Assembly: GCF_900636545.1 (NCBI RefSeq)
Contig: NZ_LR134290.1
Span: 1,488,001 to 1,552,000, forward strand
DNA length: 64,000 bases
Direction: 5' to 3'
Source of the DNA: Pseudomonas mendocina
GTDB lineage: Bacteria > Pseudomonadota > Gammaproteobacteria > Pseudomonadales > Pseudomonadaceae
The position numbers and the translations under genes are program-made. The notes under the pieces were generated by a model, which did not search any database, had not been told where the DNA came from, and saw only the letters and a program-made list of their open reading frames with translations. This document shows positions 1-64,000 of the stretch, in pieces (within the stretch, counting starts at the first letter, position 1; each line of letters opens with the position of its first letter).

Positions 1-570
1 GAGCTAGGCGACCCCGCCCTGCTGCGCCGGGGTTCGTTACTCGCTTCGCTCGTCCTTCGGGCCAGCCTTCGGCTGCTACTCCGCTTCGCTCCATCGCTGC
101 TCCGAGGATCGGCTTACAAGGTACGCCCGGAGTGTTGGTAACGGCGAGTCCAGGATATGGCCATCGGGTTAAACCAAGACTTTCATTCGCGTAGAGCGTA
201 CTCGCGGAGCAGTACACCGTTGGGGTTGCTGGGTGTTTTGGGCGTGAGCCGTGGTGCCGAACTCGGCATGGCCCGGCGGACTGTTCGCTGGCGCTCCTGA
301 GTTCGCCCTACGCTGCCCCCCTGTTCGCGCGTGCGGACGTAGGGCGTACCGGGACGCCGGCCGCTCGGAAGCAGTACGCCGTTGGGGCAGTGAGTTACGT
401 AACGTTCAGGCGCTTGTAGAAACGTCAACAAAAACGCGGTAATTCGGAACAGACGCCTGAAAAACCAAGGCCGTATTGCCAGTCCGATCTCAACCAAACA
501 AACGCGCAGAACCGCATCCAAGTCCACGCGGACGTTGCACGTGGTGCCTGTCCGCATGGCCTGTCGAGGC
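1..570. other. Left margin with no convincing gene
   Basis: I see no reading frame here with convincing protein character. A 17-base motif occurs twice, at 209-225 and 371-387, with one mismatch. Both copies are in the same orientation, and short GC-rich inverted segments surround them. The leftward operon that ends at 571 has no obvious T-tailed hairpin here. The block may be a decayed repeat or the edge of a neighbouring element. Confidence 0.4.
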
Positions 571-3081
571 TCAGTCGAGGAAGGTGGACATGTCCTTGCA
601 CACCGCCGCGAAGGCCTCGACGAAGTGCCGCGCCTCCTGCTCGCTGAGTACCAGCGGCGGCTGGATACGCATGACCCGGTTGTTGTTGGCGGTGACGAAG
701 GTGAGGATGCCGTGGTCCTGCGACAGCTTGGTCACGAAGCGCAGCACGAACATTTCCTCGAAGTTCTTTTCCAGTTCGTCGATGGCTTCGCGGATCAGCC
801 GCTTGGCCTTGCCCGACATCATCCGGTAGGTGCCTGCCGCGTTACCCGGCATGCGGCTGGCGAATTCTCGGACGAAGGCTTCCACCCCGCCGCCGAAGCT
901 GTTCTGGAACTCGATGGCGATCATCAGCCCGCGTCCACGGATCTCGCGGATGAAGGGGTAGCCGGCCACGGCCTCGGCGAGCGCATCCTTGAGCATGCCG
1001 CCGACCCGCGCCGCGTTGCCCGCCAGGTCTTCGGCTGCGATGACGTCCAGCGTCGCCAGCGCCGAGGCCGCCGCCAGGTTGCCGCCGCCGAAGGTGGAGG
1101 TGTGCAGGGCGAAGCTGTCGATGTTGCCGTAGGCGCGGTCCCAGATATCGGCCCGCGACAGCGTCGCGCCGATGGGAACGGCGCCGCCGGAGAGGGATTT
1201 GGAGAGCACCAGGATGTCCGGCTCGACACCTTCCCATTCACAGGCGAACAGCTTGCCGGTACGGCCCAGGCCCGTCTGGATTTCATCGAGGATGAGGATG
1301 CAGTCGTGGTCGGAGCAGAGTTCGCGAACCCTTTTCAGATAGCCCTCCGGTGGCATCACCACGCCGCCTTCGCCCTGGATGGGCTCGAGGATGAAGGCGC
1401 CGACGTCGCCTTCCAGCAGGGCGCGTTCCAGGGCCTCGGTGTCGCCGAAGGGGATCGAGGCGCAGCGCGGCAGCAGCGGCTGGAACGGCTGCCGGTGCTT
1501 GTCGCGCCCGGTGATCGACAGCGCGCCGAGGGTCTTGCCGTGGTAGCCATTGTCGCAGTACAGCACCCGTGAACGGTCCATGGCGGCAAGGGCCAGTTTC
1601 AGCGCCGCTTCCACCGCTTCGGTTCCCGAGTTGCTGAAGAACACCCGCTGCAGTTTGCCCGGCGCCAGTTGGCTCAGGCGCTGGGCCAGCAGGCTGGTCT
1701 GCAAGGGCACCGAGACGTACTGGACGAAGGTCGGCTGCTCCTGCTGCAGGTAGCGTTGCAGCGCGCTGTTGATCTGCGGGTGGTTGTGGCCGGTGTTGAG
1801 GCAGCCGTAGCCCGCCACGAAGTCGAGGTAACGGCCGCCGTCCAGGTCGGTCAGCCAGCAGCCGCGACCATGGCTGAACACCCGCTCGATATGGTTGAAG
1901 GCATAGAACTCGCGCAGGATGGGGTTGATGTGCTCGCCGAAGCTGCGCAGCGCCTCGCTGCGCAGTTGCGGCTTGTCCTCCAGTGCCAGGGGCTGGCTGC
2001 GTGGGTGGTGGAAGCGGCGCAATCCGCCGAAGTCGGCCTGGGTCAGGCGCTCGCCATAGGAGGCCATCGGCGAGGGGAACAGACCATGGCTTTCGGCCAG
2101 CTGGCCGATCTCCAGCACCTTGTTTTCCGGCAGCTCGCGCCCGATGGAGAAGGCTTCGGCGCGGCCTTCCAGGCCCAGCACTAGGGTTTCGGCCAGGCAG
2201 CCATTGAGGAATTTCTTCGGCGCCAGGCCCATGCTCTCGGCGCCGAAGCGCAGCGAGGTGCCGGCCGAGACCAGGCCGCCATCGATGATTAGGATGTCGC
2301 GGCGATCACGCCGATAGAGCATCACGTCGCGTGGCAGCGCCGCATCCACTACCACCGAGCCCGGGGCCAGGCGGTAGGGGTCGATGATACCGCCGCTGGA
2401 GGTGGCCGCCACGTAGAAGCGCACCTCGTCGTAGCAAGGCTCGATGTCGTTGCTCAGGCGCACCCGCTCGTGCAGTGCCTGCGGCAGGTACTCCAGCCCC
2501 TGGCGTGCCTGTTCTGCGCCGCCGCGGTGGATCAGGCGCAAGCGGCAGCCGTCGCGGCCGAGCAGCCGGGCGATGGCCAGGGCGATGGAGCCGGGGTAGC
2601 CGACCACCGCCACCTCGCTGTCTTCGGGCTTCACCTCCAGGCGCTGCATGGCCTCCAGTACGTTGCGGTAGGCGGCGTAGGCAGTCAGCGAGTTGCCCGT
2701 GGTCACCGGTACCCCGGTGCGCTCCAGAGTCTGCAGGCCGCGGTTGCCGACGATGGCGGTGAAGCCACCGAGACCGACCAGTTGTGCCCCCAGGGCCTTC
2801 AGGCTGTCCACGCCCTCGATCACGCGCTGAGCGATCGCCCGTGGTTGGGCGAGCATTTCCTCGGCGGTCAGTGGCATGTAATGGACGATGCCTTCGCAGA
2901 TGGCGCCGCGTGCGCTGACGATGCGGCCGAAGTCGGCGAAGGGCACCAGGTTGCGCCAGCGCCAGATGTCCGGGCTGTAACCGCGATCCTGCTCGGCGAG
3001 GTTGCGATCGAACAGGTCGAGGAGTTTCACCTGGCGTTTCAGGGCGACCGAGGTGGGGTGGGCGATGAATCCGAATTTCAT
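571..3081 (-). CDS. PigE-like acyl reductase-aminotransferase fusion
   Basis: This protein of about 836 residues has two parts. Residues 1-350 resemble acyl-ACP/acyl-CoA reductases of the cyanobacterial AAR type: a GNSLTAY segment, a Rossmann glycine stretch (VVGYPGSIA) and a CLAETLVLGLEGR motif whose cysteine (about C295) matches the proposed thioester cysteine. From about 385 on it is a class III PLP aminotransferase, with LILDEIQTGLGR holding the PLP aspartate and LSKS holding the PLP lysine (about K628). This fused order is that of PigE, which with PigD makes the pyrrole precursor of prodigiosin. The ATG at 3081 follows an AAGGA ribosome site; a start at 3105 overlapping the upstream stop is the alternative. 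Last gene of the leftward unit. The similarity to PigE is from architecture; the substrate is unknown. Confidence 0.72.
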   Translation of the reverse strand: MKFGFIAHPTSVALKRQVKLLDLFDRNLAEQDRGYSPDIWRWRNLVPFADFGRIVSARGAICEGIVHYMPLTAEEMLAQPRAIAQRVIEGVDSLKALGAQLVGLGGFTAIVGNRGLQTLERTGVPVTTGNSLTAYAAYRNVLEAMQRLEVKPEDSEVAVVGYPGSIALAIARLLGRDGCRLRLIHRGGAEQARQGLEYLPQALHERVRLSNDIEPCYDEVRFYVAATSSGGIIDPYRLAPGSVVVDAALPRDVMLYRRDRRDILIIDGGLVSAGTSLRFGAESMGLAPKKFLNGCLAETLVLGLEGRAEAFSIGRELPENKVLEIGQLAESHGLFPSPMASYGERLTQADFGGLRRFHHPRSQPLALEDKPQLRSEALRSFGEHINPILREFYAFNHIERVFSHGRGCWLTDLDGGRYLDFVAGYGCLNTGHNHPQINSALQRYLQQEQPTFVQYVSVPLQTSLLAQRLSQLAPGKLQRVFFSNSGTEAVEAALKLALAAMDRSRVLYCDNGYHGKTLGALSITGRDKHRQPFQPLLPRCASIPFGDTEALERALLEGDVGAFILEPIQGEGGVVMPPEGYLKRVRELCSDHDCILILDEIQTGLGRTGKLFACEWEGVEPDILVLSKSLSGGAVPIGATLSRADIWDRAYGNIDSFALHTSTFGGGNLAAASALATLDVIAAEDLAGNAARVGGMLKDALAEAVAGYPFIREIRGRGLMIAIEFQNSFGGGVEAFVREFASRMPGNAAGTYRMMSGKAKRLIREAIDELEKNFEEMFVLRFVTKLSQDHGILTFVTANNNRVMRIQPPLVLSEQEARHFVEAFAAVCKDMSTFLD

Positions 3082-3101
3082 TTCGAGAGTCCTTGTGGCC
3101 G

Positions 3102-5522
3102 TCATGCGCGGCGGTTCCAGGCGGTTTCGGAGATCAGGCTGAGGCCATCACCGTCCGAGTTGTGGGCGAGCGTCACGTCAATGATGTTGAGGCTGTTGGG
3201 GGTGGTCAGGGCATCACGCAGCCACTGCCCATCGAACTGGCTCAGGCGATGGCGGTTCACCACAAGCGGGCCGCCTGGCTCCATCAGTGTCGGCTGCGAC
3301 GCGCGCCCGGCTACCGTCACCTGGCGGGCACCGTTGCAGGCATAGCGTTTGTCCAGGTAGGTCTGAATCATCGAGAGCAGGCCGTTGCTCAGGTAGAACA
3401 GGGTGACGTTGCGGCCAGGCATGTGCGGGTTCTGAGCCAGGCTGGCGGCCAGGCGTGTTTCGATGTCCGGCACCAGAGCCCGGGCACCGTCGCCGACGAA
3501 GGCCAGCACGTTGTCCGGGCTGGTGGCGGCGATGTAGGGCAGCGCCATCAGGCCATCGCCCATCAGGGCCCGGCCATACCAACCGGAGAAGCCCGGGCCG
3601 GTGCGTGGCACGTTGCGCAGCGCGGAAATGCCGCAACGGCCCACATCATAGACGCCGGTATAACGGTAGCCGTGGCGCTCGATCAGTTCGTGCAGCAGGT
3701 CACCGAGCTGCAGGAAGAAGTAGTTGGCGGTCATCGGCTGGGTGACGATGCGGTCCACCGGCACCGTTTCCGGGAGCGCCCGTATGCGCTGCAGCTTGGC
3801 GCGGCGCAGGGCCAGCACCTCGGGTGCCACGGCCAGGTTGGCCTGGACGTGGTCGAGGAACTTGTCCAGCGGCATCTCCAGCGCCAGGTCGGTGAAGGGC
3901 GACAGGTGGCGCCGCTGGTGGTTCAGTTGCACCACGCGGGTCTGGCGCTTCAGCTTGCCTTCGGAGAAGGGCGTGGCGGCCTGGTCCACCTTGCTCTTGA
4001 TGAAGAACAGGCACTGCTGCTCCGGGCCGAGCAGTTCGTGATCCTGGTGCAGGAACTGGTAGATGCGCCGGCTGAAGCCATACAGCGACAGCGGGCCGAG
4101 GTAGTTCGGCACCGCCTGGCCCTGGTGGTAGGGGCCTACGCTGCCGGGATGGGTGATGGTGTCGGCCAGCGCGATGCCGGCGGCATCGGCGATCGCGTAG
4201 ACGCGTTCACGTTGGCTGTCGGAGAGTCTGCCGCACTGCCAGAGCATATGCAGGGGCGCCTGGTTGATCAGCCGCATGGCCTCGTCCAGGGCGCCGCGTT
4301 GCATCTCGTTCGGCGCCGCCAGGCTGGGCGAGGCGGGGGCTGGCAGGTCCAGATTCAGAGGTTGCCGTGGACGCGACTCCAGCGCCGCCTGGGAGGCCAG
4401 CACGAACACCGGCTCGCTGCGCTCGGCGAGCATGGCGAAGGCCTGCGTGAGCTTGGCCGCTATTTCGTCCACCCGCTGGATGAACACGTGACGCAGGCCA
4501 CGCGCGGCGATCACTTGCCGGCCATCGTGGTCGGCATCCAGGGTGCTCTGGAAGGCGAACCAGGTCGTGTCCGGGCTTTCGGCGCAGATGATCAGACCGG
4601 GCGCGCCGGCTCGCTTGAGGTTGGCCAGGGTGCCGCGAAATTCGTCGAGCATGCCCGAGGTGACCGCGATCACGTAGGCGCGTTCGTAGAGCTGCCAGCC
4701 GGCCAGCGCGGAGACGGCGAGGCTGTGTTCGTTGCAACCGTGCAGGCAGCGTATGCCCGTGCCGGCAGTGGTCTGCTGCATCGACTGGATCAGGCAGGCG
4801 ACCATGGAGCCGGTGTAAGAATGGAAGTCCCAGTCGTCCCGCCAGCGAGCGCGCATGAAGCGCGTCACTTCGCTGGCGATGCTCACCGGCGGCTGCTCGG
4901 GGTTCATCGTGCGCGCCAGCAGGCGATTGAAGCGGGTGTGCTCGAGATGATCCACGGCGATCCGCAGCAGGTCGGCGCGGCTGGCCGCCCGGTCCTGCAA
5001 GGGCACGCGCAGGTGACGATTGCCGCCGGCCTGCTCCATCCAGCCCGGCAATGCCTGCGCCGAGCAATAGAGCACCGCGGAATGCGGCGACAGGCGCTGT
5101 CCCCCGTCGTCATGCTGGCAGGCGCTGAACAGCGTCTCGAACGGATCTTCCTCGGCCACTGGCTGCTGGCTCATGTCGACGATGAACAGCTCGGCCCGTG
5201 TGGCTGCGCCAGACCTGGCCAGCTCCGCGCGTGCGGCCTCCAGCGTGGGGAAGTGCAGCAGTTGCACGTCCAGGGGCTCGCGGCCGGCCGAGGTGTTCTC
5301 CCGCAGGTAGCTCTCGGCCTGCACCATAAGCGCTTCCAGCACCTCTTCGCTGCGCGGTCGCCGATCCAGCGAGCGGCACATCCGCTCGACATCGGCCGTG
5401 GCGTCCCAGGGCTCGGCCGCAACGTAGGTCAGGCCTGTTCTCAACTGCTCGATGACGAAGGCGACATCTTCTATCAGCGCAGGTACCTGGCTGACCAGGC
5501 ACACTCCCATTGTTCCCGACAT
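3102..5522 (-). CDS. PigD-like thiamine diphosphate-dependent enzyme
   Basis: This is an 806-residue protein with a long unrecognised N-terminal part of about 190 residues followed by ThDP-enzyme domains. A segment with HGCNEHS is a likely pyrimidine-domain glutamate region. Near the C-terminus VGDGARAL, followed some 34 residues later by SNG, looks like the GDG...N motif that holds Mg-ThDP. Its size, extra N-terminal domain and position just before a PigE-like gene match PigD/HapD, which add a pyruvate-derived acetyl unit to an unsaturated aldehyde (Stetter-type chemistry). The ATG at 5522 follows GAGGAA; an upstream ATG at 5591 would overlap the transporter gene. Its stop is only about 20 bases upstream of the PigE-like start. 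The family call is an inference from architecture; another 2-oxoacid decarboxylase or synthase is possible. Confidence 0.62.
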   Translation of the reverse strand: MSGTMGVCLVSQVPALIEDVAFVIEQLRTGLTYVAAEPWDATADVERMCRSLDRRPRSEEVLEALMVQAESYLRENTSAGREPLDVQLLHFPTLEAARAELARSGAATRAELFIVDMSQQPVAEEDPFETLFSACQHDDGGQRLSPHSAVLYCSAQALPGWMEQAGGNRHLRVPLQDRAASRADLLRIAVDHLEHTRFNRLLARTMNPEQPPVSIASEVTRFMRARWRDDWDFHSYTGSMVACLIQSMQQTTAGTGIRCLHGCNEHSLAVSALAGWQLYERAYVIAVTSGMLDEFRGTLANLKRAGAPGLIICAESPDTTWFAFQSTLDADHDGRQVIAARGLRHVFIQRVDEIAAKLTQAFAMLAERSEPVFVLASQAALESRPRQPLNLDLPAPASPSLAAPNEMQRGALDEAMRLINQAPLHMLWQCGRLSDSQRERVYAIADAAGIALADTITHPGSVGPYHQGQAVPNYLGPLSLYGFSRRIYQFLHQDHELLGPEQQCLFFIKSKVDQAATPFSEGKLKRQTRVVQLNHQRRHLSPFTDLALEMPLDKFLDHVQANLAVAPEVLALRRAKLQRIRALPETVPVDRIVTQPMTANYFFLQLGDLLHELIERHGYRYTGVYDVGRCGISALRNVPRTGPGFSGWYGRALMGDGLMALPYIAATSPDNVLAFVGDGARALVPDIETRLAASLAQNPHMPGRNVTLFYLSNGLLSMIQTYLDKRYACNGARQVTVAGRASQPTLMEPGGPLVVNRHRLSQFDGQWLRDALTTPNSLNIIDVTLAHNSDGDGLSLISETAWNRRA

Positions 5523-5575
5523 GCTGGCTTCCTCTGCACATCCTGTTCGTGATGGCGGCATCTGCCGCCGTGTTG

Positions 5576-6844
5576 CTAACGGCTTGCGCACGGAGGCTTC
5601 AGGTGCGCCTCACCTTGGTTGCATGGCGCTCGCTTGTCTTCGGTGATGCGTGCCAGGGCAGGGCTGGCGGCCAGGGCCAGGAGGTAGACGCCGAGCATGG
5701 CCGAGGTCAGGCCGAGCAGCATTCCGGTGTAGCCCAGGCGATCCAGAAGCACGCCGGCGGCCACTGGCACCGCCAGGCGCGAGACCACGAACAGGCTGGC
5801 CTGCAGGCCGTAATCGACGGCCTGGCGCTGGTGGCGGGTGAAGTACATCATCAGGCCGAAGACCATGGCGGAGATCGCGCCCATGGCCGCTGCCACCAGC
5901 GTTGCGCCGATGATCAGCCCGAGCGGGCCTGCCTGGCTCCAGAGCACGGCGGTCAGGCTGGCCAGGGCGAAGAGGGCGAAGCCGGTGAACAGCGGCATGG
6001 CCCGGGCCACCCCGAGCCGGCGCAGCAGGCGCCCGCCCAGCACGCTGGCCAGGGCACCGACCGCGCCGCCGCCGACCCCGGCCACCCAGGCCACCTGGGT
6101 GGCCGGCATACCCTGATCGAGCAGCAACGGCTTGAGGTACAGCCAACTGGCGCCAATGAACGGAAAGCAGGACAGCAGCAGGCAGGTCCACAGCGCTGCC
6201 CCGGGTTGCTCGAAGTAGCCGCGCCAGTTCGGCTCGTACCTGCTCTGCGCAGCGTCTGCCGGGCCTTGCGGCGCACCTTCGCCCAGCAACGGCAGCAACA
6301 GCGCGCCCAGCAGCAGGGCGCCGGCCATCAGCACGAAGGATGCCTGCCAGCCCCAGTGTTCGTGCACCAGCAGCATCAGGCCGCCACCGACGATGGCGGC
6401 CAGAAACAGCGCCGCCGAGCGGATCGCCCCGGCGCGCACGCGTTGGTTTTCCGGCAGAAGCTTGATCGCCAGGGCGTTGACCGGAATGTCGGCCCAGGTC
6501 GCCAGCACCCCGGCCAGCAGCGTCAGGGCGAAGAACAGGCCATGCCTGTCGAGCAGTGCCTCGCGCCCGACCAGCAGCAGAACTGCCGCCAGGCCCAGGC
6601 TCAGCAGCAGTGCCCAGCTTCTGTAATGCGCGCCGGCGAAGCTCCAGCGCTCCACTGGCAGCGCCAGCAGGAACTTGAATACCGCCGGCAGCCCGGCCAA
6701 CTGGAACAGGCCGATATCGGTGCCCGACCAACCGTGCTGGCGCATCACCAGCGGCATGCCGAGCAACAGGTAGATACTCGGCACCGCCAGAACGAAGTTC
6801 AGCCAGCCGAACAGCGCCTGGCGCCCGAGCAGGTGCATGTTCAT
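5576..6844 (-). CDS. RhtX/FptX-like MFS inner-membrane transporter
   Basis: This is a 422-residue, very hydrophobic protein with about twelve membrane segments. It fits the RhtX/FptX family, whose members (about 410-420 residues) carry ferri-siderophores such as rhizobactin and ferripyochelin from periplasm to cytoplasm without an ABC system. Conserved-looking pieces include the N-terminal GWSGTDIGLFQLAGLPAVFKFL and an internal RAGAIRSAALF. The ATG at 6844 overlaps the methyltransferase stop as ATGA, so translation is coupled. The TonB receptor two genes upstream and the PchR-like activator support an iron-complex uptake role. Export of the cluster product by a generic MFS pump is the alternative. 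Confidence 0.65.
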   Translation of the reverse strand: MNMHLLGRQALFGWLNFVLAVPSIYLLLGMPLVMRQHGWSGTDIGLFQLAGLPAVFKFLLALPVERWSFAGAHYRSWALLLSLGLAAVLLLVGREALLDRHGLFFALTLLAGVLATWADIPVNALAIKLLPENQRVRAGAIRSAALFLAAIVGGGLMLLVHEHWGWQASFVLMAGALLLGALLLPLLGEGAPQGPADAAQSRYEPNWRGYFEQPGAALWTCLLLSCFPFIGASWLYLKPLLLDQGMPATQVAWVAGVGGGAVGALASVLGGRLLRRLGVARAMPLFTGFALFALASLTAVLWSQAGPLGLIIGATLVAAAMGAISAMVFGLMMYFTRHQRQAVDYGLQASLFVVSRLAVPVAAGVLLDRLGYTGMLLGLTSAMLGVYLLALAASPALARITEDKRAPCNQGEAHLKPPCASR

Positions 6845-7887
6845 TGCAGGCTCCTGCGGCCGATCACGGCGGTGACCGGGGTTACCGGGAAAGGCACCTC
6901 GCGCTGCGTCTGCAAGGCACTGAAACCGGCCCGCTGCATGGCATGGCGCAGGCCTCCGGTGTGGGTCAACTGGCGCCCGAGCATGCGCATGGACAGGTAG
7001 TAGGAGAGCATCTGCCGCGCCGCATCCTGGCTGTCGGGAATTTCCGCCTGGGCGCAGACCAGCACGCCGCCTGGGCGCAACGCGGCGTGGATCTTGCCCA
7101 GAGCCTGGTCGATATCGGGCACGAAATGCAGCACGGAGGAGCACCAGATCAGGTCATAGCCCTCGCCGATCGGGTCGCGGATCAGGTCGCCGCTGCGGCC
7201 CCGCAGACGCCCGCCGAGGCCGGCCGCGTGGATGTTCTCTTCGGCCACGCTGATGGTCTGTGGCAGGTCGAATACCTCGCCGCGCAAGTTGGGGTTGGCC
7301 TTGGCCAGGGCAATGGCCACCAGCCCAGGGCCGCCGCCCAGGTCGAGCAGGCGTTGGGCACGGGGGAATTCGGGCAGTTGCGAGAACACCGCCAGCGCCG
7401 CCTCGGCGGTTGCCGCACGCTGCTCCTGGGCGATCTGCAGGCGCGCGGCCGCCTGCCAGTTGGCCGCGTTTTCGGCAAGCCGGGGGGCGGTGCTCGCCTC
7501 GCCGGTGCGTAGCTGTTCGTCCAGATTCTTGCCGAAGTGGCGCAGCGCCTGCAGGCGCAGGCTCCAGGCGTCGCCGCAATGCTGCTTCGAGTCGTGATCC
7601 AGATAGCGGCTCGCCAGCCAGGAGGCCTGGTAGCGCCAGCCTTGCGCAGGCGTTTCGTGACGTTCCAGCAGGCGCATGCTCCAGAGCATTTCCAGCAGAT
7701 GCTCGGTGTTGCTCGGGTGCAGGCGCAGGCGCTCGGCCACGATGCCGGCCGGCATCGGCTCGGCAAGCAGGCGGAACAGCTTCAGCTCCAGAGCCACGCG
7801 CAGGGCGTCGGCCTGGACCGAGGCCAGGGCCAGGTCCCAGTAGGGTTGCAGCGGGTGGCCGCCGGTGGCGTTGGTGTGTGGGGTCAT
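6841..7887 (-). CDS. SAM-dependent O-methyltransferase family protein
   Basis: This 348-residue protein has an N-terminal winged-helix dimerisation region (about 15-100, including LHPSNTEHLLEMLWSMRLL). A class I SAM-binding fold follows, with motif I LDLGGGPGLVAIALA at 181-195 and WCSSVLHFVPD further on. This is the layout of plant- and polyketide-type small-molecule O-methyltransferases (acetylserotonin-MT-like). The start overlaps the stop of the TonB receptor gene (ATGA) and its own stop overlaps the next start, so it is embedded in the operon. It probably decorates the product of the PigD/PigE-like enzymes. The methyl acceptor cannot be read from sequence. Confidence 0.75.
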   Translation of the reverse strand: MTPHTNATGGHPLQPYWDLALASVQADALRVALELKLFRLLAEPMPAGIVAERLRLHPSNTEHLLEMLWSMRLLERHETPAQGWRYQASWLASRYLDHDSKQHCGDAWSLRLQALRHFGKNLDEQLRTGEASTAPRLAENAANWQAAARLQIAQEQRAATAEAALAVFSQLPEFPRAQRLLDLGGGPGLVAIALAKANPNLRGEVFDLPQTISVAEENIHAAGLGGRLRGRSGDLIRDPIGEGYDLIWCSSVLHFVPDIDQALGKIHAALRPGGVLVCAQAEIPDSQDAARQMLSYYLSMRMLGRQLTHTGGLRHAMQRAGFSALQTQREVPFPVTPVTAVIGRRSLQ

Positions 7888-9869
7888 AGTCGATAGCTCA
7901 GGCGTAGGCCGATCTCGCGTGGCTCGCTGTACACGCGTGCCATGCCGTTGAGGTAACCGACCGCGTCGTAGCGCTTGTCGGTGGCGTTTTCCACGTAGGC
8001 GCTCAGGCCCAGGTGCTCGAAGTCATAGCCGGCGCTCAGGTCGAGCAGGGCGTAGCCGGCGCGGCCGTAACGGTTGGCCGAATCGAGGTAGGTGCGACCC
8101 ACGCCGCTTATCCCAGCCTGGGCGAACCAGCCGGCATCGGCGTCGTAGCGCAGGCCCAGGTAGCTGGTCAGGTCGGGCGCGAAGGGGGCGTGGTTGCCCT
8201 GGTAGTCGGCGCTGCCGTCCTGAAAGCGCTCGAAGCGCGTGCGGTTGATGCCAAGCGAAGCCTGCAGCTGCCAGTGTTCGCCGAGCAGGTAGTCGGCCTC
8301 CAATTCCAGGCCGCTGCTGCGAGCCTCGGCGGCATTGGTGATGTAGACCATCCCGGGCTGCACGATCTGCTGTACCTGCATGTCGCTGATCTGCATCCAG
8401 TAGAGGGCGGCCGAATAGCGCAGGCGACGTTGCGCAGCCCAGCCCTTGATGCCGAGTTCATAGGCGTCCACCTGCTCCGGGTCGTACCCCGGGTAGCCGG
8501 CCGAGGCGGAGAAGGCATTGAAGCCGCCAGCACGGAAGCCTTGCGAATAGCTGGCATAGGCCTGGGTGTCGTCGCTCCAGGCGTATTGCAGGGCCAGCTT
8601 GGGGGTGAAGCGCTGCCACTGGTCGCTGCGGTTGCGGCTGTCACGGGGCGACAGGCTGACCTCGTCGCGCTCCAGCCGCGCGCCAAGGGTCAGGGACCAG
8701 TGCGAGGTCAGCGCCTGCGTCCACTGGCCGAACAGGGCGGCGGTGTTGCCGCCCAGATCCACCTGGGTGCGGGTCATGGCCATGGGCAGCTTCTGGCGAT
8801 AATCCAGCGAGTGGTCGTCGCGATCGGCATAGAGGCCGACGAGCCACTGACTCTCTGCCCCTTCGCCTTCCAGGCGCAGCTCCTGGGACAGGGTGCTCAG
8901 GTGGTAGTCGCGTTCGAGGTGCAGGGCATCGATCGGCAGGAAGTCGGTGTCCTGGCGCACGCGATCGTAGAAGTCGTTGCGCGCCGTGATCGAGCGCAGG
9001 CGCAGGCCGGAATCCAGCTCATGCTCGATATCCAGCGACAGGCTGCGGGCGCTGGAATGGTTCCAGCTGCGGGTACCGGAGCGCACCTCGCGGTGCGACG
9101 AGCCGGCCGCGCCCCATAGCGAGCCGCCATCGCGGTAGTCCTGGCGGCTGTAACGCAAGGTGGCGCTGGTCGCTGATGCGGGTGTCCAGCGCAGCACGGC
9201 GCGGCCGTTGTGGCGCTCGCGATCATCCTCGTCGCGGCCACGGTAGGCGTTGTCGATGAAGCCGTCCTGTTCGAGCCATTCGCCGGCGATGCCGCCGTAC
9301 AGCGTATCGGCCACCAGCGCTTGGCTCAGGTCGAAGCGCAGCACGCGCTTGTCGCGGTTGCCCAGGGTGGCATCGACCCGCGCGTAGGGCGCGTCGTCGA
9401 TGGGGCGGGTGTGCAGGTGCATCACGCCGGCCTCTGCGTTGCGCCCGTACAGGGTCGATTGCGGGCCACGGAGGATTTCCACTCGCTCCAGCGCCAGCAG
9501 GTTGTGGTCGAAGCCCTGGCCCATCAGGATGGGCACGCCATCGACCAGCATCAGCACGGAGGAGGAGAACGCCGTCGCGCTGGAGCTGATGCCGCGCATC
9601 ACCGGTACGTTGGTACCGGACTGGCCGAACGGCTGGAAGACGAAGTTCGGCGTGCGCCGGGCCAGCGCCTGCAGGTCGTCGGCTCCGGCGTCGCGCAAGG
9701 CTTCACCCTGCACGACCGACACGCTGGCCGGTATGTCCTGCAGATCCTGTTCGATCTTGTTGGCGGTAACGGTCATGTCCGGCAACTGCTGCGCTGCCGC
9801 CAGCGTCAGGGTTGGAGCCAGCAAGCCTCCCAGCATGCCGACTGGCAAACGGATACCCATCTTTCCCAT
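7884..9869 (-). CDS. TonB-dependent outer-membrane receptor
   Basis: This is a 661-residue receptor with an N-terminal signal sequence ending near AAAQQ and a TonB-box-like PDMTVTA. The plug domain reads DIPASVSVVQGEALRDAG ... VDGVPI ... LERVEILRGPQSTLYG, and a long beta-barrel with alternating polar and aromatic strands ends in ...LRLSYRL. Such receptors import ferric siderophores or other scarce complexes using TonB energy. It is the first gene of the leftward unit, with a divergent AraC gene and a Fur-box-like site in its promoter. Both fit an iron-controlled receptor for the cluster's own or a related compound. The last residue is leucine instead of the usual aromatic. Confidence 0.9.
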   Translation of the reverse strand: MGKMGIRLPVGMLGGLLAPTLTLAAAQQLPDMTVTANKIEQDLQDIPASVSVVQGEALRDAGADDLQALARRTPNFVFQPFGQSGTNVPVMRGISSSATAFSSSVLMLVDGVPILMGQGFDHNLLALERVEILRGPQSTLYGRNAEAGVMHLHTRPIDDAPYARVDATLGNRDKRVLRFDLSQALVADTLYGGIAGEWLEQDGFIDNAYRGRDEDDRERHNGRAVLRWTPASATSATLRYSRQDYRDGGSLWGAAGSSHREVRSGTRSWNHSSARSLSLDIEHELDSGLRLRSITARNDFYDRVRQDTDFLPIDALHLERDYHLSTLSQELRLEGEGAESQWLVGLYADRDDHSLDYRQKLPMAMTRTQVDLGGNTAALFGQWTQALTSHWSLTLGARLERDEVSLSPRDSRNRSDQWQRFTPKLALQYAWSDDTQAYASYSQGFRAGGFNAFSASAGYPGYDPEQVDAYELGIKGWAAQRRLRYSAALYWMQISDMQVQQIVQPGMVYITNAAEARSSGLELEADYLLGEHWQLQASLGINRTRFERFQDGSADYQGNHAPFAPDLTSYLGLRYDADAGWFAQAGISGVGRTYLDSANRYGRAGYALLDLSAGYDFEHLGLSAYVENATDKRYDAVGYLNGMARVYSEPREIGLRLSYRL

Positions 9870-9974
9870 CTATCCCCCCGTAGCCGGTAAATGATGAACG
9901 GGGCCGCAGATGCCCCCTAGCCAGATACCGGCGCGACATGGCGTGCTATTGATTTGATACCAATGTTATAGGTA

Positions 9975-9993
9975 GATAAGAATGCGTATCATG
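9975..9993. promoter_or_regulatory. Fur-box-like site between TonB receptor and AraC genes
   Basis: The 19 bases GATAAGAATGCGTATCATG match the AATAAGAATCATTATCATT form of the Fur consensus at 14 of 19 positions and lie in the AT-rich divergent promoter region (9870-10046). Fur binding here would shut off both directions when iron is plentiful. Visible match; function inferred. Confidence 0.55.
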
Positions 9994-10046
9994 TAGATTG
10001 ATATGAATTCTGGATTTTCCCGTATCTAAAACAGGAGGAAGGACCC

Positions 10047-11051
10047 ATGGCCGCTGTGCAACGGATCTCCCAGCCGCATCGATTGGCGATGAGCCAGGCC
10101 CGCCAGGTGCGCCGGGAAACTTCCGGCTGGGAGCGTCAGCAACTGCCGGAGGAGCTGGGCGACTGCTACTCGGAGCGTTTCGTTTTGGATCACGATCTGC
10201 TGCTGGTGCGCTCGCGCTATCACCCCACCCGCGATCTGATCGAGGAGACGGTCGATCCCCATGACCGCCACATGCTGGTGATCACCCTGGGGTTGCAGGG
10301 GCAGTCCGGCTACAAGGCACGCAATGGCGACACCCTGTGTTTCCGCGCCGGCTTCACCACCGTCACCGCGTTCCATGGCAGCCAGGGGGAACGCTGCTAC
10401 GAAGCCGGTACGACGGTTTCCCAGCTACGGCTGCTGGTGGGGGAGAAGACCCTGGTCAGGTATCTGGGCGCGGAGCGTGCCGGGGCATTGCTGGGCTCGG
10501 GGCATATCCGCCAACTGGCCTTTCGCAAGACCAGCGGGGCCAGCAGCGCCCATGCCGGAGCGTTGCAGCGGTATCTCAACGACCCGCAGCGCATCGCGGC
10601 GCTGGACATGCATATCCACTCGCTCAGCCTGCTTTCCGAGCAGCTCAATCTGCTCTGCCCGGCAACGCCCACGGCGCTGCAGTTCAGCACCCAGGACATC
10701 GAGAAGCTGGAGCGCGCCCGCGATCTGATGATCGAGCAGATCGACCAGCCACTGACCATCGCCTACCTGTGCGCGGCGGTGGGGCTGAACGAATTCAAGC
10801 TCAAGGAAGGTTTCCACTACCGCTTCAACACCACGCCCCACCGGATGCTCCACGAGATGCGCATGCGTAAGGCCCATGTGCTGCTTGAGAGCGGTCATCA
10901 GGTGGCGCAGGTGGCATACCGCGTTGGCTATCGCTACCCGAACAACTTCAGTGCCGCGTTTTCCGCCTTCTTCGGCCAGGCGCCGAAGTCGGTGTTCGGT
11001 ACGCATCGGCGCTCGGGCAAGGTACCGGGGCGCGAGGTTCGCCCGCATTGA
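10047..11051 (+). CDS. AraC-family regulator, PchR-like
   Basis: This is a 334-residue protein. The C-terminal 90 residues form the double helix-turn-helix of AraC regulators (LTIAYLCAAVGLNEFKLKEG ... VAQVAYRVGYRYPNNFSAAF). The N-terminal region has the layout of the PchR type, which senses a ferric siderophore and activates its receptor and biosynthesis genes. The start follows a strong GGAGGAAGGA ribosome site. It diverges from the TonB receptor gene over 177 bases holding a Fur-box-like site. The inferred role is activation of the 571-9869 unit when the cognate iron complex is present. Confidence 0.85.
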   Translation: MAAVQRISQPHRLAMSQARQVRRETSGWERQQLPEELGDCYSERFVLDHDLLLVRSRYHPTRDLIEETVDPHDRHMLVITLGLQGQSGYKARNGDTLCFRAGFTTVTAFHGSQGERCYEAGTTVSQLRLLVGEKTLVRYLGAERAGALLGSGHIRQLAFRKTSGASSAHAGALQRYLNDPQRIAALDMHIHSLSLLSEQLNLLCPATPTALQFSTQDIEKLERARDLMIEQIDQPLTIAYLCAAVGLNEFKLKEGFHYRFNTTPHRMLHEMRMRKAHVLLESGHQVAQVAYRVGYRYPNNFSAAFSAFFGQAPKSVFGTHRRSGKVPGREVRPH

Positions 11052-11088
11052 AACGAAAAACGCCGCGCTCTTCGCAGGGCGCGGCGTT
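11051..11088 (-). terminator. Rho-independent terminator of allE
   Basis: A perfect 10-base inverted repeat (11059-11068 with 11079-11088) has a 10-base loop. On the minus strand it is followed by TTTTTCGTTT. It lies just past the allE stop; the plus-strand side lacks a T run, so it serves allE mainly and may also block read-through from the AraC gene. Confidence 0.85.
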
Positions 11089-11109
11089 GGCGTCGTGGCG
11101 AGGCTTGCC

Positions 11110-11952
11110 TCAGCGCTTCAGACCGCCCAGGGTCAGCGGCATCTGGCGGTTCACATCCTTGTACAGCAGGTAGCGGAAGCGGCTCGGGCCGCCGGCGTAG
11201 CAGGCCTGCGGGCAGAAGGCGCGCAGCCACATGAAGTCGCCGGCTTCGACTTCGACCCAGTCCTGATTCAGGCGATACACCGCCTTGCCTTCCAGCACGT
11301 ACAGGCCGTGTTCCATGACATGGGTTTCGGCGAAGGGGATCACGCCGCCCGGCTCGAAGTTGACGATGTTGACGTGCATGTCATGGCGCATGTCGCTGAT
11401 CTCGACGAAGCGCGTGGTGCTCCAGCGGCCTTCGGTACCGGGCATGACGATCGGCTCGATGTCCTGCTCGTGGGTGACGAAGGCTTCCGGATACGGCACG
11501 CCTTCGACTGGTTGATAGGCCTTGCGCAGCCAGTGAAAACGCACGGCTTCGCTGCCGTTGTTGCGTAGCGACCAATCGCTTTCTGGCGGGATGAAGGCGT
11601 AGCTGCCCGGGCGCAGGGCGTGCTGGGTGCCGTTGAGGCTCAGGTCGCAGGTGCCTTCGACGACGAAGATCACGCCTTCGGCGGTCGGGTCCAGCTCGGG
11701 CTTGTCGCTGCCGCCGTTCGGGCCGACTTCGACGATGTACTGCGAGAAGGTTTCGGCGAAGCCGGTCAGCGGGCGGGCGATGACCCACATGCGCATGTTG
11801 TCCCAGAACGGCAGGTGGCTGGTGACGATGTCACGCATTACACCTTTGGGGATCACGGCGTAAGCTTCGGTGAACATGGCGCGGTCGGTCAGCAGTTGTT
11901 CCTGACCTGGATGACCGCCATGCGGTGCGTAGTAGTAGGGCGATTTGCTCAT
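11110..11952 (-). CDS. allE: (S)-ureidoglycine aminohydrolase
   Basis: This is a 280-residue bicupin protein starting at MSKSPYYYAPHGG. It has the typical allE (YlbA) features: two cupin barrels, an N-terminal PHGG segment, and metal-ligand regions such as PFAETHVMEHGLYVLEGKAVYRL. It converts (S)-ureidoglycine to (S)-ureidoglycolate and ammonia in allantoin breakdown, in the cytoplasm. The other ureide genes are not next to it here. The ATG at 11952 was chosen because upstream codons in the same frame do not look like the family. A LysR gene diverges from it 144 bases away and is its likely regulator. Confidence 0.9.
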   Translation of the reverse strand: MSKSPYYYAPHGGHPGQEQLLTDRAMFTEAYAVIPKGVMRDIVTSHLPFWDNMRMWVIARPLTGFAETFSQYIVEVGPNGGSDKPELDPTAEGVIFVVEGTCDLSLNGTQHALRPGSYAFIPPESDWSLRNNGSEAVRFHWLRKAYQPVEGVPYPEAFVTHEQDIEPIVMPGTEGRWSTTRFVEISDMRHDMHVNIVNFEPGGVIPFAETHVMEHGLYVLEGKAVYRLNQDWVEVEAGDFMWLRAFCPQACYAGGPSRFRYLLYKDVNRQMPLTLGGLKR

Positions 11953-12096
11953 CGAGAGATTGCCTCGGTGGGTGGATGGCGCTGGGAACGATCCCGGCGC
12001 GGAAAATTGGCTCCCATGCACTATAGGAATTCGCGGATGGATTCGGAAATTAAATAGTAGAATGCCTGTCAGTGGGTTTCATGATAGGCATGCGAC

Positions 12097-12951
12097 ATGC
12101 TCGATCCCGTGTTGTTACGCAGTTTTCTCGCCGTGGTGCAGACCGGTGGCTTCACCCGCGCGGCTGCCAGCCTGCATCTGACCCAGTCCACGGTCAGCCA
12201 GCAGGTTAGGCGACTGGAAGAGCAAATCGGCGCCGAGCTGCTCGACCGTAGTGGTCGCTACGTGGTGACTACCACCGAGGGCGAGCGCCTGCTGGGTTAC
12301 GCCAACCGCATCGTCGCACTGATGGACGAGGCGATGCTCGCTCTGGGGCAGAGCGCGGTGGAGGGCGAGATACGCCTCGGCGTGCCGGACGATTTCGCCG
12401 CCAACAGCCTGACGCCCTATCTGGCCGATTTTGCCGACGCACATCCGGGTATCCGCCTGGAGATCACCAGCGGTCTTAGTCATGACGTATGGCGCGCGTT
12501 CAATGCGGGCGAGCTGGACCTGGCGTTGATCAAGCAGCGCGCCGGCAGCGCCAAGGGCCTGGCCAGCTGGGCCGAGCCGGTGGCCTGGCTAGACAGCCGC
12601 GCGCGCCCGGTACTGGCACGTAATCCAGTGCCGCTGGCAGTGTTCCCGCCCAATGGCCTGTATCGCCTGGAAATGACCCATGCGCTGGATGCCATGGGCA
12701 AGCCCTGGCGTATCGCCTATGTCAGCAGCAGCCTGCCTGGCGTCAGCGCTGCGGCCGAGGGAGGCTTGGGTCTGACCTTGCTGCCGCGCCGGTTGATCAC
12801 GGCCGAGCATCGCGAGCTGGGCGAGGCAGAAGGCTTCGCGCCGGTCGCGTCAGTGGAGGTGGCCCTGCACGCGCGCAACCAGTTGCCCGGTTATGCACGG
12901 GAACTGGCCGCGGCATTGATCGAGGCCTGCGAAGGGATCATGAGCCCGTAG
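12097..12951 (+). CDS. LysR-family transcriptional regulator
   Basis: This is a 284-residue LysR protein. The N-terminal winged helix-turn-helix (residues 1-60) reads LLRSFLAVVQTGGFTRAAASL ... QSTVSQQVRRLEEQIG, followed by a periplasmic-binding-like effector domain (about 88-284). It is divergent from allE, the classic arrangement for a LysR protein and its target, so control of ureidoglycine use is the simplest reading. The effector is unknown. No operator pair was confirmed by eye in the 144-base gap. Confidence 0.88.
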   Translation: MLDPVLLRSFLAVVQTGGFTRAAASLHLTQSTVSQQVRRLEEQIGAELLDRSGRYVVTTTEGERLLGYANRIVALMDEAMLALGQSAVEGEIRLGVPDDFAANSLTPYLADFADAHPGIRLEITSGLSHDVWRAFNAGELDLALIKQRAGSAKGLASWAEPVAWLDSRARPVLARNPVPLAVFPPNGLYRLEMTHALDAMGKPWRIAYVSSSLPGVSAAAEGGLGLTLLPRRLITAEHRELGEAEGFAPVASVEVALHARNQLPGYARELAAALIEACEGIMSP

Positions 12952-12956
12952 TCGAG

Positions 12957-12974
12957 TAGGGTGCGCTGTGCGCA
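12957..12974. repeat. Short GTAGGGTGCGC repeat
   Basis: This copy of a short self-complementary repeat (GTAGGGTGCGCTGTGCGC core) recurs at 23022-23074 and 61752-61810 and in part near 19391-19408. It lies between the LysR gene and the HAD phosphatase gene. Confidence 0.6.
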
Positions 12975-13049
12975 CCTTGCAACCATAGCGCTCCGTTTTA
13001 TTTGCCCTGCGCGTTAGAGATGGCTCCTGCCCCGGCCTAGGGGCCCGGA

Positions 13050-13703
13050 TCAGCGCCAACTGAGTATCGGCCAGCCGGCCTGTTCGGCATGGGCGCGCAG
13101 GGTTGGGTCAGGATTGACGGTGAGAGGCTTGTCCACCAACTGCAGCAGCGGCAGATCATTGCGGGAGTCGGAATAGAAGCTGGCGCCAGCCAGGCTTTCG
13201 CCCTGTTCGATCAGCCAGCTTTCCAGGCGGATCACCTTGCCTTCACGGTAGGTCAGCACGCCCTCGGTTCGCCCGGTATAGAAGCCGTGCTGCAGCTCTA
13301 GGTCGATGGCCAATACCTCGTCGATGCCGAAGCGCTCGGCGATGGCGCTGACCAGGAAATGCGCCGAGGCCGAGATCACCAGCAGGCGGTCGCCAGCGGC
13401 GCGATGTGCGGCCAGAGTGCGGCTGGCGTCGCTATAGAAAATCGGCTCGATAACGTCTTCGACGAAGGGCTCGACCACATGGGCAACCTCTTCGGGCGTG
13501 CGGCCGACCAGCGGTGACAGGGTGAAGGCCATGTAGTCCTCCATGGCCAGGATGCCGGCGGCGTATTGGCGCATCAGCTCCTGCTCGTGGGCGATGAAGG
13601 ATTCACCGTCGGCCCAGCCGATCTTCACCATTTCCTGCGTCCACAAGCTGGCGCAGTCGCCGTGGATCAGCGTCTCGTCAAGGTCGAAAATCGCCAGAGC
13701 CAT
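13050..13703 (-). CDS. HAD-IB family phosphatase
   Basis: This is a 217-residue HAD hydrolase. Motif I is FDLDETL at the N-terminus (nucleophile and acid aspartates). Motif II is VISAS, and near the C-terminus FYSDSRNDLPLL gives the metal-binding acidic motif, as in the phosphoserine-phosphatase-like IB group. The ATG at 13703 follows GGAGGTGG; a GTG one codon earlier is possible. It overlaps the ABC ATPase stop and ends the leftward importer operon. A phosphatase here fits release of phosphate from an imported organophosphate. The substrate is not known. Confidence 0.8.
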   Translation of the reverse strand: MALAIFDLDETLIHGDCASLWTQEMVKIGWADGESFIAHEQELMRQYAAGILAMEDYMAFTLSPLVGRTPEEVAHVVEPFVEDVIEPIFYSDASRTLAAHRAAGDRLLVISASAHFLVSAIAERFGIDEVLAIDLELQHGFYTGRTEGVLTYREGKVIRLESWLIEQGESLAGASFYSDSRNDLPLLQLVDKPLTVNPDPTLRAHAEQAGWPILSWR

Positions 13704-14689
13704 CACGCCACCTCCCGAATCGCATCGGCGCCAATGGCCAGGCTGACGCTCTGGCCGTCGCGGTGCAAGTCAGCGGCGGAGCGATTGAGCACGTCGACCA
13801 GCAGTTCCACGCCGCGGGCTTCGACCCGGTAGCGCACGACATTGCCGAGCAGGCTGTGGCCGAGGATGGTGCCGTCGATACCCAGGCCTCCGATCTGGAT
13901 GGCTTCCGGGCGAATCGCCACGCGGCTGTTCACCGGGCGCAGCAGCAGACGGCTCGCAGCATCGGCGTCGAGCAGGTTGTAGTTGCCGATGAATCCGGCT
14001 GCGAAGGCATCGGCCGGCGCGGTGTAGAGGGTTTCCGCGTCGCCGCTCTGGACGATCTGGCCGCCGTTCATCAACACGATGCGGTCGGACAGCACCAGCG
14101 CCTCTTCCTGATCGTGGGTAACGAAGATGGTGGTCAGGCCCAGCTCGCGCTGGATCGCGCGAATTTGTTCCCGCAGGTGTTTGCGGATACGTGCATCCAG
14201 GGCTGACAACGGCTCATCGAGCAGCAGCAGGCGCGGGCGGGTGACCAGTGAACGGGCCAGGGCCACACGCTGGCACTGGCCACCGGACAGTTGCTGTGGG
14301 TAACGATTGGCGTAGTCGTTGAGCTCCACCAGTTCCAGCACTTCGGCGACACGCTTGCTGGCCTCGGCGGCTGGGACTTTTTGCATGCGCAGGCCGAAGG
14401 CGACGTTCTGCTGCACGGTCATATTGGGGAACAAGGCGTAGCTCTGGAACACCATGCCGATGCCGCGCTTTTGCGGCGCCACGGGTACCAGGTCCTCGCC
14501 GTCCAGCAGGATCTGCCCTCCGTCGACCTCCGTCAGGCCTGCAATACAGCGCAGTAGGGTGGATTTACCGCAGCCGGAGGGGCCGAGCAGGGTGATGAAC
14601 TGACCCTGGCCGATCTCGATATTGATGTCGGTGAAGATACGGGTCGGGCCGTAGCTTTTGTGCAGGTTCTGAATGTGCAGAAAACTCAT
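13703..14689 (-). CDS. ABC importer ATPase, PotA/PhnT-like
   Basis: This is a 328-residue ATPase with Walker A LLGPSGCGKSTLL, a Q-loop (MVFQSYALFPNMT), signature LSGGQCQRVALARSL, Walker B LLLLDEPLSALD and the H-loop VTHDQEEAL. A C-terminal TOBE-like part follows. This belongs to the spermidine/ferric/phosphonate importer group. The ATG at 14689 overlaps the upstream permease stop as ATGA. It energises the two permeases encoded just upstream. Confidence 0.9.
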   Translation of the reverse strand: MSFLHIQNLHKSYGPTRIFTDINIEIGQGQFITLLGPSGCGKSTLLRCIAGLTEVDGGQILLDGEDLVPVAPQKRGIGMVFQSYALFPNMTVQQNVAFGLRMQKVPAAEASKRVAEVLELVELNDYANRYPQQLSGGQCQRVALARSLVTRPRLLLLDEPLSALDARIRKHLREQIRAIQRELGLTTIFVTHDQEEALVLSDRIVLMNGGQIVQSGDAETLYTAPADAFAAGFIGNYNLLDADAASRLLLRPVNSRVAIRPEAIQIGGLGIDGTILGHSLLGNVVRYRVEARGVELLVDVLNRSAADLHRDGQSVSLAIGADAIREVA

Positions 14690-15480
14690 GACTTGTCCTT
14701 GTTCAGACGGTTGGCTGCCCAGGTCATCAGCAGCACGAACATGAAATAGGAGATCACCAGGGCGCTGGTGAAATGGCCGCTGTCGTTGCGCATGTTGTAC
14801 AGGTACACCTGCAGCGTCTCGTAGCGGCTGCCCACCAGCAGGTTGGCGAAAACGAATTCGCCGAACAGGAAGCTGAAGGACAGGAACACCGAGACCATCA
14901 GGCCCTTGCGCAGGTTCGGCAGTACCACCATGAAAGCGGCGCGCCAGGTGCTGGCGCCGAGCAGGTGAGCAGCGTCCATCAGGTCGCGCAGATTGATCGC
15001 CTGCAGGTTGTTGGTGATCGCCCGGTACATGAAGGGCAGCGCGATGGTGAAGTAGCAGCCGATCAGTATCCATGGCGTACCGAGGATCGGCAGCGGGCCG
15101 GACGCGAACAGCTGCATTAGCCCCACCGATGAGACCACCGGCGGAATGGCGAACGGCAGCAGGATCAGCACGTTCATCACGCCGTCCAGCTTGGGGAAGT
15201 GGTAGTTGACCACGAACAGCAGTGGCAGGATCAGCAGCAGTGCCAGGGCCAGTGCGCCAAAGCACACCAGCAGCGAGCGACCGAAGGCGGCGAGAAAGCG
15301 CGCGTCGCTCCACAGCGCCACGTACCACTTGAAGGTGAAGCCACTGGGCAGGACGGTCGCCGACCAACTGGTGGAGAGCGAATAAACCAGCGTGCCGAGC
15401 AGTGGCAGCAGCAGGACCAGAAACAGCAGGTAGACCACCAGTTGGTGGAACAGCGGCGAGCGTTTTTCAGCGGGCGACAT
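14686..15480 (-). CDS. ABC importer permease 2
   Basis: This is a 264-residue inner-membrane protein with about six membrane helices. The cytoplasmic loop (DLMDAAHLLGASTWRAAFMVVLPNLRKGL) fits the EAA coupling motif of importer permeases that contact the ATPase. The start lies inside the tail of the first permease gene and the stop overlaps the ATPase start. It forms the transport channel with the 15467-16309 protein. Confidence 0.88.
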   Translation of the reverse strand: MSPAEKRSPLFHQLVVYLLFLVLLLPLLGTLVYSLSTSWSATVLPSGFTFKWYVALWSDARFLAAFGRSLLVCFGALALALLLILPLLFVVNYHFPKLDGVMNVLILLPFAIPPVVSSVGLMQLFASGPLPILGTPWILIGCYFTIALPFMYRAITNNLQAINLRDLMDAAHLLGASTWRAAFMVVLPNLRKGLMVSVFLSFSFLFGEFVFANLLVGSRYETLQVYLYNMRNDSGHFTSALVISYFMFVLLMTWAANRLNKDKS

Positions 15481-16309
15481 GGTAGCTCCGGCGCAGCAGC
15501 CATTGGTGGACGATGGTGATTAGGGTCATTAGGCCGACCAGCACCATCGCCAGTGCGCTGGCCATGTTAGGGTCGAGGAAGATGTCGCCGGAGACCATTG
15601 CCGCGATACGGATCGGCAGAATGTTGAAGTTGCCGGTGGTCAGCGCGTACACCGTGGCGTAGGCGCCGAGGGCGTTGGCCAGAAGGATGACGAAGGTGCC
15701 AAGTAGTGCAGGGGTCAGCACCGGCAGGCCGATATGGCGCCAGAACTGCCAATTGCTGGCGCCGAGCAGCTCGGCCGACTCGCGCCAGTCTTCGCGCAGG
15801 GCGTCGAAGGCCGGGTAGAGCAGCAGCACGCCGAGAGGAATCTGGAAATAGGTGTAGAGGACGATCAGGCCGGTCTTGGAGTAGAGGTTGAAGTCCTCGA
15901 TTACGCCCATCTGCTTGAGCAGGATGGTCAGCGCGCCGTTGAAGCCGAGCAGGATGATGAAGGCGAAGGCCAGCGGCACCCCTGAGAAGTTGCTGGTCAT
16001 GTTGGAGAATGCCATGACGAAATCGCGCAGGCGGCTGCTGACCTGACGCAGCGAATAGCTGCCGATGATCGCGATGACGATACCGAACAGGCTCGACCAG
16101 AAGGCGACCTCAAGGCTGTGGCGCATGGCCTGGCGGTAGAACGGCGAAGAGAAGGCCTGCTGGAAATTGCCCAGGCCCCAGCCTTCACTGGTATTCAGGC
16201 TGTTGCTTGCTACCCAGACCAGCGGTGCGATCTGGAAGGCACAGAAGAACAGCGCGAAGGGCACCAGGCACAGCAGTGCCCAGCCCTTGCTGGAAATGGA
16301 CGACTTCAT
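15467..16309 (-). CDS. ABC importer permease 1
   Basis: This is a 280-residue inner-membrane permease with six helices and the coupling-loop pattern ESAELLGASNWQFWRHIGLPVLTPAL. The start at 16309 gives the natural MKSSISSKGWALL N-terminus and overlaps the phosphodiesterase stop (ATGA); an ATG six codons earlier exists. It pairs with the next permease in the FbpB/PhnU-type importer. Confidence 0.88.
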   Translation of the reverse strand: MKSSISSKGWALLCLVPFALFFCAFQIAPLVWVASNSLNTSEGWGLGNFQQAFSSPFYRQAMRHSLEVAFWSSLFGIVIAIIGSYSLRQVSSRLRDFVMAFSNMTSNFSGVPLAFAFIILLGFNGALTILLKQMGVIEDFNLYSKTGLIVLYTYFQIPLGVLLLYPAFDALREDWRESAELLGASNWQFWRHIGLPVLTPALLGTFVILLANALGAYATVYALTTGNFNILPIRIAAMVSGDIFLDPNMASALAMVLVGLMTLITIVHQWLLRRSYHVAR

Positions 16310-17112
16310 GCGAGCAACTCCCTGCACCAGGGTTTGTCATGGGCTGCGCCAAGCAACTGGCAGACAGTGCCGCACAGCTCGGTCTGCTGCGGGCGGGCTG
16401 CCGGATCGAGGCTGAAGGCGCTGCCGAGGACGATCAGCGGTACTTCGCGCTCTTCCGGCAGCACGCCGTTGTGGCTGCGATCAGTATTCATGCCGTGATC
16501 GGCAGTTACCAGGATCTGGTAACCGGCATCGAGCCAGGTCTGGATGTACTCGGCCAGCAGCACGTCGGCCATGCGCGCCGCGTTGCGGTATTGCGGGCTG
16601 TCGAGGCCGTGCTTGTGGCCGGCGTCGTCGATGTTCATCGGGTGCACCAGCAACAGATTCGGTGCATGAAGCCGGCGCAGGCTATCGGCATCGGCGAACA
16701 GGTGTGAGTCCGGATAATGATCGGCGTAGTAGAAGTGGCCGTGTTGGATCGGCAGTGATTCGTCACTGGTATGACGGTCGCGGGCCGCGTGGAAAGGCGC
16801 GCGGTTATACAGTTCGCTGACCCAATGATAGGCAGCGGCGGCGGTTGTCAGACCGGCCTCACGGGCGTAATGAAAGACGCTGCGTTGGTTCGACAGGCGC
16901 ACCACGTCGTTGTGCACGATGCCGCTGTCGATGGGGCGTACGCCGGTGAGGATGCATTCGTAGAGCGGGCGGGACAGTGCCGGCAGTGCGCAGTCGAGCT
17001 TGTACAGCGCGGCGCGCCCGGCCTGGCAGTAAGCCAGCAAGTGGCCTAGCGCATGCTGGGCCACCTGATAGCTCAGGCCATCCAGTACCACCAGGATGAC
17101 GTTGTGCTTCAT
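16306..17112 (-). CDS. Alkaline-phosphatase-superfamily phosphodiesterase
   Basis: This 268-residue protein is of the nucleotide pyrophosphatase/phosphodiesterase (PF01663) fold. Metal and catalytic elements are visible: VVLDGL at the N-terminus, ALSRPLYE with the likely nucleophile, HPMNIDDAGHKHG, TADHGM and a later SHNG. No signal peptide is apparent, so it probably acts in the cytoplasm on an imported substrate. It is shorter than phosphonoacetate hydrolase (about 410 residues), to which it may be distantly related. Its place between the binding protein and permease genes suggests it hydrolyses the cargo, a phosphonate or phosphodiester. Confidence 0.75.
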   Translation of the reverse strand: MKHNVILVVLDGLSYQVAQHALGHLLAYCQAGRAALYKLDCALPALSRPLYECILTGVRPIDSGIVHNDVVRLSNQRSVFHYAREAGLTTAAAAYHWVSELYNRAPFHAARDRHTSDESLPIQHGHFYYADHYPDSHLFADADSLRRLHAPNLLLVHPMNIDDAGHKHGLDSPQYRNAARMADVLLAEYIQTWLDAGYQILVTADHGMNTDRSHNGVLPEEREVPLIVLGSAFSLDPAARPQQTELCGTVCQLLGAAHDKPWCRELLA

Positions 17113-17130
17113 GGTTTTCTCTCGTTCGGT

Positions 17131-17192
17131 CGTAGCCCGGATGCAGTCCGGGGGCGTACTTAGCGATTGCCCCGGATTTCATCCGGGCTACG
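17131..17192. repeat. Inverted REP pair (GTAGCCCGGATG family)
   Basis: Two facing copies of GTAGCCCGGATGCA-TCCGGG lie between the phosphodiesterase and binding-protein genes of one operon. The same family is at 26415-26474 and 56473-56491. The hairpin could stabilise the upstream binding-protein message relative to the rest. Confidence 0.85.
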
Positions 17193-17214
17193 GATCAATG
17201 GTGTCGCGGCCGCA

Positions 17215-18273
17215 TCAGTTCATATTGATGATCACGTGCTCCTGCCACAGGCGCGGCAGCATCTTGGAGGTGCTCTCCCAGGCCGCGGCATCCTTGATCG
17301 GCTGGACCTTGGCGTACTGCTCTTGCGGCAGCAGCTTGGCCTGCACTTCGGCCGGCATGTCGATATGTTCGGCGCGGATCGGGCGGGCGTTGCCCTTGGC
17401 CAGGTTGATCTGCCCGGCATCGCTGAGGATGTATTCGCGGGTCAGCTTGGCGGCGTTGGGGTTCTTCGCCCACTTGTTGATGATGGTGCTGTAGCCGGAG
17501 ATCACCGAGCCGTCGGACGGGATCAGCACCTCGAAGCGCTCGGGGTCGATCTGGTCACGGTAGGACAGGCCGTTGAAGTCCCAGACGATGCCGACTTCCA
17601 CTTCCCCCTTTTCCAGGGTCTGGATGGTCGGGTTGGCCAGTGACAGGCGACGCTGCTTGGCCAGTTCGCCGTAGAAATCCAGCGCCGGCTGCACGTTGCT
17701 CTCGTTGCCGCCCATGGCGATGGCGGCGGCCAGCACACCGTTCACGGCTTGTGCTGCGGTGCTCACGTCACCGGCAGAGACCTTGTAGGTTCCGGTCTTG
17801 AGGTCTGACCAGGAACGCGGGATGTCCTTGACCAGTTGTTTGTTGACGATGAAGGCGATGGAGCCGGTGTAGGCCAGCATCCAGTGGCCGTCCTTGTCCT
17901 TGGCCCAGTCCGGAATCTGCTCCCAGGTGCTCGGTTTGTATGGCTGGGTTACGCCCTGCTGCACGGCGATGGGGCCGAAGGCGGCGCCGACGTCACCGAT
18001 ATCGGCGGTGGCGTTTTCCTTCTCGGCGGCGAACTTGGCAATTTCCTGTGCCGAGCTCATGTCGGTGTCCTGATGCTTGAGACCGTATAGCTTGGTCAGG
18101 TCTGCCCAGGTGTCTTTCCAGTTGGCCCAACTGTCGGGCATCCCCACGCTATTCACCGCGCCCTCGGCGCGTGCAGCCTTTTCCAGTGCCTGCAAGTCGG
18201 TGCCTTCGGCCATGGCGGAGGTCGCCAGAGCGATGGTCGAGCCCATCAGTGAAGCCAGCAGCAGTTGTTTCAT
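17215..18273 (-). CDS. ABC importer periplasmic binding protein
   Basis: This is a 352-residue precursor with a clear Sec signal (MKQLLLASLMGSTIALATSAMA, cut near AEG) and a two-lobed binding-protein fold of the FbpA/PhnS/PotD group. It has typical hinge pieces (ADIGDVGAAFG, WMLAYTGSIAFIVNKQLV, VGIVWDFNG). It captures the substrate in the periplasm for the permeases. The start follows AAAGGAG. The TGGTCTAGATCA site just upstream resembles a palindrome in front of the facing GntR gene. Ligand unknown; an organophosphate or phosphonate is favoured by the neighbouring hydrolases. Confidence 0.85.
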   Translation of the reverse strand: MKQLLLASLMGSTIALATSAMAEGTDLQALEKAARAEGAVNSVGMPDSWANWKDTWADLTKLYGLKHQDTDMSSAQEIAKFAAEKENATADIGDVGAAFGPIAVQQGVTQPYKPSTWEQIPDWAKDKDGHWMLAYTGSIAFIVNKQLVKDIPRSWSDLKTGTYKVSAGDVSTAAQAVNGVLAAAIAMGGNESNVQPALDFYGELAKQRRLSLANPTIQTLEKGEVEVGIVWDFNGLSYRDQIDPERFEVLIPSDGSVISGYSTIINKWAKNPNAAKLTREYILSDAGQINLAKGNARPIRAEHIDMPAEVQAKLLPQEQYAKVQPIKDAAAWESTSKMLPRLWQEHVIINMN

Positions 18274-18299
18274 TGGAAACTCCTTTGCAGTGAGAGTGT

Positions 18300-18311
18300 T
18301 GGTCTAGATCA
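18300..18311. promoter_or_regulatory. Candidate GntR operator, binding-protein side
   Basis: TGGTCTAGATCA, a near-palindrome, lies 27 bases upstream of the binding-protein ATG. It shares the TGGNCTAG core with the palindrome at 18563-18574 upstream of the GntR gene. Confidence 0.45.
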
Positions 18312-18562
18312 GCAATACCCGAGCCAATTTAGGCGCCTTCGATGACGGTTTTATGTCCGGCCAACGCTGGCAGATGTCTAGGCGTAACCAGCCGGTGCGC
18401 TTCATAAGCGTAGACCATGGATAAGTGGCTGATTTGCTGGGCTGCGATTGCCTGATGCAGTGGCATGCAGCGTGCTTGCAGCCTGGTTGTCATCTATCAG
18501 TCATCTAGACTGCCTAGTCTTGTAACCCGTCTGAGCGAGCGACTTTTGCCCCTTCATGGGGC

Positions 18563-18574
18563 TGGACTAGTCCA
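18563..18574. promoter_or_regulatory. Candidate GntR operator, autoregulatory side
   Basis: TGGACTAGTCCA, a perfect 12-base palindrome, lies 15 bases before the GntR ATG. A looser AGACT-AGTCT inverted repeat lies at 18507-18520. Together with 18300-18311 these suggest one regulator controlling both directions. Confidence 0.5.
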
Positions 18575-18588
18575 AAGGGGAGAAATTG

Positions 18589-19305
18589 ATGCGCGAAGAA
18601 GCGCCACGGGCCGTCACCATCATCTGCCGTGCCTTGCAGGAGCAGATCGACCGGGGTCTGTTGCCCTCCGGCAGCAAGTTGCCGGCCGAGCGCAAGCTCA
18701 GTGAATTGTTCGATACCACGCGCATCACCTTGCGCGAGGCGCTCGGCCAGCTGGAAGCTCAGGGGCTGGTCTACCGCGAGGAGCGTCGTGGCTGGTTCGT
18801 TTCGCCAGCCCGGGTAGCCTACAACCCGCTGGTTCGAACCCATTTCCACGCCATGGTCGCGGAACAGGGGCGGGTACCGGCTACCGAGGTGCTGAGTGCG
18901 CGCTTGATGCCCGCCACTGCGCAAATCTGCCAGGTGCTGGAGTTGCCCGCACTGTCGAGTGTCTATCAGGTGTGTCGTGCACGACGTATCGATGGGCGGC
19001 TGGTGCTGTATGTCGAGCACTACCTCAACCCGACCTACTTCCCCGGCATCCTCGACTTCGACCTGACGCGCTCACTGACCGATCTCTACGCCAGCGAGTA
19101 CGGCATTTACTATGGGCGCGTGCGTTTCGACATGGTGCCCACCGCACTGCACGCCGAAGCCGCAGCCAGCCTCAGGGTGGCGCCCGGCAGCCCGGCGCTG
19201 CGCATTACCCGGGTCAACCGCGACCAGCACGGGCGCATCATCGACTGCGACCTGGAGTTCTGGCGCCACGACGCCATCCACGTCAGCGTCGAAGTGCCCG
19301 AATAG
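18589..19305 (+). CDS. GntR/HutC-family regulator with UTRA domain
   Basis: This is a 238-residue regulator. The N-terminal winged helix (KLPAERKLSELFDTTRITLREALGQLEAQGLVYREERRGWFV) is typical GntR. The C-terminal 140 residues fit the UTRA ligand domain of the HutC/PhnF group (SSVYQVCRARRIDGRLVLYVEHYLNP). The ATG at 18589 follows GGGGAGA; a TTG codon just before it is not needed. It faces the ABC importer operon across about 315 bases with shared palindromes, so it probably represses that operon until the organophosphate ligand binds. Confidence 0.88.
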   Translation: MREEAPRAVTIICRALQEQIDRGLLPSGSKLPAERKLSELFDTTRITLREALGQLEAQGLVYREERRGWFVSPARVAYNPLVRTHFHAMVAEQGRVPATEVLSARLMPATAQICQVLELPALSSVYQVCRARRIDGRLVLYVEHYLNPTYFPGILDFDLTRSLTDLYASEYGIYYGRVRFDMVPTALHAEAAASLRVAPGSPALRITRVNRDQHGRIIDCDLEFWRHDAIHVSVEVPE

Positions 19306-19505
19306 GATTCGCTGCGCGCATCTAGGTGGCCGACCGACTTCTAATCTCCAGTGCACAAGACGGGGCGGGTTCAAAACGGGGGAGGTCGGTGTGCATGGCG
19401 CACCCTACCGTTCATCGGCTTCATCGATGTTTTTCCGGCCAATGTCGAAATACCTTCGTCGAGTTCGACTATCCAGTACCCACCGCACAGGAACTGGAGC
19501 GCGCC

Positions 19506-19868
19506 ATGAAATACCTCTGTCTCGTTTACGCCAACGAACAGGAGCTGCACAGCTCCCCCGAAAGCCCCCATGACAGTGAGTGCCACGCCTATGCCCAGCG
19601 TGTGCAGGAGAGTGGGCGCATGCTCGCCGCCGAGGCGCTGCAGTCGGTGCAGAGCGCCACCACGGTGCGCATGCGTGGCGGCAAGCTGGCGATCACCGAT
19701 GGCCCCTTCGCCGAAACCAAGGAGCAACTGGCTGGCTTCTACCTGATCGAGGCGCGCGATCTCAACGAGGCCATCCAACTCGCCGGCCACATTCCCGCTG
19801 CGCGAGTCGGCTGTGTCGAAGTGCGGCCGATTCGCCAACTGGATATCGACCCGGCCGCGCAGCGCTGA
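19506..19868 (+). CDS. YCII-domain protein
   Basis: This is a 120-residue protein with the YCII/DGPF fold: MKYLCLVYANE at the start, then KLAITDGPFAETKEQLAGFYLIEARDLNEAIQLA. The DGPFAETKE segment is the family hallmark. Such small ferredoxin-like proteins often sit with ECF sigma genes, but no sigma factor is next to this one. It is followed after 27 bases by a DUF899 gene in the same direction, and the three genes at 19506-21123 look like one transcript. Biochemical role not known. Confidence 0.85.
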   Translation: MKYLCLVYANEQELHSSPESPHDSECHAYAQRVQESGRMLAAEALQSVQSATTVRMRGGKLAITDGPFAETKEQLAGFYLIEARDLNEAIQLAGHIPAARVGCVEVRPIRQLDIDPAAQR

Positions 19869-19895
19869 GTCGTCATCGCTCATCGGAGAACTCTT

Positions 19896-20678
19896 ATGGA
19901 TCGTCGCTATATCCCCGAAGTCGCCACGCGCGAGCAATGGCTGGCCGCGCGCAAGGCCCTGCTCGAGCAGGAAAAGGCCCTGACCCGTCAGCGCGATGCG
20001 CTCAACCGTGCCCGCCGTGCCTTACCCATGGTGCTGGTGGAGGAGGATTACCGCTTCGATGGCCCGCATGGTGAGGTCGGACTGGAGGCGCTGTTCGACG
20101 GTCGCAGCCAGTTGATCGTCTATCACTTCATGTACCACATGGATCGTGGAGAAGGCTGCGATGGCTGTTCCTGCCTGGTGGACAACATCGGTCACCAGTC
20201 CCACCTGCATGCCCGGGACACCAATCTGGTGTTGGTTTCGCGCGCGCCACTGGCCGATCTCGAAGCGTTCAAGCGGCGTATGGGCTGGACCCTGCCCTGG
20301 TACAGCTCATACGGCAGCCACTTCAACTACGACTACCACGCCACCACCGACGAGCAGGTCGCGCCGGTCGAGTACAACTACCGCGACAAGGAGGAACTGG
20401 AGCGCCTGGGCCTGACGTACCACGTGCAGGGCGAGCAGCCTGGCGTCAGTGTGTTCCTGCGTGAGGGCGGGCGCATCTATCACACCTACTCCACCTATGG
20501 CCGAGGCGTGGAGATGCTGATGAGCAGCTTCCATTTCCTCGACTTCACGCCCTTTGGCCGTGGCGAAGGCTGGGACGGCATGCCCGACCTGGACGGCAAG
20601 GGCCTTAACTGGACACGCCTGCATGACGAGTACGAGCAGGCGGCGCCCATCCATGATTGCTGCGGCCACAAGGCCTGA
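19896..20678 (+). CDS. DUF899 thioredoxin-like protein
   Basis: This is a 260-residue protein of the DUF899 family. Visible marks are VATREQWLAARKALLEQEKALTRQRDAL at the N-terminus, VYHFMYHM, and the cysteine cluster GEGCDGCSCLVDNI in a thioredoxin-like core, with WYSSYGSHFNYDY later. Function is unknown; a redox role is suggested by the fold. Middle gene of a likely three-gene unit. Confidence 0.88.
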   Translation: MDRRYIPEVATREQWLAARKALLEQEKALTRQRDALNRARRALPMVLVEEDYRFDGPHGEVGLEALFDGRSQLIVYHFMYHMDRGEGCDGCSCLVDNIGHQSHLHARDTNLVLVSRAPLADLEAFKRRMGWTLPWYSSYGSHFNYDYHATTDEQVAPVEYNYRDKEELERLGLTYHVQGEQPGVSVFLREGGRIYHTYSTYGRGVEMLMSSFHFLDFTPFGRGEGWDGMPDLDGKGLNWTRLHDEYEQAAPIHDCCGHKA

Positions 20679-20700
20679 ACCCCTGCGAAGGAGAAACCCC

Positions 20701-21123
20701 ATGAGTCAGCATGAACTGCAAGATGCACTGAACAGCTGGACCGACGCCTGCCGCAGCAAGGATGTGGCGCGCATCATGAGTCATTACGTGGAGGACCTGG
20801 TCGCCTACGACGCTGTCGGCCCACTGCGTTTCCAGGGGCGCCCGGCGTATCAGGCGCATTGGCAGGCCTGCATGGAAATGTGCAGCGGTGAGGGCCGCTT
20901 CGAGCCGCACGAGCCGATCTTCACCGTCAGTGGTGACCTGGGCGTGACCCACTATCTGCTGCAATGCGGCGGCACCAATGACAAGGGCGAGCTGGAAACC
21001 TGCTGGATGCGCGTGACCCAGTGCCTGCGCCGCCAGGGCGGTCGCTGGCTGATCTTTCACGAGCACTTCTCCGCGCCTTGCGATATGCAAAGTGGCAAGA
21101 CGCTGTTCGACCTGCAGCCCTGA
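20701..21123 (+). CDS. SnoaL-like (NTF2 fold) small protein
   Basis: This is a 140-residue protein starting after AAGGAG. Sequence such as ALNSWTDACRSKDVARIMSHYVEDLVAYDAVGPL and GGRWLIFHEHFSAP fits the DUF4440/SnoaL cone-shaped NTF2 fold seen in polyketide cyclases and steroid-isomerase-like proteins. It closes the YCII-DUF899 unit. No catalytic assignment can be made. Confidence 0.8.
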   Translation: MSQHELQDALNSWTDACRSKDVARIMSHYVEDLVAYDAVGPLRFQGRPAYQAHWQACMEMCSGEGRFEPHEPIFTVSGDLGVTHYLLQCGGTNDKGELETCWMRVTQCLRRQGGRWLIFHEHFSAPCDMQSGKTLFDLQP

Positions 21124-21204
21124 TGACCCGTTAAAAGCCTGCTGCGCGTTGGCCATGCTGCGTTGTAACCGGGCTCGCGCACGAGTTGCTTCTGCGGCAA
21201 CGAG

Positions 21205-21741
21205 TTACTGACGCCCCAGCGCCGCGCAGGACGGCTCGTAGTTCTGTTGGCAGGCGCTCTGGTACAGGCGCTGGGCCTGGTCGGGGTCGCGCGATACACC
21301 TCCCTCGCCACGACGATAGAGGTTGCCCAGTACATGCTGGGCCATGGGGTTGCCCGCGGCGGCTGACTGGTTGAGGTACTTGAGCATGTCGCGCTGGTTG
21401 GCGAACTCTGGTGCATCACGCCCGGTATAGAGGTAGGCCAGGCTTACCGCAGCCATGGCATGGCCCTTGTCGGCGGCCTGCTTCCACCAGTACTCGGCCT
21501 GCTTGAGGTTCTTCTTCGGCTGGCCGACGAAGTAACTGCTGCCGAGCTGGAACTGGCTGTCCAGATCACCGCGTTGGGCCTTCTGGCGCAACTGATCCTG
21601 TTCGGTCTGGGTGATGGGCTGCTCGGCCTGCGACTGATCGTCGGGCTTGGCGGAATCAGGCTCACGCCCGGCACAGCCCGCTAACAAAGCGAGCGCGAGC
21701 AGGGCAGAGGTGGCATGAAAAAGCTTGAATGGACTGGACAT
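21205..21741 (-). CDS. Sel1-repeat lipoprotein
   Basis: This is a 178-residue precursor. The lipobox LLAGC, after the hydrophobic stretch ATSALLALALLAG, predicts acylation at the cysteine and membrane anchoring. The mature part has SEL1-type helical repeats (LDSQFQLGSSYFVG, AMAAVSLAYLYTGRD, PMAQHVLGNLYRRGEGG), a scaffold for protein contacts. The ATG at 21741 gives the proper signal sequence. It stands alone and its partner is unknown. Confidence 0.85.
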   Translation of the reverse strand: MSSPFKLFHATSALLALALLAGCAGREPDSAKPDDQSQAEQPITQTEQDQLRQKAQRGDLDSQFQLGSSYFVGQPKKNLKQAEYWWKQAADKGHAMAAVSLAYLYTGRDAPEFANQRDMLKYLNQSAAAGNPMAQHVLGNLYRRGEGGVSRDPDQAQRLYQSACQQNYEPSCAALGRQ

Positions 21742-21893
21742 GGCAGTGGGCTCCCTGGGCGAGAAAACGAGGCAAGTCGCTGTTAGGCCTGCCTCGCTCA
21801 CCTTAGTTCGCTCGGATGCGCCTGAGCAGTGTCGACTTCACACTCGTGCCATGAACTGCAATCCTGAGCGTTGATTTTGCTCAAGAGGCAGCC

Positions 21894-23021
21894 ATGAAGA
21901 TCAGTGCGGATTTCGACAGCGGCAATATCCAGGTCATCGACGCCAGTGACCCGCAACATGTATTGCTGGCCATGCGGCCGGATCTCAACAGCCACCATTT
22001 CCAGTGGTTTCACTTTCAGGTCGCTGGTCTGCAGCCAGGCCAGCGTTATGGCTTCAACCTGACCAATGCCGGGCAATCGGCCTATAACCGCGCCTGGGAC
22101 GGTTACCAGGCCGCGGCCAGTTACGACCAGCAGGACTGGTTTCGCGTACCGACCCGCTATCAGGACGGTCAGTTGCACTTCGAGTTGCAGGCCGAGCACG
22201 AGCGTGTCTGGTTCGCTTATTTCGAGCCCTACCCGCGAGCGCGACACGAGCGCCTGATTGCCAAGGCACTGGAAGACGGCGCCGAGTTGGTGGCCAGTGG
22301 CAGAAGCCTGGAGGGGCGTGATATCCAACTGCTGCGTATCGGCGGCCAGGCAGGCGCCGCGCGTAAGCTATGGATCATTGCCCAGCAGCACCCCGGCGAG
22401 CACATGGCCGAGTGGTTCATGGAAGGGCTGATCGAGCGCCTGCAGAATCCACAGGACGCCGAGATTGTCGCGTTGCTGCGCGAGGCCGAGTTCTATCTGG
22501 TGCCGAACATGAACCCGGACGGCGCCTATCGTGGTCACCTGCGCACCAATTACGCCGGACAGGACCTCAATCGTGCCTGGCAGTCGGCCAGCTCGGAGCG
22601 CAGCCCGGAAGTGCTGTTCGTGCTGCAGCATATGCAGCGCATCGGTGTTGACCTGTTCCTCGATATCCATGGCGACGAGGAAATCCCTCATGTGTTCACC
22701 GCCGGCTGCGAAGGCAATCCGGGCTACACCCCACGGCTGGCAGCGTTGGAAGAAGACTTCCGCAGTCGTCTTGTGGCTATCGGCGCCGAGTTCCAGACCC
22801 GCTTCGGTTATCCGCGAGATGAGCCGGGCCAGGCCAACCTGACCCTGGCCTGCAATGCGGTGGGCGAGGCCTTCGATTGCCTGTCGTTCACCATCGAGAT
22901 GCCGTTCAAGGACCACGATGACAACCCGCAGCCACGCACCGGCTGGAACGGCGCGCGCTCGCAGAAGCTGGGGCAGGATGTATTGACGGTACTGGCGCAG
23001 ATGGCCGCGACCCTGAGGTAG
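21894..23021 (+). CDS. M14 cytosolic carboxypeptidase-like protein
   Basis: This is a 375-residue protein in two parts: an N-terminal beta-sandwich (1-120, with HFQWFHFQVAGL) and an M14 zinc carboxypeptidase domain. The zinc ligands are H166, E169 (QQHPGEHMAEW) and H259 (LDIHGDEE), with catalytic E335 (FTIEMPFKD). The N-terminal domain and the NPDGAYRGHLRTNYAGQDLNRAW stretch place it with the cytosolic carboxypeptidase/Nna1-like group. No signal peptide. In eukaryotes such enzymes trim glutamates from tubulin; the bacterial substrate is unknown. Confidence 0.88.
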   Translation: MKISADFDSGNIQVIDASDPQHVLLAMRPDLNSHHFQWFHFQVAGLQPGQRYGFNLTNAGQSAYNRAWDGYQAAASYDQQDWFRVPTRYQDGQLHFELQAEHERVWFAYFEPYPRARHERLIAKALEDGAELVASGRSLEGRDIQLLRIGGQAGAARKLWIIAQQHPGEHMAEWFMEGLIERLQNPQDAEIVALLREAEFYLVPNMNPDGAYRGHLRTNYAGQDLNRAWQSASSERSPEVLFVLQHMQRIGVDLFLDIHGDEEIPHVFTAGCEGNPGYTPRLAALEEDFRSRLVAIGAEFQTRFGYPRDEPGQANLTLACNAVGEAFDCLSFTIEMPFKDHDDNPQPRTGWNGARSQKLGQDVLTVLAQMAATLR

Positions 23022-23074
23022 GGTTCGCCGTGCGCACCGCTTCTCACGCAACAAGCCGGTGCGCACGGCGCACC
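23022..23074. repeat. Inverted repeat after the M14 gene
   Basis: Two facing copies of a GGTGCGCACGGCGCACC-type sequence flank a short spacer just past the carboxypeptidase stop. Same family as 12957-12974 and 61752-61810. It may act as a terminator or message-end stabiliser. Confidence 0.65.
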
Positions 23075-23116
23075 TTAAGGCTTAACTTGGCACGGGGTGC
23101 GTCAAGGTTGGCAGGC

Positions 23117-23142
23117 AAAAAAAGCCCGTCACGAGGACGGGC
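23117..23142 (-). terminator. Terminator of the OprD-family porin gene
   Basis: GCCCGTC-ACGAG-GACGGGC forms a 7-base-pair hairpin followed by seven T on the minus strand, about 50 bases after the porin stop. Confidence 0.9.
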
Positions 23143-23195
23143 GTAAAGTGCCGTTAACACACAGGAGTCAATAGGACGTAGTGAAGCGTCCGGTA

Positions 23196-24458
23196 TTACA
23201 GAATCGACAGCGGATAGTTGATGATCAGACGGTTCTCGTGCAGATCAGCGCCTACGTCGCGGCGTAGGTCGGAGTTGCGCCAGCGGATGCTCAGGTTCTT
23301 CAGCGAGCCTTCCTGGATGGTGTAGGCCAGCTCGGATTCACGAGACCACTCTTCAGCGTCGGTACGGCCACCAGTGTGGATGTTGGAGCCACTGGTGTAG
23401 CGGTTCATCAGGGTCAGACCTGGAATGCCCATACCGGCGAAGTTGTAGTCATGGCGAACCTGCCAGGAGCGCTCTTCCGGGGCGTCGAAGGCATTGGTAA
23501 AGCCATCGTTGACCAGCAAGCCGCCGCTTGCGCCGTCGATACGCATGAACTTGGTATCGCCGCTGAGCCTCTGGTAGGTCACGGTGAAGGTGTTGTTGCC
23601 GCGCTTGGCGGACAACGCGCCCTGGTACACCTTGTTGTCCAGGTTGCCGGCCTTGGCCGAGCCTTCTTCTTTACCCGTCACGTAACCGAGGTTGGCGCCC
23701 AGTACCCAGTCGCCGACCGGTTGGCTGTGGGTCAGTTGTGCGTAGCTCTGTTGGTAAACGTTTTCCAGGCGAGCGTGCCAGACGCCGACCATGGTGTTGT
23801 TACCGTTGAAGCGGTACTCACCGCCGGCGAAGTTGAAGTCGTCACCTTCTACGAGACCAAAGCCGGTACCCGAGTTGAAAGCCATTTCTTCGCGGCTGGC
23901 ATCATTACGCTGGCTGTTCTTCCAGAACTGGCCGCCGTAGAGGGTCAGGCCGTCGATTTCGTTGGAAGTGATCTGCGCGCCCTGGAAGGTTTGCGGCAGT
24001 GAGCGACCGTCGTCAGCACGCAGGATCGGCAGCACGGCGAACCACTCGCCGACCTTCAGCTCGGTCTTGGAGAACTTGGCTTTCGCGGCCACGGCGGTAC
24101 GACCGAAGTCATCGGCCTGGCGGCCATCGTCATGCACCGGCAGCAACTGGCTGCCCGGCGTGCCACGGCCGCCGTCGAGTTTTACCGCGTACAGGCCGAG
24201 TACATCGAGACCAAAACCGACGGTGCCCTGGGTGTAGCCAGAGCGGGCATCGAGAATGAAACTCTGGGTCCAGGCTTCGGCCTGACCCTGACCGCTTTGG
24301 GTTTGGTTGAGGAAGTTACGGTTGAAGTAGTAGTTGCGCAGGCCGAGGGTGACTTTGGCGTCGTCGACGAAGCCGGCAGCGTGCGTGGCGGTCGGCATAA
24401 CCAGGGCCAGAGCCGTGCTGCCGAGCAGGGCCAGTGGAACGATGTTGCGTGCGGTCAT
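23196..24458 (-). CDS. OprD-family outer-membrane porin
   Basis: This is a 420-residue precursor. The signal ends near ATHAAGFVDD, and the mature start FVDDAKVTLGLRNYYFNRNF is the hallmark of OprD/Opd/Occ porins. The remaining sequence alternates beta-strands and loops and ends in ENRLIINYPLSIL. These 18-strand channels carry small substrates such as amino acids or carboxylates; the substrate class cannot be read. The start at 24458 follows GGGAGC. It has its own terminator and a long upstream region with a candidate operator at 24720-24740. Confidence 0.93.
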   Translation of the reverse strand: MTARNIVPLALLGSTALALVMPTATHAAGFVDDAKVTLGLRNYYFNRNFLNQTQSGQGQAEAWTQSFILDARSGYTQGTVGFGLDVLGLYAVKLDGGRGTPGSQLLPVHDDGRQADDFGRTAVAAKAKFSKTELKVGEWFAVLPILRADDGRSLPQTFQGAQITSNEIDGLTLYGGQFWKNSQRNDASREEMAFNSGTGFGLVEGDDFNFAGGEYRFNGNNTMVGVWHARLENVYQQSYAQLTHSQPVGDWVLGANLGYVTGKEEGSAKAGNLDNKVYQGALSAKRGNNTFTVTYQRLSGDTKFMRIDGASGGLLVNDGFTNAFDAPEERSWQVRHDYNFAGMGIPGLTLMNRYTSGSNIHTGGRTDAEEWSRESELAYTIQEGSLKNLSIRWRNSDLRRDVGADLHENRLIINYPLSIL

Positions 24459-24943
24459 TATTGATGTGCTCCCAGTTTTTGAACGAACCATCCCCTGCTG
24501 GTCTGCATCAGGACCGGCATGATGGGAATGTTGTGTTTGCCCCGTAGAGGGCGACAGCCCGGCCGAACGCGGCCGGTCATTGCTGGTGGCTGGCGTCAGC
24601 CTCCGGCGAATCCGGGTCTAAGGCGTGCGGTGGCGATGAGTGCCGGGCAGGCGAGGCGCTGCTGTGCTGAGGGAGAGGCGAGGGTAGTCATATTCTGGCC
24701 CTGATTCTTGTTGTTATCGTTGTCATATGTCGTCATACAACTTGCTGGATTATCGACAGCATTTTCATCGCTTGTCAACGCATGGCTAGACGAAAGTCTG
24801 AGTGATACATGCCGGTAAAGACTGGGTATAACGGCGTTGTGGAACTATCACGGCTCATGTGAAGACAGGGAAGCGACATTGGTCGGCTGTATTTTTGTTG
24901 TGTGATAACGTATGACAAATTTACTTACATCAAGGACTTACCC
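24459..24943. other. Divergent control region between porin and isomerase genes
   Basis: No gene seen in these 485 bases. They carry the promoters for the leftward porin and rightward isomerase genes. TATGACA-type half-sites occur at 24720-24740 in both orientations (TTGTCATATG and GTCATACAA) and again at 24909-24918, close to the isomerase start. These look like sites for one shared regulator, possibly GntR-type, which is not encoded nearby. Confidence 0.45.
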
Positions 24944-25297
24944 ATGCCGCATTGCCTGATCGAAGCTGCCCGCGAGGTAAGTGAGCTGATTGCGCCGCAG
25001 GAACTGGTGCAACTGGTGCATGACCAGGCGGCCGACAGTGGTCTGTTCCAGCCTGGTGAGGTCAAGGTGCGTTTGAGCCTGTACGAGCATCACTGTGTTG
25101 GCGGCGAGCCGGGTCTGTTCGTGCATCTGGTCTTCTACGTGCTGGCCGGCCGTAGTGATGCGGACAAGCGCGCCCTGTCCCGGCGTATCGTGCGGGCGCT
25201 GGTGGCGCGCCTGCCGCAGGTGCCGGCGATATCGCTGGATATGCGGGATATTCGTCGAGAGACCTTTAGCAATCGGCGCAATTGCCTGGAGGATTAA
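24944..25297 (+). CDS. 5-carboxymethyl-2-hydroxymuconate isomerase-family protein
   Basis: This is a 117-residue protein beginning with MPHC; Pro2 would be the catalytic N-terminal proline of the CHMI/tautomerase fold. [29 protein letters not shown] and [21 protein letters not shown] match the family. CHMI acts in homoprotocatechuate breakdown, but no other hpa/hpc genes are near, so this may be a stand-alone tautomerase. The start follows AAGGA. The stop overlaps the soxR stop from the other strand by a few bases. Confidence 0.82.
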
Positions 25298-25752
25298 TCG
25301 CCTTCAAGCAGACGCGGACCACTTCCCTGGCTGCCCAGGCGATCCTCGGGGTTGCGTAGCGGACAGTCGGCCATTGATAGGCAGCCGCAACCGATGCAGC
25401 CGGTAAGTTGATCACGCAACCTGGTCAAACGCTCGATACGGGCGTCCAGTTCCTGTTTCCAATGCTGCGAAAAGCGCTGCCAATCGGCTGCGGTGGGCGT
25501 GTGATCCTGCGGTAGCGTGGCGAGGATCGCGCCGATATCCGCCAGCGGAATGCCCAGGCGCTGCGCCACCTTGATCAAGGCAACCCGGCGCAATATCTGC
25601 CGTGGATAACGACGCTGGTTACCAGCGTTGCGATGGCTGTGAATCAGCCCCTTGGCCTCGTAGAAATGCAGAGTGGAAACATTCACCCCGCTGCGCTCGG
25701 CGACCTGACCGACGGTGAGTGGCCGTTCCAGGCGTTCGTGTGATGCAGACAT
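25294..25752 (-). CDS. soxR: Redox-sensitive transcriptional activator SoxR
   Basis: This is a 152-residue MerR-family protein. The N-terminal winged helix reads [26 protein letters not shown] ... [23 protein letters not shown], followed by a dimerisation helix. The cysteine cluster [12 protein letters not shown] binds the [2Fe-2S] centre that senses redox-active compounds. In Pseudomonas SoxR responds to phenazines and similar molecules, not mainly superoxide. It faces an FMN reductase gene across a SoxR box. The start at 25752 gives the normal N-terminus. Confidence 0.95.
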
Positions 25753-25763
25753 GAAACTTCCTC

Positions 25764-25794
25764 TTGACCTCAAGTTAAGTTGAGGTTTTACCCT
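25764..25794 (+). promoter_or_regulatory. SoxR-controlled promoter
   Basis: The -35 TTGACC (25764-25769) and a weak -10 TACCCT (25789-25794) are separated by 19 bases, the over-long spacer typical of MerR/SoxR promoters. The spacer region holds ACCTCAAGTTAAGTTGAGGT (25767-25786), nearly identical to known SoxR boxes. It drives the FMN reductase gene and overlaps soxR's own leader. Confidence 0.85.
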
Positions 25795-25829
25795 CGCAGG
25801 CCTTGATAAACAACACCGAGGGTATCTCC

Positions 25830-26408
25830 ATGCAGGACCGCATTCGACTGGTACTGATTTACGGCAGTGTGCGTGAAGAGCGCTTCTGTGATCAGGTGGT
25901 GGCCTGGGCGCGTGAGCAGATCGAGCAACGTAGTGAGTTCGAGCTGAGCCTTGTCGATCCGGCCGTGATGTTCCGCCAGGCGGGTGAAGCGCAAGCCGTT
26001 GCCGAGCAACGCCATCAGTCGCTGCAGCATCTGCTGCGCGCCGACGCCTTTCTGATTGTCACCCCGGAGTACAACCACGGCTATCCGGCGGCGCTCAAGC
26101 AGTTCATCGACGAGGTGCCGGCATCCTGGGAAGCGCGGCCTGTGGGGTTCGTCAGCTATGGCGGGGTGTCCGGCGGGCTGCGTGCGGTGGAGCAACTGCG
26201 TCAGGTGCTGGCCGAACTTCATGCCATGACGGTGCGCAGCTCGGTGAGCTTCACCAATGCCTGGGAACAGTTCGACGATCAGGGGCGGTTGAGCGAGCCA
26301 CGACGTGCCAACTCGGCGATGGCGCATACGCTGGTGCAACTGAACTGGTGGGCACAGACGCTGCGTGCCGGCCGCGAGCGGGTGCCTTACGAGCGGATCA
26401 GGGGGTAG
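25830..26408 (+). CDS. NADPH-dependent FMN reductase (flavodoxin fold)
   Basis: This is a 192-residue flavodoxin-fold protein. [19 protein letters not shown] binds the flavin phosphate, and [22 protein letters not shown] is the family motif. It belongs to the NADPH:FMN reductase/azoreductase-like group, which reduces flavin or quinone-like compounds with NADPH. The upstream SoxR box makes it a likely member of the SoxR regulon, for handling redox-cycling compounds. The ATG at 25830 is chosen because it starts the conserved fold; an in-frame upstream codon at 25803 exists. Confidence 0.88.
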
Positions 26409-26414
26409 AGACGA

Positions 26415-26554
26415 CGTAGCCCGGATGCAATCCGGGAGCTTCTGAGGGGCTCTCCGGGTTGCATCCGGGCTACGAGATTTTCGCGGACAAGTCCGCTCCC
26501 GTAAATCCAGCAACTCTATCTCGCTGCTTCTGTGGGAGCGGACTTGTCCGCGAA
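26415..26554. repeat. Two inverted REP pairs
   Basis: Facing GTAGCCCGGATGCAATCCGGG copies (26415-26474) are followed by facing copies of the GGGAGCGGACTTGTCCGCGAA family (26480-26500 and 26534-26554). Two repeat families are thus stacked between convergent genes, the reductase and gcvT. Confidence 0.85.
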
Positions 26555-26610
26555 TGGCATTGGTAGCGGGCTGCTGTTTCTGACCTAAAGCGACGCTGGC
26601 GGCGCGGTTG

Positions 26611-26643
26611 AAGCCCCTCCGAAAATAATCCGGGCAGGGGCTT
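26611..26643 (-). terminator. Possible terminator hairpin after gcvT
   Basis: AAGCCCCT and AGGGGCTT face each other across a 17-base loop, about 45 bases past the gcvT stop. No long T run follows, so the call is tentative. Confidence 0.45.
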
Positions 26644-26688
26644 GTTCACCAGGCTGATGTCGCTTTCGCATCATGCCCTGCGAAGCCC

Positions 26689-27813
26689 TCAGCCGCGGTA
26701 GTAGCGCTGCGGCACGAATGGGGTCTTGGCCACTTTCATCGGCACGCGCTTGCCGCGCACCACGGCCCAGACGTCGCTGTCGATGGCGGTGTGGCTGGCA
26801 TTGACGTAGCCCATCGCGACCGGTGCACCGAGAGTCGGACCGAAGCCGCCGCTGCTTACCTGACCGATCACGGTGCCGTCGGCATCGACGATTTCCGCAC
26901 CTTCGCGCACCGGCACGCGTTCCTGCGGCAGCAGGCCGACACGTTTGCGCGCTACACCTTTCTGCTGTTGCTCGAATACGCGCTCGGCGCCCGGGAAGTT
27001 GCCGGCACGCTCGCCGTCAGCGCGGCGCACCTTGGAAATCGCCCACAGCAGGCTGGCTTCGATCGGCGTGGTGGCGCTGCTCATGTCATGGCCGTACAGG
27101 CACAGGCCGGCTTCCAGGCGCAGCGAGTCACGGGCGCCCAGGCCGATAGCCTCGACTCCGGCCTCGGCCAGCAGGCTGCGCGCCAGGGCTTCGGCTTGAT
27201 CGGCGGCGACGGAAATCTCGAAACCGTCTTCGCCGGTGTAGCCGCTGCGGCTGACGATGCACTCGCTGCCCAGCAGGCGCACGCGGGCGACCTGCATGAA
27301 GGTCATCTTGCTCACTTCAGGGGCCAGGCGGGCCAGCACGTCGACCGCTTTCGGGCCTTGCAGGGCGAGCAGGGCGCGCTCTTCGAACAGGCACTCGATC
27401 TGGCACTGCTCGCCGATGTGCTTCTTCAGGTGCGCCAGATCCTGATCCTTGCAGGCGGCGTTGACCACCACGTACAGGGTGTCGTCGCCCAGGTTGGCGA
27501 CCATCAGATCGTCGAGGATGCCGCCCTGGGCATCGGTGAACATGGCGTAGCGCTGCATGCCCACCGGCAGGTCGATGATGTCCACCGGCACCAGGGTTTC
27601 CAGAGCGCGCGCGGCGTGCTCGCCACGCAGCAGGATCTGGCCCATGTGCGAGACGTCGAACAGGCCGGCGGCGTCGCGGGTGTGCAGGTGCTCCTTCATC
27701 ACGCCCAGCGGGTACTGCACGGGCATGTCATAGCCGGCGAAAGGCACCATGCGCGCGCCGAGTTCGAGGTGCAGGGCGTGCAGTGGAGTCTTGGCGAGAG
27801 TTTCAGTGGTCAT
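26689..27813 (-). CDS. gcvT: Glycine cleavage T protein (aminomethyltransferase)
   Basis: This is a 374-residue protein with the GcvT fold. Marks include FDVSHMGQI near residue 55, RSGYTGEDGFEI, and LGARDSLRLEAGLCLYGHD. It takes the methylamine group from lipoyl-GcvH, releases ammonia and makes 5,10-methylene-THF. Last gene of the leftward gcvH-gcvP-glyA-gcvT unit, 69 bases after glyA. In P. aeruginosa a serine dehydratase gene sits between glyA2 and gcvT2; it is absent here. Confidence 0.96.
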   Translation of the reverse strand: MTTETLAKTPLHALHLELGARMVPFAGYDMPVQYPLGVMKEHLHTRDAAGLFDVSHMGQILLRGEHAARALETLVPVDIIDLPVGMQRYAMFTDAQGGILDDLMVANLGDDTLYVVVNAACKDQDLAHLKKHIGEQCQIECLFEERALLALQGPKAVDVLARLAPEVSKMTFMQVARVRLLGSECIVSRSGYTGEDGFEISVAADQAEALARSLLAEAGVEAIGLGARDSLRLEAGLCLYGHDMSSATTPIEASLLWAISKVRRADGERAGNFPGAERVFEQQQKGVARKRVGLLPQERVPVREGAEIVDADGTVIGQVSSGGFGPTLGAPVAMGYVNASHTAIDSDVWAVVRGKRVPMKVAKTPFVPQRYYRG

Positions 27814-27882
27814 GTCGATTTCCTGTTGGGTGCGTCGCGCGCACCGGTTGGGGCCGCCGTGCGGCCCGTGGTCAGTCGGGTA

Positions 27883-29136
<1,254 letters not shown>

Positions 29137-29227
29137 GGTGAGGCCCTCTTTATCGTTTTTCTCGGGATGAAAAAGGCCCGCCCCGGTAAGGGGAGCCGAA
29201 AGAAACTGGATGAAGCGAAGAACGGTT

Positions 29228-29322
29228 CCCTCTCCCCTTGGGGAGAGGGCTAGGGAGAGGGGGCTGCGTAGACAACCGCTTTACCCTCTCCCCCGGCCCC
29301 TCTTCCGCAAGCGGGAGAGGGG
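29228..29322. repeat. BIME-type repeat, CCCTCTCCC family (copy A)
   Basis: Two hairpins of CCCTCTCC-GGGAGAGGG type are joined by a GGGAGAGGGGGCT spacer, between gcvP and glyA. The same two-hairpin unit is found at 56510-56600 and, inside a coding region, at 53976-54070. It may alter the relative levels of gcvP and glyA. Confidence 0.85.
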
Positions 29323-29329
29323 CGGTTCA

Positions 29330-32182
<2,853 letters not shown>

Positions 32183-32191
32183 GGCGGTCAC

Positions 32192-32575
32192 TCAGGCGTC
32201 GGCGTTGGCGTTCAACAGACGATCATAGCCGGCCTTGTCCAGCAGGTCGGCCAGCACGGCGTTGTCGGCCAGGCGCATGCGGAAGAACCAGGCCTTGTCC
32301 AGCGGCGATTCGTTGACCAGCTCCGGGCTGCCTTCCAAGTCAGCGTTGACCTCGACGATCTCGCCGTCCAGCGGCATGACGATATTGCTGGCGGCCTTGA
32401 CCGACTCCAGTACGGCCACTTCCTCGCCCTGGGTGTAGGACTTGGCTTCCGGCAGTTGCACATAAACCACATCGCCGAGCGCGTCCTGGGCGTAATGGGT
32501 GATGCCGACGGTAACCAGACCATCGTTGTCCAGACGCAGCCATTCGTGATCGGCGGTGAAACGCAACTCGCTCAT
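32192..32575 (-). CDS. gcvH: Glycine cleavage H protein
   Basis: This is a 127-residue lipoyl-carrier protein. Lipoate attaches to K60 in VAVLESVKAAS. HEWLRLDNDGLVTVGITHYAQDALGDVVYVQLP is a typical N-terminus. It shuttles the aminomethyl group between GcvP and GcvT. First gene of the operon, just downstream of a -24/-12 promoter. Confidence 0.97.
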   Translation of the reverse strand: MSELRFTADHEWLRLDNDGLVTVGITHYAQDALGDVVYVQLPEAKSYTQGEEVAVLESVKAASNIVMPLDGEIVEVNADLEGSPELVNESPLDKAWFFRMRLADNAVLADLLDKAGYDRLLNANADA

Positions 32576-32633
32576 GTCAACTCCTCAGAGGTAAAGGTGT
32601 CCGCTTCTAGGTGGCGGGCAGGTAGAGAGATGA

Positions 32634-32650
32634 TTGCAATGTGAGTGCCA
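32634..32650 (-). promoter_or_regulatory. Sigma-54 (-24/-12) promoter of gcvH
   Basis: Read on the minus strand, TGGCAC-TCACA-TTGCAA is an excellent match to the sigma-54 consensus TGGCAC-N5-TTGCA. It lies about 60 bases before the gcvH start. The nearby gcsR-type activator carries the GAFTGA loop needed at such promoters. Confidence 0.88.
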
Positions 32651-32713
32651 ATGATAAAAATATCAATAAAATCAATAACTTAAATATATTTTCGATATTC
32701 TCTAACAGTGGGG

Positions 32714-32731
32714 TGGAACGATATCGCTACG
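32714..32731 (-). promoter_or_regulatory. GcsR-like activator site 1
   Basis: On the minus strand CGTAGCG-ATAT-CGTTCCA closely fits the inverted-repeat pattern TGTAACG-N4-CGTTCCG that I recall for GcsR sites in P. aeruginosa. It lies some 65-80 bases upstream of the sigma-54 promoter, a normal distance for an enhancer site. Confidence 0.65.
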
Positions 32732-32813
32732 AAACCGTACGTCGCAAATGGAAAAGTTTGCGTCGCACGAGTCGTGACGCGGCTTCCAGGTGGATGTTGC
32801 CTAATCGTTACGG

Positions 32814-32831
32814 TGGATCGATATCGATACG
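32814..32831 (-). promoter_or_regulatory. GcsR-like activator site 2
   Basis: CGTATCG-ATAT-CGATCCA on the minus strand is a second, weaker copy exactly 100 bases from site 1. A CGTAACG half-site lies next to it at 32806-32812. The sites are also within 100 bases of the sodC start on the other strand. Confidence 0.5.
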
Positions 32832-32906
32832 GCATGTGGCTGGAACCGCTCGGAGGATCGAGGGTCGGTAACTGGGAGGCTTCATCGACAAGGAGATAGA
32901 TCGATC

Positions 32907-33458
32907 ATGAAATCCCTGATTCCACTAGCATTCGCACTACTTGGTACCACCAGCCTGCAGGCCAGCGAGACCGTTACGGTGACGCTCGAGCAGGCCACCG
33001 AGAAAGGCACTGGTGCATCTGTCGGCACCGTGACCATTAGCCAGTCACCTTACGGGCTGGTGTTTACCCCTGATCTGCAGGGGCTGGAGCCTGGCGTCCA
33101 CGGTTTCCACGTGCACACCGAGGCCAACTGCAATGCCGCGCAGGTGGATGGCAAGATGACGCCCGCTGGTGCCGCAGGTGGCCACTGGGACCCGCAGAAC
33201 GCCGGCCGCCACGGTTTCCCCTGGGAAGACGATGCCCATCTCGGCGACCTGCCGGCTTTGCTCGTCACCGAGGATGGCAACGCCAGCCAGCCGGTGCTGG
33301 CGCCGCGACTCAAGCGTCTGGAGGACCTGCATAACCGCTCGCTGATGATTCATGCCGGTGGCGACAATCATGCCGATCATCCGCAACCTCTGGGCGGCGG
33401 CGGTGCGCGCGTGGCCTGCGGGGTGATCAAGGTGCCGACCAGCACCACGCCGATTTGA
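32907..33458 (+). CDS. sodC: Periplasmic Cu,Zn superoxide dismutase
   Basis: This is a 183-residue precursor with a signal peptide ending near SLQAS. Copper and zinc ligands are in [27 protein letters not shown] and the C-terminal [17 protein letters not shown] is the second signature, with a likely disulfide between its cysteine and the one in TEANC. It dismutates superoxide in the periplasm. The start follows AAGGAG. It sits between the gcv operon and gcsR, transcribed opposite to both. Confidence 0.95.
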
Positions 33459-33473
33459 CTCAATGCCGAGAGC

Positions 33474-33643
33474 CGTAGGGTGGTTTAGCGGCGCCAATAG
33501 GTGAGCTCTCAGGCACTGCGGTCGTGGTGCGCCGCGTAACCCACCAGGCGGTCTTCCGCGTTGTGCCGATGGTGGGTTACTGCGCATCTGAACCGGAGGG
33601 GCAATCAATATCTAGAAAGGCGCCTAACCCACCCTACTGCAGG
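33474..33643. repeat. 170-bp palindromic repeat element
   Basis: The outer arms (GTAGGGTGG...GGCGCC at the left, GGCGCCTAACCCACCCTAC at the right) are inverted. Inside them a second inverted pair GTAACCCACC/GGTGGGTTAC flanks a short centre. The nested symmetry and lack of coding potential suggest a MITE-like or large REP-type element between sodC and gcsR. Confidence 0.65.
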
Positions 33644-33651
33644 TGATTGCC

Positions 33652-35172
33652 TTACTGCTTGCCTGGTATCCCGTATTTGCGCAGGCGTTTGGCGATGGCG
33701 GTGTGCGAGGTGCCCAGGCGCGCGGCCAGTTGGCGGCTGGAAGGGTGGCTGTCGTAGAGCTTTTCCAGCAGCGCCTTCTCGTATTCGTCCATGGCCTGTT
33801 CCAGGCTGGCGACTTCCCCTTCCACCCTTGGCGCCACTTCGGTGCCGGCGATATCCAGGTCGTCCATCTCCACCCAGTTGCTGTCGCAGATGGCAGCTGC
33901 GCGGAAGATCACGTTCTGCAACTGGCGCACGTTGCCTGGCCAGCGACCGGCCAACAGGGCTGGAAAGGTGGTCGGCGCTAGGCGGCAGGGCAGGCGCTGG
34001 ATCTGCGCACAGGCCTGGGCCATGAAGTGCTGGGCCAGCAGCAGGATGTCCTGGCCGCGCTCGCGCAGCGGCGGTACTTCCAGATTGAGCACGTTGAGGC
34101 GGTAGAACAGATCCTCGCGGAAGCTGCCTTCGGCCACCATCTTTTCCAGGTCGCGGTGAGTGGCGCTGAGGATGCGCACATCCACCTTCACCTCGCGGTC
34201 GCCACCGACGCGGCGGAAGCTGCCATCGCTGAGAAAACGCAGCAGCTTGGCCTGTAGGTAGGGCGACATCTCGCCGATCTCGTCGAGAAACACCGTGCCC
34301 TGGTTGGCCAACTCCAGCAGCCCCGGCTTGCCGCCGCGCTGGGCGCCGGTAAAGGCGCCGGGGGCGTAGCCGAACAGCTCGCTCTCGGCCAGGTTCTCCG
34401 GCAGGGCCGCGCAGTTCAGGGCGAGGAAGGGGGCGGTGCGACGCACGCTGACGGTATGACAGGCGCGTGCCACCAGCTCCTTGCCGGTACCGGTTTCGCC
34501 ATGAATCAGCAACGGCGCATCGAGCGATGCCACGCGCAGGGCGCGGGCCTTGAGGGCACGAATCGGAGCGGACTCGCCGAGCAGCGAGTCGAAGCCCTCG
34601 GCGTGATCATGATGCAACGCGGCCAGGCGCTGGCCCATGCGGCTCGGGGCGTAGAGGGTGAGCAGGCCGCCGGTCAGGCGCCCGTCTTCGGTGATCGGCT
34701 GGGCGTCGAGCAGCAGTGGCTGGCCGGCGAAGTTCACTTCGCGTAGCGGCTGATGGAAACCGGCGGCGAGCAGCGAGCGTTGCAGCGCGTCGTCGGAGAA
34801 TAGCGCGGCGATGCTCAGCCCCTCGGGCGGGCGCTCGCAGATGTCGATCAATGCGGGGTTGGCCAGCAGCACGGTGGCGCGATCATCCACCGCCAGCACT
34901 GGATCGGGCATGGCCGCGAGCAGCGCATCGAGCTGCAGGCGGCGGCGCTGGCCGGGCAGAATGTCCACCACCTCGACGCTCTGCACACCGTGCACCTGCA
35001 GCAGCGCGCCGCGCAGCTCTTCGAGTACCTCGGCGCTCAGGGTCGGCGCGTCGATATAGACGTTTGGCGGTACCATCTCCACCGCATCGAGGTTCAGATT
35101 ACGTCCGCCAAGCAGCGCCAGGACTTCCTGGGTGATGCCGACGCGGTCGATGAAGCTGACGTGGATGCGCAT
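33652..35172 (-). CDS. gcsR: TyrR-like sigma-54 activator GcsR
   Basis: This is a 506-residue enhancer-binding protein. An N-terminal ACT domain (MRIHVSFIDRVGITQEVLALL, 1-75) is followed by a PAS-like region (80-190). The AAA+ core has Walker A GETGTGKE, the sigma-54 loop GAFTGA, VFLDEIGEM and GRWPGNVRQLQN. A TyrR-type helix-turn-helix ends it (SSRQLAARLGTSHTAIAKRLRKYGI). In P. aeruginosa GcsR senses glycine and activates gcvH2-gcvP2-glyA2-sdaA-gcvT2. Here the gcv operon with a -24/-12 promoter and matching sites lies just beyond sodC, so the assignment is strong. Confidence 0.92.
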   Translation of the reverse strand: MRIHVSFIDRVGITQEVLALLGGRNLNLDAVEMVPPNVYIDAPTLSAEVLEELRGALLQVHGVQSVEVVDILPGQRRRLQLDALLAAMPDPVLAVDDRATVLLANPALIDICERPPEGLSIAALFSDDALQRSLLAAGFHQPLREVNFAGQPLLLDAQPITEDGRLTGGLLTLYAPSRMGQRLAALHHDHAEGFDSLLGESAPIRALKARALRVASLDAPLLIHGETGTGKELVARACHTVSVRRTAPFLALNCAALPENLAESELFGYAPGAFTGAQRGGKPGLLELANQGTVFLDEIGEMSPYLQAKLLRFLSDGSFRRVGGDREVKVDVRILSATHRDLEKMVAEGSFREDLFYRLNVLNLEVPPLRERGQDILLLAQHFMAQACAQIQRLPCRLAPTTFPALLAGRWPGNVRQLQNVIFRAAAICDSNWVEMDDLDIAGTEVAPRVEGEVASLEQAMDEYEKALLEKLYDSHPSSRQLAARLGTSHTAIAKRLRKYGIPGKQ

Positions 35173-35245
35173 AGATGAAGGTCGAAATGGGCGAACAGGC
35201 CGCGATTATGCCTGCTCTGCCGCGCATGAGGAAAAGGGCAACAGC

Positions 35246-35443
35246 GTGAGTACAAAAAAATCGAGCCGCGCCGATTATCACCGTGAGCACCAGGCCCGCG
35301 CCGAAGCTGAGGCCCAGCGCCTGTTGGCGCGCAAGGCCGAGCTGCAGGGGCGCTGGCTACCCTGGGTAGCGCAGGAGTTGTACCAGCTCAGCCCGCCGGA
35401 GTTCGCCAACATGGTGCGGCGCGAGTTGCAGCGTCTTGCGTAG
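35246..35443 (+). CDS. Small conserved-looking protein
   Basis: This is a 65-residue protein from a GTG start after an AAGGG stretch. It is strongly basic and charged at the N-terminus (STKKSSRADYHREHQARAEAEAQRLLARKAELQ, likely one long helix) and ends with LSPPEFANMVRRELQRLA. It diverges from gcsR, about 75 bases away. I do not recognise a function. Confidence 0.6.
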   Translation: MSTKKSSRADYHREHQARAEAEAQRLLARKAELQGRWLPWVAQELYQLSPPEFANMVRRELQRLA

Positions 35444-35460
35444 TCCACAGGTGTAGGTGT

Positions 35461-35481
35461 GTAGGAGCGGCTTCAGCCGCG
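35461..35481. repeat. Single REP-type palindrome
   Basis: GTAGGAGCGGCTTCAGCCGCGA, shown here by its core, is a short imperfect palindrome just past the small gene. It belongs to the same family as 26480-26554 and 52472-52494. Confidence 0.75.
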
Positions 35482-35487
35482 ATGCCT

Positions 35488-36486
35488 TCAGGGCGTCAGC
35501 GTGAACCAGTCGATCACGCCGACGTCCTCATTGTCATGAACGCCCAACACCTCGCCGGCTGCGTTCTGCTCCACCGACATGTTCGGCTCGAGCAATTGGC
35601 CGTCGCGTCGGTCTTTTGCAGGCGAGTCATCGTACGGGCTGAACAGCAGATTGCCGCGGTAAGCGCGTACCCGTGTGTCAGCCGGGTAATGCATCGGCCC
35701 AAGTTCGAGTGGTTCGACCAACAGGCCGTTCCAGCCTTGCAGCGCGCCGTAGGGACCGTCGAGCCAGATGTTCCAGACCCATAAGTAGAGCCCTTGGAGG
35801 TGAACCGGCGCGTGGCCGGGCGCCAGCTGCCAGCGCCCTTTCTCCAGTGCCTGTAAGGTGATCGCTTGCGGCCAGACGACGCCCGCCACCTCGCTGCCTG
35901 CTGCCAGGGTGCAGCTATCCAGTTGCCAGTCTGCCGGTTTGAAGCGGGCGCCGAGCGGATAGCTGAAGGTGACATCCTCCGTCGCCGAGCACAGCCAACC
36001 GTCGAGCCGCGCATCCTCTGCCAGACGCACCCTGGCGCGCATATCGTCCAGATGCAGACTGCTTACCGGCGCGCCGCGTACGTTACCAGGCTGCTTGGTG
36101 AACTCGGCGTGCTGCAGACTTTGCAACCCATGTGGGAGAGGTTCGCCTCTGAAGTCGTCGGCGGGCTTCAGGCGTGCCAGCTTCACCTGGGTTCCGGCGG
36201 GTAGCACCAGCTCGCCGAGTACCTGCTCGGACTCCAGACGCTGATCGAGTGCGCGCGCTTCATACGAACTCTGCACCTGCCAGATCAGTAGTTGCAGGGC
36301 TGGCAAACTGCCGACGAGGAAGAATAGGGCGAAAAACCCGAATCGCTTGCGCCTGGCCAGCATGAACGCTCTGGCGCGTGGGTGCAGACTGGCACCGAGC
36401 AGGCCCAGCAGGCCGGGCACGCAGATCATGGAAAACAGCAGGAGCAGCGCTCCAAGCAGCATGGCGGTGGGGTTTACGGGAATCAT
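35488..36486 (-). CDS. Membrane protein of unknown function
   Basis: This 332-residue protein has two membrane helices in the first 80 residues (LLGALLLLFSMICVPGLLGLLGA and FGFFALFFLVGSLPALQLLIW). A large presumed periplasmic part follows, which looks beta-rich (repeated LVLPAGTQVKLARL, VTFSYPLGARFKPADW, LQLAP-type strands). The start at 36486 was chosen to place the first helix near the N-terminus. I do not recognise the family; the soluble part may assemble sheets that sense or bind something at the membrane. Confidence 0.75.
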   Translation of the reverse strand: MIPVNPTAMLLGALLLLFSMICVPGLLGLLGASLHPRARAFMLARRKRFGFFALFFLVGSLPALQLLIWQVQSSYEARALDQRLESEQVLGELVLPAGTQVKLARLKPADDFRGEPLPHGLQSLQHAEFTKQPGNVRGAPVSSLHLDDMRARVRLAEDARLDGWLCSATEDVTFSYPLGARFKPADWQLDSCTLAAGSEVAGVVWPQAITLQALEKGRWQLAPGHAPVHLQGLYLWVWNIWLDGPYGALQGWNGLLVEPLELGPMHYPADTRVRAYRGNLLFSPYDDSPAKDRRDGQLLEPNMSVEQNAAGEVLGVHDNEDVGVIDWFTLTP

Positions 36487-36588
36487 GGCACATCCTTGTA
36501 GGCGCAATGTGCGGCAGCTTAAGAGCTGCTCGCCGCCGGATCAACGCGCATGCGTCGTGCGTAGCGGGCGCGATGCGTCAACTGGGTG

Positions 36589-37287
36589 TCATCCGCGCCG
36601 TGGCGCACAGCGGCTCATATCCACCTTGCCCACATAAGGGTTGCCCCAGCCCATCACACAGGCGACCTGCTGGTTGCGCTGCTGCTCCCAGACCCTAGGC
36701 GGGTAGGCCTTGCTCCAGGCTTCATAGAGTTGCCGATCCTGTTTCGACAGGCGCAGCTTGTAGCGGTCGGACATGTAGAAGTAGGTGCGCGCGATCATCC
36801 CGCGAATGGCCGGGCGCGGCATCACCTTGCGCGCCTTGAAGTCCACCACCGTCTCGCACCGCCCGTACTGATGTGGTTTCTGCGGGAGCCAGGCGAAGCT
36901 GTAGTTGCTGCGATCGCCGTTCACTTCGCCGATGCTCGGCACCAGGTTGTGCAGGTCGGCCTCGGCTTTGCGGAACTGCACGTCGTTGGCTGCGCAGTTC
37001 TTGCGGCCGCCTTTCTGCCAGCACTGGCGCTGATGACCGATCACCCAGGCCGGGACGATATGTTCCCACTCGATGCGCTGGGCGCGGTTGGCATTCTTGC
37101 GCGGCGTGTAGCCACAGGAACGCAGGTCGACCCGATTGCCGCTGTACTTGCAGCCGCAATAGAACTCTGTGGATTGCTGCGCATACAGCGGCCAGGCCAG
37201 GCGCTTGGCCTCGGCGAAAGTGGCGGGTGCGGCGTGCAGGGAAAGGGCTGTGAAACAGCAGAGCAGGGGCAGTAGACGTCGAATCAT
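36589..37287 (-). CDS. endA: Endonuclease I, secreted DNase
   Basis: This is a 232-residue precursor with a signal peptide (cut near LHAAPATF). The endonuclease I core is visible: RIEWEHIVPAWVIGHQRQCW with the metal-site histidine, NDVQFRKAEADLHNLVPSIGEVNGDRSNY and CETVVDFKARKVMPRPAIRGMIARTYFYM. Several cysteines suggest disulfides. It degrades DNA in the periplasm or outside. Confidence 0.92.
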   Translation of the reverse strand: MIRRLLPLLCCFTALSLHAAPATFAEAKRLAWPLYAQQSTEFYCGCKYSGNRVDLRSCGYTPRKNANRAQRIEWEHIVPAWVIGHQRQCWQKGGRKNCAANDVQFRKAEADLHNLVPSIGEVNGDRSNYSFAWLPQKPHQYGRCETVVDFKARKVMPRPAIRGMIARTYFYMSDRYKLRLSKQDRQLYEAWSKAYPPRVWEQQRNQQVACVMGWGNPYVGKVDMSRCAPRRG

Positions 37288-37368
37288 GGGGCGGCAGAGT
37301 AGCCGTCACCGCTGTCGATGTGAAGATGGAAAATTGATGTTTTTCAAAGGCTTATATGGTGGCAAAGC

Positions 37369-37390
37369 GCCCTTCTCTGGCGAGGAGGGC
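37369..37390 (-). terminator. Possible terminator after the symporter gene
   Basis: GCCCT and AGGGC arms face each other around a short loop about 10 bases after the symporter stop. The T run is weak (GCTTTG). Confidence 0.45.
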
Positions 37391-37398
37391 ACCACGCA

Positions 37399-38856
37399 TC
37401 AATTGTTGCTGGAGGCCGATGCGGTGATGGTCTGCACGCTGTAGCCACGGTCGCGGCTGAGCTGCGGCAGCAGCGAGCCAACCAACATCCCCAGCAGGCT
37501 GATCAACAGGCCTGCCAGCTGTGGTGGCCAGAAATCGGTTTCCTGATAGGTCAGCTCCAGAGCAATCCAGCTCGACAGACCCAGGATGATGGCCAGCAGC
37601 GCGCCCTGAGTGGTCGCACGCTTCCAGAACAGGCCGGCGAACAGCGGCACCACGGCAGCAACCAGCGTCACCTTGTAGGCGTTGCCGACCATCTCGTAGA
37701 TGCTCGCCGTGGAGTGCAGGGCGAATACCGAGGTCGCGACGGTCATCGCCACCACGCTGACGCGCATGGCCAGCAGGAACTGGCGGTCGCTCATCGCGGG
37801 CACGAAGTTCTTCAGGATGTTTTCGGTAAAGGTCACCGACGGTGCCAGCAACGTGCCCGAGGCGGTGGACATGATCGCCGACAGCAGCGCACCGAAGAAC
37901 ATCACCTGGGCGAAAAGTGGCGTGCGCTCCATGATCAGGTGCGGCAGGATCATTTGCGCGTCCTCGGCCAGCCACTTCTGCACCATGGCCGGGTCGATCA
38001 GCGAGGCCGCGTAGGTCAGGAAGATCGGCAGCATGCAGAACGACAGGTAGAACACCGCGCCGGCCATCGAGGCCCGAGCGGCGATGTTCTCGGTCTTGGC
38101 CGACATCACGCGGGCGTACACGTCCTGCTGCGGAATGGAACCGAGCATCAGCGTAACCGCCGCCGCGATGAAGGCAACGATATCCCGTGGTTCGAAGGCG
38201 TGCATGAAGGTGAATTTGCCCTCGGCGGCGGCGTGGCTGATCACCACATCGGCGCCGCCGGCCATGTCGCCGATCAGCCAGGTCAGGTACACCAAGCCGG
38301 CGACGATGATGATCATCTGCATGAAGTCGGTCAGCGCCACCGACCACATGCCGCCGAACAGGGTGTAGAGCAGGACGATGGCCGTGCCGATCAGCATGCC
38401 CTGGGTGGTGCTGATGGAACCGTCGGACAGCACGTTGAACACCACGCCCAGAGCGGTCAACTGCGCCGCCACCCAGCCCAGGTAGGAGCCGATGATCACC
38501 AGGCTGGTGAAGATCTCCACGTGCGGGCCGTAGCGCTTGCGAAAGAAGTCGCCAATGGTCAGCAGGTTCATGCGATACAGCGGGCGGGCGAAGATCAGGC
38601 CGACCAGCATCAGGCAGCCGAACGAGCCAAATGGGTCCTCGACGATACCGGCGAAGCCTTCTTCGATGAAGGTGGCGGGGATGCCCAGCAATGCTTCGGA
38701 GCCGAACCAGGTGGCGAACACCATGGCCGCTACCAGCGGGAAGGACATGCTCCTGCCGCCTGCAGCGAAATCCTTGGAATTTTTGACACGGGTGGATGCA
38801 TAGAAGCCGACACCGACGGTGAACAGCAGGTAGATCGCAACAAACCAGATCAGCAT
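37399..38856 (-). CDS. Sodium:solute symporter (SSS family)
   Basis: This is a 485-residue protein with about 13 membrane helices and SSS features: FYASTRVKNSKDFAAGGRSMSFPLVAAMVFATWFGSEALLG at the N-terminus, and SIPQQDVYARVMSAKTENIAARASMAGAVFYLSFCMLP later. It imports an organic solute with sodium; solute unknown (PutP/PanF-like group). The ATG at 38856 starts the first helix; upstream codons are not membrane-like. The 541-base region behind it carries palindromes. Confidence 0.88.
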   Translation of the reverse strand: MLIWFVAIYLLFTVGVGFYASTRVKNSKDFAAGGRSMSFPLVAAMVFATWFGSEALLGIPATFIEEGFAGIVEDPFGSFGCLMLVGLIFARPLYRMNLLTIGDFFRKRYGPHVEIFTSLVIIGSYLGWVAAQLTALGVVFNVLSDGSISTTQGMLIGTAIVLLYTLFGGMWSVALTDFMQMIIIVAGLVYLTWLIGDMAGGADVVISHAAAEGKFTFMHAFEPRDIVAFIAAAVTLMLGSIPQQDVYARVMSAKTENIAARASMAGAVFYLSFCMLPIFLTYAASLIDPAMVQKWLAEDAQMILPHLIMERTPLFAQVMFFGALLSAIMSTASGTLLAPSVTFTENILKNFVPAMSDRQFLLAMRVSVVAMTVATSVFALHSTASIYEMVGNAYKVTLVAAVVPLFAGLFWKRATTQGALLAIILGLSSWIALELTYQETDFWPPQLAGLLISLLGMLVGSLLPQLSRDRGYSVQTITASASSNN

Positions 38857-39397
38857 TGGATGAATACCAGTGGCTCGCCCGTCGTCCGGCGTGGGCGATG
38901 CCGCTATGCCGCCTGGACAGACAGAATTGTTGTTTTCATGGCGCGTCACGACTGGCGAGCGACGCCCCACAGGCATTCGCTTTGCCGGGTTCGTGGTCAT
39001 TTGCCGCAACGGGCGAGCAGTCTGCCAAAGCCGTAAAATATGTCAAACAGTTACGGCGTGAACCCCCTAAAAAACGACAAGCGATACGCTGGTTGGTTAT
39101 CAGGTGTCTGATAAGCAATGCGTTGTCGGAGGGCAGGAGAATCAAACGTTTCGGATATTTTACGGTTGAGCGGTGGCTTGATGGCCAGGTGGTGTCTGGT
39201 ACGAACAAGGGAGGCTTGACGAGAATCCGTTGCGAATTGGCGACGCCCAGCTCTTGCCCTGCATGCGCTATCCCTGGCCTTTGCCATGCTGGGTAGGGCG
39301 CTAGAGAGCGAATGGGCAGGCAGACTCACTGTATTTCTCTGCCCTTCCTAGAGGGAGGGCAGAGCGGGCAAGTGCCTGGAACCTTGAGTGACCCGCA
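38857..39397. promoter_or_regulatory. Control region behind the symporter gene, with palindromes
   Basis: No gene seen. TTATCAG-GTGT-CTGATAA (39097-39114) is a perfect 7-base inverted repeat. CCGTAAAATAT (39031-39041) and its exact complement at 39155-39165 flank it symmetrically. On the minus strand TTGACATATTTTACGG overlaps the first of these and could be a promoter. A long GC hairpin lies at 39338-39364 near the end of the DsbA-like gene. Confidence 0.5.
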
Positions 39398-40060
39398 TCA
39401 CCGCAGTGCCTGAATGTGTTCCAGTAGTTGTTGCGGGCCACGATACAGGTGCTGCCCAGCAATCACATGAGGCTCGCCATCGATCCGGGCCAGCAACTGC
39501 GGCACGCCACCGGCGGGTAGCACTCGCATGGCCTGCTGGGCCAGGGCGACGCGGCGGGTGGTGGTATCTGCCAGGGCAGAGTCTTCACGCAGGCGAGCGG
39601 CGAACACGGCGGTATCCAGGTCGAGCCCCGCGTCTTGCGCGATCTCCATGGCGATCTGCGCTACCGCTTCAGCGCGACAGGTGTCTACGCCATCGACATA
39701 GCGAGCGAGCTGGGCGGCATGCAACAGGCGCGGTTCCAACGCTGCATCCTGCTCGCCCAATGCCGTCAGTGCTCGAGTCAGCGGTGTCGAGTCGAACACC
39801 CCATCGCCTGCTTCCAGCACCTTAAACCGATAAGCCTCGCTGAAGCGTTGACCCGTGAGCGTGGTGATGCGCTGGTCATTCTGCCAGGCATGTTCGGCAA
39901 TGCTCGCCATGGGACGAGGCAGCATGAACAGGCCTATCGGCATCATTCGCAGCGCGTTGCCATGACGCTCGGCCAATCCCGTCAGAGCAGGCGCGCTGGC
40001 ATAGCACCAGCCACAGAGCGGATCGAAGAAGTACTGCAATTCGAGGGTTTGCGAAGTCAT
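39398..40060 (-). CDS. DsbA-family (FrnE-like) thioredoxin-fold protein
   Basis: This is a 220-residue protein with a CGWC active site (C16, C19) in LQYFFDPLCGWCYASAPAL. A helical insertion follows, with the conserved LARIDGEPHVIAGQHLYRGPQQLLEHI C-terminus. There is no signal peptide, so it is a cytoplasmic dithiol oxidoreductase or isomerase of the FrnE/DsbA-like group. The start follows GGAGA. It stands alone. Confidence 0.88.
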   Translation of the reverse strand: MTSQTLELQYFFDPLCGWCYASAPALTGLAERHGNALRMMPIGLFMLPRPMASIAEHAWQNDQRITTLTGQRFSEAYRFKVLEAGDGVFDSTPLTRALTALGEQDAALEPRLLHAAQLARYVDGVDTCRAEAVAQIAMEIAQDAGLDLDTAVFAARLREDSALADTTTRRVALAQQAMRVLPAGGVPQLLARIDGEPHVIAGQHLYRGPQQLLEHIQALR

Positions 40061-40181
40061 GGGCGAAGTCTCCTGTGCGCCCACTCTATCGTTGCGCCAT
40101 GCGCAGATATACCGCGTACCAGTCACAGCTTTGTTGCGCCAAGCGCGCAAATTATGGTGCCTGGCTATCTGCTTGCTGTCG

Positions 40182-41312
40182 CTAGCTGAACTTCGGTAAA
40201 CGCTGGTCCCGTTCGCTGTCATCCGCTTCGGTCTGTTGCGGCAGACCGGCAACCTTGATGATCGGCATTCTCTCGCCCACCAGGCGCAGGTCGCGACGGG
40301 GCAGGGCAAAACGTACACCCAGCTCGCGCAGGGCATCGAGCAACTGCAGATTGATCTCCTGCTGAATATCCATGTACTGGTTGTAGTCCGAGCTCTGCAC
40401 GATATACACCACCTCGAAGGTCAGTTGGCTTTCGTCGAAACCGAGGAAATGCGCGCGGTCGAAGCGGGTCTTGGGCGTGGCGCGAATGATGTCGCCGACT
40501 CGTTCTGCCACCTCACGAACCTTGTCGCTCGGCGTGTCGTAGTTGATGCCGAACTTGAAGACGATGCGGCGGGTATTCATGCGCTTGTAGTTGTGCACGA
40601 TCTGCCGCAGCAGATCAGCGTTGGCGCACACCACCTGCTCGCCACTGAGGCTGCGGATGCGGGTGGTCTTCAGGCCGATATGCTCGATGGTGCCGGCCAC
40701 CTCGCCGAACACCACGAAGTCGCCGATCTCGAAGGGCTTGTCGACGCCGATCGACAGCGAGGCGAACACATCGCTGAGTACCGTCTGCACCGCCAGCGCC
40801 ACGGCGATACCGCCGACACCCAGGCTGGCCACCAGCGCAGTGATATCCACCCCCAGATTCGCCAGGATCGACAGCAACATCACCGACCACACCACGATCA
40901 GGATCATGATGCTGATGATGGTTGTCATCACCGGGTTGTAACCACCGCTCTTCTTCATCACCAGGCTGCGCGACCACAGGCGCACCCCGGTATCGACCCA
41001 CAGCGCCACCTGCAAGGCCAGCGCGACGAACCAGGTATGGCTCAGCGCGCTCTGCCAACTGCCAGGCAGCTCTGGCAGGCGTAACGCCAGCAACAGGGAA
41101 AAGGCCAGCAGCAGCACGCGGCTGGTACGCCCGATCACCACCGCCACGAAGTGCGGCCAACTGCCGTCCTGATCCTTCGACCAGGCCATCAACCGCTTGT
41201 GCAGTGTGCCGACCACGGCACGCAACACGCTGTAGATCAGCGCCGTGGCCACCACCACAATCGCCACGTTGAGCCAGAGATCGCGGTCAAGCCAGATATT
41301 CCACTGTTCCAT
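40182..41312 (-). CDS. MscS-family mechanosensitive channel
   Basis: This 376-residue protein has several N-terminal membrane helices. The MscS core includes the pore-lining helix ITALVASLGVGGIAVALAVQTVLSDVFASLSIGVDKPFEIGDFVVFGEVAGTIEHIGLKTTRIRSLSG and a cytoplasmic domain (QVVCANADLLRQIVHNYKRM). It releases solutes under membrane tension on osmotic downshock. ATG at 41312 begins MEQWNIWLDRD. Confidence 0.92.
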   Translation of the reverse strand: MEQWNIWLDRDLWLNVAIVVVATALIYSVLRAVVGTLHKRLMAWSKDQDGSWPHFVAVVIGRTSRVLLLAFSLLLALRLPELPGSWQSALSHTWFVALALQVALWVDTGVRLWSRSLVMKKSGGYNPVMTTIISIMILIVVWSVMLLSILANLGVDITALVASLGVGGIAVALAVQTVLSDVFASLSIGVDKPFEIGDFVVFGEVAGTIEHIGLKTTRIRSLSGEQVVCANADLLRQIVHNYKRMNTRRIVFKFGINYDTPSDKVREVAERVGDIIRATPKTRFDRAHFLGFDESQLTFEVVYIVQSSDYNQYMDIQQEINLQLLDALRELGVRFALPRRDLRLVGERMPIIKVAGLPQQTEADDSERDQRLPKFS

Positions 41313-41524
41313 CGCCAGGGGCCTCCAGAAAAATGCATATAGGTTTCTGGTGGTGTTGAGGTGCAGAAGTTCCGGGGAAAGGGCGAGTGGTCTTGGTTTT
41401 GGCTCGCTGGGAGAGACTGCCTTTGCTTGGGGGGCTTTTAAAAATGTGGAGAGCCGAGCATCAATCTGCCTGGTTTTGCTCGAGCTAACAGCGCAAGAAG
41501 GCATGGGCCTCTTCGTCTCTGCGA

Positions 41525-41830
41525 TTACTCGATCGGTTTGTTCGCCTGATAGATGTCATGCGGGAGCATGACGGTATCGACAGCAGCGTCCACAGGCAGT
41601 GAAAAAACCGTCAGTACTGGGCACACGACCGATAGCCAGCACCATGCCGTGGCCGGAAAGTAGCCGCGATTGACTTCGTCAGAGCCCAACAGAACGCCGA
41701 AGTCGTATGCAGTGCCTGAGTAGTAATCGGGTCCGTAGTAACTGCCATTTCGCCCGAACAGCGTGCCGCAACCGGCGAGCGCACCCACTAGAACGGCCAG
41801 CGCGAAGATTCGATAGATATGTTTGAGCAT
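41525..41830 (-). CDS. YceK/YidQ-family lipoprotein
   Basis: This is a 101-residue precursor. The lipobox LAGC follows the hydrophobic stretch IFALAVLVGALAG. The mature part contains SYYGPDYYSGTAYDFGVL, CPVLTVFSLPVDAAVDTVMLPHDIY, typical of the YceK/DUF1375 group. Anchored in the outer or inner membrane; function unknown. It is the last chromosomal gene before the tRNA-Gly element. Confidence 0.85.
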   Translation of the reverse strand: MLKHIYRIFALAVLVGALAGCGTLFGRNGSYYGPDYYSGTAYDFGVLLGSDEVNRGYFPATAWCWLSVVCPVLTVFSLPVDAAVDTVMLPHDIYQANKPIE

Positions 41831-41966
41831 GAGACATCCTTTTCCGACTGAGGCCACCCTGGCCGCGTCGCAGAGTACGCACCTCAGCTTCATGCCACAA
41901 CTTCAGTTCGCCACCCACAGCGGAGGATGTGGCGAGGTTCACCCTGTTATGCGGGAAGCAGAAACG

Positions 41967-41997
41967 AAAAAGCCCCGTCAGTGATGACGGGGCTTTT
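41967..41997 (-). terminator. Original tRNA-Gly terminator, now separated by the element
   Basis: AAAAGCCCCGTCA-GTGA-TGACGGGGCTTTT is a strong bidirectional hairpin with a T run in both directions. It lies just outside the left direct repeat. Since tRNA-Gly is read leftward, this was probably its terminator before insertion. Confidence 0.8.
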
Positions 41998-42008
41998 GCT
42001 TGGCTGTC

Positions 42009-42034
42009 TGGAGCGGGTGATGGGAATCGAACCC
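42009..42034. other. Left attachment site (attL)
   Basis: This is an exact 26-base copy of the 3' end of tRNA-Gly, including the CCA end read as TGG on the plus strand. Beyond 42034 the sequence diverges from the tRNA. Confidence 0.88.
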
Positions 42035-42126
42035 TTTCCGGCCCTTCGCTGTGATCCGCAAAGCCCGGCTTTTCTAGCATTGCTGCCCTGCCAGAACAGC
42101 ATTTTTCCGCTATCTCTCGCAGTGTT

Positions 42127-42145
42127 TTCGACACTTTTTCGACAC
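42127..42145. repeat. Arm-type integrase repeat, left
   Basis: TTCGACACTTTTTCGACAC contains two TCGACAC units and recurs with one change at 48491-48509, near the other end and in the same orientation. Likely integrase or excisionase arm sites. Confidence 0.55.
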
Positions 42146-42214
42146 GCTAGCTAGACAGCTATGAGGCTGAGGGGTAGCGTTTGGCTATTACAAGGAGGCC
42201 TGCCGGAGTCAGCC

Positions 42215-42376
42215 ATGGATGACATTCCCCTAGATGCAAATGAGCTTGTTGCGCTTGTCTGTAGTGTTTCGAAGATCGGAGACTTCTTCATGACTACTGC
42301 GGAGCTAGCACCTGCTTCTTGCGCACTTAACTCAAGTCAAGCAGTCCGCTTGTACGAATATATTCGACAGGCTTGA
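42215..42376 (+). CDS. Small element-borne protein
   Basis: This is a 53-residue protein starting after GGAG (MDDIPLDANELVALVCSV...). It carries an acidic start and ends LYEYIRQA. Not recognised. It precedes the MazG-like gene by 147 AT-rich bases and could be an independent small gene. Confidence 0.45.
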   Translation: MDDIPLDANELVALVCSVSKIGDFFMTTAELAPASCALNSSQAVRLYEYIRQA

Positions 42377-42523
42377 AATAGAGTGGCGTGATGAGTTTAT
42401 TAATGCATTCTCTAGCGTTAAAAATTTACTGCTAGGTCCTTTTTGGTAAGCGTTAGGGTTTAAGTAAGCTTGACGCTTTTTATAAGTATATATAAGTGAG
42501 TTGAAAAATATTAAGGAGCTACA

Positions 42524-43534
42524 ATGAAGAGTCTTGAAGTCAAGCCGTCATCGATCAAAGAGTATCAGGATTATATCTCAAATCTTTATGGGGAGGTGAA
42601 TGATCGGCATTCAATGGAATATGTGTTTTCTTATTTGTTCAGGAATGCCGCCTATCTCTCTAGAGTAATAGGGGAGAAAGGAGAGTCTAAAGATAATTTT
42701 ATTAAAACTTATTCGTGGCTTTTTGCGTTGTCCTCCAAGTTGAAAATTGATTTGGAAGATGCCTTTCTAAAGAAGTATCCGGATGTGTGTCCGTACTGTC
42801 TGGTAAAGCCTTGTATTTGTATAAAAACAGGTAAGAAGCCAGTGGATTATGTGCCTGAATGGAAGGCCTCTGAGGAGATACAGTCAAAATATAGGATTGC
42901 TAAGTTGAGCAGCCCAAAGCTTATGCTTGATAAAGCAGTCGAAAGAATAAATGATTTGTATCCTGCGAATAAGCATATTTGGAATGCAGCCGGCCCAACG
43001 TTTCAATTTTATCGCGTTTTGGAGGAGCTAGGCGAAGTCCATGAGGCATATACCGGCTTCGCTAAGGGTGTCCGAAAGTCTGAAAATATTGGAGAGGAGT
43101 TGGCCGACGTTTTTGCTTGGTTGTTGTCTACTTGGGGTATTGTCTATCCAAAGCTTAGCCTCAATGATGAATTTATTGGTTATTATTATGATGGTTGTCC
43201 GGTTTGTAGTAATTCAACTTGTAAATGTCCGGATCACAGTGATCGAGGCGAGCGGTTAGTCGAGATAGAGGAGCTTGAAAAATTCCGTGCGAAGATTGAA
43301 GAGCTGATTTTGCTGGTTCCAGCATATAAAGATAAGCTTGATCTTGTGGTGGGTTCTTTGGACTCCGCGAAAGAGTCTAGATCGACTACTAGTGCTGTTA
43401 GAACTATTAATCAAGCAAAAATGGTTTTGGATGATATTAACGGTGCTGTTGGTAGTGTAGATGAAACAGGAAGAAAAATATCCTCAATCGTAACTATGCT
43501 AACTTCAATGGCGGAGAAATTTGGCTGGATGTAA
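42524..43534 (+). CDS. MazG-like pyrophosphohydrolase with two zinc knuckles
   Basis: This 336-residue gene is much richer in A+T than the rest of the window. Residues about 140-225 hold a MazG-type motif, EELGEVHEAY followed by NIGEELADVFAWLL (the EExxE...ExxD metal site), which hydrolyses NTPs to NMP and pyrophosphate. A similar helical region at 10-85 lacks the acidic motif, so the protein looks like a degenerate plus an intact copy. Each is followed by a cysteine cluster, CPYCLVKPCIC near 93 and CPVCSNSTCKC near 227. A coiled-coil-like tail (240-336) ends it. Base composition and position mark it as acquired cargo, perhaps a phage-defence nuclease of nucleotide pools. That role is inferred. 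Confidence 0.65.
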   Translation: MKSLEVKPSSIKEYQDYISNLYGEVNDRHSMEYVFSYLFRNAAYLSRVIGEKGESKDNFIKTYSWLFALSSKLKIDLEDAFLKKYPDVCPYCLVKPCICIKTGKKPVDYVPEWKASEEIQSKYRIAKLSSPKLMLDKAVERINDLYPANKHIWNAAGPTFQFYRVLEELGEVHEAYTGFAKGVRKSENIGEELADVFAWLLSTWGIVYPKLSLNDEFIGYYYDGCPVCSNSTCKCPDHSDRGERLVEIEELEKFRAKIEELILLVPAYKDKLDLVVGSLDSAKESRSTTSAVRTINQAKMVLDDINGAVGSVDETGRKISSIVTMLTSMAEKFGWM

Positions 43535-43550
43535 AAGGTTTGATAGTCGG

Positions 43551-43602
43551 CTCTGTAACTGCGAAAGCTCTGGCTTCATTTGCAACTTTCTTAGTTACAG
43601 AG
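43551..43602. terminator. Extended hairpin between convergent genes
   Basis: CTCTGTAACT and AGTTACAGAG form a perfect 10-base inverted repeat around 32 bases with weak inner pairing. It lies between the end of the MazG-like gene and the end of the first repressor gene, as for a bidirectional terminator, but has no T run. Confidence 0.4.
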
Positions 43603-43648
43603 TTGGACGTTCTGGCGATTTGTCTAATGACACTTGGCTCCATGTGTT

Positions 43649-43745
43649 CGGGCATACCAGCGCTTAGCTGCTTCCTGGGTGATCGCTATCCCGCGTTGGG
43701 TTGGCTCAAGTTTCGGTTGGCTTCGTCGTAGTCTGGGCTGGTCTG
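43649..43745. repeat. 97-bp direct repeat, copy 1
   Basis: Repeated at 43988-44084 with a single mismatch (339 bases apart). It covers the 3' end of a repressor gene plus about 37 bases beyond its stop. Confidence 0.92.
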
Positions 43746-43955
43746 GCCAATCTCGGGCGCTATTTGCCCACTCGCGATCCAGAAGGCGTATTGAGGGAAC
43801 ATCTGCACAATGGCCTCAATGTCCTGCTCGTTGGCTCGTCGCTTTCCATTTCTCAGGTGATACCAGCTGCTGCGATCAATGCCTGTCAGCTTCTCAAGCT
43901 TAGGGGCTGAGAGCTTCTTTCTGTCCCATACGTCTATCAATCGTTCTCTGATCAT
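43686..43955 (-). CDS. HTH regulator 1 (duplicate repressor)
   Basis: This is an 89-residue protein starting at MIRERLIDVWDRKK, the ATG that matches the length of its sister gene. LSAPKLEKLTGIDRSSWYHLRNGKR looks like a Cro/C1-type helix-turn-helix. The C-terminal stretch (IVQMFPQYAFWIASGQIAPE...SPDYDEANRNLSQPNAG) is nearly identical to that of the 44025-44291 gene. An in-frame ATG at 43994 lies inside the repeat and is less likely. Probably a phage-type repressor or a relative with altered specificity. Confidence 0.7.
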   Translation of the reverse strand: MIRERLIDVWDRKKLSAPKLEKLTGIDRSSWYHLRNGKRRANEQDIEAIVQMFPQYAFWIASGQIAPEIGQTSPDYDEANRNLSQPNAG

Positions 43956-43987
43956 TCCTTGGTTACTTGCTCTGATTCCTTTCCGTA

Positions 43988-44084
43988 CGGGCATACCAGC
44001 GCCTAGCTGCTTCCTGGGTGATCGCTATCCCGCGTTGGGTTGGCTCAAGTTTCGGTTGGCTTCGTCGTAGTCTGGGCTGGTCTG
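43988..44084. repeat. 97-bp direct repeat, copy 2
   Basis: Second copy of the 43649-43745 repeat. It ends gene 44025-44291 in the same way and lies just upstream of regulator 1. The pair points to a gene-end duplication or recombination. Confidence 0.92.
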
Positions 44085-44291
44085 ACCAGACTCCGGTGCT
44101 ATCTGACCACTTGCCAGCCAGAGGGCGTATTGCGGATAGATCTTCACGAGCACGTCTATTTCTTCAGTGCTGACCCTGACAATCCCTTTGCTCACGCTTC
44201 TCCATCTCTCGTATTCCCCGCCGTATTCGCTGGTCTTCTTCGGGCCGAGTTTTCTTAGTAATAGCCTGGCTCTATCTGCTGATGTCGTCAT
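44025..44291 (-). CDS. HTH regulator 2 (probable element repressor)
   Basis: This is an 88-residue protein from MTTSADRARLLLRKL. An atypical helix-turn-helix (KKTSEYGGEYERWRSVSKGIVRVSTEEIDVLVKIYPQYALWLASGQ) is followed by the same C-terminus as regulator 1. Longer starts at 44324 and 44396 would run into the control region. It is divergent from the excisionase-like gene at 44412 across repeated GTGGTAAATA sites, the arrangement of a Pf repressor facing its switch genes. Confidence 0.7.
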   Translation of the reverse strand: MTTSADRARLLLRKLGPKKTSEYGGEYERWRSVSKGIVRVSTEEIDVLVKIYPQYALWLASGQIAPESGQTSPDYDEANRNLSQPNAG

Positions 44292-44334
44292 ATAAGAAAT
44301 TGCGATTGGGAAATAGTTTGCCATCCGAACCACG

Positions 44335-44364
44335 GTGGTAAATAATTCCTCAGTGGTTAAATAT
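44335..44364. promoter_or_regulatory. Lysogeny-type switch operators
   Basis: GTGGTAAATA (44335-44344) and GTGGTTAAATAT (44353-44364) are direct repeats 18 bases apart in the AT-rich gap between the repressor and excisionase-like genes. Confidence 0.5.
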
Positions 44365-44411
44365 TTCCCATGTCCAGTGGGATCAATGCCGAACATAGTG
44401 GATTAAAGCTT

Positions 44412-44630
44412 ATGGATACGGAAGGTCTCGACCCGCAAAAGCTGCACGGTGCACCGCCCTTGATGCCGTGGCAGAAGTTCGCCGAGTGGATCGGCATGGG
44501 CGACGAACCCATCGTGGTACGCACCTGGGTAGAACGTAACTACCTGCCTTCGCAGAAGGTCGGCAAACGCACCATGGTCAACGTGGCGTTGCTGACCCGC
44601 CAGCTACTGGAACAGGAGTGGACGCTGTGA
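44412..44630 (+). CDS. Excisionase-like winged-helix protein
   Basis: This is a 72-residue protein. PPLMPWQKFAEWIGM and VVRTWVERNYLPSQKVGKRTMVNVALLTRQL resemble a MerR/excisionase-type winged helix, as found in the early region of Pf prophages. It probably directs integrase to excision and may turn on the early genes. Alternative start at 44370. Its stop overlaps the GTG of the next gene. Confidence 0.6.
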   Translation: MDTEGLDPQKLHGAPPLMPWQKFAEWIGMGDEPIVVRTWVERNYLPSQKVGKRTMVNVALLTRQLLEQEWTL

Positions 44631-44800
44631 GCCGAACAGACCCGCAATTCAAGCTGCGCGTACCGCCCGAGCTGCGCGCCAAGATCGAACAGTCCGCCTT
44701 CGCCTCGCGCCGTTCGATGAACTCGGAAGTCGTCATTCGCCTGGAAGCGAGCTACGCCCAGGACAAAGCCGCCAAGGAGGGCACCCATGAGCAAGCCTGA
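44627..44800 (+). CDS. Arc/MetJ-type ribbon-helix-helix protein
   Basis: This is a 57-residue protein from a GTG that overlaps the previous stop (GTGA), after AGGAG. DPQFKLRVPPELRAKIEQSAFASRRSMNSEVVIRLEASY is a clear Arc-like ribbon-helix-helix DNA-binding fold. Probably a repressor within the element's early operon. Confidence 0.82.
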   Translation: MSRTDPQFKLRVPPELRAKIEQSAFASRRSMNSEVVIRLEASYAQDKAAKEGTHEQA

Positions 44801-45002
44801 CGAAAGCCTCGACCTGTGCAGCGTGAAGACCTTCGCCGAGCTGAGCGGCGTGTCGGTCGAAGAGGTCATCAACTGGGTGGATAGCAAGACCATCCCAAGC
44901 ATGAAGCTGGCCGACTTCCGCATGGTCAACCTTGCCCGTCTCCGCGCCGATCTGGAGAAGGGCAAGACCGAGTTCAAGGAGGGGGACTACGCCCATGTCT
45001 AG
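44787..45002 (+). CDS. Small winged-helix DNA-binding protein
   Basis: This is a 71-residue protein after AAGGAGG. LCSVKTFAELSGVSVEEVINWVDSKTIPSMKLADFRMVNLARLRADL resembles the excisionase-like protein at 44412 (recognition helix then MVN-L-R-L). It overlaps its neighbours, so the run 44412-46171 is one early operon. Likely involved in regulation or excision. Confidence 0.65.
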   Translation: MSKPDESLDLCSVKTFAELSGVSVEEVINWVDSKTIPSMKLADFRMVNLARLRADLEKGKTEFKEGDYAHV

Positions 45003-45336
45003 CCCGACTCTGACCTTCGACCCTGTCACCGCTATCGGCTACATCGGCCAGACCGTGCTTGTCGAGCTTGTCTGGGAGGGAGACCCGGAACCTATCTGGC
45101 GTTTCAAACATATCGTTGGGGTGGTAGTGCCAGTCCAGGGCGTTAACGAAGTGGGGTACTTCCTGACACTCCCAGTTATCGGCAGCGCTGATTTTCCGGA
45201 TGAAATCTACTTCGACAGCATCCACACCATTCGGGCTGTCCGTGACCGTCACGCTCCCGCCAAGGTGCTGGGCCGCCTGCCACTGACTCATATGTTCCAG
45301 GGACAGGCCACGGAAGGAGTGCGCCGCCATGCGTAA
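44995..45336 (+). CDS. Element protein, paralogue A
   Basis: This is a 113-residue protein. It shares a pattern with the next gene: YIGQTVLVELVWEGDPEPIWRFKHIVGVVVP ... DEIYFDSIHTIRAVRDRH ... VLGRLPLTHM. Mostly beta-strand in appearance. Function unknown; occurrence between DNA-binding genes and the initiator suggests a role in element replication or single-strand handling. Confidence 0.6.
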   Translation: MSSPTLTFDPVTAIGYIGQTVLVELVWEGDPEPIWRFKHIVGVVVPVQGVNEVGYFLTLPVIGSADFPDEIYFDSIHTIRAVRDRHAPAKVLGRLPLTHMFQGQATEGVRRHA

Positions 45337-45727
45337 GCAACGTATCCAGCTCGATGCCGCTACTGCTCTGAGTTATGTCGGCAAGACCGTACTGGTTGAA
45401 ACCGCCTGGGATGCTGAGCCGGAATCCTTCTGGCAGTGCATCCAGATTGTCGGCGTGCTGATCCCGACGCCGGATATGCAGGGCGCCCCGTGCTTCCTGG
45501 GTGTCGAACTCAGCTCCAGCACGCGCAACCCGAACGAGTTCTACTTCGACGATATCTGCTCTATCAGGGCGATGCGGTACCGCGACCGGCATGGTTCCGG
45601 CAACGTACTGGGCCGCATGACCCTGACCCATTCCGCCGATGCATCCGGGTCAGGGGCCGCGCTCCCGGCTCGTCGGAACAGCTCCACCGTTCCGTCGAAC
45701 GGAAGCACGGGCGCAGCGCACCCTTGA
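45329..45727 (+). CDS. Element protein, paralogue B
   Basis: This 132-residue protein is homologous to paralogue A in [31 protein letters not shown] ... [20 protein letters not shown] ... [10 protein letters not shown] serine/alanine-rich tail ([16 protein letters not shown]) is added. The start overlaps the end of A. Tandem paralogues could form a heterodimer. Function unknown. Confidence 0.6.
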
Positions 45728-45736
45728 CCCCACGCC

Positions 45737-46171
45737 ATGAAAACGAGCCTGACCACGGGAGAGTGGGGCAGCTTCACCGCCCCGCGCTCCCGAGCCCTCG
45801 GCGGCAAGAGTGGGATGACAAGGGCAAAGCCCTTGGTGTTGATCAAGTCCCGCCCGCTGCACTTCGCTGACTGCCTGCACCTCATGTTCCTGGCTCTACT
45901 GAGCGCCTTTCTCTGGTACGCCAGCCTCCCGCCCTTTGATCGTCCTCAGGTGCCTTCCTACATCCAGGAACAACCGTGCCTGTTCGACCGGAAAGACCGC
46001 AGTGAGTACCCCGAGCCCAGGAGGGAGAGAGAAGCGTGCGAAGCCGCTAGCGCACGTACGCACGCCGAGGCACGAGGCGCGCGTGCGCGCGACAGCGGCG
46101 GTGCGCTCGGCGCGCACGGGGAGGGAACCCGCTTGCGGGCGGGGCCCCCGGCGGGCGCCGCGCGCCGCTGA
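45737..46171 (+). CDS. Possible small membrane protein
   Basis: The first part contains a single membrane segment ([20 protein letters not shown]); the C-terminal part becomes an extreme GC-driven Arg/Ala run. No ribosome site is evident. The true protein may be shorter, or the region may not be coded. If real, it could be a phage-like membrane factor. Confidence 0.35.
46040..46170. other. GC-rich palindromic region upstream of rep, possible origin
   Basis: A run of GCGCGC-type and GGGCCC-type palindromes (hairpins such as CCCGCTTGCGGGCGGGG and GGCGGGCGCCGCGCGCC) precedes the replication initiator. Filamentous-phage origins lie near such hairpins, so the plus-strand origin may be here. No nick site was identified. 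Confidence 0.35.
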
Positions 46172-46235
46172 CGCCCCTGTAACACGTCAGAAAGTAAGAC
46201 GAAAACTTCCGCAGTAATCAGCAATAGGTGACTAA

Positions 46236-47516
46236 GTGAAAAAGCCAAAAGACTTCCTTCGCATGGACATGCTGGCACGTGAAGACGTGAACGGTCGGCT
46301 GTTCGTAGACCCGGGCAACGCCCGTATCGTTGACCTGTCGAAAGTCCGTCTGCTGCACTGCGGCGTCGATACCGTCCGCCAGCTTTATCGGGGCCTGCTC
46401 CGACCGGAGCTGCTGTGCCTGTTCGACAAACCCGGCACCATCGTCGACTTCGCGGGAGAGCGCTGGCATGCAGGCCGGGTGAGCAAGGATTCTGGCTACC
46501 AGTACAAGCTCCAGAACGCCGACCTGGGCTTCGTGCTGCTGCTCAAGAACTACAACGCCAAAGTCGAGAACATTGGCCCACACCTGAAAATCGAAGTGTC
46601 ACCCCATGCCATCGACAGCCTGTCGCCTGAGCGCCTCCAGGCCCGCATGGATTTCTATGCCGAGCAAATCCTTACCAACATCGAACGCAACCAATGCGCG
46701 GTGCATCTCGCCCTGGATGTTCAAGGCTGGCAACCGCCTGCTGATCTGGTCGCCCGCATGCACTGCCGCGCCCGATCCGCCCGCGATATCTCCGGCATCA
46801 AGGAAATTACCTGGGACACGAAAAGCAGCGTCTACGGCCGCGGTGAGACCTATATGTTCGGCTCTGCCGGTGGCGTCCAACTGGCGATCTACAACAAGAC
46901 CGAACAGGCCAAGGCCACGGACAAGCTCGACTACTGGGAAGGCGTCTGGCGGCGTCGTGACAGCTTCGACGAAGGCGACCCGGATAACTACAACCGGGAT
47001 CAGACCGTGTGGCGCGTAGAGCTGCGTTACCACCATTCGGTGATCCAGCAATTCGCCTCTGGCTCCGTCGATCTGCACACCGGCAACGCCATCGACACCA
47101 ACAGCTACGCCGCCTTCACACCGCACTTGGATGGCCTCTGGCGCTACGGCATGCAGCAGTTCAAGTTGCTGGCTCGCCCTGGCTACTACGAACCCATCTG
47201 GACCCTGCTACGTGAAGATGCTCGCGTCGATCTGCCGGTCGATTCGCTGCTCGATGACACTGAGTACAAGCGCAACTACAAGACGTCTCGGGGCTTCTCC
47301 GGCAAGAACGTGGAACTGTTCCTGGGAAACTTCGTAAGCCTGCTGGCACGGGAGCGAGTGGGCGCTAGGAGAGGGTTTCACCGCCTCAAGGATTGGGAAT
47401 GCTGGCCGGTGATTCGTGACCACTACGCCGCCAAGGGCATGGATGAGGATGGGCTGTACAAGCACCTCAAGAACATCCTGGAGGAACGGCACGTCAGGTG
47501 GGGCAGGGCGGTCTGA
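46236..47516 (+). CDS. Replication initiation protein, Pf-like
   Basis: This is a 426-residue protein from a GTG start. Its N-terminus (DMLAREDVNGRLFVDPGNARIVDLSKVRLLHCGVDTVRQLYRGLL) is like the initiators of Pf1/Pf4 filamentous phages, and it sits immediately upstream of the integrase as in those phages. Stop and integrase start overlap (TGATG). It would start rolling-circle replication of the excised circle. No HUH motif could be fixed by eye. An internal ATG at 46263 is possible. Confidence 0.65.
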   Translation: MKKPKDFLRMDMLAREDVNGRLFVDPGNARIVDLSKVRLLHCGVDTVRQLYRGLLRPELLCLFDKPGTIVDFAGERWHAGRVSKDSGYQYKLQNADLGFVLLLKNYNAKVENIGPHLKIEVSPHAIDSLSPERLQARMDFYAEQILTNIERNQCAVHLALDVQGWQPPADLVARMHCRARSARDISGIKEITWDTKSSVYGRGETYMFGSAGGVQLAIYNKTEQAKATDKLDYWEGVWRRRDSFDEGDPDNYNRDQTVWRVELRYHHSVIQQFASGSVDLHTGNAIDTNSYAAFTPHLDGLWRYGMQQFKLLARPGYYEPIWTLLREDARVDLPVDSLLDDTEYKRNYKTSRGFSGKNVELFLGNFVSLLARERVGARRGFHRLKDWECWPVIRDHYAAKGMDEDGLYKHLKNILEERHVRWGRAV

Positions 47517-48529
47517 TGGCGATCATCCAACAGCCTGACGGGCGCTGGAAGGTCGATGTAGAACCCATCAAGGGGCGGCGCTTCCGCAAGACCTTCAAGA
47601 CCAAGGCTGAGGCGCAACGGTTCGAAACGTCCTGCAGGGCCAAAGTGATGGAAACGCCTGACTGGGCGCCCAAGCCAAAGGATCGCCGCAAGCTCTCTGA
47701 GGTGTTCAGCCGCTACTACGATCTGCACGGCCACACCCTGGCTGACTCCAAGCGCTTGAAACAGGTTCTGCAGAACATCGCTCGCGACCTGGGTGACCCG
47801 ATAGCGGCCAAGTTCACCGCTGACCAGTTCTGCACCCTGCGCGGCAAGCTGCTGGCTGAGGGCATCAACGGCAAGACGCTGAACAACCGCCTGGGCTACG
47901 TGAAGTCGGTATTCAACGAGCTGCATCGCCTGGGCGATATCGACTACCCGAACCCGTTGGCCAAGGTGCGTCCGTTACGCCTGCAGGAGCGTCCGCTGTC
48001 CTACCTCACTCAGGAACAGATAACCGAGCTGCTGGAGACCTTCGACAACTATCCGAACTGCACGCATATGGCGCTGATCGCTCGCGTCTGCCTGGCTACC
48101 GGGGCACGTTGGGGAGAGGCTCAGGGTCTGGTGCCGTCCAGGGTGAAGAATGGCGCGGTTACCTTCGCCAATACCAAGTCGAGGCGGACACGAACCATCC
48201 CGATTGCTCCCGCCTTGGAGCGGATGCTGTTGGACTACTTCAAGGAGTACGGGCCGTTCCCGAACTGCATCCGGCATTTCAGTCGAGTGCTGCAATCGAC
48301 CTCGATCACGCTACCGGCCGGACAAGCCACGCATGTTCTGCGGCACACGTTCGCCAGTCACTTCGTCATGGCCGGTGGCAATATCCTGACCTTGCAGAAG
48401 GTGCTTGGGCACTCTTCCGTGACGATGACCATGCGCTATGCACACTTGTCGCCGGATCACCTGCAGGACGCAGTGCGGCTCAATCCCATCTTCGACACTT
48501 TGTCGACACTTCCAAAACCCGGAAACTAA
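47516..48529 (+). CDS. Tyrosine-family integrase
   Basis: This is a 337-residue recombinase with catalytic residues visible: R in TGARWGEAQGL, HVLRHTFASH, LGHSSVTMTMRYAHLSP with the tyrosine nucleophile. The C-terminus contains the arm-site repeat DNA. It overlaps the initiator gene stop and lies 38 bases from the tRNA-Gly 3' end, its target. Complete, thus possibly active. Confidence 0.92.
   Translation: MAIIQQPDGRWKVDVEPIKGRRFRKTFKTKAEAQRFETSCRAKVMETPDWAPKPKDRRKLSEVFSRYYDLHGHTLADSKRLKQVLQNIARDLGDPIAAKFTADQFCTLRGKLLAEGINGKTLNNRLGYVKSVFNELHRLGDIDYPNPLAKVRPLRLQERPLSYLTQEQITELLETFDNYPNCTHMALIARVCLATGARWGEAQGLVPSRVKNGAVTFANTKSRRTRTIPIAPALERMLLDYFKEYGPFPNCIRHFSRVLQSTSITLPAGQATHVLRHTFASHFVMAGGNILTLQKVLGHSSVTMTMRYAHLSPDHLQDAVRLNPIFDTLSTLPKPGN
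48491..48509. repeat. Arm-type integrase repeat, right
   Basis: TTCGACACTTTGTCGACAC matches 42127-42145 with one change and overlaps the last codons of the integrase gene. Confidence 0.55.
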
Positions 48530-48530
48530 A

Positions 48531-48553
48531 AAGCCCTGTAAAAACAGGGCCTT
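48531..48553 (-). terminator. Element-borne terminator for tRNA-Gly
   Basis: GCCCTGT-AAAA-ACAGGGC is followed on the minus strand by TTTTTAG. It ends the tRNA transcript just past the repeat, replacing the original terminator displaced to 41967-41997; it also ends the integrase gene. Confidence 0.75.
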
Positions 48554-48566
48554 AAAACTGCGATTT

Positions 48567-48640
48567 TGGAGCGGGTGATGGGAATCGAACCCACGGCTCT
48601 AGCTTGGGAAGCTAGGGTATTACCATTATACGACACCCGC
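48567..48640 (-). tRNA. tRNA-Gly(CCC)
   Basis: On the minus strand a 74-base cloverleaf starts GCGGGTG and ends CACCCGCTCCA with CCA encoded. The anticodon arm is CTAGC-TTCCCAA-GCTAG, giving anticodon CCC, and the T arm is GTGGG-TTCGATT-CCCAT. The 3' end is the attachment site of the element on its left. Confidence 0.96.
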
Positions 48641-48725
48641 AGCGGGTGCCTTTATACCGGAACTCGACCTGAGAATAAAGCGCGGAGCAGGGCCGTAGAC
48701 GCATCCGCTCCGCGCTCGGTGCCTG

Positions 48726-49613
48726 TCATACCGCCATCGCCTGGAGGTCGCGCAGGTCGCCTTTGACTGGCAGTTGCAGGCGTTTGCTGGGGGCGTTGAA
48801 GAAGTCCAGCAGTACGCGTTGGCTCTGCAGCCAGGCGGCCTTGTGTTCCATGTCTAGGAAGTGGCCGGCGTCGTCGATCACGGCGAACTGGGCGTGGTCG
48901 ATGTGCTGGGCGAACAGGCAGGCGTCTTCTACCGAGGTGTATTCGTCACGGTCGCCGTTGACGAACAGCAGTGGGATGTCGATGGCCTGCAGGCACTCCA
49001 TGCGGCAGTGCGCCTCCATGTTCAGCACCTGCTTGATGTGCGCGTACATTTGCCGGTACTCGTGTTCGTCCAGGGTGCTGACGTGCTTGTGATTGAAGCG
49101 CTTGAACAGTGACGGCAAGTGTTTGCCGATGGTGCTGTTGACCAGCAGGGCAATGTTGTCGCGATCCACGGCGTTCAAGAAGCGCAGGCCCTTGTGCAGG
49201 TAGTCGAGCATCGGCACGTTGAGGATCGGCGAGAACGAGCAGATCGCCGCCTTCTCTAGCGTCGCCGGGCGTTGGGCCAGGGCGAGCATCGAGGCGACGC
49301 CGCCCCACGAGAAGGACATCAGGTAGTTGGCACTGTAGTGGTCGATCAGCTTGAGCAGGATGGCCGCTTCGTCTTCCTTGCTGATGGGCGTGAAGTCGCT
49401 GTTATGCGGCTTCGACTGGCCGGCATAGGGCAGGTCGAAGGCCACTACGTTGAACTGCGGCTGCAGGTACTTGATCGTTTGCGCGAACGAGGCGGTGGTC
49501 GCCAGAGAGCCGTTGACCAGGATGATGGTCTTGCTTGCTGCCGGATTGCCGTAAAACTCCGTATGAACCTTGTGCTTCCTGTTGATCTCGACGACTGCGG
49601 TTTCTGGCCTCAT
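48726..49613 (-). CDS. phaG: (R)-3-hydroxyacyl-ACP:CoA transacylase/thioesterase
   Basis: This is a 295-residue alpha/beta-hydrolase whose whole length resembles PhaG: MRPETAVVEI at the start, ILVNGSLATTASFAQTIKYLQPQFNVVAFDLPYAG, the nucleophile in SFSWGG, and DDAGHFLDME near the end. RhlA is a same-size relative, but the sequence is closer to PhaG. It links fatty-acid synthesis to medium-chain polyhydroxyalkanoate precursors by releasing or transferring 3-hydroxyacyl groups. Single gene between tRNA-Gly and rsuA. Confidence 0.9.
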   Translation of the reverse strand: MRPETAVVEINRKHKVHTEFYGNPAASKTIILVNGSLATTASFAQTIKYLQPQFNVVAFDLPYAGQSKPHNSDFTPISKEDEAAILLKLIDHYSANYLMSFSWGGVASMLALAQRPATLEKAAICSFSPILNVPMLDYLHKGLRFLNAVDRDNIALLVNSTIGKHLPSLFKRFNHKHVSTLDEHEYRQMYAHIKQVLNMEAHCRMECLQAIDIPLLFVNGDRDEYTSVEDACLFAQHIDHAQFAVIDDAGHFLDMEHKAAWLQSQRVLLDFFNAPSKRLQLPVKGDLRDLQAMAV

Positions 49614-49983
49614 GTCGTTTCCTCCTGGCGCAAGTGAGTCAAGGCGAGCGGGCGGCCGTTCGCGTTGGATTGAGCAGTCAGAAAAGCGCCTGAGCGTGAC
49701 AGCTTGATGTCAGGCTGGAGATTTTTATAAGTATTGGAATTTCAAGCAGTTAGGATCGAAACAGGCGGGCACTCCACGCCTTTTCAAGGCATTGGAGAGA
49801 GCGGTGTTACCAGGCAGGAATCCAGTCGGTGCAGAGCACCAGCAACTGAAAGAACGCTTAGATATCTCGTAGTGACCGGAAGGTCATCTCAAGACTTGTG
49901 ATTCGATTCAAGCAGCTAGCCTGCAGCTACGCAAGGCCGAGTCACATTTTTATCGCGCTTTATCGGTGCCGTTGGTCGGCTCG
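49614..49983. other. phaG upstream region
   Basis: No gene seen in these 370 bases between divergently placed genes. The phaG ribosome site (GGAGGAAAC) lies at the left edge. An AT-rich patch near 49720-49740 may hold the promoter. No operator was recognised. Confidence 0.4.
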
Positions 49984-50676
49984 TCAGACGCTGGCGATTT
50001 CCACCGCTGTCAGGGCGCGGTATTGGCCGGGGGCGAGCTGCGGGTCGAGGACGATCTCGCCCATGCTTTCGCGATGCAGGGCGACGACGCGATTACGGAA
50101 GTGGCCAAACATGCGCTTGACCTGATGGTAGCGGCCCTCGAACAGGGTCAGCCGGGCGTGGTGGCTGTCCAGCACGTCGAGCTGGGCGGGCAGGGTGGTG
50201 AGGTCTTCGAAGGCGAAATACAGGCCTCGGGAGAAGACATCGGCGTACTCCTCGGTAATCGGCTGCTCGGTGGTGACGTGATAGATCTTGGGCTTGCGTT
50301 GTTGCGGCTGGGTGATGCGCCGCGACCAGCGCCCGTCGTTGGTGATCAGCAGCAGGCCGCTGGTGTTCAGGTCGAGGCGCCCGGCCAGGTGCAGCTCGTG
50401 CTTGCCTGGCTCGTCGAGCAGATCGAGTACGGTGCGATGTTCGTCGTGCTCGGTGGCGCTGACCACGCCGACCGGTTTGTGCAGCATCCAGTAGCGTGCA
50501 CTGCGCCCGGCCTGCAGAAGTTCGTCGTCCAGCTCCACGCGCTGGAAGTCGCGGATATCGAAGCGCGGATCAATGATGATCTCACCATCCACTCGTAGGC
50601 GGCCGGCGCTGATCAGCAGGCGGCTGTCTTGGCGGCTGAAGCGGGAGAAGTTGCTGAGGAAACGATCCAGGCGCAT
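49984..50676 (-). CDS. rsuA: 16S rRNA pseudouridine-516 synthase RsuA-like
   Basis: This 230-residue protein has an N-terminal S4 domain (MRLDRFLSNFSRFSRQDSRLLISAGRLRVDG). The pseudouridine synthase domain holds the catalytic-aspartate motif GRLDLNTSGLLLITND, and EGRYHQVKRMFGHFRNRVVALHR follows. It modifies small-subunit rRNA. It follows the CWC gene by only 3 bases and shares the leftward run that starts with the diguanylate cyclase. Confidence 0.9.
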   Translation of the reverse strand: MRLDRFLSNFSRFSRQDSRLLISAGRLRVDGEIIIDPRFDIRDFQRVELDDELLQAGRSARYWMLHKPVGVVSATEHDEHRTVLDLLDEPGKHELHLAGRLDLNTSGLLLITNDGRWSRRITQPQQRKPKIYHVTTEQPITEEYADVFSRGLYFAFEDLTTLPAQLDVLDSHHARLTLFEGRYHQVKRMFGHFRNRVVALHRESMGEIVLDPQLAPGQYRALTAVEIASV

Positions 50677-50679
50677 GGT

Positions 50680-50886
50680 TCAGTCGGGCTCGCTGGACTC
50701 AGTGACTTGCACCGCCTTTGCGCATGCCGGACACAGGCAGGCGCGATTACGCTGCTCGGGCGTCAGGCGCTGGAGGGCGGCTGGGTCGATCTTCGCTGCG
50801 AAGCACCAGCAGGGCTCATCGCTATGGCCTGCCGCGATCACGCATTGGTTGGCCTTGCCGCATAGCGGGCAACGCTCGGTGTCCAT
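50680..50886 (-). CDS. Cysteine-rich CWC-family protein
   Basis: This 68-residue protein has cysteines arranged as CPLCGKANQC, CWC and CLCPAC, the CWC family pattern, likely binding zinc. It starts one base inside the stop of the diguanylate cyclase gene (TGATG). Function unknown. Confidence 0.85.
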   Translation of the reverse strand: MDTERCPLCGKANQCVIAAGHSDEPCWCFAAKIDPAALQRLTPEQRNRACLCPACAKAVQVTESSEPD

Positions 50887-52355
50887 CAGTGCTCTTCGCA
50901 GACGCGGTCGCGCCCGGCCTGCTTGGCCCGATATAGGGCGCGGTCGGTGCGGCCGAGCAGGTCATGCAGCGCTTCGCCCGGTTGCCATTGGCTCAGGCCG
51001 AGGCTGACGGTGACCTGCAGTGCTTCCCCGCCCATCGGATAGCGCTGATCGGCGCAGTGCTGGCGCAGTTTTTCGGCCAGCTCGTGAGCAGCGTGACGGT
51101 CGGTGTTCTTCAGCAGCAGGATGAACTCCTCGCCGCCCCATCGGCAGAGAATGTCGGACTGACGCAGCGCCGCACGCAGGCGTTCGGCGAAGCTTCGCAG
51201 CACCTCGTCGCCGGCCAGGTGGCCGTGCCGGTCGTTGATCTGCTTGAAGTTGTCCAGATCCAGCATGACGGCGCACAACGGGCTGCTGTCACGCTGCGCT
51301 TCCTGCAGGGCCTGCTCAACGTGGAGTTCGAAGCCGCGGCGATTGGGCAGGTTGGTGAGGCTGTCGGTGGTGGCCAGGGCGGCGATCCGCTGCTGGTAGC
51401 GACGGATTACCAGGCTAACCAGGGTCAGCACCATGGCGGTGACCAGCAGGCAAATCAGGAGGTTGAGGTAGAGGCTGTGGCGAATGCCGGCCAGTGCGCC
51501 TTCTTCGTGTTTGTCGACGAACAGGAACCACTCGAGTTCAGGGATGTAGCGCACGTTGAGGAAGTGGCTGCGCTGGTGTTCGTCGTAGCGATAGTCGCCA
51601 CTCTTGGGTTGCGGTAGCACTTCGAGCAGTTTTTCCAGGCCGGGCACTTCGCTCAACGACTGGCCACGACGAGCGCCCATGGGGCCGCCCTCGACGCCGG
51701 TCAGCACCAGATGGCCATTGCGATCGGTAAAGAAGATGTTGCGGTCGTAGCGCCGCTGGTAATCGTCCACCAGCTTGACCACGGCATCGACGGTGAGGCC
51801 GACGCCGGCTACGCCGATAAAGCGCTCCTGGTAATCGAATACCTTGAAGTTGATGAAGAAGGTCAGCCGGTCGGCGTTGGCCATGTCCGGGTCGACGCTG
51901 ATCTCGTAAGGCTCGTCCATGCTGCGCACGCGAAAGTACCAGGCATCGCGCGGCTGATTTTCCTGGACCTGCTTGAGCACACCCTTGGCCTGGTAGTAGG
52001 TGCGGGTTTTTTCGGAGATGAAGAAGGCGGTGAATGTGCCGTAGTGATCCTGAATCTCGCGCAGGTAGCGGGTGACGGGCTCCGGGTTCTGCTCGCCGGC
52101 CAGGGCCCAGTCACGCAGGAAGGTGTCACGCGACATCATCGAGGCGATCTGCGTCGGGCGGATCAGGTCCTTCTGGATTTCGGAATAGATGGTGTCCGAG
52201 GTCAGCGGCAGCTCGGTGTTGACGATGTTCTGGCGAATGCTGTCGCGCGAGGCGTAGTAGCTCAGCAGCGAGGTGGTGAGAAAGCCGCTGCCGAGCAGGA
52301 ACAGGAGCAGTAACACCAACGAGGTTTGCGTGTGCCGTTTGGGGCGCAGGGACAT
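50886..52355 (-). CDS. Membrane diguanylate cyclase with Cache-like sensor
   Basis: This 489-residue protein has a first membrane helix (10-32), an extracellular Cache-type sensor (about 35-290), a second helix (LYLNLLICLLVTAMVLTLVSLVI) and a GGDEF domain. The active-site motif is GGEEF, and RQSD placed five residues before it is an inhibitory I-site. It makes cyclic di-GMP in response to an outside signal, with product feedback. First gene of the leftward DGC-CWC-rsuA run. Confidence 0.92.
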   Translation of the reverse strand: MSLRPKRHTQTSLVLLLLFLLGSGFLTTSLLSYYASRDSIRQNIVNTELPLTSDTIYSEIQKDLIRPTQIASMMSRDTFLRDWALAGEQNPEPVTRYLREIQDHYGTFTAFFISEKTRTYYQAKGVLKQVQENQPRDAWYFRVRSMDEPYEISVDPDMANADRLTFFINFKVFDYQERFIGVAGVGLTVDAVVKLVDDYQRRYDRNIFFTDRNGHLVLTGVEGGPMGARRGQSLSEVPGLEKLLEVLPQPKSGDYRYDEHQRSHFLNVRYIPELEWFLFVDKHEEGALAGIRHSLYLNLLICLLVTAMVLTLVSLVIRRYQQRIAALATTDSLTNLPNRRGFELHVEQALQEAQRDSSPLCAVMLDLDNFKQINDRHGHLAGDEVLRSFAERLRAALRQSDILCRWGGEEFILLLKNTDRHAAHELAEKLRQHCADQRYPMGGEALQVTVSLGLSQWQPGEALHDLLGRTDRALYRAKQAGRDRVCEEH

Positions 52356-52471
52356 GGGTGAATCCGGCAGCGGGCTGATGGCGTGATGCTAGCTTGCTGA
52401 ACGGGGCTAGCGCTAGTTGTGATCACAGCTGGCGCGGTTATGTGGTAGGGATTTCATCCGGGCCTCGGACT

Positions 52472-52494
52472 GTAGGAGCGGATTTATCCGCGAT
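52472..52494. repeat. Single REP-type palindrome
   Basis: TGTAGGAGCGGATTTATCCGCG-type palindrome, same family as 35461-35481, between the cyclase promoter and the carboxylase end. Confidence 0.7.
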
Positions 52495-52631
52495 TGGTTT
52501 TTCGGGGATTGCAGTGGAGCATAAAGCTGTCGCGGCTGAAGCCCCCCCACAGGGATTCGGTGGATTGGGGGATTGTGGTGAAAGTGCGGACAGCGCTTCT
52601 CCGGTAGTAAATCGGCGTTTGTGTGGATAGC

Positions 52632-52702
52632 GGCTGAAGCGGAGTGCCGCCCAGCCCCTCCCACAGGATGTTCGTGGACCCTGTGGGAGGCGCTTCAGCG
52701 GC
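52632..52702 (-). terminator. Hairpin after the guanidine carboxylase gene
   Basis: CCTCCCACAGG and CCTGTGGGAGG form a strong stem a few bases beyond the carboxylase stop. The sequence is a repeat of the kind at 61612-61668, without a T run, so it may be a REP that doubles as transcript end. Confidence 0.6.
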
Positions 52703-52709
52703 GAGCGTT

Positions 52710-55700
52710 TCAGGCTTCTTCCAGCACCACCACGCGCTGCCCGGCCCGTACCGGCGAGCCGGGCTGCACGCGCACTTCGCGTACTGTGCCGGCCATGGGC
52801 GCAGTGAGCGGGATTTCCATCTTCATGGATTCCAGAATCACCAGCACGTCGCCGGCCTCCACCCTGGCACCAGCCTCGACCTGCACCTGCCAGAGGTTGC
52901 CGGCGATGTGGCTGTCTACGCTGCACTGACCCGCGCCGAGCGGGGCATCTTCGGTCTCCTCGGCCACGCCTTCATCGCTTTCGAAATGCGCCTGACCGGA
53001 GTCGATCCAGCGCTGGCGTTCGGCGGCGAAGGCGGTGCGCTGCTGATCGCGGAAGGCGGCGATGCCGTCGGCTTCGTCAGTGAGGAACTGCTGGTAGTCG
53101 GCCAGTGCCAGCTCGCTTTCCTCGATACGCAGGTCAAAGCGGCCCAGCGGGAAGTCGCGGCGGATGCGCAGCAGCTCGTCGGCACTGACCGGGTAGAAGC
53201 GGATCTGGTCGAAGAAGCGCAGTAGCCAGGGCTTGCCGCCAAAGGCCGCAACCTCGCGGTAGCGGTTCCACATCTGCAGGGTGCGACCAACGAACTGGTA
53301 ACCGCCGGGGCCTTCCATGCCGTATACGCACATGTAGGCGCCGCCGATGCCGACGGAGTTTTCGGCGGTCCAGGTGCGTGCCGGGTTGTACTTGGTGGTG
53401 ACCAGGCGGTGGCGCGGGTCCAGCGGGGTGGCCACCGGCGCACCGAGGTAGACGTCGCCCAGGCCCATGACCAGGTAGCTGGCGGCGAACACGGTGCGGT
53501 AGACCTCGTCCAGATTCGGCAGGTCGTTGATGCGGCGGATGAACTCCAGATTGCTCGGGCACCAGGGGGCGTCCTTGCGCACGGTGGTCATGTATTTCTC
53601 TATCGCCAACTGGCAGGCCGGGTCGTCCCAGGAAAGCGGCAGGTGGACGATGCGCGACGGCACCTTGAGGTCGCGCGCGGCGCACACGGCGTCCCATTCG
53701 CCGGCGACGATATCGAGCAGCGTCTGCAGCGCCAGGGTTTCCGGCTGGTAGTGCACTTGCAGCGAGCGGATGCCGGGGGTGAGGTCGATCACGCCGTCGA
53801 GCTGCTTGGCTTGCAGCGCCTGCATCAGCGCATGGCCACGAAAGCGCAGCACCAGATCGAGTTCCGGCGCACCGATTTCCAGCAGCAGGTGGGTGTCGCC
53901 GGAAAGACGGGCGACCAGGCGGGTGTCACCTTCGCCGAGGTCGAGGACGATGGGGGAGGCCAACACCGAACGGCTCCCTCTCCCGCTTGCGGGAGAGGGT
54001 TGGGGAGAGGGGCTTTGGGTGTTTTCAAGAACCCTCTCCCCCGACCCCTCTCCCATAAATGGGAGAGGGGAGACAAGCGCGAGTTCGGCGTATTCACGTG
54101 CATTGCTTTGCGCCAACTCCCGCGCAGTGGCGATATCCACCGGCACAAAGCGCACCTTGTCGCCGGCCTTGAGCTGGCCGAGCTGCCAGAGATCGGCCTC
54201 GATGATGGTCACCGGGCAGACGAAGCCGCCGAGGCTCGGGCCGTCCGGGCCGAGGATCACCGGCATGTCGCCGGTAAAATCCACCGCGCCGATGGCGTAG
54301 GGGTTGTCGTGGATATTGGAGGGGTGCAGGCCGGCCTCGCCGCCGCTGTCGCGCACCCATTCCGGTTTCGGGCCGATCAGGCGCACGCCGGTGCGGCTGG
54401 AGTTGAAATGCACTTCCCAGTCGGTGGCGAGGAAGGTGTCGATATAGGCGGGCGTGAAGTATTCCGGTGCGCCATGGGGGCCGTAGATCACGCGGATTTC
54501 GCGCACCGTGGGCAGGGCAGGATATAGCTCCGCAGGCATCTGGTTGCCGGCCTGGCGATCCGCCAACGCCGGAATATGCAGCACGTCCCCGGCGCGCAGG
54601 GCGCGGCCGCCATGGCCGCCGAACTGGCCAAGGGTGAAGGTGCTTTTGCTGCCCAGGTAATCCGGCACCTGAATGCCGCCACGAATGCTCAGATAACTAC
54701 GCGCGCCGGCACCGGCAATGGTGCCGAGCGTCAGGTTGCTGCCGGCTTTGACCAGCAGCGCGGTGTTCATCGGCTGTTCCACGCCATCGATGCTCAGGGG
54801 AATCTCGGCACCAGTGACGGCTATCACCGCATCGGTGTTGAAGCGCAGCAGCGGGCCGCTCATGGTGATTTCCAGCGCAGCGGCGCCTTCGTCGTTGCCG
54901 AGCAGACGATTGCCCAGGCGCAGGGCGCGGCTGTCCATCGGCCCGGACGGCGGCACGCCCACGGCCCAGTAGCCGAGACGGCCAGGAAAGTCCTGCACGG
55001 TGGTCTGGGTGCCGGCGCTCAGCACCTCGAAGGTAGTGGCCTGGTAGGTCAGGTTCTCCAGGCAGCGGGTCCAGGGCGAGCCGCTGGCGAAAGGCGCGTC
55101 GCTGAGGATCTGGCGCAGGTAATCGCGGTTGCATTCCACGCCATAAAGCACCGAGTCGGCCAGGGCCTTGTCAAGCGCAGCGCTGGCTTGTTCGCGGGTT
55201 AGCGCCCAGGTGATCAGCTTGGCGATCATCGGGTCGAAGTAGGGCGGGATCTCGCAGCCGGCTTCGACCCAGGTGTCGATGCGCAGCGCTTTGCCGTCGG
55301 CTTCTGGAAATTGCACCGCGGTGAGCAGGCCGGGGCTGGGCTGGAAGTCGCGGCCCGGGTCTTCGGCGTACAGCCGCGCCTGGATGGCATGGCCGCTGGG
55401 ATGCAGCTTTGCCGCCAGTTCGCTCAGTGGCGGCAGGTCGCCGGCGGCCAGCTCGATCATCCAGCGCACCAGGTCGACGCCCCATACCTGCTCGGTGACG
55501 CCGTGCTCGACCTGCAGGCGGGTGTTCACTTCGAGGAAGTAGAAGCGCATCGCCTCGCTGTCGTAGACGAATTCGACGGTGCCGGCGCTGCGATAATTCA
55601 CCGCCTTGGCCAGCTTAATGGCGGCGGCGCAGAGTTCGTCGGCCATGCCGGTGGGCAGATTGGGCGCCGGGGTTTCTTCCAGCACCTTCTGGTTGCGCCG

Positions 55701-56393
55701 TTGCACCGAGCAGTCGCGTACGCCGAGGGCGAGCACCTCGCCCTGGCCGTCGCCGAATACCTGCACTTCCAGATGGCGGGCACGCTGGATGTATTTCTCG
55801 ATGAAGACGCCGCTGTCGCTGAAGTTGTTCTGCCCCAGGCGCTTGACCGCCTCGAAAGCTTCGGCGAGTGCCGCCGCCGAGCGGCAGACGCGCATGCCGA
55901 TGCCGCCACCGCCGGCGGTGCTTTTCAGCATCACCGGGTAGCCGACGGCTTCGCCTGCGACCAGTGCGGCATCGAGGCTTTCCAGCAGCTCGGTGCCTTC
56001 GAGCATCGGTACGCCGTGCTGCTTGGCCAGGGCGCGGGCGGTGTGCTTGAGGCCGAACACGCGCAGTTGCTCGGGCGTCGGGCCGACGAAGGCGATACCG
56101 GCCGCTTCGCAGGCCTCGGCGAAGGCAGCGTTTTCGGAAAGGAAGCCGTAGCCCGGGTGGATGGCTTTGGCGCTGGTCTGTTTGGCGACGTCGAGAATTT
56201 TCTCGACCACCAGATAGGTCTGCGCGGCCGGGCCTTCGCCAAGGGAGAAGGCCTCGTCGGCCTGCTGGATGTGCAGGCTGGCCACGTCGGCTTCGGAGTA
56301 GACGGCGACGCCTTTGACGTCGAGCTCACGCAGGGTGCGCAGGATGCGGCAGGCAATGGCGCCACGGTTGGCGATCAGGAGCTTCTCAAACAT
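52710..56393 (-). CDS. Guanidine carboxylase (urea carboxylase family)
   Basis: This is a 1227-residue biotin enzyme. Residues 1-450 are biotin carboxylase (KSTAGGGGIGM, EVNTRLQVEHGVTE); from about 460 comes a KipA-like and then a KipI-like carboxyltransferase part (VQDFPGRLGYW; YMCVYGMEGPGGYQFVGRT). The biotin carrier ends it, with biotinyl K1191 in ILESMKMEI. Family proteins carboxylate urea or guanidine; neighbouring DUF1989 genes and a guanidine-I riboswitch favour guanidine. Residues about 775-808 come from an inserted REP element between the KipA and KipI parts. No allophanate hydrolase gene follows. Confidence 0.85.
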   Translation of the reverse strand: MFEKLLIANRGAIACRILRTLRELDVKGVAVYSEADVASLHIQQADEAFSLGEGPAAQTYLVVEKILDVAKQTSAKAIHPGYGFLSENAAFAEACEAAGIAFVGPTPEQLRVFGLKHTARALAKQHGVPMLEGTELLESLDAALVAGEAVGYPVMLKSTAGGGGIGMRVCRSAAALAEAFEAVKRLGQNNFSDSGVFIEKYIQRARHLEVQVFGDGQGEVLALGVRDCSVQRRNQKVLEETPAPNLPTGMADELCAAAIKLAKAVNYRSAGTVEFVYDSEAMRFYFLEVNTRLQVEHGVTEQVWGVDLVRWMIELAAGDLPPLSELAAKLHPSGHAIQARLYAEDPGRDFQPSPGLLTAVQFPEADGKALRIDTWVEAGCEIPPYFDPMIAKLITWALTREQASAALDKALADSVLYGVECNRDYLRQILSDAPFASGSPWTRCLENLTYQATTFEVLSAGTQTTVQDFPGRLGYWAVGVPPSGPMDSRALRLGNRLLGNDEGAAALEITMSGPLLRFNTDAVIAVTGAEIPLSIDGVEQPMNTALLVKAGSNLTLGTIAGAGARSYLSIRGGIQVPDYLGSKSTFTLGQFGGHGGRALRAGDVLHIPALADRQAGNQMPAELYPALPTVREIRVIYGPHGAPEYFTPAYIDTFLATDWEVHFNSSRTGVRLIGPKPEWVRDSGGEAGLHPSNIHDNPYAIGAVDFTGDMPVILGPDGPSLGGFVCPVTIIEADLWQLGQLKAGDKVRFVPVDIATARELAQSNAREYAELALVSPLPFMGEGSGERVLENTQSPSPQPSPASGRGSRSVLASPIVLDLGEGDTRLVARLSGDTHLLLEIGAPELDLVLRFRGHALMQALQAKQLDGVIDLTPGIRSLQVHYQPETLALQTLLDIVAGEWDAVCAARDLKVPSRIVHLPLSWDDPACQLAIEKYMTTVRKDAPWCPSNLEFIRRINDLPNLDEVYRTVFAASYLVMGLGDVYLGAPVATPLDPRHRLVTTKYNPARTWTAENSVGIGGAYMCVYGMEGPGGYQFVGRTLQMWNRYREVAAFGGKPWLLRFFDQIRFYPVSADELLRIRRDFPLGRFDLRIEESELALADYQQFLTDEADGIAAFRDQQRTAFAAERQRWIDSGQAHFESDEGVAEETEDAPLGAGQCSVDSHIAGNLWQVQVEAGARVEAGDVLVILESMKMEIPLTAPMAGTVREVRVQPGSPVRAGQRVVVLEEA
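53976..54070. repeat. BIME-type repeat inside a coding region (copy B)
   Basis: The two-hairpin CCCTCTCCC unit seen at 29228-29322 and 56510-56600 lies inside the carboxylase gene. It leaves the frame open and adds about 32 residues rich in Pro, Ser, Gly. Confidence 0.9.
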
Positions 56394-56472
56394 CAGGGTG
56401 ACCCTCGAAGGTCATGGCGGGCCGTCCCGCCGTCATTCGTCATGTGCCACGGTCGTCCGTGGTCGAGATTCC

Positions 56473-56600
56473 GTAGCCCGGATGCAATCCGGACTTCTGC
56501 TTTTCAGCTCCCTCGCCCCTTTGGGGAGAGGGTTGGGGAGAGGGGCTTTGACTACATGGCCCTCTCCCCCGACCCCTCTCCCGCGAGCGGGAGCGGGGAG
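56473..56600. repeat. REP half plus BIME (copy C)
   Basis: A GTAGCCCGGATGCAATCC half-element (56473-56491) is followed by the CCCTCTCCC two-hairpin unit (56510-56600), between the carboxylase and first DUF1989 genes of one operon. Confidence 0.85.
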
Positions 56601-56604
56601 ACAA

Positions 56605-57240
56605 TCAATCCCACACCAGCACTTCGGCGGGGGTTGGGTTCCAGCCGTTACAGGGGTTGTTCAGTTGCGGGCAGTTGGAGATCAGCACGATCACGTCGGT
56701 CTCGGCCTTGAGCTCCACGTACTTGCCCGGCGCGGAGATGCCGTCCTCGAAGGTCAGGCCGCCTTCGGGGGTGACCGGCACGTTCATGAAGAAGTTGATG
56801 TTGGCGCCGAGGTCGCGCTTGCTCAGGCGGCCGTCGTGCAGGCTGGCGCGCAGGAAGTTGTCGCGGCAACTGTGCATGTAGCGCTTGTCCAGGGCGTAGC
56901 GCACGCTGTTGCTCTCCTGCGCGCAGGCACCGCCCAGGGTGTCGTGCCGGCCGCAGGTGTCGGCGACTATGCTCAGCAGTGGGTTGCCGAGGTTGGAGTA
57001 GAGCACCGTGCCGGTGGTCAGGTAGACGTTGTTCTGCTTGCGCAGGGTGCGCTGCGGGTCGAAGCGCTCGCGCGGGTTGCGGGCAGCGAAGAACAGGGTG
57101 TCGATCGCCTGGTTACCTTCCAGGTCGTGCAGGCGCAGGGTCTGCCCGGCCTTGACCTCGAACAGGTAGGGCTCGCCCGCGGGGATGGTGTGGCGGAAGG
57201 CAGCGGTTTCGGGATGCAGGTTGCTTGCGGTCAGGCTCAT
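56605..57240 (-). CDS. DUF1989 carboxyguanidine deiminase subunit (second)
   Basis: This 211-residue protein is of the urea-carboxylase-associated family (DUF1989). It contains [41 protein letters not shown] with a likely metal-binding cysteine/histidine pair, [13 protein letters not shown], and [10 protein letters not shown]. In guanidine use two such subunits form carboxyguanidine deiminase, releasing ammonia. It follows the first subunit by 10 bases. Which is CgdA or CgdB was not decided. Confidence 0.85.
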
Positions 57241-57250
57241 ATCGGCACCC

Positions 57251-57979
57251 TCAGATGTACTGGCGTTCGGTGTTGTGGAAAGCGCGGCCGTTCTCCGGGC
57301 GCGAGGTGCGGCACAGCACGCTGATGCCGTCGCTCTCGACCTTGCTCCAGGCGAGCTGCACCGGCTTGGGCGCGTATTGCGGGTTGGGGTCCATCGGGTG
57401 CTGCAGGGCGGTGAGCACCACCAGGGTGTCCATCGGCGCATACAGCTCGACGTAGTCACCGGCCTGGCTGTTGCCGGGCTGGAAACCGAAGGAGCCATCG
57501 GCATCGACGTCGACGCGGCTGAACAGGTTGAGGTTCATCAGCAGATCCTGCAGGTTCAGGTTCCACTTGCCCATTTCCACCAGCAGGTTGTCCGTGCCGT
57601 TGCGGAAGAAGCCGTTGCGCAGTTCCTGGTAGCGGCCCTGGCCGTACTTCTCGGCGACTTCCTCGGCGTTCAGCACGCCGCCGAAGCTGTCGTGCCAGCC
57701 GCAGGTATCGGCGGTGATCGCCGCCAGCACCTTGCCCATGTCCGAATACAGGCAGTGGCCGGCGGTGAGCTTGGCGGTGTGCTGGCCCTTGAGGGTGTCG
57801 GGCAGGTTCAGGCGTTCGCTTTTCTCAAGGGCGTTGAACAGCAGCAGGCTGACGTTGGCACCGCCCTCGATATCGGTGATTCGCAGCAGTTGGCCGCGCT
57901 TGAGCACGAAGGAGGTGTGGCCGCCACCGGGGACGGTTTCCTCATAGAGGGTGGGGCGCAGGGTGAGGGCATTTGTCAT
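57251..57979 (-). CDS. DUF1989 carboxyguanidine deiminase subunit (first)
   Basis: This 242-residue protein is of the same family as the neighbour, with matching blocks [53 protein letters not shown] and [10 protein letters not shown]. It is the partner subunit of the deiminase. Upstream in the same leftward unit lies the binding-protein gene preceded by a guanidine-I riboswitch, which would raise expression when guanidine is present. Confidence 0.85.
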
Positions 57980-58058
57980 GGGTACCTCGGGATCAAAACC
58001 GTATCGTCAGGCACCGGCAGGGGGCGCCTGATCATCATTGCGATGGGATGGGAGGCCG

Positions 58059-59126
58059 TCAGAGCTTGCCGTCGACGGCCATTTGTACGTAGCTCGGGTC
58101 GAAGCGCAGCTTGATGTTGGCGCTGTCGCCGGTGCTGACGTCGCCGGCGAAGGTCATGCCGATGGCGTCGGCGCTACGGGCGCCTTCACCAAGGATGCCG
58201 TGCTCGAAGCTGAAGTTGGCGACCTTGGTCATGGTCTCCGGCAGAGCCGGGCTGGTGATGAAGTCCAGAGTTTCCTTCGGCGTGTAGAACAGCTTGGTGG
58301 TCGCCAGTTGCGACTGATAGCCGGCCAGGTCGGTGCCGGAGGCCTTGGCCATTTCGGTCAGGGCGTCGGTGGCTTCCGGAGTGCCGGCCTGCATCAATTC
58401 GAGAATTTCGAACCAGGCGCCAACCAGGGCTTTGCCGAAGTCCGGGTTGTCCTTCAGGGTCTGGGTGTTGACCACCATCATGTCGAGGATTTCACCGGGG
58501 ATCTTCGACGAGTCGAACACCTCGGTGCTGCCCGGCTGGGCCTTGATTTCGGCGAGCATCGGGTTCCATGTGGCGGCGGCCTGCACGCTGGGAGTGGAAA
58601 AGGCGGCGATGATGTCGGCGTCGGAGGTGTTCACCACGGTCACATCGCGCTCGCTCATGCCTGCGGTTTCCAGGGCGCGGGCGAGGAAGTAGTGGGATAC
58701 CGACAGCTCGACCAGGTTGACCTGCATGCCCTTGATGTCGGCCAGGGTCTTGCCTTCGCTCTTGATCAGCAGACCGTCGTTGCCGTTGGAGTAGTCACCG
58801 ACGATCAGTGCAGTGCTGTCCACGCCGCCGGCGGCGGGGATGGTCAGGGCGTCCATGTTGGTCATGGTGCAGCCGTCGAACTGGCCGACGCTGTACTGGT
58901 TGATGGACTCGACATAGTCGTTGAGCTGCACGACATCGATGCTGATGCCGTATTTCTTCGCCCACTTGTCGATGATGCCGGAGGTGCTGGCGTGGCCCCA
59001 GGGCATCCAGCCGGCGTAAAGCGTCCAGCAGACGCTGAAGTTGTCTTTCTTCTCGGCGTGAGCGCTGAAGCTGAGTACCGCGGCCAGACCGGCCGCGGCG
59101 AAGGAGAACAGACGGTACTTGCGCAT
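58059..59126 (-). CDS. ABC importer binding protein of the guanidine locus
   Basis: This 355-residue precursor has a signal peptide ending SFSAHAEKK and an NMT1/taurine-type binding fold (CWTLYAGWMPWG, LVELSVSHYFLARALE). It belongs to the binding proteins often annotated for urea and found with the carboxylase and ykkC RNA. It would deliver guanidine or a related compound. The permease and ATPase lie apart at 61825-63497. The start follows GGAGG. Confidence 0.85.
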   Translation of the reverse strand: MRKYRLFSFAAAGLAAVLSFSAHAEKKDNFSVCWTLYAGWMPWGHASTSGIIDKWAKKYGISIDVVQLNDYVESINQYSVGQFDGCTMTNMDALTIPAAGGVDSTALIVGDYSNGNDGLLIKSEGKTLADIKGMQVNLVELSVSHYFLARALETAGMSERDVTVVNTSDADIIAAFSTPSVQAAATWNPMLAEIKAQPGSTEVFDSSKIPGEILDMMVVNTQTLKDNPDFGKALVGAWFEILELMQAGTPEATDALTEMAKASGTDLAGYQSQLATTKLFYTPKETLDFITSPALPETMTKVANFSFEHGILGEGARSADAIGMTFAGDVSTGDSANIKLRFDPSYVQMAVDGKL

Positions 59127-59191
59127 TTGGAACCTCCAGTCTTGTTGAGTACGGGCAGGAGTCGCGGCACGTTTCGAATCGTTCGAAAGGC

Positions 59192-59289
59192 GCGTTCTCC
59201 CGGGCTTTTATCCCGCCGTGTAACCTCACTGGAGGTCGATGACTCTCGGACCAGCACTTGCCACGCAAGTCGGAACCCTAGTCATCCAT
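59192..59289 (-). promoter_or_regulatory. Guanidine-I riboswitch (ykkC), copy 1
   Basis: On the minus strand the conserved pieces CTAGGGTTCCG, CTGGTCCGAGAG, ACACGGCGGG and AAAAGCCCGGGAGA occur in order. P1 pairs GATGACT with AGTCATC; the next hairpin pairs ACTTGC with GCAAGT. It lies about 65 bases before the binding-protein gene. In this class guanidine binding turns expression on. Confidence 0.93.
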
Positions 59290-59625
59290 TTCGCAAATTG
59301 TGGTGCCGCGATTCCGGGAAATCCCGGTTAGAACCTGCACACTCGAGCTATAGCGAATAGCGTGCCAGCTCGCCGAGGCCCGTGATTGGGCGCTGCGGCG
59401 GCAGGTGCTGGCGCTTGCGCGCTGCCTGATGGTGCTTGCGAGGGATTGGTTGCACTGCTCTGGGGCGAGTTTGCTCGCGGGATAACGGCTTGTTGGCGTT
59501 ATGGCGGTGGCATGGAAATCGCTATCGACCCTGTTGCAGAGGCGACCTCGCTGCCGCTCTCGGGACGACCCGACCCGCTGCTCGTCTGGACGACCAGGTA
59601 ACTCACTTGTTCAAGGGAGATTGCC

Positions 59626-60651
59626 ATGGCGCATACCCACTTCACGTCCATTCCTCTGATTGATGTTGCCGGTCTTTATGCCGAGAGCCTCGCCGAACGC
59701 CAGCGCGTTGCCGACGAGTTGGGCCGCGCCGCTCGTGAGGGTGGCTTCCTGCAGATTACCGGGCACGGTATTTCGCGTGAGCTGCGCGACGGGCTGATCC
59801 AGCAGGCGCGCAGTTTCTTCGCTCGCCCGCTGGAGCAGAAGATGCGTTTCTACATCGGTCAGTCGAGCAACCACAGCGGCTACGTGCCGGAAGGCGAGGA
59901 GCAGTTCGCCGGCGGCAGCAAGGACCTCAAGGAAGCCTACGACGTTAATTACGACTACACCGCGGCGGCCCAGGTCTATCCGCTGCTGGGGCCAACGCAG
60001 TGGCCGGACTCGGCTGACTTCAAGCGCGAGGTCGGCGCTTACTACCGCGCGGCGCTGGCGCTGGGCGATACGCTGTTTCGTGGTTTCGCCCTGGCGCTGG
60101 GGCTGGCCGAGGACACCTTCGCCGGCATCACCCGGCAGCCCACCAGCCAGTTGCGCATGATCCATTACCCACTCGATCCCGATCCGGTGGCCGACCGCCC
60201 AGGCATTGGCGCGCACACCGACTACGAGTGCTTCACCATTCTGTTGCCTACCGCTGAAGGCTTGCAGGTGCTCAACGGCGACGGCCAGTGGATCGACGTG
60301 CCGCTGGTGGAGGACGCCTTCGTGATCAATATCGGCGACATGCTCGAGGTGCTCAGCAACGGCAACTTCGTCGCCACCTCGCACCGTGTGCGCAAGGTCA
60401 GTGAGGAGCGCTTCGCCTTCCCGTTGTTCTGCGCCTGTGACTACCCGACGCGCATTGCGCCGATCGCTGGCCTGCCGGCGCGCGGTGAGCGCGTGTACGA
60501 GCCTGTGAACTGTGGCGATCATCTGTTTGCCCAGACCGCGCAGACCTTCCGCTATCTGCGCGAGCGGCTGGAGGATGGTTCGCTGCAACTGCCCGATGGT
60601 GCCGCGGGTTTGTCCAGTTTTGGTCAGGGCCGCCAGGAGGTGACGGTATGA
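59626..60651 (+). CDS. Fe(II)/2-oxoglutarate oxygenase, IPNS family
   Basis: This is a 341-residue protein with a DIOX N-domain (IPLIDVAGLYAE) and an oxygenase core. Iron ligands are H197, D199 (GAHTDYE) and H253 (TSHRV); R262 should bind 2-oxoglutarate, but the usual RxS reads R-F-A. It resembles the isopenicillin N synthase/EFE-type group. It lies on the opposite strand between two riboswitch-controlled halves of a guanidine locus, and overlaps an unknown partner gene by 4 bases. It may oxidise a guanidine compound; this is inferred. Confidence 0.85.
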   Translation: MAHTHFTSIPLIDVAGLYAESLAERQRVADELGRAAREGGFLQITGHGISRELRDGLIQQARSFFARPLEQKMRFYIGQSSNHSGYVPEGEEQFAGGSKDLKEAYDVNYDYTAAAQVYPLLGPTQWPDSADFKREVGAYYRAALALGDTLFRGFALALGLAEDTFAGITRQPTSQLRMIHYPLDPDPVADRPGIGAHTDYECFTILLPTAEGLQVLNGDGQWIDVPLVEDAFVINIGDMLEVLSNGNFVATSHRVRKVSEERFAFPLFCACDYPTRIAPIAGLPARGERVYEPVNCGDHLFAQTAQTFRYLRERLEDGSLQLPDGAAGLSSFGQGRQEVTV

Positions 60652-61580
60652 ACCTGCTGGAATTGGCTGCACGTTACCCACAACGCGCCGAGGGCGGCGT
60701 GCCGGACTGGATGCTCGGGCACTTTCGCCGCCGCACCATCAGCTTTGCCGATGGCCGCAGCGACGAGCGTACCCAGGTGCACTGGCTGCAAAGTCGCACC
60801 TTCACCATCGACCTGCGCTTGCCAGACGCACCCGCGCTACCGGTACTGGCCTGGCAGGACTACGACGCCTCCGAACTGCGCCAGCTTGCCAACCATGAAG
60901 GCTGGGTGGCCGATAGCGTTTGGGAGAACGGCTACCTGAGCTGGCACGGTGGCGTATCCCTGCAACTGCACAACCGCTGGCCGGAGCCCGCGCAGTTGCA
61001 GCGCATCGGCAATTGCATGATCGAGTTCGGCACCACGGGCGCCTATGTCGAGGACTGGCGTTTGCAGGCCAGCAGCGGGCCATTGATCGGTCTGCGTTTG
61101 CTGGAGGAGTGCGACGCCGAAAGCGGTGAGGTGCTGCAGCGCGGTGGTGGTCTGATTCTCTGTGGCGAGCAGCTTGGTTGGGGGCATGGCCGGGGAGCAG
61201 AGCCTGGCGAGTCAACGATGCAACTGCGTGAGCGCGCCGAACGGGCGCAAGGTGATGGTGAGGCTCTGGCCGCGTTGTTCGACTGCGAGACTTCGCTGGC
61301 TTACGCGGATCAGCAGGGGAGTTATCAGGTGGCGTTGTCGACCATGCCGGCACGGGTGGGGCAGATGGTTTCGCTGGAGGGCTTCGAGCTACCGGGAGCA
61401 GAGCGCGTCTGTCAGCACCTGCAACGCCCGGACGGCCGGGCGGTGGTACGGACGTTCATCATCGATACGTTGGAGCCGGATTGGCGCGCGGAACTCGCCA
61501 CGCCGACTACCGGCGAGGCGCAGCGCTGGTTTGCGGCGGAGAGCGAAACGCTGTCGCGCTATCTCGAGGTGTTGAGCTAG
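60648..61580 (+). CDS. Unknown partner of the oxygenase
   Basis: This 310-residue protein starts in the oxygenase stop (ATGA). It contains RTFTIDLRLPDAP, YLSWHGGVSLQLHNRWPEPAQLQRIGNCMIEFGTTGAYVEDWRLQ and ALFDCETSLAYADQQGSYQVALSTMPARVGQ, suggesting a two-part beta-rich fold. No family recognised. Tight coupling with the oxygenase suggests a joint pathway. Confidence 0.75.
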   Translation: MNLLELAARYPQRAEGGVPDWMLGHFRRRTISFADGRSDERTQVHWLQSRTFTIDLRLPDAPALPVLAWQDYDASELRQLANHEGWVADSVWENGYLSWHGGVSLQLHNRWPEPAQLQRIGNCMIEFGTTGAYVEDWRLQASSGPLIGLRLLEECDAESGEVLQRGGGLILCGEQLGWGHGRGAEPGESTMQLRERAERAQGDGEALAALFDCETSLAYADQQGSYQVALSTMPARVGQMVSLEGFELPGAERVCQHLQRPDGRAVVRTFIIDTLEPDWRAELATPTTGEAQRWFAAESETLSRYLEVLS

Positions 61581-61611
61581 CCGGTCGGTAGCTACCTGAT
61601 TTACCGCTGAA

Positions 61612-61668
61612 AGGCTTGCCGCTGAAGCGCCTCCCACGGTTTGTCTCATTGATTCGTGGGAGGGGCTT
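61612..61668. repeat. Hairpin repeat after the unknown gene
   Basis: GCCTCCCAC and GTGGGAGG arms around a loop, related to the repeat after the carboxylase gene. May end the oxygenase transcript. Confidence 0.6.
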
Positions 61669-61751
61669 TCGGCTCGGGCATCCTGCTTCGCTTTACCTCC
61701 TGCATTCATGCCGTCGTAGCCGCGATGTTGTGCCGGCAGAGCTGGTGCGCG

Positions 61752-61810
61752 CGGCGCACCCTACGGTTTATCGCGCGGTTTACGCTGCGTAGGGTGCGCT
61801 GTGCGCATCG
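61752..61810. repeat. Inverted TAGGGTGCGC repeat
   Basis: GCGCACCCTACG and CGTAGGGTGCGC face each other around a 25-base spacer, between convergent genes. Same family as 12957-12974 and 23022-23074. Confidence 0.75.
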
Positions 61811-61824
61811 AAGTTGCCGCTCAA

Positions 61825-62685
61825 TCAGCGGGTGGCAATACGCTCGGCCAATTCGCTGGGCAATTGCACCTGTGCTCGGCGCGTCTCGTTGAGCGGGATG
61901 TCGTAGGTGATGCGTGCGCCGTAGGCGTTGGGCGCCTGCGGGTCCTGGCGCACCTTGTCGAACACCAGCAGGCGGGTGCCGAGGCTGAAGCCTTCGGACA
62001 GGTCGTGGGTGATCATGAATACGGTCAGGCGGGTTTCCTTCCATAGCTCCAGCAGCAGCGCGTGCATGTCCTTGCGGATGCCGGGGTCGAGAGCGCCGAA
62101 GGGTTCGTCGAGCAGCAGCATGCGCGGTTGCATCACCAGCGCCTGGGCGATGGCCAGGCGTTGCTGCATGCCACCCGAGAGCGCGCTGGGGTATTTGTTC
62201 AGCGCGTGGCCGAGGCCGACCTTGGTGAGAATTTCGGCAGCGCGTTCGCGGGCTTCGCGCTTGGCTGCGCCGAAGAGTCTGCCCAGCAGCTTCGAGTTCG
62301 GCAGCTCAAGGCCCAGGGCGACGTTGTCCAGCACGCTCAGGTGCGGGAATACCGAGTAGCGCTGGAATACCACGCCACGGCTCGGGTCGGGTTCGTTGGG
62401 CAGCGCCTGGCCGCCCAGCAACAACTCGCCACGGCTCGGGCGCTCCTGGCCGAGCAGCATGCGCAGGAAGGTGGATTTGCCGCAGCCGGAGGCGCCGACC
62501 AGGGTGCAGAACTCACCCTCGTTGACCTTGATGTTGAGGCGTTCGAGCACGACCAGATCGCCGTATTCCTGCCACAGGTTGCGCGCTTCGATAAAGGCGG
62601 GTTTCCCTGTGCTTGCAGGAGGCGTACTGGAGTCGCGCATGACGGGTTCACTCAGTGGGACGATATGTTGGCTGTACAGGGTCAT
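61825..62685 (-). CDS. ABC importer ATPase of the guanidine locus
   Basis: This 286-residue ATPase has Walker A LVGASGCGKSTFLRML, Q-loop VVFQRYSVFPHLS, signature SGGMQQRLAIAQAL, Walker B MLLLDEPFGALD and ITHDLSEG. It belongs to the nitrate/sulfonate/taurine-type group that pairs with NMT1-like binding proteins. The start overlaps the permease stop (ATGA). Confidence 0.9.
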   Translation of the reverse strand: MTLYSQHIVPLSEPVMRDSSTPPASTGKPAFIEARNLWQEYGDLVVLERLNIKVNEGEFCTLVGASGCGKSTFLRMLLGQERPSRGELLLGGQALPNEPDPSRGVVFQRYSVFPHLSVLDNVALGLELPNSKLLGRLFGAAKREARERAAEILTKVGLGHALNKYPSALSGGMQQRLAIAQALVMQPRMLLLDEPFGALDPGIRKDMHALLLELWKETRLTVFMITHDLSEGFSLGTRLLVFDKVRQDPQAPNAYGARITYDIPLNETRRAQVQLPSELAERIATR

Positions 62686-63497
62686 GCCTTGCCTCCTTCA
62701 TGCCAGGGGAAGCACAGGCGCAGCACCTGGCGCAGGCCCAGATCCATCAGCCAGGCCAGCAGGGTGATCCACACGACGTAGGGCAGGATCACGTCCATGG
62801 CCATGTAGCGACGGACCAGGAAGATGCGGTAACCGAGGCCGTCGGTCGAGGCGATGGCCTCGGCGGCAATCAGAAACAGCCAGGCCGAACCGAGCATCAG
62901 GCGCAGCGAGATCAGCAGGCGTGGCATCAATTGCGGCAGTACCAGGCGCAGGATCAGCGTCCAGGAGTTGGCACCGAGCGTCTGCGCCTTGATCAGCAGT
63001 TCGCCGGGAATCTCGCGGGCACGCTGTTCGATATCGCGGGCGATGCAGGGGGTGATGCCGATGACGATCAGCATTACCTTGGACAGCTCACCCAGACCGA
63101 AGACGATGAACAGGATCGGCAGGATGGCCAGCGGCGGAATCATCGACAGCACCGTGAGCAGCGGCGATAGCGGTGCGCCGAACAGCGGCACGCTGCCGGC
63201 GGCGATGCCCAGCACCAGGCCCAGCAGTGCGGCGATGCCCAGGCCCATACCCAGGCGTTGCAGGCTGGAGGCGGTGTCCTGCCAGAACAGGTACTGGCCG
63301 CTGCGTTTGTCCTCGGTGAAGGCCAGGCGGTCGATGGCATCGACCATCTGGCTGGCGCTGGGCAGCAGCTTGTCGTTGGGGTTTTCGGCCAGGCGGGTGG
63401 TCGAAGCGCTGAAGTAGACGAACAGCAGTAAGGCGAAGGGCAGCAGGATCAGCAGCAAACGGCCGCTGCGATCCGGGTGGCGGTTGATCAGGCGCAT
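62682..63497 (-). CDS. ABC importer permease of the guanidine locus
   Basis: This 271-residue inner-membrane permease has six helices and the coupling segment RAREIPGELLIKAQTLGANSWTLILRLVLPQLMPRLL. It matches the taurine/nitrate-type permeases. It should work with the ATPase just downstream and the binding protein at 58059. Upstream is the second guanidine-I riboswitch and a 26-codon reading frame. Confidence 0.9.
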   Translation of the reverse strand: MRLINRHPDRSGRLLLILLPFALLLFVYFSASTTRLAENPNDKLLPSASQMVDAIDRLAFTEDKRSGQYLFWQDTASSLQRLGMGLGIAALLGLVLGIAAGSVPLFGAPLSPLLTVLSMIPPLAILPILFIVFGLGELSKVMLIVIGITPCIARDIEQRAREIPGELLIKAQTLGANSWTLILRLVLPQLMPRLLISLRLMLGSAWLFLIAAEAIASTDGLGYRIFLVRRYMAMDVILPYVVWITLLAWLMDLGLRQVLRLCFPWHEGGKA

Positions 63498-63537
63498 GGA
63501 AAGTCCTCGTCGGGCCTGGAGCGAAATGCGTGCGCAG

Positions 63538-63618
63538 CTAGCAAGCGCAAAAGCACGCTGGTTTCGGGCCTTTGGGGGTGACGGCTAGCTGCCGCTGATG
63601 CGAGTGGGGGATACCCAT
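63538..63618 (-). CDS. 26-codon leader reading frame
   Basis: ATG at 63618 follows CTGGAGGTTC, the same ribosome site that precedes the binding-protein gene at 59126. The frame encodes a short peptide ending KPACFCAC. Upstream sequence around both starts is alike, so this could be the start-region relic of a lost or moved binding-protein gene, or a leader peptide. Confidence 0.4.
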   Translation of the reverse strand: MGIPHSHQRQLAVTPKGPKPACFCAC

Positions 63619-63680
63619 GATGAACCTCCAGTTTGACAGGGGCGGACAGGAGTTCGCGGCGGTTCCCCACGGATGGGGCG

Positions 63681-63780
63681 CGTTCTCCCGGGCTTTTGTC
63701 CCGCCGTGTAACCTCGCTGGAGGTCGCCAGCTCTCGGACCAGTCGCTCGCCTGTGGCGAGCCGGAACCCTAGCCGGCTAT
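63681..63780 (-). promoter_or_regulatory. Guanidine-I riboswitch (ykkC), copy 2
   Basis: Same conserved blocks as copy 1. P1 here pairs GCCGGCT with AGCTGGC, and the next hairpin pairs GCTCGCC with GGCGAGC. Bases differ from copy 1 but pairing is kept, direct support for the fold. It precedes the permease-ATPase pair. Confidence 0.93.
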
Positions 63781-64000
63781 TGGCAAATTGTGGTGCCGCG
63801 ATCCCGGCGAACCGGGTTGTTCCTGCACGAGTGGTTCTTAGCGAACATCGTGCCATGCACCGCGAACCGCGCCAGGTGGCGCTCGTCTGCAGAACGTCGA
63901 GGATACGCTGCGCCGTGCTGGTGCGTTGCGATCATGTCGTGCTGCTTGCTGGGGCGTGAGATGGCTCAGAGCTTTCTGTCCGCGGCCAGCGAATCTTGGG
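63781..64000. other. Right margin, promoter of the second riboswitch unit
   Basis: No gene is supported here. The first 75 bases resemble the sequence behind riboswitch copy 1 (59290-59370), so the promoter was duplicated too. The rest may begin a gene past the window. Confidence 0.4.

What the first reader, a model, noticed from the sequence alone, without database searches (positions are those of the whole stretch)
571..11051. PigD/PigE-like enzyme pair in an iron-uptake-style operon
A reductase-aminotransferase fusion and a ThDP enzyme, arranged like PigE and PigD of prodigiosin-pyrrole synthesis, are in one coupled operon with a methyltransferase, an FptX-like transporter and a TonB receptor. 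A PchR-like activator and a Fur-box-like site control it. PigB and the other prodigiosin genes are absent. This suggests a new small molecule, perhaps a methylated pyrroline or amino-ketone used as metallophore or signal, re-imported as a metal complex.
Basis: partly seen in the sequence, partly recalled or inferred. Interest (0 to 1): 0.88.

Follow-up and report, generated by a model that had tools for sequence, protein, structure and literature searches.

The report
PDTC metallophore cluster with pyrroline-making enzymes
The two prodigiosin-like enzymes sit in one half of a known type of metal-scavenging gene cluster (PDTC) and probably make a second product, a fatty pyrroline reported in 1986 whose genes seem never to have been named.

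Summary
In detail: a PigE-type fusion, a PigD-type ThDP enzyme, an MFS transporter, a methyltransferase, a TonB receptor and a divergent AraC regulator lie at 571-11051. The window cuts the cluster in two. Just outside it lie E1-rhodanese, JAB, ThiS, CoA-transferase III, AMP-ligase, acyl-CoA dehydrogenase, an MFS transporter and an unknown gene. Content, and the order in many relatives, match the published PDTC cluster pdtCKPELMFGHIJON of Pseudomonas F113. The metallophore is thus most likely PDTC, a known one.

The PigD/PigE pair is separable from the sulfur cassette: of 33 genomes found with a non-prodigiosin pair, 29 have it beside the cassette and 4 alone; 5 cassettes lack it. F113 and P. 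putida DSM 3601, both PDTC strains, make 3,4-dihydro-5-methyl-4-alkyl-2H-pyrroles, the chemotype PigD and PigE give without PigB. I infer that PdtL (PigD-like) and PdtM (PigE-like) make these lipids. No answered literature search listed a paper saying so; the older pdt papers are not held.

The parts
571..3105 (-). PigE-type fusion (acyl-thioester reductase plus class III aminotransferase); pdtM by position; conserved start may be 3081
   Evidence: NCBIfam NF053554 1430 bits over cut-off 850; 4ppm; reductase Cys and PLP Lys invariant in 13 of 13 aligned
3102..5519 (-). PigD-type ThDP enzyme; pdtL by position
   Evidence: NF053552 684 bits, below cut-off 950; presumed ThDP residues invariant in 15 of 15 aligned; fold search
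5576..6745 (-). MFS transporter, probably inner-membrane uptake; pdtE by position
   Evidence: PF07690; TIGR02718 RhtX/FptX only 61 of 356 bits
6841..7887 (-). O-methyltransferase-family protein; pdtP by position; S-methylation of PDTC inferred
   Evidence: PF00891 and PF08100
7884..9869 (-). TonB-dependent receptor; pdtK by position
   Evidence: PF00593, PF07715; TIGR01783 just over cut-off
9870..10046 (.). Divergent promoter region; weak, partly conserved Fur-like stretch around 9975-10000
   Evidence: 11 of 19, inconclusive
10047..11051 (+). AraC-family regulator; pdtC by position
   Evidence: PF12833, PF00165

Best explanation
The genes are one half of a pdt (PDTC thiocarboxylate metallophore) cluster that carries a second, separable biosynthetic module. 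Metallophore side: AMP ligase J, CoA-transferase I and the E1-rhodanese/JAB/ThiS system F, G, H turn a carboxylate (dipicolinate in known producers) into a thiocarboxylate; the second MFS protein N probably exports it; receptor K and MFS protein E probably take the metal complex back; C regulates; methyltransferase P probably S-methylates PDTC. [quoted passage not shown] PdtM (PigE-type) reduces the thioester and transaminates the aldehyde; the aminoketone closes to a 5-methyl-4-alkyl-3,4-dihydro-2H-pyrrole. With no PigB this pyrroline is the end product. Shown here: gene content, families, order in relatives, co-occurrence, separability. Inferred: every reaction and product in this organism, and the letters L, M and P, which rest on gene order.
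For: Sulfur cassette beside the window with the core described for PDTC and quinolobactin clusters (PMC1779556 passages; PMC6006322 passages). Order C-K-P-E-L-M-F-G-H-I-J-O-N seen in relatives equals the published F113 order. Pair beside cassette in 29 of 33 genomes found; in a draw of 398 Pseudomonadaceae all 10 PigD genomes are among the 11 with a strong PdtI hit, 4.8-9.4 kb apart. Pair alone in G740, G816, G952 and as a remnant in G810; cassette without pair in G017 and 4 Hahella genomes. PigD/PigE chemistry (PMC8341465 whole text; PMC7065143 passages). Dihydropyrroles 28, 30 and 32 made only by F113 among four strains, the strain with the pdt genes; also from P. putida DSM 3601, a PDTC strain. 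Both groups of compounds rise in F113 with wheat extract. Computed masses fit. PigB not found.
Against: No experiment ties these genes to any product. F113 and P. stutzeri KC sequences were not read; 13 letters stand for 14 locus tags. Three compounds (25, 26, 29) of the same molecular network were made by all four strains. In biofilm the dihydropyrroles rose 14-45 fold, while PDTC derivatives did not change significantly, so the two are not always co-regulated. F113 pyrrolines were assigned by MS comparison only, and PDTC itself was not detected. The PigD-like protein is below the PigD cut-off. In Hahella the prodigiosin enzymes could serve both pathways, and PdtI of G017 is split, so some pair-less cassettes may be poor tests.
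Confidence: 0.7

Rival explanations
1. One product: the PigD/PigE amine or pyrroline is a building block of, or is joined to, a thiocarboxylate metallophore that is not plain PDTC.
For: Tight linkage of pair and cassette, 29 of 33 genomes; the two halves share a regulator region in canonical loci.
Against: Each module occurs without the other; known PDTC needs no pyrroline; known long-chain dihydropyrroles carry no sulfur.
Confidence: 0.15
2. The cluster is pdt, but the PigD/PigE pair makes a different small amine or aminoketone (other acyl chain or other keto acid), not the known dihydropyrroles.
For: PigD-like is below the PigD cut-off; substrate cannot be read from sequence.
Against: Both strains reported to make the dihydropyrroles are PDTC strains.
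Confidence: 0.1
3. One reading: a new methylated pyrroline or amino-ketone metallophore, re-imported as a metal complex.
For: TonB receptor, MFS protein and methyltransferase in the same operon.
Against: Receptor, transporter and regulator also accompany the sulfur cassette where the pair is missing (G017); the published function of this gene set is PDTC.
Confidence: 0.03
4. Remnant or variant of a prodigiosin cluster.
For: PigE passes the prodigiosin PigE equivalog cut-off.
Against: PigB: no match in G000; in the other 17 genomes outside the two Hahella controls at most 37 bits, against 1255-1313 bits in the controls. Hahella prodigiosin sequences form a separate group in the trees.
Confidence: 0.02

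Closest known systems
[quoted passage not shown] stutzeri KC
   Same: Gene set, and in canonical relatives the published order CKPELMFGHIJON; sulfur core F, G, H, I, J as described
   Different: In the window genome the two halves converge instead of running in one direction; product not tested; F113 and KC sequences not read
PigD/PigE of prodigiosin biosynthesis (Serratia, Hahella)
   Same: Domain make-up and presumed catalytic residues; adjacent gene pair
   Different: PigD-like below the PigD cut-off; separate group in trees; no PigB
Thioquinolobactin cluster
   Same: Same sulfur-transfer core; L055, which I take for such a cluster by inference, has F, G, H, I, J, AraC and TBDR relatives
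   Different: L055 has 40-62% identity to our F, G, H, I, J and no PigD/PigE
3,4-dihydro-5-methyl-4-alkyl-2H-pyrroles of P. putida DSM 3601 and F113 (product, not genes)
   Same: Exactly the ring substitution that PigD plus PigE give
   Different: Alkyl C11-C15 instead of C5 of prodigiosin; no genes assigned in the passages seen

Membership tests
pdt / PDTC cluster | Thiocarboxylate core: E1-rhodanese, JAB, ThiS/MoaD, CoA-transferase III, AMP ligase | tested here: met
   L017 8797-14370; core as in PMC1779556
pdt / PDTC cluster | AraC regulator, TonB receptor and MFS uptake protein | tested here: met
pdt / PDTC cluster | Published gene order CKPELMFGHIJON | tested here: inconclusive
   Met in canonical relatives; in the window genome the same genes in two converging halves; F113 sequence itself not read
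pdt / PDTC cluster | Makes PDTC | not testable with these tools
   Needs culture and LC-MS
PigE (NCBIfam equivalog) | Score over the curated cut-off, full length | tested here: met
   1430 against 850 bits; 15 of 15 related genomes also over it, 0 of 14 control genomes
PigD (NCBIfam equivalog) | Score over the curated cut-off | tested here: not met
   684 against 950 bits; it is called PigD-type only
Prodigiosin cluster | PigB dihydropyrrole oxidase | tested here: not met
   No match in G000
Prodigiosin cluster | PigC and the bipyrrole genes | not tested
   Not searched; none among the 14 cluster genes by Pfam/NCBIfam
Thioquinolobactin cluster | Xanthurenate/kynurenine-pathway genes in the cluster | tested here: not met
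   None among the 14 cluster genes by Pfam/NCBIfam; the feature follows PMC1779556 (xanthurenic acid skeleton)
RhtX/FptX transporters | TIGR02718 over cut-off | tested here: not met
   61 against 356 bits
PchR regulators | Closest kinship to PchR | not tested
   No PchR sequence was compared

The most novel reading that the evidence does not exclude
pdt loci are two-product loci by design: the cationic, membrane-seeking alkyl pyrrolines made by PdtL/PdtM act together with the anionic metal-PDTC complexes, for example as counter-ion, membrane carrier or protectant. That would be a so far unknown pairing of a metallophore with a dedicated lipid. Stand-alone PdtLM pairs would then make the same lipids for a second purpose.
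Probability: 0.15. Interest if true: 0.8.

Novelty: new member of a known kind. Interest (0 to 1): 0.52.

Why it matters
The cluster type is known, but two of its genes seem to have no assigned product in the papers searched, and a family of Pseudomonas lipids reported in 1986 seems to have no assigned genes. The evidence joins the two. If right, simple deletions in F113 would give the function of pdtL and pdtM, show that a metallophore locus also encodes a lipid amine, and give a genetic handle on compounds that rise strongly in biofilm and with wheat root extract. It also warns that the model name 'prodigiosin PigE' is met by proteins of genomes in which no PigB was found.

Tried and rejected
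Pyrroline as metallophore: set aside once the sulfur cassette was found outside the window. Prodigiosin remnant: set aside by PigB absence and the trees. Thioquinolobactin: set aside by gene content. Fur box: 11 of 19 to the consensus, not among the 15 best sites; a 17-mer modelled on relatives, up to 3 mismatches, gave none in the window; left open. PDB sequence searches with the PigD-like protein, alone and as profile: no match. Structure of the PigD-like protein: pLDDT 67, used for the fold class only. Phylum-wide draw of 398 genomes: 3 PigD-like genomes, the window's own, G045 and G740. PdtI search of 398 genomes scored at most 6 candidates a genome, so misses are possible. L065 and L066 (further flanks of the G740 pair) were fetched but not analysed. 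Literature: 11 searches sent, 10 answered; none listed a paper that ties pdtL/pdtM or PigD/PigE relatives to the alkyl dihydropyrroles. The pdt papers of 2000-2007 and the 1986 paper are known to me only from reference lists or memory, so this is not proof of novelty. Seen of papers: PMC8341465 whole text; passages of PMC1779556, PMC6006322, PMC7415375, PMC7911646, PMC8955329, PMC3570484, PMC7065143, PMC10393863, PMC7374359, PMC8456098, PMC2996968; all others only as search listings.
Full report
What is there. The window holds six genes at 571-11051 as described. From the divergent AraC gene leftwards on the minus strand they are TonB receptor, methyltransferase, MFS transporter, PigD-type ThDP enzyme and PigE-type fusion. 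ATGA overlaps join receptor-methyltransferase and, if the ATG at 3105 is used, PigD-PigE. The PigE-like protein passes the curated PigE cut-off, 1430 against 850 bits, and aligns with PDB 4ppm, which I recall as Serratia PigE, over residues 9-844. The PigD-like protein is a clear relative (E 2e-205) but scores 684 bits against a cut-off of 950, with the first ~170 residues outside the match. Residues that look like the ThDP motifs (Glu264, GDG 676-678, Asn712; motif assignment from memory) are invariant in the 15 sequences aligned; L011, whose frame is broken, was left out. A model of modest confidence (mean pLDDT 67) has only ThDP enzymes among the 50 PDB matches shown, with low TM-scores. 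In PigE the reductase cysteine (Cys296 in PMC8341465) and the presumed PLP lysine are invariant in 13 of 13 aligned.

What the window hides. In the genome (G000, window = C1:1488001-1552000) the 18 kb before the window hold, on the plus strand, ThiF-rhodanese, JAB, ThiS, CoA-transferase III, AMP ligase, acyl-CoA dehydrogenase, MFS and a ~390-residue protein without a Pfam match (L017 8797-17935). The last ends about 65 bases before the window, so the two halves of the cluster converge. This is the sulfur core described for the PDTC and quinolobactin siderophores (passages of PMC1779556, and PMC6006322).

Identity of the cluster. Two papers give the F113 PDTC cluster as pdtCKPELMFGHIJON, PSF113_2605-2618. 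The order AraC-TBDR-MT-MFS-PigD-PigE-F-G-H-I-J-O-N is seen in the canonical loci (L002 and L058 to the end; L001, L100, L101, L105-L107 and others as far as the fetched stretch reaches). Other loci differ: in L003, L005, L011, L014 and L015 no such TBDR lies between C and P; L007, L008, L012 and L013 show no methyltransferase; L009, L013 and L059 have other orders. By position PigD-like is PdtL, PigE-like PdtM and the methyltransferase PdtP. I did not read the F113 or P. stutzeri KC sequence, and 13 letters stand for 14 locus tags.

Co-occurrence. All 15 loci found in named genomes carry the cassette beside the pair. In a draw of 398 Pseudomonadaceae genomes, 10 have a PigD-like gene. A search of the draw with the N part of PdtI hit 32 genomes at E <= 0.001: 11 above 200 bits, one of 123 bits (G067, L055, thioquinolobactin-like by my inference), 20 at 32 bits or less (the 200-bit line was drawn afterwards, at a gap from 222 to 123). 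All 10 PigD genomes are among the 11, both genes on one contig 4.8-9.4 kb apart; hypergeometric 4e-19 with relatedness ignored. In a draw of 347 genomes of the genus of G011, 16 have PigD-like: 5 are genomes, 2 have the coordinates of G045 and G304, and I fetched the other 9; 8 have the cassette, G952 does not. The cassette is beside the pair in 29 of 33. These genomes were found through the pair, and not all by even sampling.

Separability. In G740, G816, G810 and G952 no other cluster gene lies beside the pair, and a PdtI search of the whole genomes gave nothing in the first three and at most 88 bits, over the common CoA-transferase part, in G952; the positive control G1003 gave 723 bits. 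The G810 copy is a remnant. In trees rooted by midpoint the intact stand-alone pairs lie inside the pdt group: G740 and G816 next to Stutzerimonas-type loci at full support, G952 among Pseudomonas loci at 89% in a quick tree. The Hahella prodigiosin sequences form a separate group; L008 has a long branch and its place is unsure. Conversely, G017 has the cassette with receptor, transporter, regulator and a methyltransferase further on, but no PigD-like gene; its PdtI frame is split. Four Hahella genomes have a prodigiosin PigD and, elsewhere, an F-G-H-I-J-O-N-x cassette without a pair beside it. So neither module depends on the other by position, and the pair is kept without the cassette at least twice.

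Product. In prodigiosin biosynthesis PigD adds acetyl from pyruvate to a 2-enoyl thioester; PigE reduces the thioester and transaminates the aldehyde, giving 5-methyl-4-pentyl-3,4-dihydro-2H-pyrrole, which PigB oxidises (whole text of PMC8341465; passages of PMC7065143). PigB gave no match in G000; among 17 other genomes outside two Hahella controls, five had hits of at most 37 bits; the controls gave 1255 and 1313. Metabolite papers report in F113 3,4-dihydro-5-methyl-4-alkyl-2H-pyrroles with C11:0, C13:1 and C15:1 chains; these (compounds 28, 30, 32) came only from F113 among four strains, and the PDTC row of their Table 1 names F113 only. The same compounds were isolated from P. putida DSM 3601, a PDTC strain by a reference title and a statement on P. 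putida. Wheat root extracts raised both groups in F113. C11:0, C13:1 and C15:1 plus three ring carbons are acyl C14:0, C16:1 and C18:1; computed [M+H]+ of 238.253, 264.269 and, for the acetyl form, 280.264 fit reported m/z 238, 264 and 280. Against: compounds 25, 26 and 29 of the same network were made by all four strains; in biofilm the pyrrolines rose 25.6-, 13.7- and 44.6-fold while PDTC derivatives did not change significantly; identification was by MS comparison; PDTC itself was not detected. The authors name no genes for these compounds in the passages seen.

Methyltransferase. F113 gave PDTC derivatives m/z 198 and 228 as true products, others being put down to methanol. By my formulas bis-S-methyl PDTC and its half-hydrolysed form compute to 228.015 and 198.022. 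S-methylation by PdtP is the simplest role; this is inference, and some loci show no methyltransferase.

Regulation. The AraC gene occupies the place of pdtC. The Fur-like stretch is partly conserved in eight intergenic regions but weak.

Novelty. The cluster type is known. What seems new is the assignment of PdtL/PdtM to the alkyl dihydropyrroles and the two-module view. Ten answered literature searches listed no paper that states it, but the key older pdt papers were not available to me. My most daring reading, a dedicated lipid that works with the metallophore, has no direct evidence beyond the linkage.

Noticed in passing
L005 752-6355 (also L003, L011, L014, L015; L013 15374-21037): Beside the pdt cluster lie a ~1041-residue TonB receptor, a ~295-residue protein with a TbpB-type barrel and a Slam (surface lipoprotein assembly modifier), in 6 of 15 loci (Pfam run on L005 only). 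In the five Pseudomonas loci the usual receptor between regulator and methyltransferase is missing.
   Followed up: partly
L108 6650-13934: Stand-alone PigD/PigE pair of G952 next to a biopterin-dependent hydroxylase-like protein and a PLP decarboxylase on the same strand; possibly another small pathway.
   Followed up: partly
L056 7804-17258: Decaying pdt cluster in G374: broken PigD-like frame and about 1.2 kb of extra DNA inside PigE-like and between the JAB and ThiS genes.
   Followed up: no
L078 9622-13193: PigD/PigE remnant in G810 with the end of PigD-like and the start of PigE-like missing.
   Followed up: no
window 42001-44000: AT-rich stretch (GC 0.446 against about 0.6-0.69 elsewhere) with a 336-residue ORF at 42524-43534 that looks MazG-like to me.
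   Followed up: no
window 11110-11952: (S)-ureidoglycine aminohydrolase, over curated cut-offs, next to the regulator; probably the border of the cluster.
   Followed up: no
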